Part shown: positions 1 to 38,784 of the stretch, one piece after another
Layout of the letters: each line of letters starts with the position of its first letter
Numbering within the stretch: the stretch's first letter is position 1
Assembly: GCA_021108435.1 (NCBI GenBank)
Contig: JAIOQY010000177.1
Span: 1-38,784 of the forward strand
DNA length: 38,784 bases
Direction of reading: 5' to 3'
Source of the DNA: Candidatus Aegiribacteria sp.
Lineage (GTDB): Bacteria > Fermentibacterota > Fermentibacteria > Fermentibacterales > JCC-6
Position numbers and translations under genes: made by a program
Notes under the pieces: model-generated
What the model was told of the DNA's origin: nothing
Databases searched by the model: none
What the model saw: only the letters and a program-made list of their open reading frames with translations

Positions 1-1228
1 CCTTTGCTATAAGCTCCTGCATCTGACTGGCCTGTTTCTGCTTCTCAGGATCGGAATGGGTGGCCAGAGCGCGCCATTTTCTGTTTTCCTTTCTCAGGTG
101 CTTTCTCTTCTCTTCCCTGGTCCATTCGGGATCAATTCCCAGAATTGTATTCACGTCCTCAGTTTCATGAATACTTACAGGAAGAATTTTCTCGGTCATG
201 GTTCTGAATCTGTCACGATTCACACCAAGGCTTTCCGCAAGGGAGTTGACCAGATCAAGCTCAACGTCCATTGCAGTTCCATCTGCGCTGGCTACCTTCA
301 GACAGAGTTCAAGAATATCGTACTTATCACCCATTGAAGCGGCAGGAATGGGGGTCAGCTCTATCAGATCGTTACATAGATGAATCAGATCCTCAGGATC
401 AGCGCTGGCAGAGGCATCCATTGACACTTCAACAGCCCTGTTGAGCTTCTCCTTAACCTGTTCCCGATTTGATTCAGCGCTGCTGGCTATTCTCTTCTTT
501 ATCCATTCCTGGACAACAGCACCCTCAGTACCGGCAAAACTGCCGTCAACGGCACTTACTGAAACCGCAAGTTTTACCGCCAGTTCAGCTGCCCTCAACC
601 TGCTTTTCATGCTGTCAATGTAACCGGACTGAGTATTCGTATAGCTTATCCTGGATTGTGACATGGCCAATACTGTACCGTTCAGGGCTGTCAGCGATAT
701 GGTGAACAGGAGAATTCTTTCTCCCCTTGCGGGGAAGGTTAGAGTCTCAATAGGCACTGAGAGCATAGACTGCCAGTCCGGAATAAGGGACATAGTGAAA
801 GGCAGTGTGTCTATGCTGGACGAAAAGAAAGCCACCGTATCCTTGTACTGTAGATTATCCAGCGAACACAGGACAGGCTGCTGGTCATCCTCACCCTTCG
901 TGATATCGAAAAGAGTTATGGTTTTGAGTATGGGGCAGTTATTCATGGGTGCAGTGATAGATCCCTGCATCTCCACCGTAAAAACTTCCATCGAGATATC
1001 GCCAAAGTCCTTCAATTCCGAAAAAACGTAGGTCTGGAATGTTGAATGCGAGACAGGTGGCCTGGACATGCTTATTCCGCCTGTTGTTATGATTACATTT
1101 GGTGAATTCTTCTGCTGATCATTTTTATGGGCTGTTGCGGCAATTATGCTTACGATAATTATTATTATCACTATACCGCAGCAGCAGATTTCTGGAGTAT
1201 CCGTTGCAAGCATTATCAGTGCGATCAA
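1..1228 (-). CDS. Membrane-anchored TerB-domain protein with degenerate J-like C-terminus (partial)
   Basis: The frame is open from a TTG at 1228 to the left edge, giving 409 residues with the C-terminus missing. AGGAGG (1234-1239) lies 5 nt before the TTG; an in-frame ATG at 1213 is the alternative start. A hydrophobic run rich in Ile and Val (about residues 15-33, preceded by three Cys) should anchor the protein in the membrane. Residues about 45-200 are a soluble region I do not recognise. Two helical stretches with TerB/DjlA-N-like acidic motifs follow: SAVDGSF near 223 and ASADGTAMDVE near 310. From about 360 the sequence ILGIDPEWTREEKRKHLRKE resembles J-domain helices I-II, but the HPD position reads THSDPEK. 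The start lies 10 nt beyond the Hsp70 stop, in one operon with Hsp70 and GrpE-like genes. I infer a membrane co-chaperone or adaptor; the function is unproven. Confidence 0.75.
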   Translation of the reverse strand, partial: MIALIMLATDTPEICCCGIVIIIIIVSIIAATAHKNDQQKNSPNVIITTGGISMSRPPVSHSTFQTYVFSELKDFGDISMEVFTVEMQGSITAPMNNCPILKTITLFDITKGEDDQQPVLCSLDNLQYKDTVAFFSSSIDTLPFTMSLIPDWQSMLSVPIETLTFPARGERILLFTISLTALNGTVLAMSQSRISYTNTQSGYIDSMKSRLRAAELAVKLAVSVSAVDGSFAGTEGAVVQEWIKKRIASSAESNREQVKEKLNRAVEVSMDASASADPEDLIHLCNDLIELTPIPAASMGDKYDILELCLKVASADGTAMDVELDLVNSLAESLGVNRDRFRTMTEKILPVSIHETEDVNTILGIDPEWTREEKRKHLRKENRKWRALATHSDPEKQKQASQMQELIAK

Positions 1229-1237
1229 AGCAGCCTC

Positions 1238-2797
1238 CTATTCCACCTGGAAAACACGCAGGCTTGATCTCCTTCGCTCCACCTCGGACTGAGACATGTG
1301 TCCCGCCTGGGTATCGATGTCCATTTCAAGTTTCCTGCCCGATTCCTCATCTTCGAAGACGCAATGCATTCTCTGATTGGTATCGTAACTGTAACGGACC
1401 TTTACCGGTCTGTTAGTCTCCCGGTTCGGAGGCAGATCCAGATGTCCTACAGCTACGATATTTACCAGATCAGGATCAGTACTCTCAATAACGTGCTGGG
1501 TAACTTTCGCCTCTATTGCAGTCTGTCCCCTAACTGCCGTGTAGTAAGTTCTTTCAACCTGGCAAGGCAGGGTTGTATTCTTCGGAATGAGTACATCGTT
1601 TGACAGGATGTTTCTTCCCGTTTCGGCATCAAGGGCTGCGATAATAGTCCCGTAGCAGTGTCCGCAAACCTCCTTAAGCTTGATATCACCCAGGCCGGCG
1701 GCTACTCCCTCAGGAACTCTGGAGGCATCCTGTTCCATTAATTTCAACCCTGCATGAAGAGCTGCTCCAAGAGCAACACATTCATCAACATTTACCGCAA
1801 CCGTAGGAGGTTTGCCGAACATTTTTTCAAGTCTTTTCTGAATGACCGGTATTCTCGTACTTCCACCCACCAGTAATATCTTGTCTATTTCACCCGGCTT
1901 CAGTTCAGCTTCATCCAGGACATCCTCAACAAGCATATCGATCCTTGCGGTCAGGGCCGAAATGGATTCTTCGAACTGCTCCCTGCTGATCTCATGCTTG
2001 AAGCTGCCGTTATCGCCCACAAGAAGGGTTTTTGCGGTGGGACGTTTTGAAAGTGTTCTTTTTATTTCTTCAGCATCGATTTCGTATCTTGCGCGGTCTT
2101 CAGGCGTTGGAAAGAGTTCTCCCTGTTTCTCTTTACTGTAGACATCCCTGAAATTCTCAACCAGTTTCTGATCGAACTCGTACCCTCCAAGCTGGTGATC
2201 ACCGGTAGAACATATGATATCTATTGTCTTTCCATGAACATTCATTACGGTAACATCAAACGTTCCTCCACCGAGATCGAAAACCAGTATTTTCCCGGAG
2301 ACAGACTGCTCAGAAGCGTAAAACAAAGCAGCTGCTGTGGGTTCGTTTACTATTCCTATAACATTGAGACCGGCCATTTTCCCGGCATCCATTGTAGCTT
2401 TTCTTCTGATCTCGTCGAAGTATGCCGGAACAGTAATGACTACTTCGGAGATCTCCCCAACCTGCTTCGAGCAATCTTCTTTCAGCTTTCGAAGAATCAG
2501 GGAAGACAGCTCAGCCGGCGTCCACTTTTTCCCTATAACTTCCTCCGGGTAAAAAGGATCTCCCATGTATCGTTTTATCCATCGGGCGGATCTGGTGACA
2601 TCCTCAGCCCTTGCGTTGATGGCTTCATGACCCACAAGCACCGTTTCCTGATTGTCATCAGGGAAGTAGACAGCGGATGGAGTAATACGCTCCCCATCTG
2701 AATTGGGAACCGTTTCCGGCTTGCCTATGCTGTTAAGAATCGCCAATCCTGAAAAAGTGGTTCCCAGGTCTATACCTGCAATATTACTCAATTTCAT
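1238..2797 (-). CDS. Hsp70/DnaK-family chaperone, short form
   Basis: This is an Hsp70-family ATPase of about 519 residues, against roughly 610-640 for a housekeeping DnaK. The actin-like ATPase motifs are all visible: IAGIDLGTTFSG at the N-terminus, VPAYFDEIRRKATMDAG near 125, NEPTAAALFYA near 155, FDLGGGTFDVTV near 170 and LLVGGSTRIPVIQKRL near 310. A short substrate-binding beta domain follows to the end, and the helical lid of canonical DnaK is essentially absent. I chose the ATG at 2797 because IAGIDLGTT then falls near the N-terminus. An upstream ATG at 2821 in the same frame would add 8 residues. The gene overlaps the GrpE-like gene by 14 nt and is followed at 10 nt by the TerB/J-like gene. 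It is probably a specialised client-specific paralogue, not the general stress DnaK. The Hsp70 assignment is near certain; the client is unknown. Confidence 0.93.
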   Translation of the reverse strand: MKLSNIAGIDLGTTFSGLAILNSIGKPETVPNSDGERITPSAVYFPDDNQETVLVGHEAINARAEDVTRSARWIKRYMGDPFYPEEVIGKKWTPAELSSLILRKLKEDCSKQVGEISEVVITVPAYFDEIRRKATMDAGKMAGLNVIGIVNEPTAAALFYASEQSVSGKILVFDLGGGTFDVTVMNVHGKTIDIICSTGDHQLGGYEFDQKLVENFRDVYSKEKQGELFPTPEDRARYEIDAEEIKRTLSKRPTAKTLLVGDNGSFKHEISREQFEESISALTARIDMLVEDVLDEAELKPGEIDKILLVGGSTRIPVIQKRLEKMFGKPPTVAVNVDECVALGAALHAGLKLMEQDASRVPEGVAAGLGDIKLKEVCGHCYGTIIAALDAETGRNILSNDVLIPKNTTLPCQVERTYYTAVRGQTAIEAKVTQHVIESTDPDLVNIVAVGHLDLPPNRETNRPVKVRYSYDTNQRMHCVFEDEESGRKLEMDIDTQAGHMSQSEVERRRSSLRVFQVE

Positions 2798-3515
2798 CAC
2801 TTCCTTCTGGTTCTTTCTCATACAGCTTTACTTTCGCAGGGCGGATGAGTTTCCGCTGTTCCTCACTGATGTAATAGTAATAACCAGGACATATTATTTC
2901 CGAGATATGCCCCGGTTTTCCTCCTTCTCCGGCAGAGTTCTTGCCGGTTACTTCCGCAAACCTTTCCTGACCGGAATAGGGTGTATCAATCTCCGGTTGA
3001 AACTGCTCAACACCGCTTCCGTCCAGCGCAAACACAAGCTCATCGTGAATCATTTCAAGATCCTGCCGGTGAGCGTCAGAGATATCATCTGTACTTTGCA
3101 GGCGCTTTTCCACATCATCAATACACCTTATTATTCTAAGGCAGAAGCTTCTCAATATTGTCCAGTCGTAGCCATCCTGGAGCTTTCTAACCAGATTCTG
3201 CTGTTTGGACAGGTAGTCCCTGAGACTGGAAACCTGGGAGAGCAGATCAGCTGTTGAACCGTCTGAACGCCTGGCGAAATCATCAGCCGACTTGAACGCA
3301 CTGAGGGTCTCCAGGCTCTGTTTCTCCAAACCTGCCTGTACAAGCTCACTTATATCAGAGATCTGCTTTCTTACTTCCTTACGAAGATCATGCATATCAT
3401 TTGAATTCCTCTTGAAAAGAGTTCCAAGCTGTTTCGACAGTTCCTTGAACTGTTTCCCTGTAAGCAGGCCCTCTCCCTTTCCGGTTTTGTCAGCATTTTC
3501 GGTTTTCCCTGCCAT
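2784..3515 (-). CDS. GrpE-like nucleotide exchange factor
   Basis: The product is 243 residues. A charged N-terminus (residues 1-20) leads into a long heptad-rich helical stretch (about 20-125), as in the GrpE stalk. The segment YDWTILRSFCLRIIRCIDDV near 118 matches the GrpE helical-bundle region. The C-terminus (about 200-237: GHISEIICPGYYYYIS, then IRPAKVKLYEKE) matches the beta-wing core, whose family pattern is GTVxEVxxPGYxxxxxxxRPAxVxV. GrpE releases ADP from Hsp70, so this fits the partner role for the overlapping Hsp70 gene downstream. It is more divergent and longer than housekeeping GrpE (about 190-200 residues). It looks like the first gene of the module. The ATG follows a purine-rich AAGGTGAGGA. 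No clear promoter was seen upstream. Confidence 0.82.
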   Translation of the reverse strand: MAGKTENADKTGKGEGLLTGKQFKELSKQLGTLFKRNSNDMHDLRKEVRKQISDISELVQAGLEKQSLETLSAFKSADDFARRSDGSTADLLSQVSSLRDYLSKQQNLVRKLQDGYDWTILRSFCLRIIRCIDDVEKRLQSTDDISDAHRQDLEMIHDELVFALDGSGVEQFQPEIDTPYSGQERFAEVTGKNSAGEGGKPGHISEIICPGYYYYISEEQRKLIRPAKVKLYEKEPEGSDEIE

Positions 3516-3774
3516 TCCTCACCTTCCAACATTTCTGAAGTAAACTGAAATCAAGATCAGTGTCTCTGCTTGAACTGCCGTCCCTTCGCAATAAGAGTTC
3601 GTTTTTCTGTAATACAAATTGCTATGCAGAATGTATAGTGCAGTCAGTCACACACAGCATCACGAATCCACATATCTGCTTATTCTAAGGATGATATGAT
3701 ATTGAATCAAGCTCTGCCCGTTCATGAAAGACGAACATTGAAGTGCCTGATGACAAAGCTGCTTCAGAACCAGT
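3516..3774. other. Intergenic region with no recognised gene
   Basis: There are 259 nt between the GrpE-like start and the DUF2085 stop. They must hold the promoter of the chaperone module and the 3' end of the DUF2085 transcript. I found no convincing hairpin terminator or consensus -35/-10 pair, and the short open frames here show no recognisable protein. Confidence 0.5.
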
Positions 3775-4254
3775 TCATGAACCGTTTGATTTACAGCGTG
3801 ACCTGTCTATTAATAAGCACAGAAGCTGGCTCAGTCCTAACCCCCACAGGAAGCCGGTTACTATCTGAAGAAATGGAGAGACACTAATTGAGCCTTTGAA
3901 TTCCATAATCCATTGCGTCGCCATTGCTCCGGAGAAGAAGATAGATGTAAGAAGGGTAGTTTTCAATACCAATTTATTCCGTAATATCGGGAATATTATA
4001 GCGCATCCAATAAAAAATGAAATATATATTCCGGTACATCTTACACAAACTGCTGCAGGACGCCCAAATAATTGAGGGCAGCGATCTGGTATACCGTGGC
4101 ACAGAAGCTTGTATACACATCTTATCGAACCAGCCGTACTCTCCGAAGAAAGCCGTTCAAGAACCGGAGGAAGCATACCCGTAATCCAGATTGCCAGAAA
4201 AGCCAGTGCTATAAGAAGAGCCCATATCGGATAGTCACCGTTCTTTCGGATCAA
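3775..4254 (-). CDS. DUF2085 family integral membrane protein
   Basis: The product is 159 residues and starts at TTG 4254, with CAGGAG 7 nt upstream. Four hydrophobic segments are visible, at about residues 9-27, 74-91, 98-112 and 125-147. The DUF2085 signature lies at 50-80: CHGIPDRCP, then CVRCTGIYISFFIG. This is the conserved CHxxPxRS...CxRCTGIY pattern of small membrane proteins of unknown function, and the Cys residues suggest a metal or redox site. It runs the same way as the flippase-like gene at 6456-7502. The two were probably adjacent before the intervening insertion (see the repeats at 4351 and 6455). Confidence 0.85.
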   Translation of the reverse strand: MIRKNGDYPIWALLIALAFLAIWITGMLPPVLERLSSESTAGSIRCVYKLLCHGIPDRCPQLFGRPAAVCVRCTGIYISFFIGCAIIFPILRNKLVLKTTLLTSIFFSGAMATQWIMEFKGSISVSPFLQIVTGFLWGLGLSQLLCLLIDRSRCKSNGS

Positions 4255-4350
4255 TACTATCTCCTGATTCAGACTAAAAATTTTGCCGTACGATCAATTA
4301 TTCTATTAAGATCGGTCATATCGCCCCGGCTTTTTGGGTACAAGTATAAT

Positions 4351-4490
4351 GCTATTGTATTTCCGGTGGTTCTTTATCGGCAAGTTCGCTGACCTGAGAT
4401 GTTGTTACACCCTCACGAATGGCTGCTATCAGTCCGACAAGGATTATCGGCACGAACTGCGTAGTGTGGAAGAGTAATGCGAATATTCTG
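4351..4490 (-). repeat. Direct repeat copy A: duplicated 3' end of the flippase gene
   Basis: This matches 6455-6594 over 140 nt with only three differences (4357, 4358 and 4361); 4362-4490 is identical over 129 nt. It encodes the last 45 or so residues of the flippase-like protein and its TAG stop in the original frame. There is no start, and the homology breaks off abruptly at 4490/4491, so it is a gene fragment. With copy B it brackets 1,964 nt of unique DNA. The two copies are in the same orientation. Confidence 0.97.
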
Positions 4491-4829
4491 CGCGGAAACC
4501 AAAACTTGATATATCAACTACCGGAATCCATACATATTCTCTCCATAGAGGACAGAAATGTGCAGCTCTCTTAAAGAATGTCTGGGACTTGAATATGTTG
4601 AAACAGAAGGTTTATCAAAAATAATACCAGAATGCGGAGGTCCAATATAAGTCATCTTCTTCATCAAGAATCATTCAGTGACCAGATGTACTCAAGTAAA
4701 ACTTGATAATACAAGCAATTAATGATAGTTCATTCTTTGTGTAAGACACAAACAGTCTTACGTCTGCAAAAGTTTTTACACAACTAGACTTGAGAGGATT
4801 CTAATTCGTATAGTAATCGAGGTTATAAC

Positions 4830-4858
4830 TTGACACTATAGTTTATACTGAATCTATT
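4830..4858 (+). promoter_or_regulatory. Possible sigma-70-type promoter for the secreted propeller gene
   Basis: A perfect TTGACA at 4830-4835 is followed after 17 nt by TCTATT (4853-4858), a weak -10. TATACT (4844-4849) is a better hexamer but lies too close to this -35. The region is strongly A+T-rich and ends in a good ribosome site, GAGGAG at about 6 nt from the ATG at 4906. Confidence 0.4.
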
Positions 4859-4905
4859 ACTTATTATGATGCTGATTAAGGTATCATTAAATGTGAGGAG
4901 TTTCG

Positions 4906-6252
4906 ATGAGAAAGTATCGAATTGTCGTGCTGTCTTTCTGTATTCTTGCTATGGCTATCCCGAGTGCCACTATGGCTGGGGGCTACCGGGCTACTGTTCT
5001 TGATGGACCTAACTGGACTCCGTGGGATGACCGTATCAATGAACTATTTGAGACGGTCAATGGATTGTGCAGCTCGACTGATACCAACGATCCGATTTGG
5101 TTTTGCGGAGAAGGAAATCTTCTCATGAAAAAAGATGGAGACGATTGGTATGATTACAGTGGCGGAAGTTATGGAACATGTACAGATCCGCTTTATGATG
5201 TGGCTGTAAATATTGATAATCCCAACAATGTTGTTGCAGTTGGATATGATATGCGTGCCATTACGTTCGATGGAGGAAATACATGGAGGAGAACATGTTT
5301 CTTTTATCCACATCCTGATGTAGCGAGAAGTATAGTTTACGACTATACTGAGGAATGCTTCCTTTATTGCCGTGATAATGGAATAGTCGGATACGGTGGA
5401 ACCTCGAATCCTCCATTTGGTACTTGGTTTATACTTGATTATGCATGGTATCCACTAAGGGGAGTAGCTGCTGTATTAGATCTTTCAAATTTTTATTCTA
5501 TCGCAGTTGCCGTTGGAAATTATGGTAAAATTTATTACGCAGAGGATTATACAAGCGGGTTTTCGGAATTGATTGAAGCATCGGTTTCTCCAAGCACATC
5601 TGATAACTTTAATGCTGTAGATTTTTGTTGGACTGGGTCACCCGGAGTAGCTGTGGGAGATAATGGAACCATTTACTATTCAACAGACCATGGAAGGTCT
5701 TGGTTAGAAGTTTTTTCTACAATATCATGTAATCTGCATGATGTCTCATTCAATTCAGGTATAGCAACGGCTGTTGGGGATAATGGCGTAATTGTGTATG
5801 CGTATACCAGCAATATAGATCAGTGGTATTATGATGTATCTAATACAGATAAAGATCTTTTCGCTCTAAGTGATCAGAACGATTTCTCTCTTATTGCTGC
5901 AGGTGAAAAGTATGCAATGAGTTCGATAAGATCGGGACTTGATGATTTGCACACTACTGTGTTAAGTGAAGAGGAAATTCAGGGTGCATTACAAGTAGTG
6001 TCAGTCTACGGAACAGGTGCAGCACAGCTTAGATATACACCGCATGAAACGGAAGATATTCAGATTGTACTATTCGACATATCAGGTCGGGTTGTTCACG
6101 AAAGCAGGCATTCTGCAGAGATCGGAACTGAGTTTCTATTGGAATTTGATCGCTTTTCATCAGATGCAGGTGGTCTGCCAAATGGTCTTTACAGTTGCTT
6201 GTTACGTGAAGGTAATACCTACTTCACAGACACCTTTGTTATTTCAAGATAG
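4906..6252 (+). CDS. Secreted propeller-like protein with C-terminal sorting/FlgD-like domain
   Basis: The product is 448 residues. A signal peptide is clear (charged MRKYR, hydrophobic core, likely cleavage after ATMA near 25). The body has repeating units of the type AVGDNGTIYYSTDHGRSWLE, AVGNYGKIYYAED and AVGDNGVIVYAY, spaced about 45-60 residues. These match the YCF48/BNR-like beta-propeller pattern. The last 80 or so residues (QIVLFDISGRVVHESRH, then GLPNGLYSCLLREGNTYF) match the C-terminal sorting or FlgD-Ig-like tail common in FCB-group secreted proteins, which suggests export through a type IX-like route. I saw no export machinery here. The gene faces opposite to all neighbours, looks A+T-richer than they do, and sits alone inside a direct-repeat-bounded insertion. 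Its ligand or substrate is unknown. Confidence 0.85.
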   Translation: MRKYRIVVLSFCILAMAIPSATMAGGYRATVLDGPNWTPWDDRINELFETVNGLCSSTDTNDPIWFCGEGNLLMKKDGDDWYDYSGGSYGTCTDPLYDVAVNIDNPNNVVAVGYDMRAITFDGGNTWRRTCFFYPHPDVARSIVYDYTEECFLYCRDNGIVGYGGTSNPPFGTWFILDYAWYPLRGVAAVLDLSNFYSIAVAVGNYGKIYYAEDYTSGFSELIEASVSPSTSDNFNAVDFCWTGSPGVAVGDNGTIYYSTDHGRSWLEVFSTISCNLHDVSFNSGIATAVGDNGVIVYAYTSNIDQWYYDVSNTDKDLFALSDQNDFSLIAAGEKYAMSSIRSGLDDLHTTVLSEEEIQGALQVVSVYGTGAAQLRYTPHETEDIQIVLFDISGRVVHESRHSAEIGTEFLLEFDRFSSDAGGLPNGLYSCLLREGNTYFTDTFVISR

Positions 6253-6304
6253 TACTTTGATAAAAGGTTCTTAGATGCAGATGAGTTAATTAGCGTATAC
6301 TTAA

Positions 6305-6385
6305 ATATAATGACTGGACCACCACTTCTGATATGGTAACCTATCCTTATTGAAAACTTCACCAGAGGCGGCCCAGTCATTATAT
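6305..6385. repeat. Inverted repeat after the secreted protein gene
   Basis: ATATAATGACTGG (6305-6317) and its exact complement (6373-6385) form a 13-bp stem around 55 nt. A G+C-rich partial continuation (ACCACC against GGCGG) extends it inward. It lies 53 nt after the stop codon and just before repeat copy B. It could act as a terminator between the two convergent genes, or be the end of a small mobile element. There is no U-run directly after the stem. Confidence 0.6.
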
Positions 6386-6454
6386 CTACCCTTAGGCTCT
6401 ACATATACAGGAAGAATGTAGAATCTATAGAATTAGAGGAATGGCTGAAATAGC

Positions 6455-6594
6455 GCTATTCCATCTCCGGTGGTTCTTTATCGGCAAGTTCGCTGACCTG
6501 AGATGTTGTTACACCCTCACGAATGGCTGCTATCAGTCCGACAAGGATTATCGGCACGAACTGCGTAGTGTGGAAGAGTAATGCGAATATTCTG
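6455..6594 (-). repeat. Direct repeat copy B: 3' end of the intact flippase gene
   Basis: This is the counterpart of 4351-4490, offset by 2,104 nt, with 137 of 140 positions identical. It lies inside the full-length gene and contains that gene's TAG stop. Its three differences from copy A cluster next to the stop codon and change only two of the last residues (ME against IQ). Confidence 0.97.
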
Positions 6595-7502
6595 GTGTTC
6601 TCAACTGTTATTCCCACAAGACCGGGCAGTACGAGCACAAGCGCTCCGTGTACTGTTCCGGTTCCCGCAGGGGTAGGGATTAGCATTCCGAGACCGGCCA
6701 GAATCAGAACAAGCAGGGGATAATACCAGAGTACTTCGAGATGCATTGCCCTGAATACCGGCAAGACCGAAAGAGCAAGCATTCCCCAGACACAGAGCGA
6801 GTAGAATATCACCTTAATGATCTCTCTCCAGTTCTTCAGCACTTCAAGTCCGTGAGAGAAGGAAATAAGCAGACGCTCGATTTTTTCTGAAAATGATTTG
6901 AGCCTGATCCATCTGAAAGGAGCGGAGATCGCTCCCGCTGCCTGCTCCTTCCACTTCCGGAGAGAAATAAGCATAAGTAGAACGACAAAATAGAGCAACG
7001 CAGCGCCAATCAATCCAAGCCTGATAGCAGTATCAAGTTCCGTCCACAGTACAGCCAGAACGATAAGTGTCATGGTTGCCAGGGTAAGCCCATCGAATAT
7101 CCGTGCAAGCACCACTGTTGCAAATGAGGATGCTCCGGGTACTGAAGTCCGCCTTGAAAGGAGAAGTGCTCTGAGGATTTCACCAACTCTTCCGGGAAGG
7201 AGGGCATTAACCATAAAACCTGTAAGAAGAGGTCCTGACGCATCCTTCATCGAGACTTTTTCCAATGGAGACAGAAGCAGACGCCATCTTACGATTCTGA
7301 AGAAATAGCTCAAAGCCAGCGGAGGGAGAATAAGAAGGAGTACAGGCCATGACATCTCCCCGAGAGCAGACATAAGCTGAGCCATATCCATTTTTCGGTA
7401 AGTGAGAAATAGAGCTATTCCGGCTATTATTATTCCAGGAATCAGGTGTTTCCAGATAGCGTGTTTCTTCAAATCAGCGGCCTGACCCTGACGAACGCGC
7501 AT
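6456..7502 (-). CDS. Flippase-like / lysylphosphatidylglycerol synthase TM-domain membrane protein
   Basis: The product is about 348 residues of mostly hydrophobic sequence with seven or eight membrane segments. Motifs typical of the UPF0104/AglD-like (TIGR00374) family are present: SYFFRIVRWRLLLSP near 65, the NALLPGRVGEILRALLL loop near 100, and ILAGLGMLIPTPAGTGTVHG near 275. These proteins are linked to movement or modification of lipid-linked sugars in the inner membrane. The gene follows the heptose-type isomerase gene and overlaps its 3' end by 29 nt, which fits surface-glycan assembly. ATG 7502 is the chosen start; an in-frame TTG at 7514 is possible. The last 140 nt are duplicated at 4351-4490. 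The exact substrate is not known. Confidence 0.85.
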   Translation of the reverse strand: MRVRQGQAADLKKHAIWKHLIPGIIIAGIALFLTYRKMDMAQLMSALGEMSWPVLLLILPPLALSYFFRIVRWRLLLSPLEKVSMKDASGPLLTGFMVNALLPGRVGEILRALLLSRRTSVPGASSFATVVLARIFDGLTLATMTLIVLAVLWTELDTAIRLGLIGAALLYFVVLLMLISLRKWKEQAAGAISAPFRWIRLKSFSEKIERLLISFSHGLEVLKNWREIIKVIFYSLCVWGMLALSVLPVFRAMHLEVLWYYPLLVLILAGLGMLIPTPAGTGTVHGALVLVLPGLVGITVENTRIFALLFHTTQFVPIILVGLIAAIREGVTTSQVSELADKEPPEME

Positions 7503-8049
7503 ATGCCTTTTCAACTGCCGAGCAAATGGCGTGTCCGGCTATGAGAAGCTCTTCCTGTATGTGACTGGTCTCGTTTGAGAATGCTTTGACCGCAACATCG
7601 GCTTTTTCAGCAATTTCTCCTCCGTCATTACCCGTGAATCCTATGATTTTCATGGACTTTTGTCGAGCTTCCTCAACAGCTTTTATTACATTCCGCGAAC
7701 GTCCGCTCGTTGATATCGCAATCAGAACATCTCCGGGTTTTCCCAGTGCTTCCAGCTGCCTGGCAAATATCTCTGAAAAATCGTAATCATTTGCTATGGC
7801 AGTAACAACAGCAGCATTGGCCGTAATCGCTATGGCTGGAATAGCATCCCGTTCAAGGCGGAAACGTCCGACTAATTCACCTGCCAGGTGCTGAGCATCA
7901 GCAGCGCTCCCGCCGTTCCCGCAGAAGAAAATCGTTCCGCCGGAAAGAACAGATTCCACACATATATCGGACGCTTTTTCAATCATCTCACAGTTAAGCG
8001 AAGCAATCGAAGCCTTAGCGGCTTTTATGTATTTCTCTATTTCAGTCAT
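7474..8049 (-). CDS. gmhA: Sedoheptulose-7-phosphate isomerase (SIS domain, GmhA-like)
   Basis: The product is 191 residues, the usual GmhA length. It has the SIS fold with the glycine-rich FFCGNGGSAADAQHLAGELVGRF stretch near 42-64 and the sugar-phosphate loop ISTSGRSRNVIKA near 112. The C-terminal motif HIQEELLIAGHAIC carries His and Glu residues typical of the active site. GmhA converts sedoheptulose 7-phosphate to D-glycero-heptose 7-phosphate, the first step to ADP- or GDP-heptose for lipopolysaccharide or S-layer glycans. The start codon overlaps the stop of the upstream reductase gene (ATGA), so the two are probably coupled. No other heptose genes are in the window, so a related ketose-phosphate substrate remains possible. 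Confidence 0.9.
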   Translation of the reverse strand: MTEIEKYIKAAKASIASLNCEMIEKASDICVESVLSGGTIFFCGNGGSAADAQHLAGELVGRFRLERDAIPAIAITANAAVVTAIANDYDFSEIFARQLEALGKPGDVLIAISTSGRSRNVIKAVEEARQKSMKIIGFTGNDGGEIAEKADVAVKAFSNETSHIQEELLIAGHAICSAVEKAYARSSGSGR

Positions 8050-8852
8050 TTACTTATCCTCCATTTTTCAACCGCATCCCATACTGTCGGTAATTCAAGG
8101 TCTCTGGATGTGGCCAGTACTGAATAGGCAGGTCTTGGGGCGTCAAGATCAAGCTGTGCCCAGGTTGTTTCCTGAATTGTGCCGTTTACATATTCCGCAA
8201 GCATAGTGGCTAGTTCGAAAGGAGTCACCCCGGGACTGCTGGCAAGATGAAAAAGACCGGACCTACCATCAATGATAATCTTCAGAACCGCCCCGGCAAG
8301 ATCGGGCGCGTATGTCAGGCAGGCAACCTGGTCGGTGACAGCTGTAATCATGGCGTTCTCCGACAGCATTCTCCAGAAATACGGAACCATTCCCATTGAT
8401 TCTGAAAACAGCCAGGAAGTTCTTATAACAATATTATCGACAGACCCGCCAAGAGCTTCGGATTCACCCTGAAGTTTACTCTCTCCGTATATGTTAGCGG
8501 GGTACGGAGTATCACCCTCAAGAAATGGTTGAACGCGATCATACCTGCCATTGAAGACATGATCGGTTGAGAAGGTCACCAGTTTCCTGCCCGTGCGGGC
8601 AAGATTCCCGACTCCGTCTCTGTGTACTTCAAAGGCCAGTTCAGGTCTTCTCTGACAAAGATCAACGTCCGTAACAGCAGAACAGTTGATGATCCACTCG
8701 GGATCAGTTCTGTCAATTGCTCTCTTAACCGATTCAATTTCAGTTATGTCCACATCAGGAAGATCAATTCCATCCGCTTCGTTTCCAAGCAGATCCAGAA
8801 ACACTTTTCCCAGCTGCCCGTTTGCACCGGTTATCAGAAATTTCTTCTTCAC
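8046..8852 (-). CDS. dTDP-4-dehydrorhamnose reductase family protein (RmlD/RfbD-like)
   Basis: The product is 268 residues and starts at GTG 8852 after AGAGGA. It is a short-chain dehydrogenase with an N-terminal nucleotide-binding motif (ITGANGQLGKVF, residues 7-18). It also has DPEWIINCSAVTDVD near 55, the catalytic-type STDHVFNGRY near 95 and the YGESKLQGE Tyr/Lys pair near 125. RmlD reduces dTDP-4-dehydro-6-deoxy-L-mannose to dTDP-L-rhamnose with NAD(P)H. No rmlA, rmlB or rmlC lies nearby, so the exact sugar is uncertain. Its place between a CpsB-like phosphatase and GmhA supports a role in cell-surface sugars. Confidence 0.85.
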   Translation of the reverse strand: MKKKFLITGANGQLGKVFLDLLGNEADGIDLPDVDITEIESVKRAIDRTDPEWIINCSAVTDVDLCQRRPELAFEVHRDGVGNLARTGRKLVTFSTDHVFNGRYDRVQPFLEGDTPYPANIYGESKLQGESEALGGSVDNIVIRTSWLFSESMGMVPYFWRMLSENAMITAVTDQVACLTYAPDLAGAVLKIIIDGRSGLFHLASSPGVTPFELATMLAEYVNGTIQETTWAQLDLDAPRPAYSVLATSRDLELPTVWDAVEKWRISK

Positions 8853-8870
8853 TTTTCCTCTTGATTCAAT

Positions 8871-9614
8871 TCATGTCATCAACGGAAGCTTCGGTAATTC
8901 ACAGTTGTTAAGAACCATTTCAGGCATTTTTCCCGTAAGCAGATTGTAAGCACCCGGAGACACTCTGTCTACCTCATGCTTTAATTCTTCCGAAAGCAGG
9001 TTATCGCCGGGGTGGTGGGCATCCGAAGAAAGAACATGAACCATCCCGGTTTCAATAAGCCTCCAGGCTGTTTCATCTGTCGCTCCTGCTCCTGTAAGGC
9101 TTTTGGCGCAGACCTGAATACCGACTCCCATCTCTGAAAGCCTGCCTATCCTTTCCGGTCGAGTCCGGCACCATGAGTATCTCTCCGGATGGGCAAGCAA
9201 TGGTTTGAATCCCTGTTTTAAAACAGCTCTGATTCTCAATAGAGCGAATATCCAGGGCATATTGAATGAATGTTCAACCAGTACCCAGGATGTTCCCGGA
9301 AGGCACAGGACATCAAGAGCATTCGCTGATGGTTTCCACCTGTCAAGCATTACCTCTCTTGCAGCAAGGACAGAGAATTCATCTTCTATTCTCAGTCTGT
9401 TGGCAAAGGAAAGAAATTCAAGTATTCTTTTTGACTGAGAACTGAATACTCTTCCGCTGGTCGAAAGACGAAAATGAGGGGTTGCTACTAAAACAGCGGG
9501 GCGGGTCATCTGTTCTTTCATCTGACTAAAAAGCTGAGTGGATTCTTCCCAGGTTGCAGGGCCATCATCAACACCGGGAACAATATGACAGTGAAGGTCT
9601 ATTAGCTGTTGGAT
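8871..9614 (-). CDS. CpsB/CapC-family PHP-domain tyrosine phosphatase, non-canonical start
   Basis: The product is about 247 residues if it starts at ATC 9614. The PHP metal motifs appear in family order: IDLHCHIVPGVDDGP (residues 5-19), VATPHF (43-48), LLAHPERY (near 141) and SSDAHHPGD (near 196). The first ATG in frame (9521) would cut off the HCH metal ligands and the DDG motif. No ATG, GTG or TTG occurs between the upstream stop and these motifs. AGGAGG (9620-9625) sits exactly 5 nt before the ATC, so ATC is my chosen start. CpsB/CapC enzymes dephosphorylate bacterial tyrosine kinases that control capsule and exopolysaccharide chain length. No such kinase is in the window. It leads the rmlD-gmhA-flippase operon. 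Confidence 0.82.
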   Translation of the reverse strand: MQQLIDLHCHIVPGVDDGPATWEESTQLFSQMKEQMTRPAVLVATPHFRLSTSGRVFSSQSKRILEFLSFANRLRIEDEFSVLAAREVMLDRWKPSANALDVLCLPGTSWVLVEHSFNMPWIFALLRIRAVLKQGFKPLLAHPERYSWCRTRPERIGRLSEMGVGIQVCAKSLTGAGATDETAWRLIETGMVHVLSSDAHHPGDNLLSEELKHEVDRVSPGAYNLLTGKMPEMVLNNCELPKLPLMT

Positions 9615-9625
9615 GGATGCCTCCT
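9612..9625 (-). promoter_or_regulatory. Shine-Dalgarno site deciding an ATC start
   Basis: On the minus strand, a consensus AGGAGG (9625-9620), 5 nt and ATC (9614-9612) precede the CpsB-like reading frame. An ATA (9602-9600), 17 nt from the site, is the only other near-cognate codon before the metal motif. Confidence 0.55.
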
Positions 9626-9667
9626 GACCGGGTAGATGACTGAATACTGTTGGAGGGGAATATAGCC

Positions 9668-10123
9668 ATGACGATGAGTATTGTAATATCCGTCATTCTT
9701 GCTATCCTGATTTTTGTTCCCGCAGCACAGGCGAATGAGGCCAGAGCTCTTGAACGCCTGATGGTTGCTGTATCAGGTCTTGAGGATCTGGGAGATGAAA
9801 TGATCGGTGAACCTGTTACGGGAAGCTTGCCCCTCGGAGACACGGTCTCTCGCGAACTGATATTCACCAGGGAGTATATGTACTTCCTTTACATCTGGTC
9901 AGATTCATATTTCAATATCATTGAATTCTGGTTAATAAATCCTTCAGGTGATATTCACAGCATAGCTGATGGAGGTACTGCAACTCTGGCTGTTTTCCCG
10001 GATACAACGGGAAAATGGAGACTCAATATACTTCTGCATGAAGGAGCGTTTTCGGATACCGCATCATATGCAGCTGCTGTTTTCAGAGCGCCACGATATA
10101 TCAAATACTTTGACCCTGAGTGA
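9668..10123 (+). CDS. Small secreted protein of unknown function
   Basis: The product is 151 residues. ATG 9668 is chosen because GGAGGGG (9652-9658) sits 9 nt ahead and the signal peptide then starts naturally (MTMSIVISVILAILIFV, cleavage near AQA). The mature part is about 130 residues. It has aromatic-rich beta-like stretches (REYMYFLYIWSDSYFNIIEF) and a TTGKWRLNILLHEG segment that resembles a small beta-sandwich such as the pre-peptidase C-terminal type, but I cannot place it. It is divergent from the CpsB-like gene, with only about 50 nt between their starts. It overlaps the methyltransferase gene tail-to-tail by 23 nt. Confidence 0.65.
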   Translation: MTMSIVISVILAILIFVPAAQANEARALERLMVAVSGLEDLGDEMIGEPVTGSLPLGDTVSRELIFTREYMYFLYIWSDSYFNIIEFWLINPSGDIHSIADGGTATLAVFPDTTGKWRLNILLHEGAFSDTASYAAAVFRAPRYIKYFDPE

Positions 10124-10760
10124 TCTTCCTGATAAATTGCTCCGATTCTATCTGAGGAAGAATCTTAAGAGCAGCGGATGAATCTTTCCGCCCGTGCAGA
10201 ATAATGTGACCTGCCGGCTTTCCTGCGGGACCCACCGGTTGAAGTATCTCGGGAGCAATTCCTGCCGACTTACATCCAAGTATCATCTTCGGTAGAAGAG
10301 CGGGTCTGTTGATCATGATGAACAACCCCCCGGAAATAAGCAGATGAGCGGAGGCTCTGATAAAATAGTAGAGGAGCAGATCTGAACCTGACCTGGAGAT
10401 ACGTCGCGTTCTGACAGGACTGCTCCTGCCGGAAGTGATCTTTCCGAATGGAGGATTCATAATTACCGCATCGGTGATTGCACCTGTAAGTATACGCGGA
10501 ACTGCTTCGACATCACAGCATATCCCTGCCAGATCAATGTGTTTTCTCCGGAGTCTGATGGATCTGATCATCATTTGAAGCAATTCTATCTGAACATCGA
10601 TTCCGATCCATCTGCAATCCGCATTCAGGGCGGAGGATGCCAGAATTGCGCCACCGCTTCCACAACCGAGTTCGATCACGACTGAACCGGGAGGAACAGC
10701 AAGAGAAGATGCAAGAAGCAGAGTATCCGTTGTCACAGATGTCATCTGGTCCTGATACAA
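10101..10760 (-). CDS. TrmN6-like SAM-dependent methyltransferase (tRNA1(Val) A37 N6 type)
   Basis: The product is 219 residues and starts at TTG 10760. It is a class I methyltransferase: SAM-binding motif I is VIELGCGSGGAIL (near 28-40), the acidic motif II is WIGIDVQIELL (near 51), and the base-flipping motif is NPPFGK (near 101). The NPPF motif, small size and order of elements match the TrmN6/YfiC family, which methylates N6 of A37 in tRNA-Val. Other N6-adenine or RNA methyltransferases share this motif, so the substrate is an inference. Its 3' end overlaps the convergent secreted-protein gene. Confidence 0.78.
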   Translation of the reverse strand: MYQDQMTSVTTDTLLLASSLAVPPGSVVIELGCGSGGAILASSALNADCRWIGIDVQIELLQMMIRSIRLRRKHIDLAGICCDVEAVPRILTGAITDAVIMNPPFGKITSGRSSPVRTRRISRSGSDLLLYYFIRASAHLLISGGLFIMINRPALLPKMILGCKSAGIAPEILQPVGPAGKPAGHIILHGRKDSSAALKILPQIESEQFIRKITQGQSI

Positions 10761-10794
10761 TTAGATATCGCAGGGAAGGACAACCGTCTCACAG

Positions 10795-11406
10795 CTACCT
10801 GTAAGAAGCCTTGGCTGCACCCCATGTGTAATGCTCTTCGGTGTAATCTCCATGTCTGTAATCAGACCATCTTTTTATCGACCATAACCCGTAGTTGTCC
10901 TCGATCATTAGAAATATCACTCGTCCTCTGGCCGGGTTGTCCCATCCGCAATACTCACTGCCTGCTGCTACTATTTCATAGTCCCGGAATATCTCGGCTG
11001 AATCGGATGGTGCCACCGGATCTGGAAACTCGGCGACAGTGCTCATTATGAAGGACGCCTTGGTGGAATCCGGGAATCCCGAACCTTCAACCGCGGCAAA
11101 AATATTCAGTACCGTGTTCTGCTCAACTTCATAATCCCAGTTGCTGAAATCCCATGAATACTCTGCTATGTCGGCGTCATCCGCCAGAAACATATAGGAG
11201 GAATCACAGCATGCCATGAACATCGAGATGGATCTGCCCTCAAAGGAATTTGAAAGATTTAATACTACTGTGGAAGGGGCATATGGCTGATACCAGGGGA
11301 TGTCATCATTGGGATTTGGATACTCCGGGTCTCTGGGATCAAAAAATGAACATGAGACGGCAAGAAGCAGTATGGAGATGCTTGACAGAATGAGCAGAGT
11401 TTTCAT
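10795..11406 (-). CDS. Lipoprotein of unknown function
   Basis: The product is 203 residues. A lipoprotein signal with lipobox LAVSC (Cys 19) is followed by a Pro/Asp-rich linker (FFDPRDPEYPNPNDDIPWYQ). The rest is a single soluble domain rich in Tyr and Trp with several Cys. Near the end comes a stretch of the kind RVIFLMIEDNYGLWSIKRW, seen in NTF2-like or lumazine-like folds where a Trp-x-Ile-x-x-Trp pattern ends the domain. I do not recognise the family. It follows the barrel protein gene at 15 nt, so the two are likely co-expressed and may both act at the outer membrane. Confidence 0.7.
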   Translation of the reverse strand: MKTLLILSSISILLLAVSCSFFDPRDPEYPNPNDDIPWYQPYAPSTVVLNLSNSFEGRSISMFMACCDSSYMFLADDADIAEYSWDFSNWDYEVEQNTVLNIFAAVEGSGFPDSTKASFIMSTVAEFPDPVAPSDSAEIFRDYEIVAAGSEYCGWDNPARGRVIFLMIEDNYGLWSIKRWSDYRHGDYTEEHYTWGAAKASYR

Positions 11407-11421
11407 TTGTTCACCTTCAGT

Positions 11422-13245
11422 CTAGAACTGGTAATTAAGCCCGACATCAGCCTTCCAGTAGCTTGGTCTGTCATCTGAATAAAAGGTCCTTGTTACGCGG
11501 AGAGACAGAATTCCATTATTCAGGTTCATTCTCGTCCGCAGCCCGACATGGTGCATGTGATCGATCAGTGAAGGATTACCGGAAGCTAGATAGTTCCTCT
11601 GAGAGTACTCCCAGGAATAATTGGGAGTGAGCCCGATCTTTTCACTGATGTGAAAACCCATATTCAAGGTAATGGTATTGTTTATTATCTCCTCGGATCT
11701 GCTGAAAACCGAGTTGTCAAAACTTCCCTGATCCCGGAAATCGAATGTGTTGGAAACACCCAGAGTGGTGCTGTCTTCAGATACTCTCATAAATGATGTT
11801 GTGGAAACAAGTCTTCTGAACAGCAGGTCTGATCCTTCAGCTTTGACCTCCGGAAAAAGAAACGTTGTGTAATCAGCACTGATCTTGATTGTTTCCTGCA
11901 GTGTCCAGCTGCCACCCGGAAAATACCTGAATCCCGGGTTGAAACTGTATGTAGATGAAATTTTGCTGTTCGCAGATTGCTCCGCCATCAGATAAACGGT
12001 TTTTCTGCTCTGTCCCTGGATACTCGCATCCAGCGTCACTTTGCTGCTCAGCGGGATCTCCGCGGAAAGAGAAAGAGCTTCCCTCAGTATATCGTAATCG
12101 TTGTTATCCCTGTATTCATTCCCAAAGCCATCAGTCCATTCTCCATATGTATCAGACTTGCTAAGCTGAATCAGCCGTTCAAATGTAATCCGGCTGTCCC
12201 CCGGAGTATATTGAAGGTTGGACGAAAAGACTCTGTTATCACTGATATCGTATACATCGAAAAGTGTCGAAACTCCCGTGGCTGTACGTTTTCTATCGTT
12301 ACGATTGAGTGAGCGAGAGAGAGACATGGTCAGTTCAAGATCATCAATTATCTGATATCGCAGGGAAGAAGAGATACTTCGCTTTCGATCCAGCCTGTCC
12401 CGTACATCTCCCTCGGAACTGCTGGTATCAGGATCATCCTCTTCCCAGAAATGATCCATGTAATCCCATCCGGTAGTAATCTCCATACTCAGATACTCAA
12501 ATGGAGACGGTATTACAAAAGTCAGGTCACTGTACCAGTTATCCTGCCACATACAATTGGCCGAATCATGATATACGGAAAACTGGCTTGATGCTCCGGC
12601 CTGAGCGGTAAGATTGCCGCCGTTGAAAACCTGCGGAAATCCGTAACTCAGCCTGGCGGTAAGCTGATCAGTTCCTTTATCTATCTTATCACCATTTCTT
12701 CTCTCCTCTCCAAATGTAATATTCGCGTTAAGAGTACTGAAAATGTTTTTACTCAGGGAGATGTCTACATCGCTCACTCCTCCCTGATCATGGCCTGTTA
12801 TTGTGCTGTCTCCGGATGGGTTCATGTAATCCACGAAATGTGCTCCGAGTTTCATATCGATCGACAGCCATGATGTCGGAGAATAACGTATCTGACCAGA
12901 GGTGGTGTTTTCCAGCTGATCCTTGATTAAAGTACCATAGCTCTCTTTAGTGCTGATATTTCTGGAAAGATTTATTCCGAACTCCAGTCCGGATCCGGGA
13001 CGAAATGTCACGCTGGCGGATCCGTTACGGTTTTCAGTAAAACTCTGATTGCCCTTTTCCTTCTTTGCTGAGAATGAAGCATTGGCATTCATTGTGATCC
13101 TGGATGTGAGCTGGTGCACCAGAGATATTGAATTTAGAAGTGTACGGCTATCCTTGATTTGATCAAGTGAAATATCATATCCCACTGAAACAGCTTTGAG
13201 TACTGAAATAAACAGAATAAGCAGTAATACTATGGATTTCTTCAT
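11422..13245 (-). CDS. Outer-membrane beta-barrel-like protein
   Basis: The product is 607 residues. A signal peptide (MKKSIVLLLILFISVLKAVS) is followed by continuous alternating polar/hydrophobic stretches of 9-12 residues with Asn/Asp-rich turns. Examples are SASVTFRPGSGLEFGINLSR near 80 and TITLNMGFHISEKIGL near 530. The chain ends ADVGLNYQF, a terminal aromatic typical of barrels assembled by BamA. I count room for well over 20 strands, but no named porin or receptor family is recognisable. The start overlaps the ksgA stop by 4 nt (ATGA), which links it to an rRNA methylase transcript. The lipoprotein gene follows it. Confidence 0.75.
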   Translation of the reverse strand: MKKSIVLLLILFISVLKAVSVGYDISLDQIKDSRTLLNSISLVHQLTSRITMNANASFSAKKEKGNQSFTENRNGSASVTFRPGSGLEFGINLSRNISTKESYGTLIKDQLENTTSGQIRYSPTSWLSIDMKLGAHFVDYMNPSGDSTITGHDQGGVSDVDISLSKNIFSTLNANITFGEERRNGDKIDKGTDQLTARLSYGFPQVFNGGNLTAQAGASSQFSVYHDSANCMWQDNWYSDLTFVIPSPFEYLSMEITTGWDYMDHFWEEDDPDTSSSEGDVRDRLDRKRSISSSLRYQIIDDLELTMSLSRSLNRNDRKRTATGVSTLFDVYDISDNRVFSSNLQYTPGDSRITFERLIQLSKSDTYGEWTDGFGNEYRDNNDYDILREALSLSAEIPLSSKVTLDASIQGQSRKTVYLMAEQSANSKISSTYSFNPGFRYFPGGSWTLQETIKISADYTTFLFPEVKAEGSDLLFRRLVSTTSFMRVSEDSTTLGVSNTFDFRDQGSFDNSVFSRSEEIINNTITLNMGFHISEKIGLTPNYSWEYSQRNYLASGNPSLIDHMHHVGLRTRMNLNNGILSLRVTRTFYSDDRPSYWKADVGLNYQF

Positions 13246-14057
13246 TGTAGATTCTCCGCGAGTCTGACAAACATCTCGGGCTTTATCTGCTCTGCCCTCA
13301 GGCCTGTGTCGATTCCTGTCCTGGCCAGAATCTCCAATGACTGATCTCGGCCTAAAACCGGCTTCAGATTGTTGAGAATGGTTTTCCTCCTGGAAGAAAA
13401 TGATATACTTACAATTCTTCTGAATTCACTGAACAGCTCGCGAGAAACCATCGGCTCGGTTCGTTTCTCAAGAACCACAACCCTTGAGTAAACCACAGGA
13501 GCAGGGTAAAAATCCTCCGGGTCAGCATCAAGAAGTGTCCGTACAGTATAATACGGCCATATCTTCAAAGCCAGTTTTCCGTACTGCTTTCCCCCGTCTA
13601 ACGTAGACAGCCTTATAGCAACTTCCCGCTGAAGCATCAGGACAGCCTTCTGCACCTGATCAAAACCCTCCTCAAGCATTCTGAACAGTATTGGAGAGGA
13701 TATTGAATAAGGAAGGTTACCCGCAACTGTATGAAACGGAAATCCCGGTAAAGTCTCTGGATTCACGCTGAGTATATCACCTCTTGTCACTGAGAGGGCT
13801 TCATCTTTGAACCTTTTTCGAAGAACATCCACCATTTCCGGAGAAATTTCTACAGCGGAAAGAGATCCGCAACGGCCAATCAGTTTTTCAGTAAGAGCGC
13901 CGAATCCGGGGCCTATTTCAAGAACGCTTCCGGATGTTGAGACTTCCTCAGCGATTCTGGACGCAATATAACTGTTAACAAGAAAACTCTGCCCGAGTTT
14001 TCTATTCGGAATAATCCCTGCACTCTTTAGAAATCGGCGCAGTTCGGTGATAAACAT
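13242..14057 (-). CDS. ksgA: 16S rRNA (adenine1518-N6/adenine1519-N6) dimethyltransferase
   Basis: The product is 271 residues, the usual KsgA length. The family motifs are NRKLGQSFLVN (18-28), the SAM motif VLEIGPGFGALTEKL (45-59), the acidic AVEISPEM near 68 and the catalytic NLPYSISSPILFRM near 114-127. KsgA dimethylates two adjacent adenines in helix 45 during small-subunit assembly. Its start touches the stop of the TatD-radical SAM gene (TAATG), and its end overlaps the barrel gene. TatD next to KsgA is a common bacterial order. Confidence 0.96.
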   Translation of the reverse strand: MFITELRRFLKSAGIIPNRKLGQSFLVNSYIASRIAEEVSTSGSVLEIGPGFGALTEKLIGRCGSLSAVEISPEMVDVLRKRFKDEALSVTRGDILSVNPETLPGFPFHTVAGNLPYSISSPILFRMLEEGFDQVQKAVLMLQREVAIRLSTLDGGKQYGKLALKIWPYYTVRTLLDADPEDFYPAPVVYSRVVVLEKRTEPMVSRELFSEFRRIVSISFSSRRKTILNNLKPVLGRDQSLEILARTGIDTGLRAEQIKPEMFVRLAENLQ

Positions 14058-15415
14058 TATCCTCTGATCCTGAACGGAAGACTGATCCTATCGGCGTAAG
14101 CAGCAATTGATTTCATATCTACTCCGGGATAACGAACAGCTGTAAGCCTGGTTCTGCATACTTCCCTTGAAAGCTGAATGAATTCCTGCAGCCTGTCCCA
14201 TGCTGAATCATTGTCCGGAACACATACAGCGTTGTACTCTTCCATATCAGACGCGTTGAGGCTCACGCTGACATCATTAAAAGGTTCGAGAAGCCTGAGC
14301 GTTTCTTCAGGAGACAACCTCTCAAGACAGAGACCATTCGTATTGAGCCGAACGGAGAAACCTTTTTCCGAGGCTGTTTTCGCGAGAGTAAGCAGAAGCT
14401 CCGGTCTCATGGTTGGCTCGCCGTATCCGCAAAAAACGATTTCTTCAGCCCATACCGGCTGAAGCGTGCCGATAATATCCATGAGTCTCTTGTCAGAAGG
14501 CTCTTCATGGTGCTTCAGATAGTACCCGCCTATGCCGTCGGTTCTGTCTCTAACGCAGAAACGGCAATGATTTGTACATCTGCCTGTGATATTCATGTAT
14601 ATTCTGTTATAGAGCATGTATACAAGATCCGTTCTGGACACAGGCGCGAGCTGAAAAGCACGAAGCGAATTTTCAAGAAGTATCTTCGAAGCAGCAAGCA
14701 TGTCCATATTCCACAAATCTGCCAGAACCCCGGCTGTGTGTATAACATAGCAGGGTTCGTTTCTTTCCCCACGAACAGGCTCAGGCGCCAGGTAAGGAGC
14801 ATCTGTTTCAACAAGAACCTGTTCTTTCGGCAGTGATTCAGCCAATCTTCTGAGTCTATCATTCCTCCTGTATGTGAGCGGTCCTGCGAACCCGATAAAA
14901 AAACCTCTATCAGCTGCCTCTTGAGCAACCTTATCCGGTCCGGTATAACAATGCATTATTACCGGTACTCCGGGATTCTCGCCCAGAACATCCAGGACAG
15001 TTTCTTCGGCATCTCTGGAATGCACTATCAGTGTCAATCCGAAAATCTCCGCCAGATGAATATGTTTCTCGAAAAGCTCAATCTGGAGCGAAGGGGAAAC
15101 TCTCTTATGAAAAAAGTCCAGTCCTGTTTCTCCCACAGCTAGAACTCCGGGGTATAGCACTGTTCTTGTAATGTCAGTGAACATATCCGCAGAATCGATA
15201 TCTGCATCATTCGGATGGATTCCTGCAGCAGCAAATATCCCCTGATATTCCGATGCTAATTCCGCAGCCTTCCGGCTGCTTGCCGGTGATATTCCGGGAA
15301 CCATTATCCTGGTAACATTGAGCCTGTCTGCATTTGAAAGAACACGCTCAAGATCATCATTGTATCGCTCATCGCAGAGATGACAGTGTGTATCGAAAAA
15401 ACCTACATTCTCCAG
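14057..15415 (-). CDS. TatD-family metal hydrolase fused to a radical SAM domain
   Basis: Counted from CTG 15415 the product is 452 residues. Residues 1-245 or so are TatD: DTHCHLCDERY near 9, AAGIHPND, AVGETGLDFFHK, LIVHSRDAEE, IMHCYTG and VETDAPYLAP. TatD proteins are Mg-dependent DNases or quality-control hydrolases. After a linker comes a radical SAM domain with the cluster motif CTNHCRFC (CX3CX2C) in NITGRCTNHCRFCVRDRTDG, then GYGEPTMRPELL and VSLNASDMEEYN. This matches the TatD-associated radical SAM family, which is more often a separate gene. The first in-frame ATG (15304) would remove the THCH metal ligands, and no ATG, GTG or TTG lies upstream in frame. GGAGG (15423-15427) at 7 nt supports CTG. 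Confidence 0.85.
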   Translation of the reverse strand: MENVGFFDTHCHLCDERYNDDLERVLSNADRLNVTRIMVPGISPASSRKAAELASEYQGIFAAAGIHPNDADIDSADMFTDITRTVLYPGVLAVGETGLDFFHKRVSPSLQIELFEKHIHLAEIFGLTLIVHSRDAEETVLDVLGENPGVPVIMHCYTGPDKVAQEAADRGFFIGFAGPLTYRRNDRLRRLAESLPKEQVLVETDAPYLAPEPVRGERNEPCYVIHTAGVLADLWNMDMLAASKILLENSLRAFQLAPVSRTDLVYMLYNRIYMNITGRCTNHCRFCVRDRTDGIGGYYLKHHEEPSDKRLMDIIGTLQPVWAEEIVFCGYGEPTMRPELLLTLAKTASEKGFSVRLNTNGLCLERLSPEETLRLLEPFNDVSVSLNASDMEEYNAVCVPDNDSAWDRLQEFIQLSREVCRTRLTAVRYPGVDMKSIAAYADRISLPFRIRG

Positions 15416-16677
15416 ATCAGATCCTCCCTGGCGGGTCCTGTGGAAATTGCTTTGATGGGTACTCCGATAAGCTGCTCAATGAGCAGCACGTACTGTTTCG
15501 CATTTTCAGGCAGAGCTTCCCAGTCCCGTTCTCCGGAAATGTTTTCTTCCCATCCGGGCAGAGTTTCGTAAACAGGGGTATGATTCCCCAGTCTTGCCCC
15601 GGTTTCGAACAGTGTAAGATCTGTTTCCGGGTCAAGCACGTACTTCTTGCAGACTTTCAGTTCCGGTATACCGCTCAGCACATCCAGAAGTGTTAGAGCA
15701 GTCCAGGTGCATCCATTTATCCTGGCCGTGTAATTCGTCAGAACGGCATCAAACCACCCGCATCTTCTGGGTCTTCCTGTAGTTGCGCCATATTCGTTTC
15801 CCTGCTCTCTTATTCGTTCACCGAGCGCACAGGTAAGCTCAGTGGGAAACGGTCCGTTCCCCACCCTGGTGGAATAGGCTTTCATGACTCCGACAACTTC
15901 ATCAATCCTTACCGGTCCTATCCCGAGACTGGTGCATGCCGCTCCCGCTACACACGAACCGCATGTAACAAAGGGGTATGTGCCATGATCAGGATCAAGA
16001 AGAGTTCCCTGTGCTCCTTCAGCGATAACGGAACCATCGTTGTCCAGTATTCTTGCCAGGAGAAGAGATACATCCTCAGCATATTCAACAAGCTTCAGAG
16101 ATATACTGTTGAAAATTTCCACTTCACTGTTGAGAGATCTGATCTCATCTTCAGATAGATCAAGTGTTTTCAGGCAATCTTCGGTTATCAGCGCAGATTT
16201 CTCCAGGAATATGTCCGGCATCGCAGCATCCTCCAGCCGGATACCTTCCCGCATGAATTTCCGGACATAGGTCGGGCCGATTCCTCTATATGTAGTTCCT
16301 ATTGCTGAAACACCTCTTTCATCCTCATTTTTTCTCTCGAAATATTTACCTGCGGGATGTACAAGATGTACTTTTCCTGAAATGGAAAGCCTGTCCGTGA
16401 TTGAGATTCCATTTGTTTCCAGTGTCTTGATTTCATCCATCAGTGCTGCTGGGTCCAGTACACAGCCCGCACCGATGATTCCAAGGGGATCAGGGTGAAT
16501 CAGTCCGCTCGGAAGCTGGTGGAGAGCAATCCTTCGCCCTCCTGTTTCAACGGTATGCCCCGCGTTCGCACCTCCTGAAAACCTCGCAACTGCATCAGCG
16601 GTTCCCGAAAGGTGATCAACCATTTTTCCCTTGCCTTCATCTCCCCATTGCAACCCTGTTAATATGGTCGCTGGCAT
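15403..16677 (-). CDS. purA: Adenylosuccinate synthetase
   Basis: The product is 424 residues, against about 427-432 for the family. The GTP/IMP-binding motif GLQWGDEGKGKMVDHL is at 8-23. It is followed by GGANAGHTVE near 35, GTTYRGIGPTYVRKFMREG near 127, EGAQGTLLDPDHGTYPFVT near 220 and the C-terminal TGRPRRCGWFDAV near 300. The enzyme couples IMP, aspartate and GTP to make adenylosuccinate, the committed step to AMP. It sits 13 nt after engB in the long minus-strand operon and overlaps the TatD fusion gene at its 3' end. Confidence 0.97.
   Translation of the reverse strand: MPATILTGLQWGDEGKGKMVDHLSGTADAVARFSGGANAGHTVETGGRRIALHQLPSGLIHPDPLGIIGAGCVLDPAALMDEIKTLETNGISITDRLSISGKVHLVHPAGKYFERKNEDERGVSAIGTTYRGIGPTYVRKFMREGIRLEDAAMPDIFLEKSALITEDCLKTLDLSEDEIRSLNSEVEIFNSISLKLVEYAEDVSLLLARILDNDGSVIAEGAQGTLLDPDHGTYPFVTCGSCVAGAACTSLGIGPVRIDEVVGVMKAYSTRVGNGPFPTELTCALGERIREQGNEYGATTGRPRRCGWFDAVLTNYTARINGCTWTALTLLDVLSGIPELKVCKKYVLDPETDLTLFETGARLGNHTPVYETLPGWEENISGERDWEALPENAKQYVLLIEQLIGVPIKAISTGPAREDLIWRM
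15413..15427 (-). promoter_or_regulatory. Shine-Dalgarno site and CTG start inside the purA 3' end
   Basis: GGAGG (15427-15423), 7 nt and CTG (15415-15413) lie in the last codons of purA, in another frame. The purA stop (TAG, 15405-15403) follows 7 nt later. Translation of the TatD fusion therefore probably starts by coupling to purA. Confidence 0.5.
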
Positions 16678-16690
16678 GATAATCCTTTCA

Positions 16691-17257
16691 TTATGAGACA
16701 GCCTGGAAAAGCCATTTTTTCAATTCCTTTATCCCGGATCCCGTAATTGATGACACTGGAATTACCGGCCCCATATCCTGAGCTTTTCTGACTGCTGAAG
16801 CAAGTTTTCCTTTTTTCAGTTTATCCGATTTAGTAAGCGCAATCACATATGGTCTCCCCCGGTTCTTCAGGAATTCAACCATTTCCATATCAATAGGGAG
16901 ACACGGATGCCTTGCATCGACCAGAAGGACAACTCCCCGCAGCGGCAATCTTTCCATCAGATAGGTCATGATCCAACCGGCCCACTCTTCGCGATTCTTT
17001 GATGGCGCCCGAGCATATCCATATCCAGGAAGATCTACAATGTAGTAACTGCCGGAAACTGAGTAAAGATTGAGAAACTGTGTGCAACCGGGTCTGGAAC
17101 TTGTCCGGGCTACTGATGTGCCCCCGTTCAGTCTGTTAAGAAGTGATGATTTACCCACATTGGATCGGCCTGCAAAAGATACTTCAGGCAACCCGTCATG
17201 GGGAAGACTCCCGGAACCGGGACAACTTCGAAGAAATTTAACATTTAGTGAAGACAT
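16691..17257 (-). CDS. engB: Ribosome biogenesis GTPase EngB/YsxC/YihA
   Basis: The product is 188 residues, within the family's usual 190-210. The G motifs are visible: G1 GRSNVGKSSLLN near 31, G3 DLPGYGYA near 76 and G4 ALTKSDK near 138, with the conserved GCTQFLNLY effector region near 58. EngB assists late assembly of the large ribosomal subunit and is often essential. It sits between clpX (17 nt) and purA. Confidence 0.94.
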   Translation of the reverse strand: MSSLNVKFLRSCPGSGSLPHDGLPEVSFAGRSNVGKSSLLNRLNGGTSVARTSSRPGCTQFLNLYSVSGSYYIVDLPGYGYARAPSKNREEWAGWIMTYLMERLPLRGVVLLVDARHPCLPIDMEMVEFLKNRGRPYVIALTKSDKLKKGKLASAVRKAQDMGPVIPVSSITGSGIKELKKWLFQAVS

Positions 17258-17274
17258 TACTTAATAAAGTCGTT

Positions 17275-18534
17275 TCAGCCGGCTTTTCCGGTTTCCTTCT
17301 TTTTCCGGGATCTGACAATCCTCGGTTCTGATTCTCCTCTGATCACGGCAGGAGAAACCACGAGTTTACTCACATCATCAAGATCAGGCAGATAGTACAT
17401 GGGTTCCAGAAGTACATTCTCGATTACGGAACGTAATCCTCTGGCTCCGGTGCCAATCTTCTTCGCTGTCTGCGCAACCTCTTTAAGGGCACTTTTTGTA
17501 AATTCAAGTTTTACATCCTCGAGTTCGAAAAGGTATTCGTACTGTCGTACAAGGGCATTTCTGGGCTTTGTAAGAACATTGACAAGATCATCAATATCCA
17601 GATCATCAAGTGCCACATGAACGGGCAGTCTGCCGACAAGTTCGGGAACCAGACCATATCTGACCAGATCATGCGGTTGAACGTTAGCCATAATATTGGT
17701 GTCACTGTCAGCAACTGAGTTGACGGTTGCACTAAATCCCATTGAGCTTTTTTTAAGACGTTTCTCTATGATCTTATCCAGGTCATTGAATGCACCTCCG
17801 CAGATGAAGAGGATATTGCTGGTATCTACGAGAATATTATCCTGATAAGGGTGTTTTCTGCCACCCTGAGGAGGTACGCTTGCAACAGTTCCTTCGATGA
17901 TCTTCAGAAGAGCCTGCTGTACTCCCTCACCGGAAACATCCCTTGTAATAGACGGATTCTCAGACTTTCTCGAAATCTTGTCAAGTTCGTCTATATAGAT
18001 GATACCCTGTTGCGCGGCAAGAACATCCATATCAGTAACCTGAAGCAGTCTGAGCAGGATATTCTCGACATCCTCTCCGACATACCCCGCTTCTGTAAGT
18101 GTGGTCGCATCCGCTATTGCAAAAGGAACATCCAGTATTCTGGCCAGAGTCTGCGCCAGAAGCGTCTTTCCGACGCCTGTGGGTCCCATCAGGAGAATAT
18201 TGCTTTTCTCGAGTTCAACATCCCCGGAATTGTTTCTGGATCGCAATCTTTTGTAATGGTTGTAAACGGCAACCGAAAGAACCTTTTTGGCCTGCTCCTG
18301 ACCGACCACATATTCATCCAGCTGCGCCTTTATCTCGGAAGGAACAGGCAGAATCTCCTTTACGAGTTCCGGAACATCAGGCTTGATGTCCTTTTCAATC
18401 TCAACCAGCTCGTTGCAGTACCTTATACACTCATCGCAGATATGAACGCCGGGACCTTGTATCAGCTGGTTAACCTCAGCAATTGATCTTCCACAGAATG
18501 AACACTTTTTTTCCTTACCCATAATATTTCCCAT
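17275..18534 (-). CDS. clpX: ATP-dependent Clp protease ATP-binding subunit ClpX
   Basis: The product is about 419 residues. The N-terminal zinc-binding domain (Cys pairs in CSFCGR and CDECIRYC) is followed by the AAA+ core: Walker [13 protein letters not shown] near 118, Walker [12 protein letters not shown] near 180 and the GAR-type pore region near 195. Sensor and C-terminal small domains follow ([29 protein letters not shown]). ClpX unfolds tagged substrates and feeds them to ClpP. ATG 18534 overlaps the clpP stop by one base; ATG 18522 is an alternative start. The order tig-clpP-clpX is the classical bacterial one. Confidence 0.97.
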
Positions 18535-19121
18535 CAAGTCCTGGATAAAAGCATGTTATCTACTACACCGTAATCAACCGCTTCCTGTGCATCCATCCAG
18601 AAATTCCTGTCCGTATCGGTTGTTATTCTTTCAAGCGACTGCCCTGTATGCTCAGCAAGAATAGTATTCAGTGTTTCCTTTGATTTAGTAATCTCCCTGG
18701 CCTGTATCTCTATATCTGTGGCCTGGCCCTGGGCTCCTCCCATTGGCTGATGAATCATCACTCTTGCATGAGGAAGAATGTTCCGTTTACCCTTCGCGCC
18801 CGCAGCCAGAAGGACTGCTGCCATACTTGCGGCGGTACCCATACAGAATGTAGCTATCGGTGGTTTGATGAACTGCATTGTATCGTAAATCGCAAGCCCT
18901 GATGAAACCATGCCTCCAGGGCTGCTGATATACATGTTGATGTCCTTTTTGGAATCCTCTCCTTCAAGAAACAACAACTGGGCGACAATCAGGCTGGCGG
19001 TCTGACCGGTCATGGTATCACCTACAAATATGATCCGCTCCTTCAGAAGGCGTGAATAAATATCGTAGGATCTTTCCCTGTTTCCTTCTCGCTCTACAAC
19101 AAACGGTATGATAGATGGCAT
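18534..19121 (-). CDS. clpP: ATP-dependent Clp protease proteolytic subunit ClpP
   Basis: The product is 195 residues. The catalytic Ser 99 lies in [15 protein letters not shown], His 124 in [16 protein letters not shown], and the Asp in the [13 protein letters not shown] region near 173. The oxyanion-loop motif [19 protein letters not shown] is near 64. The protein starts directly with [10 protein letters not shown], so there is little or no propeptide. It forms a tetradecamer that degrades proteins delivered by ClpX. The start shares one base with the tig stop, so the operon is tightly coupled. Confidence 0.97.
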
Positions 19122-20398
19122 CAGGATTGCTCCTCTTCCCTGGATATTTCCTTATTCGGTTCTGCTCCGTTATCTTCAACACTTATCCAGTGCCAGGATG
19201 AGTCCGGTTCTTCCCCGGATGTATTCTTGTCTTTTCCCTTTCGGGGCTTCTTATCAATGATATCAGCACGATCAAGGATAAGTTCCACAGCTTTTCTGTT
19301 TCTGAGTCTGTCCAGAACGGATGCAGCCGACTCTTCGGAGTTCTTTTCAGTATTAATGTCCTCTTCAGTAATTTCGATATTTTCCTTCAAAGCAACAGCT
19401 CTGAGCACAAGGAATTCCCGAACCTTTTTCAAAGCCAGTTCTTTTGTCGCCTCTATGGTTTCCTTGCCTGGTTCTTCTTCCCCAAGCCTTTTAAGGTAGT
19501 CCTGTGTAAGGTTATCAACCATGTATACAGGCGGGTCGAACGGGTTGCTTTCCAGAAGACTGTCAATGGCTTCTCTTTCTTTAAGAAAAACTATCTCCTG
19601 CTCGTAGCGGTTTCTGACGCTTTCCTCTACTTTTTTCCGGAGATCTTCCACACTGTCAACGTCAGCTGCTTTCTTTGCAAATTCGTCGTTAAGCTCGGGG
19701 AGAACAGGATGTCTGATATCCATTATCCTGAATCTATGAACAGGATGCAGGTTTTCCTCTGTATCATTATCCATCCTGGCCAGGAACTGTGTGCCTGCCG
19801 CAGCTCCCAGAACCAGTTCATCAAAACCTGTTCCAATCTGTGATTCTCCGATTCTAATACTGAACTCCTGCGGTTCTCCCGAATCTCCGTCCGGCACCGC
19901 TTCAAGCAGCACAAGGTCACCTTCTTCAGACTGCCTGTCAACTGTTTCAAAGCTGACCATTTTCTCGCGGAACGAATCTATCGTATCTTCTACCGCAGTT
20001 TCAATATCGAGAGAAGGCAGTTCTATTTTAATACCGTCGAGCCCTTCGGGTTCAGGGGTTTCATAGAGTGAAAAAGTCATTTCGAAAGAGTACGCTTTCT
20101 CCTCCGCGGGAAGTTCTATCTTTCCCTCAGGATCATTATCATCAAGTATCCAGTCTTCCTCTTCGAGCATTGCTGAAGTGAGTTCCCGCCTGACGATATC
20201 AGCGACTTCCGCCTTTATAATATTTCCATACTGCTTTTCAATAATCGACCTGGGTACTTTCCCGGGTCTGAACCCCGGTATTTCAAGATCCTTTGTAATC
20301 TGCTTGCGAATATCACGGAAATGCGATGATATCCTGTCGGATGATTCCGTAAAACATACGGTTCTTCTGTTCTCTTCTGACTTCACAATGTCATACAT
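19121..20398 (-). CDS. tig: Trigger factor (ribosome-associated chaperone/PPIase)
   Basis: The product is about 425 residues. The N-terminal ribosome-binding domain has the signature [17 protein letters not shown] near 41-57. The FKBP-type peptidyl-prolyl isomerase part (about 150-235) reads [19 protein letters not shown], then [13 protein letters not shown] long charged helical C-domain follows ([20 protein letters not shown] near 258), and a low-complexity Glu/Lys/Ser tail ends the chain. It binds nascent chains at the tunnel exit. ATG 20398 is preferred: longer frames read back into the tRNA-Leu gene. That tRNA ends 22 nt upstream, so tig may be on the tRNA transcript. Confidence 0.95.
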
Positions 20399-20419
20399 CA
20401 GTTGTTCTTCCCTTTGAAA

Positions 20420-20505
20420 TGGTGCGAGAGGGGGGACTTGAACCCCCACAAGTCTAACTTACCAGATCCTAAATCTGGCGCGTCTGCCAATTCCGCCACT
20501 CTCGC
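20420..20505 (-). tRNA. tRNA-Leu (anticodon UAG)
   Basis: On the minus strand, GCGAGAG pairs with CTCTCGC, followed by discriminator A and an encoded CCA (20422-20420). The D arm contains GGCGGAATTGGCAGACGC, typical of class II tRNA-Leu. The anticodon stem CCAGA/TCTGG carries the loop TTTAGGA, hence TAG. A variable arm is present, and the T arm contains GTTCAAGTC. The gene lies just ahead of tig. Confidence 0.96.
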
Positions 20506-20630
20506 AGTCAATGATCAGTAAATGTGCAACCGCCAAATATGCACGGATAAAACATTTCCGTCAAAGATCATAATTCCGTTTTGGAAACCTTTTCCTCGCG
20601 ATCCGGGTGGAATACGCACTCAGGTTATCG

Positions 20631-21317
20631 TTAATCCTGTTCAGAGCGGTACTGTTCCCTGACAAGCGCAGCCTCATCACTCTCTGGATACCTGTTGAGC
20701 AGCAGATCAAAGAGACGGTCTCTCTCAAAAGGAGCGCTGTGAGCACCGTAGATATCAGCTGCCCTGAATATAGCTCCTGCAGCCCATTCGGAACCTGGAT
20801 ACATGTAATACAGGGCAACCAGATCCTCTATGGCGCGATGCGACTGTCCGGCTGCTTCCCAGCAGATAGCCATGTAATACAAAGCATCATCAGCAAGAGA
20901 AGAGGTCGGGTATTTCTCGTGAAGTTCCATGAACCCATGTGCTGATATCTCGAAACTCCCCTGCTGGAACTGCCTGTAAGCCTCCTCGTAGAGAAGTCTG
21001 GCGTCGGGTCCGGAGACAGTATCCTGTTCAGTGATTCCGCTGGTATTGCCAAGTCTGATCAATGCAAGAGAAAGTTCATCAGCAATGGCTGTAAGCCTCT
21101 CAATCTCAGAGGAACTTCTGGAACCTGATTGTGCCTGAAGCCCTCTCAGAAGACTCTCGTTCTCTTTCATAGCAAGGGTCAGTGAATCAATCTCATTCCG
21201 CATCGAAAGCTGCCCGGCTTCAATGTCAGCGATCTCCTTCGGAGTGTGAACCCAGACACCAAAACATCCTGTAAATGTAAGTGACAGAAAAACCGCAGTG
21301 ATAATTCCTCGAATCAT
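20631..21317 (-). CDS. Tol-Pal system protein YbgF/CpoB-like lipoprotein
   Basis: The product is 228 residues with a lipoprotein signal (lipobox TFTGC, Cys 18), unlike the periplasmic E. coli CpoB. Residues about 30-95 are heptad-rich (IADIEAGQLSMRNEIDSLTL), as in the CpoB trimerisation coiled coil. From about 105 come TPR-like repeats, such as LLYEEAYRQFQQGSFEISAH and DALYYMAICWEAAGQSHRAI. CpoB links Tol-Pal to peptidoglycan synthesis at division. The gene starts one base after the pal stop, in the canonical last position of the cluster. Confidence 0.88.
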   Translation of the reverse strand: MIRGIITAVFLSLTFTGCFGVWVHTPKEIADIEAGQLSMRNEIDSLTLAMKENESLLRGLQAQSGSRSSSEIERLTAIADELSLALIRLGNTSGITEQDTVSGPDARLLYEEAYRQFQQGSFEISAHGFMELHEKYPTSSLADDALYYMAICWEAAGQSHRAIEDLVALYYMYPGSEWAAGAIFRAADIYGAHSAPFERDRLFDLLLNRYPESDEAALVREQYRSEQD

Positions 21318-21318
21318 A

Positions 21319-21864
21319 TCAGTTTCCCGGAAGAACTCTGAAGTGAGCTCTTCTGTTCAATGACCAGGCCTGTTCTGTATGAGCCGGATCAAAGGGACGT
21401 TCCTTGCCGTAACTTACAAACTGAAGCCGGGTGGAAGCTACACCGTAATTAGCGAGATAGTTATAGACGGAAAGAGCCCTGTTCTCTCCAAGAGCAAGGT
21501 TGTAATCAATTGTACCTCTTTCGTCGCAGTGACCTTCGATAAGGATTCTGAATCCCGGTGTTTCCAGCATATAGGACGAGTTCTGCATCAGAATATCAAG
21601 AGCTTCAGGTGACAGTTCATCACTGTCGTAGTTAAAAAAGATATCGTTCAGATGCTCCTGGTAAACAAGAAGCATATCCATTCCGGAGGACAGTGTATCT
21701 GTTTCCCATACTCCCGTAAGGGTATCCGCGAATTCCTCTACAATAACAGTGGTTGTGTCATCTCCGTCCGGAATAGTGTCATCCGGTCTGCAGCCTGAGA
21801 TGGACATTGCAAGCACAAGCATGACTGATACTGCCAGAGTCGATGTCAATCGAACTCTCATCAT
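21319..21864 (-). CDS. pal: Peptidoglycan-associated lipoprotein Pal
   Basis: The product is 181 residues. ATG 21864 is chosen because GGAAGG lies 6 nt upstream and the signal then reads MMRVRLTSTLAVS to lipobox SISGC (Cys 25). The C-terminal OmpA-like domain (about 70-180) has IFFNYDSDELSPEAL, then LIEGHCDERGTIDYNLALGE and NRRAHFRVLP. These are the residues that hold the peptidoglycan stem peptide. Pal bridges the outer membrane to the wall and interacts with TolB, whose gene lies directly upstream. Confidence 0.95.
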   Translation of the reverse strand: MMRVRLTSTLAVSVMLVLAMSISGCRPDDTIPDGDDTTTVIVEEFADTLTGVWETDTLSSGMDMLLVYQEHLNDIFFNYDSDELSPEALDILMQNSSYMLETPGFRILIEGHCDERGTIDYNLALGENRALSVYNYLANYGVASTRLQFVSYGKERPFDPAHTEQAWSLNRRAHFRVLPGN

Positions 21865-21898
21865 AATCATCCTTCCTTTCATGGAGAAATGATCGAAA

Positions 21899-23086
21899 TT
21901 ATTTGAATCCAAGCGGTGACCATGTCGGACAGTAACTCTCACCGCTCAAGGAAAGCTTTCTCACTGTAAGCCCGTTAAGTTCCAGCACGAAAACAGCACG
22001 CTGCCCGTCCATATCGCTGCTGAAGGCGATATGCCTTCCGGTAGGCCCCCAAACAGGATCTTCGTTAAGAGATCCTTCGAATGTAACCTGACGGATGTTG
22101 GAACCGTCAGCGTCCATGACGAATATGTGAAAATTGTTCCCGACCCTGGCGGTATAGGCTATTCTATCCCCATCTGGCGACCATGATGGACTGTCACAGT
22201 ACGAGTGGGATCGAGTTGCTCTCATAGCCGTTCCGCCTGAACTGTCCATGATATAGAGCTGTGGATATCCAATTCTGTCACTGGTAAAAACAACCTGCCT
22301 TCCGTTGGGCGAAAAACTCGCTGAGGTTTCAATGGATCCCCTGAGAGTGAGACGATTTGTCTCGCAGGACACAGGATCAAACACGTATATATCCACATTC
22401 CCGCCCCGGGAAAGTGTAAGCGCAATCGACTCACCATCGGAACTCCAGGCGGGTGAGGAGTTGAGTCCCGGGCTTGAAAGAATACTCCTTGCCGAAGCAT
22501 CCGAAAAACTGTAACACCACAGATCGCCATTACCGGACTGAAAGGATGTAAACGCAATTCTGTCGCCATCGGGTGACCATGCCGGAGTTGTAATAACTTC
22601 ATCATCCGTCATGACATGTATTTCTGATCTGGGATCCATTGATTTGACCGTCAGAGCGTAACTTGACCCGGTTCTGGTTATATAGGAAATCCATGTGGAA
22701 GCGATTCCGTTTTCGCCTGTAAGGTCATATACAAGATCATCAGCAAATGCATGTACAAGCGAATAGATTGTATATCCCGAGTAATTCCTGGCCAGAAGCG
22801 GTTCCCCGCCCGAAAAGACTTCTGCCCTGAGTTCAATTCCATCGGTGGTGTTCCTGACCTCAACCGTTACTTCGGCGTAACCATCATCCTTAGTTATAAG
22901 GAGACCGGAAAAATCGATATCCTCCTGCAGCTGTTCTCTCGCTATGTCTGCAATATCTCTGTCACCGCTTACATTGACGGAAACAGGAATACATTCAGCG
23001 CCTACAGGTGTCATGGGAATAAAATTATCTGCCAGTACGGTTCCCATGCAGATCAATAAGGACATTAGCATGCCCGAAGTCCTCAT
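21899..23086 (-). CDS. tolB: Tol-Pal system beta-propeller protein TolB
   Basis: The product is 395 residues with a signal peptide (MRTSGMLMSLLICMGTVLA) and an N-terminal alpha/beta domain (about 25-150, DIADIAREQLQEDIDFSGLL). A six-bladed propeller follows with PD40 repeats: TPAWSPDGDRIAFTS, SPAWSSDGESIALTL, SASFSPNGRQVVFTS, SPSWSPDGDRIAYTA and DPVWGPTGRHIAFSS. TolB is the periplasmic partner of Pal and TolA. ATG 23086 is preferred, 2 nt past the upstream stop and after CCGGAGTGA; the longer frame lacks a signal. Confidence 0.95.
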   Translation of the reverse strand: MRTSGMLMSLLICMGTVLADNFIPMTPVGAECIPVSVNVSGDRDIADIAREQLQEDIDFSGLLITKDDGYAEVTVEVRNTTDGIELRAEVFSGGEPLLARNYSGYTIYSLVHAFADDLVYDLTGENGIASTWISYITRTGSSYALTVKSMDPRSEIHVMTDDEVITTPAWSPDGDRIAFTSFQSGNGDLWCYSFSDASARSILSSPGLNSSPAWSSDGESIALTLSRGGNVDIYVFDPVSCETNRLTLRGSIETSASFSPNGRQVVFTSDRIGYPQLYIMDSSGGTAMRATRSHSYCDSPSWSPDGDRIAYTARVGNNFHIFVMDADGSNIRQVTFEGSLNEDPVWGPTGRHIAFSSDMDGQRAVFVLELNGLTVRKLSLSGESYCPTWSPLGFK

Positions 23087-23090
23087 CTGT

Positions 23091-23804
23091 TCACTCCGGT
23101 CCAAGAAATTCAATATTAATGATTGCCGGGGTATTTCTTCCCGGCGGCATCGGTGGAATCTGCGCTCTTGACAGCGCGCTTTCCACAGCTCTGTCAAACG
23201 CTGATGTCCCACTCTTCCTGACAACCTCAATCTCAGATGTACCATCCGGATTGATTATTAGAATTACCCGATATGATCTTTCAGGTTCCACAGATGTTCT
23301 GTATCCTCTTCTTACTGCATTGAAAACTCTTGACTCGTAAGTTCCGGGGCCTGGAGCTCCCGAACCGGCTGCCCCTTCCCCGCTGACAGATACGAATTCT
23401 GATGCTTCAACGGAATCCTGAGCCTCTAACTCCTCGTGGGCCTCATCCAGTGGCTGTTCTTCAACAACTTCTTCCACTTGATCAGAAGCCTGGTCTTCTG
23501 TCTCCTGCGGATCAATTATCTGCTCTTCTGTAACTTCGGGTACCGATACCTCTATCGCGATTTCAGCCGGGTTTTCAGCAGGATGCACTATATCCGGAGG
23601 TGAAGATGTAATTTCATTCGAAGTCAGCGTGACCATGTTTACCATAATGGCATCACCTCCGCCGGGAAGTACCATTACGCTGCTCGAAGAAGTAATCAGT
23701 CCAACCACTAGAAGAAGTACATGTCCTGCTATGACAAAGATGACATCTCGACGCTGGAGGGAGTAACTGTTCCGTTCTCCTTGTCTGGAATCAGTGAATT
23801 TCAT
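23091..23804 (-). CDS. TolA/TonB-type energy transducer
   Basis: The product is 237 residues from ATG 23804. There is a short cytoplasmic N-terminus, one membrane segment (VIFVIAGHVLLLVVGLI, about 21-37) and a periplasmic linker rich in Glu, Val and Gln (about 75-145). The C-terminal TonB-like domain (about 160-237) has AVRRGYRTSVEPERSYRVIL, then NPDGTSEIEVVRKSGTSAFD. The position between tolR and tolB argues for the TolA role, passing proton-motive-force energy from TolQR to TolB-Pal. By sequence alone it resembles TonB. It overlaps tolR by 14 nt. Confidence 0.88.
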   Translation of the reverse strand: MKFTDSRQGERNSYSLQRRDVIFVIAGHVLLLVVGLITSSSSVMVLPGGGDAIMVNMVTLTSNEITSSPPDIVHPAENPAEIAIEVSVPEVTEEQIIDPQETEDQASDQVEEVVEEQPLDEAHEELEAQDSVEASEFVSVSGEGAAGSGAPGPGTYESRVFNAVRRGYRTSVEPERSYRVILIINPDGTSEIEVVRKSGTSAFDRAVESALSRAQIPPMPPGRNTPAIINIEFLGPE

Positions 23805-24213
23805 CCGCTTCCAATCTCGATTCCTGGATAAGCCCCACATTGAGATAACCACCGCTGCCAAGTTCGGTCAGGGCGTTCGCAACTACCTCGTATCTCACAT
23901 CCCTGTCCGCCCTGACAAAGGCTTCGGAACGGCCGGAATTGTGAGCTGCTTCAGCAATATCCGAAAGATCCTCCAGCAGAACCTGCTCGCCGGAAATGGC
24001 CAGGTTGCCATATGCGTCGATTTCGAGAACCAGTGATTCGTTGGGATCAAGGCTGCTCAGAACCCTTCCAGTGTTCGAAGAAGGGGGAGTAACATCCGCA
24101 CTTCGCTGCATCACCGGAGATGTCAGCATGAAGATCACCAGTAGAACAAGGGTGACATCCACCAGATTCGTAACATTAATTGCGGAGAACTGCTTATACC
24201 TGGTTCGTATCAT
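23791..24213 (-). CDS. tolR: Biopolymer transporter ExbD/TolR
   Basis: The product is 140 residues. The single N-terminal membrane segment contains the conserved NLVDVTLVLLVIFMLTSPVM (about 16-35), with the proton-path Asp at residue 19. The periplasmic domain follows, with LVLEIDAYGNLAISGEQVLL near 64 and AFVRADRDVRYEVVANAL near 98. With TolQ it forms the proton-driven motor of the Tol-Pal complex. The start overlaps the tolQ stop by 4 nt. Confidence 0.93.
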   Translation of the reverse strand: MIRTRYKQFSAINVTNLVDVTLVLLVIFMLTSPVMQRSADVTPPSSNTGRVLSSLDPNESLVLEIDAYGNLAISGEQVLLEDLSDIAEAAHNSGRSEAFVRADRDVRYEVVANALTELGSGGYLNVGLIQESRLEADEIH

Positions 24214-24878
24214 TCAAGACTGCCTCTTCTACAGACGTCCACAAGTTCAGAAAGGAACCGATCCATATCTCCGGCTAATGAATTGATCCTGCCGACAACG
24301 AAGTTGTGGAAGATATTCGCGGGAATCGCGGCCATCAGCCCTGCAACAGTTGTGGTCAACGCTGCCGCGATACCGGCTCCCACTGCGCTGAGATCAGCAA
24401 CGCCAAGTTCCCTCATTCCTATGAAACTCGACAAAACCCCCCATACCGTACCAAGCAATCCAAGCAGAGGAGCTACACTTGTTACAGTCGCAAGCAGTCC
24501 GATATTCCGTTCGCGCTGGGCAAGATCCTCTCCTGCCTCCCGCTCAAGAGCACTGGACAGGCTGGATGCTTCCTCGATAGAAAGGGGTTCTGTAATACCT
24601 CTATCGGTTCTTCTCTGAAGAAAACGGCCTGCCTCAGCGTACATTCGCGCAAGCGGTCCTATTTCACTACTTCTGTTCCAGAATTCCCCGCCAGGCGGTC
24701 TGCCTGTTGTTCTCAGTGCATCCATAAAGATCTTCGATGAACTGAGAATTGCTCTGAATTCCCGAATCTTCGCTATTGCAACAGCCCATGAACCAACCGA
24801 AAGGACAGCAATAATCACAAGAATGAGTTTTGTGACAATATCAGCCTGACGGACTATCTCAATAACTTGCCCTATCAA
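24210..24878 (-). CDS. tolQ: MotA/TolQ/ExbB proton channel family protein
   Basis: The product is 222 residues from TTG 24878, with GGAGGA 6 nt upstream. There are three membrane segments (about 16-34, 125-150 and 167-190). The conserved MotA/TolQ/ExbB block is NIGLLATVTSVAPLLGLLGT, then VGAGIAAALTTTVAGLMAAI. TolQ forms the pentameric channel around TolR. It overlaps the ridA-like frame by 4 nt, so its translation may be coupled to that damaged gene. Confidence 0.94.
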   Translation of the reverse strand: MIGQVIEIVRQADIVTKLILVIIAVLSVGSWAVAIAKIREFRAILSSSKIFMDALRTTGRPPGGEFWNRSSEIGPLARMYAEAGRFLQRRTDRGITEPLSIEEASSLSSALEREAGEDLAQRERNIGLLATVTSVAPLLGLLGTVWGVLSSFIGMRELGVADLSAVGAGIAAALTTTVAGLMAAIPANIFHNFVVGRINSLAGDMDRFLSELVDVCRRGSLE

Positions 24879-25248
24879 TACTGTTCCTCCTTCAGCGCTG
24901 CAACGGCTTCAATTTCAATAAGAGCACCCAATGGCAGATTCGAAACCGCGACAGCAGACCTCGCGGGAAAGGGTACCATAAATCTCCTGGAATATATATC
25001 ATTTACAATTGCTGAATCCGATATGTCTGAAAGATATAAATTAATCTTCACGACGCTGTCCATGTTTGAGCCGGCATCAAGCAGAATCGCTTCAATATTA
25101 TTTAATGCCTGAACAGTCTGAGCTTCAATACCCTCTTCCAGTTTTCCGTCTGTCCCGCTGTGAATATGAATCCCTTTGAAATCACAGCCTGGCTGTAAGG
25201 TCCGACAGGGAGGGGAGAGTCAGCTGTCTGAACGGTCTTTCGCGTCAT
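24875..25248 (-). pseudogene. ridA: RidA/YjgF family protein, frameshifted
   Basis: ATG 25248 (after AGAGGAG) opens a RidA N-terminus: PLPVGPYSQAVISKGFIFTAG, after which the frame runs into unrelated sequence. A second frame, entered near 25148, gives the rest: DGKLEEGIEAQTVQALNNIE, FPARSAVAVSNLP and IEIEAVAAL, ending at 24875. Joined, they make about 124 residues, near the usual 124-130. The segment between GQ and DGKL, normally about six residues (IPLDPxT), is missing. This suggests a small deletion that broke the frame. RidA hydrolyses reactive enamine/imine intermediates. The break could be real inactivation or a sequence error; the second half is otherwise intact, which suggests a recent event. 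Confidence 0.85.
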
Positions 25249-25563
25249 TCAGGCTCCTCTTTTGAAATGAATACATACAGTATATACATACAAAGATACC
25301 TATCTGTTCCAAAAGAGCGTAATATTAAGAATGCAACCAGTCCTCCTTTTGACAGAGAACCTGTTAGAAGAAGGGCTCGAATGAAATCTCCTGGATATGC
25401 AATTTCCATTCACTTATCGGGCAGTTATAAGTGATCTCGCAGGTTGAAAACCAGGAATACCGATGAAATTCATAAACCAGTATAAATAGAGATAGCATTC
25501 TTCGACAAATAATGATAACAGTTGTAAAAATGTAATCACACAATATCAATAAGAAACAAAGCA
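25249..25563. other. Intergenic region between divergent genes
   Basis: These 315 nt are A+T-rich and lie between the ridA-tolQ operon (minus) and the hydrolase gene (plus). On the minus strand TTGGAA, 16 nt and TATGTA, with TATACT just after, are possible promoter elements for ridA-tol within about 25270-25310. The motif GTATGTAT occurs twice there, 5 nt apart. I found no gene. Confidence 0.4.
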
Positions 25564-26577
25564 ATGAAGCCAATGATTAGATTTTCTCTGGTGGTTTTTC
25601 TGTTACTCTCCTCATGCAGTGACAGTTCAATCCAGCGCGAAACGGTTCTTGACGAGATTGTAACCATCCATGATGAAATCGTTTATGACGTGCCAGATGT
25701 GTTGCGGTGGTGCGATAGACTCGGTTTTGAAGGGGAAAAAATCAATATCGGCAATGCGCGGCTATATGTCGAAACAGAGGGTGAAGGCATTCCTTTAGTG
25801 TTGCTTCATGGCGGACCGGGTGGAACCCATCATTATTTTCATCCCCATTTCTCCAGAGCTGCTGAATTTGCCAAGGTGATCTATTACGATCAGCGCGGTT
25901 GCGGTCTTTCTGACTACGAACCTGGAAAGGGATATACTATCGAACAGGCGGTCAATGATCTTGAGAACCTTCGAATGGCTCTGGATCTGGACGAATGGGT
26001 GGTACTTGGTCACTCGTATGGTGGAATACTGGCACAGGAGTATGCGATTACATATCCGGATAATCTCGCCGGACTTGTACTTGTAGGTACAGCAACCAGT
26101 CTCAACATAGAACTGGAACCTACTCGCCAATATGACTTCATCTGTGAAGAAGAAATAGCACGCCTGCAAGAGATCAATAGAATGTCTGACCTGTCGATGG
26201 AGCAGCTGTTGTATAACCGGTTTCTGAATGGAGATTGGAAACGGCAGAGTTATTATCGCCCTTCCGAGGAACGGATTGCTGAAATTGCTCGTTACGAGTG
26301 GGTTCATGACCCGGATTTCAGATCCCAGCTGTGCAGGAGCATGCATGACCTTGATCTTGAAGGAGCTTTTCAGAATTTCCGGATTCCCACGCTCATTATT
26401 GAAGGGGAATGGGATCTTACCTGGAATACCGACAAACCGGGAGTGATACAATCCCAGCATCCGAATGCTGAAATGATCATACTTGAACATGCAGGACATG
26501 ACACTTATGAAGATGATCCTGAAACCTTTTTCTCGGAATTGGAGCGTTTCTTCAGCAGGCTCGGTGTACGACAATGA
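25564..26577 (+). CDS. Lipoprotein alpha/beta hydrolase, proline iminopeptidase-like
   Basis: The product is 337 residues with a lipoprotein-like signal (MKPMIRFSLVVFLLLSSC, Cys 18). The alpha/beta hydrolase domain starts near 60. The oxyanion motif VLLHGGPGGTHHYF (near 79) and YYDQRGCGLSDY (near 108) are signatures of the prolyl aminopeptidase family. The nucleophile elbow is VLGHSYGGILAQEYA (Ser near 151), the acid is in EGEWDLTW near 284 and the His is in EHAGHDTYEDDP near 312. Such enzymes remove N-terminal proline or hydrolyse small esters. A lipid-anchored form suggests a periplasmic or outer-membrane peptidase. It stands alone; the exact substrate is not known. Confidence 0.88.
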   Translation: MKPMIRFSLVVFLLLSSCSDSSIQRETVLDEIVTIHDEIVYDVPDVLRWCDRLGFEGEKINIGNARLYVETEGEGIPLVLLHGGPGGTHHYFHPHFSRAAEFAKVIYYDQRGCGLSDYEPGKGYTIEQAVNDLENLRMALDLDEWVVLGHSYGGILAQEYAITYPDNLAGLVLVGTATSLNIELEPTRQYDFICEEEIARLQEINRMSDLSMEQLLYNRFLNGDWKRQSYYRPSEERIAEIARYEWVHDPDFRSQLCRSMHDLDLEGAFQNFRIPTLIIEGEWDLTWNTDKPGVIQSQHPNAEMIILEHAGHDTYEDDPETFFSELERFFSRLGVRQ

Positions 26578-26720
26578 AGAAGATAGACCATGCAGGTTAT
26601 GGTAACGTAGCAGAAGATGTATCTCGGGACTGTATTCTCCTGATAAAAAAATCATAAGATTGAGGTTCAGCAGATCCTTCCTGCTGGGTTTGCGCATAGG
26701 TTTAAACATCTCGGAAGCTG

Positions 26721-26743
26721 CTCGGAAGTCTATGTCTTCCGAG
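26721..26743. terminator. Possible bidirectional hairpin between convergent genes
   Basis: CTCGGAAG and CTTCCGAG form an 8-bp stem with a 7-nt loop, between the hydrolase stop (26577) and the AbiEii stop (26816). A third copy of CTCGGAAG occurs just upstream (26710-26717). The plus side has only a weak T-run after the stem, so termination is a guess. Confidence 0.35.
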
Positions 26744-26815
26744 TTCAATTCAGGCATGGTCTCTTCATCAAACCTCTTTGGCAGAACATATCGTTCAGAT
26801 TCCGCAACACGCCGA

Positions 26816-27682
26816 CTAAATCGATTTGATGCGTTTTATCACATGCTGAAAGAAATCCTTCGACCAGACATCCAGCGCTCTGGGGTCTCTTATGAAACGT
26901 GATATGTCCTGTCGAGCCAGATCTATGTTCAACTCATCAATTGCTTCTGAAAGAAGATCTCGGAGTTTCGATATTGTCAGCTTATCCCCTTCAGAGTAGT
27001 CACCTGATTGCTTCATTCTGATCTCGAGATGGCTGACGTTGACCTCTGGATGATGACCAGCAAACCAGACCATATCATACCAGTCACGGCCTTTCACTCG
27101 TGTCCGCCACTTCCTGCAGAGAACCGCATGCAGCTTCCCTGCGAACAGATCGGGAAGGTTATATGCGCGAACCGGGAAGGGGATTGGTTGAAGAATGTAC
27201 TGCGTACCAGTCTCGAATCCTCCTGGAGGGTCGATATCCACTTCCAGTTTGATTTTCAGTAACTTTCCGGAGCGAAAACCACTTAGTAATTCCATACCCG
27301 CGTCTATGGCTATTAACTGCTTGTAGGTATTGGTCTTCAGGAAGGCGGACTCAATCTGTCCCGCTCTTGAGCTCTTTGAACTTTCAAACTCCACCTCGAA
27401 TCCGAAGCTATTGATCTCCTTGCGTAGAGCTTCTCCATAAGCCTCCATCGAGAAGGATTGACAGGAGCTGAGCAGAGAAAAATCCAGATCTTCAGAGAAT
27501 CTATCAAGCCCATGTAGCATTCTCAAGGCAGTACCACCATAGAATGCTGCATGCTCAAAAAATTTGCTTCGCCAGAGTCCCAATAACGCTAATCGCTGGA
27601 ATATGTCGCGAAGGGCATTATTGTAATCGGCAAAAGTTGCACATCTGTAACCGTCCATCATGGAACGAATCGCTTCATGCAT
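26816..27682 (-). CDS. AbiEii-type nucleotidyltransferase toxin
   Basis: The product is 288 residues. The DUF1814/AbiEii nucleotidyltransferase motif is clear: FYGGTALRMLHGLDRFSEDLDF (residues 47-68), with Gly-Gly and the catalytic DLD. Further conserved blocks are VDIDPPGGFET near 148, PVRAYNLPDLFAGKLHAVLC near 170 and the GRDWYDMVW motif near 198. AbiEii proteins are the toxic half of AbiE systems. They transfer nucleotides to RNA (tRNA in the MenT branch) and can cause phage abortive infection. The gene overlaps its antitoxin by 8 nt. All motifs are intact, so it should be active. Confidence 0.9.
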   Translation of the reverse strand: MHEAIRSMMDGYRCATFADYNNALRDIFQRLALLGLWRSKFFEHAAFYGGTALRMLHGLDRFSEDLDFSLLSSCQSFSMEAYGEALRKEINSFGFEVEFESSKSSRAGQIESAFLKTNTYKQLIAIDAGMELLSGFRSGKLLKIKLEVDIDPPGGFETGTQYILQPIPFPVRAYNLPDLFAGKLHAVLCRKWRTRVKGRDWYDMVWFAGHHPEVNVSHLEIRMKQSGDYSEGDKLTISKLRDLLSEAIDELNIDLARQDISRFIRDPRALDVWSKDFFQHVIKRIKSI

Positions 27683-28331
27683 TATTAACGCTCCAGATTC
27701 TCTTCAGATAAATCATGAGATTCCGTATCTTGGCTGAGCCATACACATCGCAGATTTCACGCATGAGATTTCTGTCCAGTTTTCCTAGTGTTTCCATCTC
27801 AATTCGTAAATCATCCATAAGATACTCTCTGAATTCCGATATCCGAGTACCATCAAATCTGCTATCCGTCCAAACCTTATCGATCAGAGCCTTTTCCGGA
27901 GTAGCAATCAGGAAAGCCGTTTCCTCCGTTGAATCCAGTATTTGCCCTACAGCATAGCGGTCTTTACTAAGCATTCTATAGGAGAACACACCCAGAGGTG
28001 TATTGAATCCTCTGGATCGCTTGCTGGTTACAGAGGTTACTGTGTGGACTTGTTCGGGAATCAGGCCATGGTACTGCATGGCATATTCAAGGCTGACATA
28101 TGATGGTCCGTAAATCAGATTAGCGACGTACTCTCGGCTGACAGGCCTTCGTCGAAGGGCATCTCCAAAGCAATAGAGCCCCTTTTTGATCCGTATTATG
28201 ATCCCATCGGAAAGTAGCCTGGTAACAACATCCCTGGGCTTACGATAGATGCTAAGAACATCCATGAGAACCTGGAAATCAAAAACTTCACCAGTTACCT
28301 TACTTCGAAGAGCGGTGATAAAATCGATCAT
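27675..28331 (-). CDS. AbiEi-type antitoxin / transcriptional regulator
   Basis: The product is about 218 residues from ATG 28331, with GAGGAG at 4 nt; a longer in-frame start at 28376 would read through the palindromic operator. Residues about 5-60 form a winged helix (FDFQVLMDVLSIYRKPRDVV, LLSDGIIIRIKKGLYCFGDA). The AbiEi C-terminal domain follows: YVANLIYGPSYVSLEYAMQY, HGLIPEQVHTVTSVTSKRSR and ATPEKALIDKVW. AbiEi antitoxins repress their own operon through inverted repeats, and a matching operator is present at 28355-28377. The type IV model holds that antitoxin does not bind the toxin directly; later work shows variants. Confidence 0.88.
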   Translation of the reverse strand: MIDFITALRSKVTGEVFDFQVLMDVLSIYRKPRDVVTRLLSDGIIIRIKKGLYCFGDALRRRPVSREYVANLIYGPSYVSLEYAMQYHGLIPEQVHTVTSVTSKRSRGFNTPLGVFSYRMLSKDRYAVGQILDSTEETAFLIATPEKALIDKVWTDSRFDGTRISEFREYLMDDLRIEMETLGKLDRNLMREICDVYGSAKIRNLMIYLKRIWSVNNA

Positions 28332-28354
28332 TGTCTCCTCTAATAACATACATC

Positions 28355-28377
28355 TATGTCCACTATTGTTGGACATA
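28355..28377. promoter_or_regulatory. Palindromic operator of the AbiE operon
   Basis: TATGTCCA and its exact complement TGGACATA are separated by 7 nt. The site touches the -10 hexamer and lies about 24 nt before the antitoxin ATG. It matches the placement of negative autoregulatory AbiEi sites. Confidence 0.7.
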
Positions 28378-28405
28378 CTATGCTCTAATTCGTGATTCTA
28401 GTCAA
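28377..28405 (-). promoter_or_regulatory. Promoter of the AbiE operon
   Basis: On the minus strand TTGACT (28405-28400), a 17-nt spacer and CATAGT (28382-28377) give a good -35 and an acceptable -10. The operator palindrome directly abuts the -10, so bound AbiEi would block transcription. Confidence 0.6.
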
Positions 28406-28459
28406 GATCGATGGTGGATTCAACTCACACAACATGTCAGGTTAATGCTGATACTATGA

Positions 28460-28493
28460 GAGAAGACCGCTGCATGAATTCAGCGGTCTTCTC
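28460..28493 (-). terminator. Strong hairpin terminator after tRNA-Leu
   Basis: A perfect 13-bp stem (GAGAAGACCGCTG with CAGCGGTCTTCTC) with an 8-nt loop starts 5 nt beyond the tRNA CCA end. There is no long T-run on the minus side, but stem strength and position fit termination of the secG-tRNA transcript. It may also insulate the AbiE promoter. Confidence 0.7.
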
Positions 28494-28497
28494 ATAT

Positions 28498-28584
28498 TGG
28501 TACCGGGGACGGGACTTGAACCCGTACAGGCAATTGCCCACTAGGTCCTTAACCTAGCGTGTCTGCCAATTCCACCACCCCGGT
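28498..28584 (-). tRNA. tRNA-Leu (anticodon UAA)
   Basis: On the minus strand, ACCGGGG pairs with CCCCGGT, with discriminator A and an encoded CCA. The D arm is GTGGTGGAATTGGCAGACAC and the anticodon stem is CTAGG/CCTAG with loop TTAAGGA-type, hence TAA. A variable arm (TGGGCAATTGCC) and the T arm GGGTTCAAGTCCC are present. It lies 17 nt after the secG stop. A secG-tRNA-Leu linkage is also known in E. coli. Confidence 0.96.
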
Positions 28585-28601
28585 TCTGTATTTGTTACGT
28601 G

Positions 28602-28826
28602 CTAGAAAATCGCAAGTAAAAATGAAGTAACCATGAACAGTACGGCGAGTATTGATGTAGCCTTGGAGAGCATAGTCGCAGCGCCACGGTTGCCGAAGGA
28701 TGCAGTCAGAGCACCTCCGCCGCCAAATGCGCCGGAAAGACCATCACCCTTGGATTTCTGAAGCAGCACAACTGCCACAAGCAGTATACAAATTATAAAA
28801 TGCATCATTGTCAGCACTGTAATCAT
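28602..28826 (-). CDS. secG: Preprotein translocase subunit SecG
   Basis: The product is about 74 residues from ATG 28826, after AAAGGA. Two membrane segments (about 2-20 and 53-73) flank the conserved loop VVLLQKSKGDGLSGAFGGGG with the SFGNRGA motif. SecG assists SecYE in export across the inner membrane. The upstream frame extension is not SecG-like. The gene lies 69 nt after the amidase stop and before tRNA-Leu. Confidence 0.9.
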   Translation of the reverse strand: MITVLTMMHFIICILLVAVVLLQKSKGDGLSGAFGGGGALTASFGNRGAATMLSKATSILAVLFMVTSFLLAIF

Positions 28827-28894
28827 TTCATGTATCCTTTCCAGAGTACGCAGATATACAAAACAAGAGGGAAACTGACAAGTCCTGAAAGCAT

Positions 28895-29434
28895 TTACGG
28901 ATAGGAAATGGAGTTGACTATCATCTTTCTCGTGAGGTTCTCTCCCGGGCACACGGTTTTACATCCGGACAGGTCCCGGTGCAGAATGATACTGGACGAA
29001 GAAAGATCGTACTCCGAAAGCAGGCTTTTCAGAAGCTTCCCCAGGGATTTCATCTGATCTTCTGTTGGATAAGTATCACTGAAATTACCCACAAGACAGA
29101 TTCCAATTGTATCCGCGTTATGTTCCCTGGCATGCGCGCCAACCGCCCACTGAGGCCTTCCTTCTTCCACTTCGCCATCTTCTGACATAGTGCCGTTCCC
29201 TATCACGAAATGATACCCGATATCTACCCATCCATTAACAGCTCTGTGGAATGCCCTGAATACCCTTGCAGAACCTGTTGCTGTAGCCGAGTGATGAACC
29301 ACAATCCGATTGATACTGCTTATTGGGCTGTATACGCAATCATCAGGTTTCTCTCCGGCTTCATTAAGCGATGTGTCACCTAATTCAGTATCCATCCTGA
29401 AATTACTTCTGATCCACCGGGCACTGGATAGCAT
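28895..29434 (-). CDS. N-acetylmuramoyl-L-alanine amidase (Amidase_2/PGRP fold)
   Basis: The product is 179 residues from ATG 29434, with GGGAGG at 6 nt. The catalytic domain spans about 35-175: INRIVVHHSATATG (zinc His near 42), GWVDIGYHFVIGNGT and QWAVGAHAREHNADTIGICL. Then come ILHRDLSGCKTVCPGENL (second His and the Cys ligand). These enzymes cleave the bond between MurNAc and the stem peptide. No signal peptide is seen, so it may act in the cytoplasm on recycled muropeptides, as AmpD does, or leave by another route. It is divergent from the lipoprotein gene at 29501. Confidence 0.9.
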   Translation of the reverse strand: MLSSARWIRSNFRMDTELGDTSLNEAGEKPDDCVYSPISSINRIVVHHSATATGSARVFRAFHRAVNGWVDIGYHFVIGNGTMSEDGEVEEGRPQWAVGAHAREHNADTIGICLVGNFSDTYPTEDQMKSLGKLLKSLLSEYDLSSSSIILHRDLSGCKTVCPGENLTRKMIVNSISYP

Positions 29435-29500
29435 TGCGTACCTCCCTTGTCTGTTAATATAATCAAGTGATTCAAATATATCATTTGGATAGGAGGTATC

Positions 29501-29836
29501 ATGAAAAAGTACTTAACGTGCCTGTTGGCTGCAATCCTGCTGATCATAGCAGGATGTACCGACAGCACCACATACCCTTTCACCGAGGCAACCAGCAACA
29601 TTTCCTTCTCGTACAACCTTCCGCAGGAGGGCGTTGTGGATATTTTCGCCCTCAACTGCTACATGAACAATGTCAGGACTATCATTTCCAATTCAACCCA
29701 GACATCAGGGGATCACTCTGCAGGATGGAATCTGCAGGACGAGGATGGACAGAGGGTTCCCGATGGTCTTTACTTCATCAGGATCCTGCTCGATGACAAT
29801 GTCATAGCTACCGAAATGTACGAGGTGTACCGATGA
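29501..29836 (+). CDS. Small lipoprotein with FlgD-like Ig fold
   Basis: The product is 111 residues. ATG 29501 follows AGGAGG at 5 nt. A lipoprotein signal ends at IIAGC (Cys 19). The mature part (ISFSYNLPQEGVVDIFALN, then AGWNLQDEDGQRVPDGLYFI) matches the FlgD-type Ig domain. In that family the pattern HxxxWDGxDxxGxxVxxGxYxxxL is typical. This suggests an outer-membrane surface protein. The stop overlaps the next start (ATGA), so it is coupled to the barrel-like protein. Confidence 0.8.
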   Translation: MKKYLTCLLAAILLIIAGCTDSTTYPFTEATSNISFSYNLPQEGVVDIFALNCYMNNVRTIISNSTQTSGDHSAGWNLQDEDGQRVPDGLYFIRILLDDNVIATEMYEVYR

Positions 29837-30546
29837 CAGCGTTACTGTGTATCGCAATGCTAATAGCTCAACCGGCACCGGACAGCAGCGGTTCCCCGTC
29901 ACACAGAATCAGGATAGGACCCTGCTTCGGCATGTCCTGGCCCTCCATGCAGGATGAGAAGGACTTCGCTCAGTTTGCTAACGATGCGGGGGTAGATTTC
30001 GAACTTGGAAGCGTTGCCCTGACCGGTTCCCTGGAATTGCTTGGTGATGTGAACGAGCGTTTCAGAATAAGGGGAGGGCTCAGCATATCCAATCTTCATG
30101 GCACCTATGAGGAAGACTACAATCCCTACGAGAGACTGATGATCGGCATATTTACATTTGGAATAGGCCTGCTCTTTTCTTCTCAGGATGATGTGATAGG
30201 CCTCGATGACGAGGCTGTTTCCATCGAGGCTCAGGCTTACTATATGCTGAACAGGAGTAATAATTACTCCATCTCCATAGGCGCAGGTCCTGTATATACC
30301 TGGGCAAAACGGAAGCTGAATTCGCCCAATACTTTCACATCAGGCAGCGGAAGCAGTCTAGGCATAGTGGCCTCCATCAGGCTGGACCAGGAATCCTCCT
30401 ACAAGATCGGATGTGTACCGCTGCTATTAGGTTTTGAAGCTGGTTACAGGTACAGCAGTATTGAACTCGATGACAGCGAGGCAGAGGGTTTCACGCTTGA
30501 TTTCTCGGGACCGTTCCTGAAGGTCGGATCCTATATCGGCTTCTGA
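29833..30546 (+). CDS. Outer-membrane beta-barrel-like protein
   Basis: The product is 237 residues. A short signal (MTALLCIAMLIAQPA) is followed by alternating beta-strand stretches: RIRIGPCFGMSWPSM, ALTGSLELLGDVNERFRIRG and YSISIGAGPVYTWAKRK. The chain ends FSGPFLKVGSYIGF, with a C-terminal Phe. Size and pattern fit an 8-10 strand barrel, but I do not recognise the family. It is translated from an ATGA overlap with the lipoprotein gene and runs into the kinase gene with almost no gap. Confidence 0.75.
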   Translation: MTALLCIAMLIAQPAPDSSGSPSHRIRIGPCFGMSWPSMQDEKDFAQFANDAGVDFELGSVALTGSLELLGDVNERFRIRGGLSISNLHGTYEEDYNPYERLMIGIFTFGIGLLFSSQDDVIGLDDEAVSIEAQAYYMLNRSNNYSISIGAGPVYTWAKRKLNSPNTFTSGSGSSLGIVASIRLDQESSYKIGCVPLLLGFEAGYRYSSIELDDSEAEGFTLDFSGPFLKVGSYIGF

Positions 30547-30550
30547 CAGT

Positions 30551-31507
30551 ATCAGCGCTAAGTCGGCTTTCGGGAACAGGCCATGGCTCATTCTGGTCAA
30601 CCCGGAAGCCGGCAAAGGCGTTTCCCCTTCTCTGGCTGAAAGAACTTCCAGGCTTCTTTCAGATATTTCCATCACGAACCAAGTCGTCTTCAGTGAGAAT
30701 GCTGAACATGTTGTAGAACTGGCATCAGCCGCACAGTCGGATCACTGGTCCGGTGTAGCGGTTCTCGGCGGAGATGGAACAGCAAGTTATGCGGCATCCG
30801 GTCTTATAAGAAGCTCAAATTCTCTTCCGCTTGCGGTGTTTCCGGCAGGCAATGGAAACGACTGGGTTAAAACACTTAGAACCGAATCAATCGAGAAGAC
30901 AATCAGGGGTATTGAAAGTGGCAGGACCGCTGTAATGGATACCGGCTCATGCTCCATAGAATCGAATCCAACCTCACTGGCTGATCAGGTATTCATCAAC
31001 TCCGCGGGAATCGGTCTTGACGCGCATGTTCTCGATAAATCAATTCGGATCAGGCAGAAAAGGTCCATTGGAAGATTGGGGTACCTTGCAGCCCTTGTAT
31101 TCTCTCTGATTGAAATGCCCTCATGGGAGGGAACACTGACAATGGATGAACGAAATGTGTTTACCGGAAAATATCTTAGCATCACGGCGGGTGTATGTCC
31201 TTTCGTCGGCGGAGGAATGATGTTGTCTCCTTCCTCAGTTCCCGATGATGGGAAACTTGATACGGCAGTTGTCAGACCGATCTCAAGAACCAACCTGATT
31301 CGCAGTATGCCAATGATCTACAGGGGAACTCTTCTGGACAATCCTTCGGTTTCATCATGGAGCGGAAACGAATTCAAACTCAAGGCTCAAGGGAAGCTCG
31401 TAGTCGAACTGGATGGTGAATCTATCGGGGGCATCCCGGATAACGCGGTTGTGATACTGAAATCCCTTCCAGCATCAATTCAGGTTGTTGTCGGACCGGA
31501 ATATTAA
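30551..31507 (+). CDS. Diacylglycerol kinase/sphingosine kinase family (YegS/DgkB-like)
   Basis: The product is about 318 residues. The catalytic domain opens with LILVNPEAGKG, followed by VAVLGGDGTASYAASGL (GGDGT motif), LAVFPAGNGNDWVKTL and, in the C-domain, FINSAGIGLDAHVLD and SPSSVPDDGKLDTAVV. The family phosphorylates diacylglycerol or related lipids. The first GTG in frame (30836) would delete the NPxAGKG and GGDGT motifs, so the start must lie upstream. The frame there, open from the stop at 30518, has no ATG, GTG or TTG. ATC 30551 is a provisional start; ATA 30533 (with AAGG 9 nt ahead) is an alternative, and a frameshift near ATG 30583 is possible. Confidence 0.8.
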   Translation: MSAKSAFGNRPWLILVNPEAGKGVSPSLAERTSRLLSDISITNQVVFSENAEHVVELASAAQSDHWSGVAVLGGDGTASYAASGLIRSSNSLPLAVFPAGNGNDWVKTLRTESIEKTIRGIESGRTAVMDTGSCSIESNPTSLADQVFINSAGIGLDAHVLDKSIRIRQKRSIGRLGYLAALVFSLIEMPSWEGTLTMDERNVFTGKYLSITAGVCPFVGGGMMLSPSSVPDDGKLDTAVVRPISRTNLIRSMPMIYRGTLLDNPSVSSWSGNEFKLKAQGKLVVELDGESIGGIPDNAVVILKSLPASIQVVVGPEY

Positions 31508-32146
31508 ATCGCAAATCTCCATTGGATCGTTTACAATCACATCCGCTCCATGCTCAAGCAGCAGTTCGACAGATCTGAATCCCCAGGATACGCCGACAGC
31601 GATCAAGTCAGCATTTTTAGCTGTATCCATATCAACATCACTGTCTCCCACCATAAGAGTTTCTCCTGGAGCCGATCCAAGTTTCAGAATGACTTTCATA
31701 GCTATTTCCGCTTCGGGTTTCATGGGCATACCAGGCGTAACTCCCTGAACGGTCCTGAAAGGAACATCCGGGAGATAAACGGAAACTGCCTTCTCCGCTG
31801 ATGCCTGAGGTTTGTTTGTAAGAACAGCCAGAGGGATACCTCTGCGGGCAAGAGTATCAAGCATATCCTCTATACCTCTGTATGGTTTTGTCAGCACTGT
31901 TCCGTGCAAAAGAAAGGTTTCTCTGATGTCGGAAGCAACTTTAAACACCCTCTGAGTGGAAAGCTCGCCTGAGGGAAACAATCTTAGTACAAGCTCTGTA
32001 ACTCCCCTGCCTACAGCAGCCTTTACTTCCGGGATGTTTTTCACCGGAAGATCATTCATCCGAAGGACTCTGTTCACTACATTGTGAATATCCTCAAGCG
32101 TATCGAGGAGTGTTCCATCAAGATCGAATATTACACCTTTTATCAT
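31475..32146 (-). CDS. HAD-family phosphatase, phosphoglycolate phosphatase-like
   Basis: The product is about 223 residues from ATG 32146, so that the DxDGT nucleophile motif IFDLDGTLLDT sits at residues 6-16. The cap domain follows (DIHNVVNRVLRMNDLPVKNI), then motif II PLAVLTNKPQ near 108 and motif III/IV TLMVGDSDVDMDTAKNAD near 165. This is the Gph/PGP branch of HAD hydrolases, acting on small phosphate esters such as 2-phosphoglycolate. Its 3' end overlaps the kinase gene by 33 nt, tail to tail. The exact substrate is inferred. Confidence 0.87.
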   Translation of the reverse strand: MIKGVIFDLDGTLLDTLEDIHNVVNRVLRMNDLPVKNIPEVKAAVGRGVTELVLRLFPSGELSTQRVFKVASDIRETFLLHGTVLTKPYRGIEDMLDTLARRGIPLAVLTNKPQASAEKAVSVYLPDVPFRTVQGVTPGMPMKPEAEIAMKVILKLGSAPGETLMVGDSDVDMDTAKNADLIAVGVSWGFRSVELLLEHGADVIVNDPMEICDLIFRSDNNLN

Positions 32147-32230
32147 CTTATTCCATTTCCAATGAATAGTGACAGGCACTCTTTAATCAGTTATTGTGTA
32201 ATCTGGACAGAAGGGAGCATAAGCACATCA

Positions 32231-32422
32231 ATGAATGAATGCAAAATGGAAAAATGCGCCTGTACATACCCCGGGTGTCCCAGACACGGTAAATGCCGTG
32301 AATGTATCGCCTATCACAGACGATTGGGGGAATTCACCGGATGTATGTTCTCTCCAGAAGCTGAAAAAACATGGGACAGATCGTTTGAATGTCTTGTACG
32401 TGACAGAAAAGAAAAGCTATAA
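32231..32422 (+). CDS. DUF6485 family small Cys-rich protein
   Basis: The product is 63 residues. The Cys/His pattern MEKCACTYPGCPRHGKCREC, then YHRRLGEFTGCMF and AEKTWDRS, matches the small metal-binding DUF6485 family. The Cys spacing suggests a zinc or iron site. ATG 32231 is chosen as the last start before the conserved part. AAGGGAG lies 13 nt upstream, which is long. The stop is followed after 3 nt by the large palindrome at 32426. The function is unknown. Confidence 0.75.
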   Translation: MNECKMEKCACTYPGCPRHGKCRECIAYHRRLGEFTGCMFSPEAEKTWDRSFECLVRDRKEKL

Positions 32423-32425
32423 TTT

Positions 32426-32518
32426 GGGGCCGGGCCTAACATTTAAACATTTACATCATCGCTTCACGGGGACATACAACCCCCACATTAGAAATGTTTA
32501 AATGTTAGGCCCGGCCCC
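32426..32518. repeat. REP/MITE-like long palindrome
   Basis: Two 27-nt arms (32426-32452 and 32492-32518), starting GGGGCCGGGCCTAAC and then ATTTAAACATTT, are perfect inverted copies around a 39-nt loop. The loop has its own small hairpin (GGGG/CCCC). The G-rich tips and length resemble REP-type elements moved by Y1 transposases. It sits between convergent DUF6485 and pfkA stops, where it could terminate both transcripts. No transposase is present. Confidence 0.9.
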
Positions 32519-32529
32519 CAAAGACAACA

Positions 32530-33492
32530 TTAGAGGGTTTCTGAAAGTTCAAGCAGCATTGGGTCGAGTTTTTTCTTTTTTATCCATGCATCAGACAGGG
32601 GATTAATGGCTATTTCCCCACTGATTTCTCCAACCATGCATGTTCCCGCTCCATCAACCAGCGCATCAACAGCTGCCCAGCCCAGTTTGGATGCAAGTAC
32701 CCTGTCTATCGAAGTTGGTGACCCACCCCGCTGAACATGACCAAGAACGGTTACTCTGCTCTTCAAATTGGACATTTTCTCTATTTTTGCAGCTATCTCA
32801 AAGGCGTTTCCGGCCTCATCACCTTCAGCAACAACAAGTATGTTGGATGTTCGGCCCATGGATATTCTGTTTCTGACTTTCCTGATTATCGCATCAAGGT
32901 CGGTTGGAGTCTCAGGAATCAGAACAGCTTCAGCTCCTGACCCTATTCCGACCTCCAGGGCTATGAATCCGGCTGATCTTCCCATTACTTCCACAATGAA
33001 AAGTCTGTCATGTGCTGCAGCTGTATCCCGGACTTTATCGATAGCCTCAAGAGCTGTGTTGACAGCCGTACAGAATCCGATTGTAAGGTCAGTTCCCCAG
33101 ATATCGTTATCTATGGTTGCCGGAACACCAATTACGGCGATTCCATGCTCGAACGATAGCCTGTCTGCACCTCTGAAACTGCCATCCCCGCCTATCACTA
33201 CCAATCCATCGATACTGTCATTTTTGAGATTTGCTGCGGCAGCAGATCTTCCTTCCGGGGTCAGAAATCTCTCGCTCCGCGAGGAATGCAGAATGGTTCC
33301 GCCGCGCTGAATGATATTGCTGACATCCTGAGATTCAAGTTCTAAAAAATCCCCGTCAATGAGTCCTTCATAACCTTTTCTCACGCCAGTTACAATAAGG
33401 CCACGGTCAAGAACTCTTCTTACCGTGGCCCTGATGCATGCGTTCATCCCCGGGGAATCACCCCCGCTTGTCAGAACGGCTATTTTCCTCAC
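32530..33492 (-). CDS. pfkA: 6-phosphofructokinase (ATP-dependent type)
   Basis: The product is 320 residues, the standard bacterial length. The motifs are LTSGGDSPGMNACIRA (8-23), VVIGGDGSFRGADRL near 98, PATIDNDIWGTDLTIGFCTA near 124, VEVMGRSAGFIAL near 167 and HVQRGGSPTSIDRVLA near 252. GGDGS, rather than GGDD, favours ATP over pyrophosphate as phosphate donor. The enzyme commits fructose 6-phosphate to glycolysis. It starts 15 nt after rplQ, so it probably shares the ribosomal protein transcript. Confidence 0.96.
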   Translation of the reverse strand: MRKIAVLTSGGDSPGMNACIRATVRRVLDRGLIVTGVRKGYEGLIDGDFLELESQDVSNIIQRGGTILHSSRSERFLTPEGRSAAAANLKNDSIDGLVVIGGDGSFRGADRLSFEHGIAVIGVPATIDNDIWGTDLTIGFCTAVNTALEAIDKVRDTAAAHDRLFIVEVMGRSAGFIALEVGIGSGAEAVLIPETPTDLDAIIRKVRNRISMGRTSNILVVAEGDEAGNAFEIAAKIEKMSNLKSRVTVLGHVQRGGSPTSIDRVLASKLGWAAVDALVDGAGTCMVGEISGEIAINPLSDAWIKKKKLDPMLLELSETL

Positions 33493-33507
33493 TTTGATAC
33501 CGTCTTA

Positions 33508-33900
33508 CTATTTCTTGTCCTTGACTGGAGCAGAAACAGAACCCGGCGAGTCAACGAACTCCAAAATACAAACCTCTGCTGCGTCACCATGTCTTGGTCC
33601 AAGCTTGAGCATGCGTGTGTAACCGCCATTACGATCAACATACCTTGGACCCAGAACATTAAATACCTTCTGAACAGCCTTGCTGCCATACACAGATGCG
33701 GCAACCTGTCTTCTTGAGTGTACGGAATCGTTTCTGCCCTTTGTTATAATTTTCTCAACCGCACTCCGCGCCGCTTTTGCCTTTCCCATGCTGGTTGTGA
33801 TCCGCTCCTCAATTATCAGTGAGGTTACAAGATTTCGGAGAAGCCTTTTTCTTGCATCGGGCTTTCGGCCCAGCTTGGGTATTTTTTTTCTGTGTCGCAT
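33508..33900 (-). CDS. rplQ: 50S ribosomal protein L17
   Basis: The product is 130 residues. The L17 core is complete: KLGRKPDARKRLLRNLVTSL (9-28), the TSMGKAKAARSAVEKII helix near 36, and GYTRMLKLGPRHGDAAEVCI near 93. A short Lys/Ser tail follows. It comes after rpoA at 25 nt, as in the classical alpha operon. Confidence 0.97.
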   Translation of the reverse strand: MRHRKKIPKLGRKPDARKRLLRNLVTSLIIEERITTSMGKAKAARSAVEKIITKGRNDSVHSRRQVAASVYGSKAVQKVFNVLGPRYVDRNGGYTRMLKLGPRHGDAAEVCILEFVDSPGSVSAPVKDKK

Positions 33901-33925
33901 GTCTCGCTCTCTCGATGACTGTATT

Positions 33926-34876
33926 TCAGTCGTTTATTGAAAAACCAATTTTCTTGAGAACCTCATTTACCTTCTCAAGTGATGATGGTCCAAAACCGCC
34001 AATTTCAAGTATCTCCTTGCTTGTCTTCTCTATCAGATCACTAACAGTTTTTATTCCTTCGGATTTCAGTACATTGGCAATCCTTGTGGGAATACCGGTA
34101 TCTTCGATCAGAGTAGCAAGCATCTCTTCTCTGCTGTCCTTTTCCTCAACGATTGCAACAGGTTTCTCCACCGGTTCGAGCCCTCCGGGAATCATCTGCA
34201 GGTGGTGGACAAGGATTTCACAAGCTGTATCAACAGCATCTTCAGGAGAAATACTTCCATCAGTTAATACATCCATAATAAGATGATCGTAATCTGTCTT
34301 GTCGCCCACCCTGGCACTCTTAACTTCAAAATTAACTCTCTTAACGGGACAGAACCAGGAATCAAGAAGAATGGTTCCTGCGTCCTCTTCCTTTCCATGG
34401 ATATTCCATTCATCCGATGGAATGAATCCCCTCCCGCGTTCAACAATTATCTCAATGGATAATTTACAGTTCTTATTGAGCTGCACCAGTTCTTGATCCT
34501 TGTTCATCACTTCAAGGTAATTTTCTCCCTTGAGATCATTTCCTGTATACTTGCCCTTTTTCCCTGCTTTCAGTTTCAGTGACCCTGGTTTCTCACCCTC
34601 AAGTCTGATAACGAGAGATTTGATGTTAAGTATAATTTCAGGAATATCCTGCAGAATACCGGGAATTGTCGAGAACTCATGCTCAACACCCTCTATTCTC
34701 ACCGCAACCGGTGCTGATCCTTCAAGCGAAGACAGTAGTACCCGTCTCAGAGCGGTACCAAGAGTACGACCGAAACCGCGTTCCAGAGGCGTAATCTCGA
34801 GTCTGCCGAAAGTATCGGTTCGTGACTCTTCTTCCCACCTGATCATATCAGGAAGATAAAGACTCTTGAATTCCAT
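33926..34876 (-). CDS. rpoA: DNA-directed RNA polymerase subunit alpha
   Basis: The product is 316 residues. The N-terminal dimerisation domain has LERGFGRTLGTALRRVLLSS near 32-51, EGVEHEFSTIPGILQD near 62, and NRGRGF-like ERGRGFIPSDEWN near 140. The C-terminal domain (about 240-310) has IRIANVLKSEGIKTVSDLIE-type helix-hairpin-helix and IGGFGPSSLEKVNEVL. Normally rpsD stands between rpsK and rpoA; here only 67 nt separate them, with no S4 gene. Confidence 0.97.
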   Translation of the reverse strand: MEFKSLYLPDMIRWEEESRTDTFGRLEITPLERGFGRTLGTALRRVLLSSLEGSAPVAVRIEGVEHEFSTIPGILQDIPEIILNIKSLVIRLEGEKPGSLKLKAGKKGKYTGNDLKGENYLEVMNKDQELVQLNKNCKLSIEIIVERGRGFIPSDEWNIHGKEEDAGTILLDSWFCPVKRVNFEVKSARVGDKTDYDHLIMDVLTDGSISPEDAVDTACEILVHHLQMIPGGLEPVEKPVAIVEEKDSREEMLATLIEDTGIPTRIANVLKSEGIKTVSDLIEKTSKEILEIGGFGPSSLEKVNEVLKKIGFSIND

Positions 34877-34943
34877 CTGATCCTCCTCCCGGGGAATCTA
34901 TCACCGGGTGTTTGCAGGCCCTTTGAGGGCCATGATTATCTGC

Positions 34944-35360
34944 TTATCCGCGTCGGCGACGCTTCGAGGGACGACACCCGTTATGCGGTATCCTGGTTTG
35001 ATCTTTAATTGCAGTAACTTCCAGATTAGTGGATTGTAGCGCCCTGACGGCTGCTTCCCGCCCGGATCCAGGACCACGAACCCAGATCTCCACTTTCTTA
35101 ATTCCTGCTTCAATTGCCTTTTCGGAAGCCTGTACCGCAGCTTGCCCTGAAGCAAATGCTGTTCCTTTTCTTGTACCTTTTACTCCTGTTGTTCCACCGC
35201 TTGCCCATGCGATAACGTTACCATTTCTATCGGTGATTGTTATCAGAGTATTGTTGAATGATGACTTTATATGGGCGACACCGTGAACATCCGTAGTCCT
35301 GACAGCCTTTTTCTTTTTAACAACCTTCTTCTTACTCTTTACCTTGGCTCCTTTTGGCAC
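34944..35360 (-). CDS. rpsK: 30S ribosomal protein S11
   Basis: The product is 138 residues. A Lys-rich N-terminus ([13 protein letters not shown]) precedes the S11 core [20 protein letters not shown] (24-43), GFKGTRKGT-like [17 protein letters not shown] and [16 protein letters not shown]. The tail ends [15 protein letters not shown]. It is 9 nt after rpsM. S11 lies on the platform of the small subunit. Confidence 0.97.
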
Positions 35361-35369
35361 GCCAGCCTC

Positions 35370-35735
35370 CTATCGAATTCTACCGTGCCCGAATTTTGGC
35401 CCCTTTCGGGTGCGGGCATTTGTATGAGTTCTCTGGCCACGGACGGGGAGCCCCTTGCGATGTCTTATTCCACGATAGCACCGTATGTCCATCAGCCTTT
35501 TCCGATTCATGTTTATTTCCGCTCTGAGAGCACCTTCAACCTTATAGTCGGCGTCTATGACCTTTCTGAGCGTTGCAACTTCATTTTCTGTCAAATCGTC
35601 TGTTTTCACGTTAAAGGCAATACCCGTCTTCTCAAGTATTTCCTTTGATGAAGTCAGACCGATTCCAAAAATGTATGGCAGTGCATAAAGAATATGCTTG
35701 TTGCGAGGAAGATCAACTCCTGAGATTCTTGCCAC
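35370..35735 (-). CDS. rpsM: 30S ribosomal protein S13
   Basis: The product is 121 residues. Conserved parts are [39 protein letters not shown] and the C-terminal [19 protein letters not shown] near 95-113. S13 contacts the peptidyl-tRNA and the large subunit at the head bridge. It is 29 nt after rpmJ in the spc/alpha order. Confidence 0.97.
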
Positions 35736-35764
35736 TGGTTACCTCCGTAATTACCGAAATTCTA

Positions 35765-35881
35765 TTATCCCTGCCGCTGCTTATGCTTCGGATCCCGAGA
35801 ACAAATCACATAGATCGTTCCACGCCTTCGCACAATTCGGCAGTACTCACATATTTTTTTTACTGAACTTCGTACTTTCAT
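35765..35881 (-). CDS. rpmJ: 50S ribosomal protein L36
   Basis: The product is 38 residues: [20 protein letters not shown], then [18 protein letters not shown]. The zinc-ribbon ligands are Cys 11, Cys 14, Cys 27 and His 33, so it is the zinc-binding C+ form of L36. It stands between infA and rpsM, its usual place. Confidence 0.96.
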
Positions 35882-35891
35882 TGTTCGATCC

Positions 35892-36116
35892 TCACTTATA
35901 CCTGTAAATAATTCGGCCGCGTTTCAGATCGTATGGAGATAGTTCGACCGTTACCCTGTCACCTACAAGTATTCGAATGTAGTGCATCCTCATTTTCCCG
36001 GAAACGTGGCACAGGGCAATATGACCCTCTGGACTGTCCAGCTCGACGCGACATTGACTGTTAGGTAACGTTTCAACAACGGTTCCATCAGCTACTACGC
36101 CCTGTTTCTTTGCCAT
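35892..36116 (-). CDS. infA: Translation initiation factor IF-1
   Basis: The product is 74 residues, a single S1-like OB fold. It has [20 protein letters not shown], then [20 protein letters not shown] and [22 protein letters not shown]-1 occupies the A site during initiation. The N-terminus MAKKQG is shortened like many non-proteobacterial copies. It stands 52 nt after map. Confidence 0.97.
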
Positions 36117-36168
36117 TTCCTTCCCTTCCGCCCGCTTTCCGCGGAACGCATATTATTGGTAATTATCA

Positions 36169-36912
36169 TCATGCCGTCAATATTAACGGGCTTCCTGATG
36201 AAACGATTATCGTATGTTCCGCATGCGCTGACAGGCTTCCGTCAGCCGTAACAACCGTCCAGTTATCGTGAAGCGTCCTTACTCTGTATCCACCGATATT
36301 AATCATCGGCTCAATTGCAAGTGCAAGTCCGTCAGTAAGTTTCATTCCCCTGCCCGCTCTTCCGAAATTGGGAACCTGGGGTGGCTCATGAAGTTTTCTG
36401 CCTATTCCGTGCCCCACAAGGGATCTGACTACACCGAAACCTTTATCTTCTACATGCTTCTGAATAGTTGAACCAACATCTCCGATTGTGTTTCCTGGTC
36501 TTGCGGCTTCGATGCCTATATCGCGGGCTTCGTAAACAGTTCTTACAAGAAGCAATGCCATTGGAGAAGGCAGTCCTACAGCAACAGTATCAGCTGCGTC
36601 TCCGTGGAAACCGTTCTTGAATGCTCCCACGTCAATACTGACAAGGTCGCCATCCTTTACTATCCTGGTTCTGGAAGGTATTCCGTGAACCACTTCATCG
36701 TTTATGGATACACAGACACATGCCGGGAATCCATTGTATCCCAGGAAAGAAGGGATAGCTCCTTCAGCTTCTATTACTTCCCTCCCCACGGAATCGATGG
36801 AAGCAGTGCTCACTCCGATCTCGATTACAGCTTTCATCTCGTCAAGAGCTTTTCTGACGATTCTGCCGCTTTCTTCCATCATTCTGAGATCTCTGCCGGC
36901 TATTATTCCCAT
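36169..36912 (-). CDS. map: Methionine aminopeptidase type I
   Basis: The product is 247 residues. The metal ligands can be read from SIDVGAFKNGFHGDAADTVA (two Asp, near 92-108), VGHGIGRKLHEPPQVPNFG (His near 165), IEPMINIG (Glu near 201) and SAHAEHTIIV (Glu near 233). The N-terminal SH3-binding extension of some type I enzymes is absent. It removes the initiator methionine. The start overlaps the adk stop by 10 nt. Confidence 0.96.
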   Translation of the reverse strand: MGIIAGRDLRMMEESGRIVRKALDEMKAVIEIGVSTASIDSVGREVIEAEGAIPSFLGYNGFPACVCVSINDEVVHGIPSRTRIVKDGDLVSIDVGAFKNGFHGDAADTVAVGLPSPMALLLVRTVYEARDIGIEAARPGNTIGDVGSTIQKHVEDKGFGVVRSLVGHGIGRKLHEPPQVPNFGRAGRGMKLTDGLALAIEPMINIGGYRVRTLHDNWTVVTADGSLSAHAEHTIIVSSGSPLILTA

Positions 36913-37532
36913 ATAGACAGAGCCTCTTCCAGTCTCAAGGCAACCTCGTCGACAGTTCCCATTCCATCAATAATATACAGGCGATCATGATAGTACTTCT
37001 CCAGATGCTTTGTAAGATCATAGTAGTGGACAAGCCTTTGCTCGATTACTTCGGTTCTGTCATCATTTCGCTCAACAAGTGGAGTACCGCATCTGATGCA
37101 ATCGTCTCCAGGGTGATACAGTGGCTGCTTGCCGGTAAAACCGCATCGGGAACACGTAAGCCTCCCGGAGAGTCTTTCAATCACTTCCGCATCAGGTATG
37201 GTGATAAATATCGCACCTGAAAGGGGTTTTTTCTCTTCTTCAAGATAATCATCAAGACCCTCCGCCTGAATTAGATTTCGGGGATATCCGTCCAGCAGGA
37301 ATCGGTCATACTCCTTCACTTTACTGAATACTTCCTCGTTCACGATCTCATCATCAACCAGATGGCCTGATTCTACTATCTTCCGAATACGCTTCCCCAG
37401 TTCGGAATTTTTCTGTATCTCTTCACGGAGCAGAAGACCTGTTGAAAGGTGATGCAGGTTATAACGTTTCGACATCCTGTCAGCCTGCGTTCCCTTTCCA
37501 GATCCCGGTGGTCCGAAGAAGACGATCCTCAT
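36903..37532 (-). CDS. adk: Adenylate kinase (zinc LID type)
   Basis: The product is 209 residues. The P-loop FFGPPGSGKGTQADRM is at 5-20 and the NMP-binding region HLSTGLLLREEI is near 33. FLLDGYPRNLIQAEGLDDYL is near 79. The LID holds a four-Cys zinc site: CSRCGFTG, then CIRCGTP. It balances AMP, ADP and ATP. The zinc LID is the form found in Gram-positive and some other phyla. It lies 2 nt after secY. Confidence 0.97.
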   Translation of the reverse strand: MRIVFFGPPGSGKGTQADRMSKRYNLHHLSTGLLLREEIQKNSELGKRIRKIVESGHLVDDEIVNEEVFSKVKEYDRFLLDGYPRNLIQAEGLDDYLEEEKKPLSGAIFITIPDAEVIERLSGRLTCSRCGFTGKQPLYHPGDDCIRCGTPLVERNDDRTEVIEQRLVHYYDLTKHLEKYYHDRLYIIDGMGTVDEVALRLEEALSIWE

Positions 37533-37534
37533 TA

Positions 37535-38784
37535 TTACCTTCGTCCTCTTATCTTACCCTTGCTGAGAAATCCATCGTAGTGCCGCATGAGAAGGTGTGT
37601 TTCAATCTGGCGCAGTGTTTCCAGAGCCACTCCGACAACGATCAGAAGGCTTGTACCGCCGAACATGAAATTCACATTTGCATGTCTGCTCATGAGCATC
37701 GGCATGACAGCTATCGCTGCGAGGAATATCGATCCGGGCAGTGTAACTCTTACAAGTACTTTCTCAATGTATTTGGCGGTGCTTTTCCCCGGCTTGCGGC
37801 CTGGAATGAACCCGCCATACTTTTTCATGTTGTCCGCCAGATCCTGCGGATTGAAAGTTATGGCTGTATATACATACGCGAACAGGATAATTAATAAGGT
37901 ATATATCGTTATATATACGGCACTTCCGGGTGCCAGATGTGCATTGACCCATACATCAACCCCGGAATTGGGGAAGAACATGGCTATACTGCTGGGAAAC
38001 ATCATGAATGCCTGTGCGAAGATAACCGGGATAACCCCGGCTGTGTTGAGTCTGAGAGGTATATGGGTACTCTGACCGCCATATACTTTTCTCCCTCTTA
38101 CCTGTTTAGCATATGTAACAGGTATCCTTCTCTGTGCTTCCGTCATGAGAACAACAAATGCAACAACCGCAAACATGAATACTCCGAGGAAAATCGCGGT
38201 AATGAAGCCGGTTTGCTCTAAAACGAATACATCCTGGTATATCGAGACAATCGCCCCGGGAAGCCTTCCGACTATACCTGCAAAGATGATAAGGCTGATT
38301 CCGTTTCCAATTCCACGCTCGGTAATCCGTTCACCAAGCCACATGACAAATATTGTTCCCGTAATCAACGTAACAACGGTCTGTACCGTAAACCCTATAC
38401 CGGGATGCGGTACTATCATCATTCCCTGGCTGTTCAGACCGATAAGATACTGTGAGATTCCAAGTCCCTGGATAAACGCCAGCACGACTGTAGCATATCT
38501 GGTGATTTCCGTCATTTTCTGACGTCCGGCTTCACCTTCTTTTTTCAGTCTTTCAAAATATGGAAAAACCGATGTAAGAAGCTGGATAATGATTGATGCG
38601 GATATGTACGGCATTATTCCAAGTGCAAACACAGAAGCGCGTCGGAGAGCACCACCTACGAAAAGATCGTACATGCCCATAAGTCCGCCGCCCTGGCTGA
38701 AAGCCTGATTCAGGGCATCACCGTCAATTCCCGGAACAGGGATATGCCCTCCCACCCTGTATACCGCGAGGAGAATGAAAGTAT
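37535..38784 (-). CDS. secY: Preprotein translocase subunit SecY (5' end outside window)
   Basis: The frame is open to the right edge, where it reads FILLAVYRVGGHIPVPGIDG, the end of the first membrane helix. So only about the first 20-25 residues are missing, and about 416 are visible. Conserved parts include MPYISASIIIQLL, the ITERGIGNGISLIIFAGIVG block and the cytoplasmic loop GGQSTHIPLRLNTAGVIPVI. Also present are NPQDLADNMKKYGGFIPGRK and the C-terminal ETLRQIETHLLMRHYDGFL. SecY is the protein-conducting channel with SecE and SecG (secG is at 28602). Confidence 0.97.
   Translation of the reverse strand, partial: TFILLAVYRVGGHIPVPGIDGDALNQAFSQGGGLMGMYDLFVGGALRRASVFALGIMPYISASIIIQLLTSVFPYFERLKKEGEAGRQKMTEITRYATVVLAFIQGLGISQYLIGLNSQGMMIVPHPGIGFTVQTVVTLITGTIFVMWLGERITERGIGNGISLIIFAGIVGRLPGAIVSIYQDVFVLEQTGFITAIFLGVFMFAVVAFVVLMTEAQRRIPVTYAKQVRGRKVYGGQSTHIPLRLNTAGVIPVIFAQAFMMFPSSIAMFFPNSGVDVWVNAHLAPGSAVYITIYTLLIILFAYVYTAITFNPQDLADNMKKYGGFIPGRKPGKSTAKYIEKVLVRVTLPGSIFLAAIAVMPMLMSRHANVNFMFGGTSLLIVVGVALETLRQIETHLLMRHYDGFLSKGKIRGRR

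Follow-up and report, generated by a model that had tools for sequence, protein, structure and literature searches.

The analysed stretch, referred to below as the window, comprises 38,784 nt and corresponds to one contig (C177) of a Candidatus Aegiribacteria genome that is 95.6% complete and distributed over 218 contigs. On its minus strand it carries an intact core flippase-like gene (6456–7514) of the LPG_synthase_TM family (PF03706, Pfam 1e-44; NCBIfam TIGR00374, 6e-22), whose product ends in EPPEME. The SIS-RmlD gene order upstream of the flippase gene is conserved in relatives. Downstream of its stop codon lie a short spacer, an A+T-rich segment with a single gene (cassette B), a detached copy of the flippase 3′ end, and a group of chaperone-type genes (cassette A).

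A repeat search of the window returned one family of direct repeats, with a unit of 145 nt and two copies, R1 (4346–4490) and R2 (6450–6594), at a spacing of 2104. The unit is the 3′ end of the flippase gene on the minus strand, with approximately 43 last codons and the stop codon. R2 is continuous with the gene and represents its native end; R1 has its own stop codon and is truncated at 4490. Base-by-base comparison revealed five mismatches, at 4349, 4350, 4357, 4358 and 4361, all of them among the first 16 bases on the left (4346–4361), near or slightly past the flippase stop codon. The two copies agree at 129 of 129 bp from 4362 to 4490 (BLAST E 3e-65, far above chance). This confirms the 137 of 140 identical positions counted in a previous sequence-only reading of this DNA and extends the unit to its full 145 nt. 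The encoded protein ends are EPPEME in R2 and EPPEIQ in R1. No further copy was detected elsewhere in the genome, and the searched congeners contained at most one copy per genome. When the right flanks of R1 and R2 were compared with each other, no likeness was found past 4490 and 6594. The step from 4490 to 4491, where the flippase copy ends and unrelated A+T-rich DNA begins, is thus marked as a putative illegitimate joint.

The two copies enclose 1,964 nt of A+T-rich DNA with a gene oriented oppositely to the flippase, as the same reading had described. Most of this segment is cassette B (4491–6417, plus strand), in which G+C-content is 0.34 at 4491–4905, 0.41 in the lone gene and 0.37 at 6253–6417, versus 0.47–0.49 in the flippase, core, HSP70 and GrpE genes. 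The lone gene (P0001; 4906–6252, plus strand; 448 aa) is the only long open reading frame (ORF) between the repeats. Its product has a signal-peptide-like N terminus (judged by eye) and a YCF48/BNR-type repeat (PF14870, 1.2e-6), and its C-terminal ~80 residues are common to other proteins of the genus at 25–35% identity in the congener search. This C-terminal stretch appears sorting-domain-like, but no T9SS sorting-domain model matched the product. From these features, the lone gene probably encodes a secreted or surface protein.

No full-length relative of the lone gene was found in the congeners or in the genome_contigs, viral_contigs and plasmids sets. Cassette B as a whole had no congener match except for a short stretch at 6307–6366, and it shared no likeness, at 17 identical bases, with other parts of the window or with the adjoining contig. 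Searches of window positions 1–12,000 against Rfam and of the tested cassette A and B genes with PADLOC, four cassette A genes among them, returned no matches. As noted from the letters alone, no recombinase is seen in the segment; Pfam and inspection by eye found none among its ORFs, nor among the long ORFs of the neighbouring cargo up to the first core gene of the next contig.

Cassette A occupies the left part of the window on the minus strand. Its R1-side end is a gene for a DUF2085 membrane protein (3775–4254; PF09858, 1.7e-15), followed by a GrpE-type gene (2784–3515; PF01025, 1.6e-10), an HSP70-type gene (1238–2821; PF00012, 7.5e-99) and a gene of 409 aa in the window (1–1228), which continues into contig C37 and encodes 415 aa in the congener G011. 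An M48 peptidase gene on C37 completes the cassette, which spans window positions 1–4254 and C37:77–1234 (L077). Window positions 1–55 are the exact reverse complement of C37 positions 1–55, and this end overlap identifies C37 as the neighbour that continues the locus leftward. The join is supported by the collinearity of cassette A in G011, where the M48 peptidase, 415-aa protein, HSP70, GrpE and DUF2085 genes form one run (L078:1509–6883); G011 C7:1584–6172 is 73.6% identical over 4.6 kb to the stretch from C37:1150 to window position 3515. The best relative of the DUF2085 protein is also on G011 C7 (54%), with GrpE as its neighbour there as well. In G011, cassette A (C7) is located at another site than the flippase gene (C76). 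Of 23 other genomes, G011 alone was found to carry the GrpE gene, which identifies cassette A as accessory; it is sporadic in the genus.

In ten congeners (G001, G002, G003, G007, G009, G010, G012, G013, G014 and G016), 136–197 bp separate the flippase stop codon from a ferredoxin-like gene, named by its cysteine pattern. The same gap measures 12,497 bp here, across C37 and the window, and its inner 7.6 kb consist of the two stacked cassettes, with R1 as the seam between them. The closest species have different contents in the gap. In G015, a DUF6868 gene ~40 bp away from the flippase is the only cargo. In G006, the DUF6868 gene is followed by 8.2 kb that carry an RND efflux operon and a gene for a TetR regulator. 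In G008, ~100 bp separate the flippase from a type I methylase gene. Here and in G006, the cargo begins at one common point, ~60 bases behind the DUF6868 stop codon. The same core flanks with differing cargo characterize the gap as a hotspot of changing content. Among the Pfam-scanned proteins and the other ORFs inspected by eye, the hotspot cargo here includes no integrase or transposase gene, and its only such trace is a solo IS110 end, described below. The earlier proposal of a 2.1-kb insertion between the flippase and DUF2085 is only partly supported: cassette A was itself acquired and is found elsewhere in G011, and the variable stretch amounts to 7.6 kb.

The motif GAATCT flanks the 7.6-kb stretch on either side, which could be taken for a target duplication. 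This was rejected, as G006 has the left spacer beyond GAATCT; with that spacer in common, it is more likely that G015 lost a stretch between the two GAATCT copies. Past DUF6868, the ferredoxin–flippase gap of the clade holds more secreted-protein-like genes (L077:1284–6000; L079/L039 of G006). These genes are absent in the ten congeners with the short gap, and the hotspot extends beyond the part contained in the window.

The outer flanks of the repeats distinguish the two copies. Between the flippase stop codon and the variable region, positions 6418–6455 form a spacer that aligns with G015 positions 595–640 and has weaker likeness in G008 and G006; the part directly left of R2 (6421–6455) matches the flippase flank of G015, and less so those of the other two. 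The left flank of R1 does not align with the relatives' flank, and past 4346 it is the upstream region of DUF2085. This pattern places R2 in the original position and marks R1 as the addition. Since R2 keeps the ancestral flank, DUF2085 beside R1 is not the original neighbour, and on these alignments the flippase–DUF2085 adjacency is not ancestral. The empty site suggested previously, with DUF2085 directly after the flippase gene, was found in no close relative. DUF2085 genes near the flippase in some congeners (e.g., G005 and G009) were set aside as a different paralogue, with 23–31% identity.

Integrative elements are known to insert into gene 3′ ends, as e14 and phi21 do at icd, producing direct repeats of the 3′ end and a restored gene. 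In such elements, the gene-side copy arrives with the element. A site-specific element that used the flippase 3′ end as its attachment site, with the gene end restored and the recombinase acting in trans, would leave near-identical gene-end repeats around its cargo and an intact gene, both of which are present. However, the flippase-side copy R2 has the ancestral flank, opposite to the expected pattern, and, in contrast to e14 and phi21, neither the unit nor the cargo next to it showed an integrase or other recombinase. No second copy of the flippase end was detected where the G006 cargo ends on its far side. A search for the same cargo elsewhere, recommended by the sequence-only reading, found the R-flanked unit at no other site in this genome and in none of the congeners. 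Taken together, these observations make a site-specific integrative element highly improbable.

The ends of the two copies also differ in their affinities. In R1, the final 9 coding bases (EIQ and stop) are the same as in G006 and unlike those of R2, and the R2 end (EME) is nearer to G015 and G008 (EMK). This suggests that R1 derives from a second flippase allele, although the assignment rests on two bases and may be a coincidence. The differing terminal alleles and the G006-like end of R1 suggest two parents rather than an in-place copy. Over the 129 shared positions, relatives have 8–9 differences from R1 and R2, whereas R1 and R2 have none between them; the duplication event is thus recent and younger than the species splits.

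A tandem duplication within one chromosome, doubling cassette B together with the flippase end, with one copy mostly lost as cassette A entered, would produce the head-to-tail orientation and the 129 identical bases. It would also require a further deletion that stopped precisely at the copy's stop codon, and no second trace of cassette B was found to the left of R1. A second parent accounts better for the unlike terminal codons and for the resemblance of the R1 end to G006, and we consider such a duplication improbable.

That the contig comes from an assembly bears on the repeat structure. The repeats could reflect a loop in the assembly graph. In that case, the chromosome might lack cassette B, which would be carried by a separate or strain-specific molecule, or the loop might represent a strain mixture or several tandem copies of the repeat and cassette B. 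The genome is fragmented, as the contig count indicates, and the exact 55-base overlap between the window and C37 is consistent with a de Bruijn assembler run at k = 55, the value probably used here; such k-mers alone cannot cross the 129-bp repeat. With k = 55, the repeat must have been crossed by read or pair information. Against an artefact, the ends of R1 and R2 differ, and the joint between R1 and 4491 could not have been assembled without real reads. As a free circle, the 2.1-kb unit would be without a replication gene, and a simple chimaera does not explain why the flippase tail is cut at 4490. An assembly effect is judged unlikely, if slightly less so than the duplication within one chromosome.

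Directly behind the lone gene, a hairpin (6302–6388; fold z −4.35) contains an IS110-family left-end relic (6307–6377, plus strand), identified by homology to left ends in G003. Its 60 bp at 6307–6366 have 87% identity to the stretch just before the start of IS110-type transposase genes in that genome. The IS110-family element is present in four copies in G003 and one in G001, and one G003 copy was assigned by Pfam to Transposase_20/DEDD_Tnp_IS110. No PF01548 match to an IS110-type transposase was obtained in this genome, which identifies the hairpin as a solo relic; it may now act as a terminator. Weak hairpin matches of 22–24 bp in the same genome and in G006 were dropped, having no IS110-type end. 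Transposition by an IS110-family element, with the hairpin as its remnant, is suggested by the homology of the hairpin to the G003 left end. On the other side, the genome lacks the transposase, ~70 bases of one end are left and the right end was not seen, and IS110 transposition would not copy a 145-bp gene end. The relic does not account for that copy, and we give this origin almost no credence. Nothing was found in favour of a mover acting in trans, which the sequence-only reading had invoked; IS110 is the one transposon type to have left a trace at this locus. Housekeeping recombination at a place whose cargo changes across species suffices, and no special mover is needed.

We conclude that the repeats are probably a recombination scar, left when two cassettes were stacked by housekeeping recombination at a hotspot without an integrase. 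Under this model, the clade would swap accessory genes behind the flippase by homologous recombination in the conserved flanking genes. One parent would have carried cassette A, from the M48 peptidase gene to DUF2085, directly against a flippase end with the EIQ allele. In the other, the ancestral spacer would have separated the lone gene of cassette B from a flippase end with the EME allele. A single homologous crossover within the flippase tail, together with one joint formed without homology at 4490/4491, would then have linked a DNA piece from one parent to the other and generated the present order, in which both cassettes are kept, the flippase is intact, and R1 remains as a residual tail at the seam. 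The acquired DNA is bordered by a duplicated stretch of the resident gene, the 129 bases identical in R1 and R2. The repeats, the gap of variable content, the ancestral flank of R2 and the sporadic occurrence of cassette A are observed directly, and both parents, the succession of events and the recombination route are inferred; neither a strain with the flippase beside DUF2085 nor one with cassette B alone was found in a comparison set of one genome per species.

Two routes could have produced the joint: a single crossover of a trimmed, recircularized fragment (Campbell-type), or homology-facilitated illegitimate recombination of a linear fragment (PMC3240628). The final sequence does not separate them. 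Campbell-type integration through the flippase 3′ end, as proposed from the sequence alone, fits the structure and is one of these two favoured routes, but R2 rather than R1 keeps the ancestral flank.

The closest known systems support the plausibility of a recombination scar. After conjugation in E. coli, 56 of 60 selected recombinants had a duplicated gene end, 109–950 bp long in the 14 that were sequenced, and these duplications were explained by a single crossover of a partly degraded (trimmed), recircularized molecule (PMC3240628). Those recombinants resemble the present locus in the gene-end duplication beside acquired DNA, the putatively one-sided homology and the dispensability of a site-specific recombinase; they were selected clones, whereas here both the event and its parents are reconstructed from sequence (PMC3240628). 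For Vibrio T6SS loci, sequential displacement of cargo by a homology route has been proposed; there too, cargo enters through homology in a conserved neighbour, older cargo is kept further back, and gene 3′ ends are left over (PMC5361080). The Vibrio cargo consists of effector–immunity genes, in contrast to the chaperone-type cassette, the lone secreted-protein gene and the one seam observed here (PMC5361080). Many chromosomal hotspots are likewise without mobile elements and have recombining flanks (PMC5635113). Like the present gap, such integrase-less hotspots combine the same core flanks with cargo that varies by genome and contains no mobile-element genes; they were described in many strains of one species, and our comparison is across species (PMC5635113).

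The locus is therefore most likely an unusually clear example of an ordinary mechanism and not a new type of element. It adds an instance of a known process in a lineage that has been little studied, and it may be read as a fossil of how an uncultivated lineage gains genes without mobile-element machinery. What fills the gap differs between sister species (efflux operon, restriction-type methylase, chaperone cassette or lone secreted protein), and at this locus one seam is preserved. In practical terms, where gene-tail repeats are found, it should be checked which copy has the ancestral flank before an integrative element is named.

It is very unlikely, in our estimate, that the R-flanked 2.1-kb unit is live or reversible, either through loss and regain by RecA between R1 and R2 or as a circle moved in trans with a borrowed gene tail. 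If it were, production of the lone secreted protein would be phase-variable, and the flippase tail would serve as a portable homing sequence for integrase-less cassettes.

Apart from the flippase locus, an inverted pair of ~30 bp (GGGGCCGGGCCTAACATTTAAACATTT...) was observed at window positions 32423–32522. It is 97–100% identical to a single 31-bp stretch near G006 C5:102167 and looks like a dispersed palindromic repeat.
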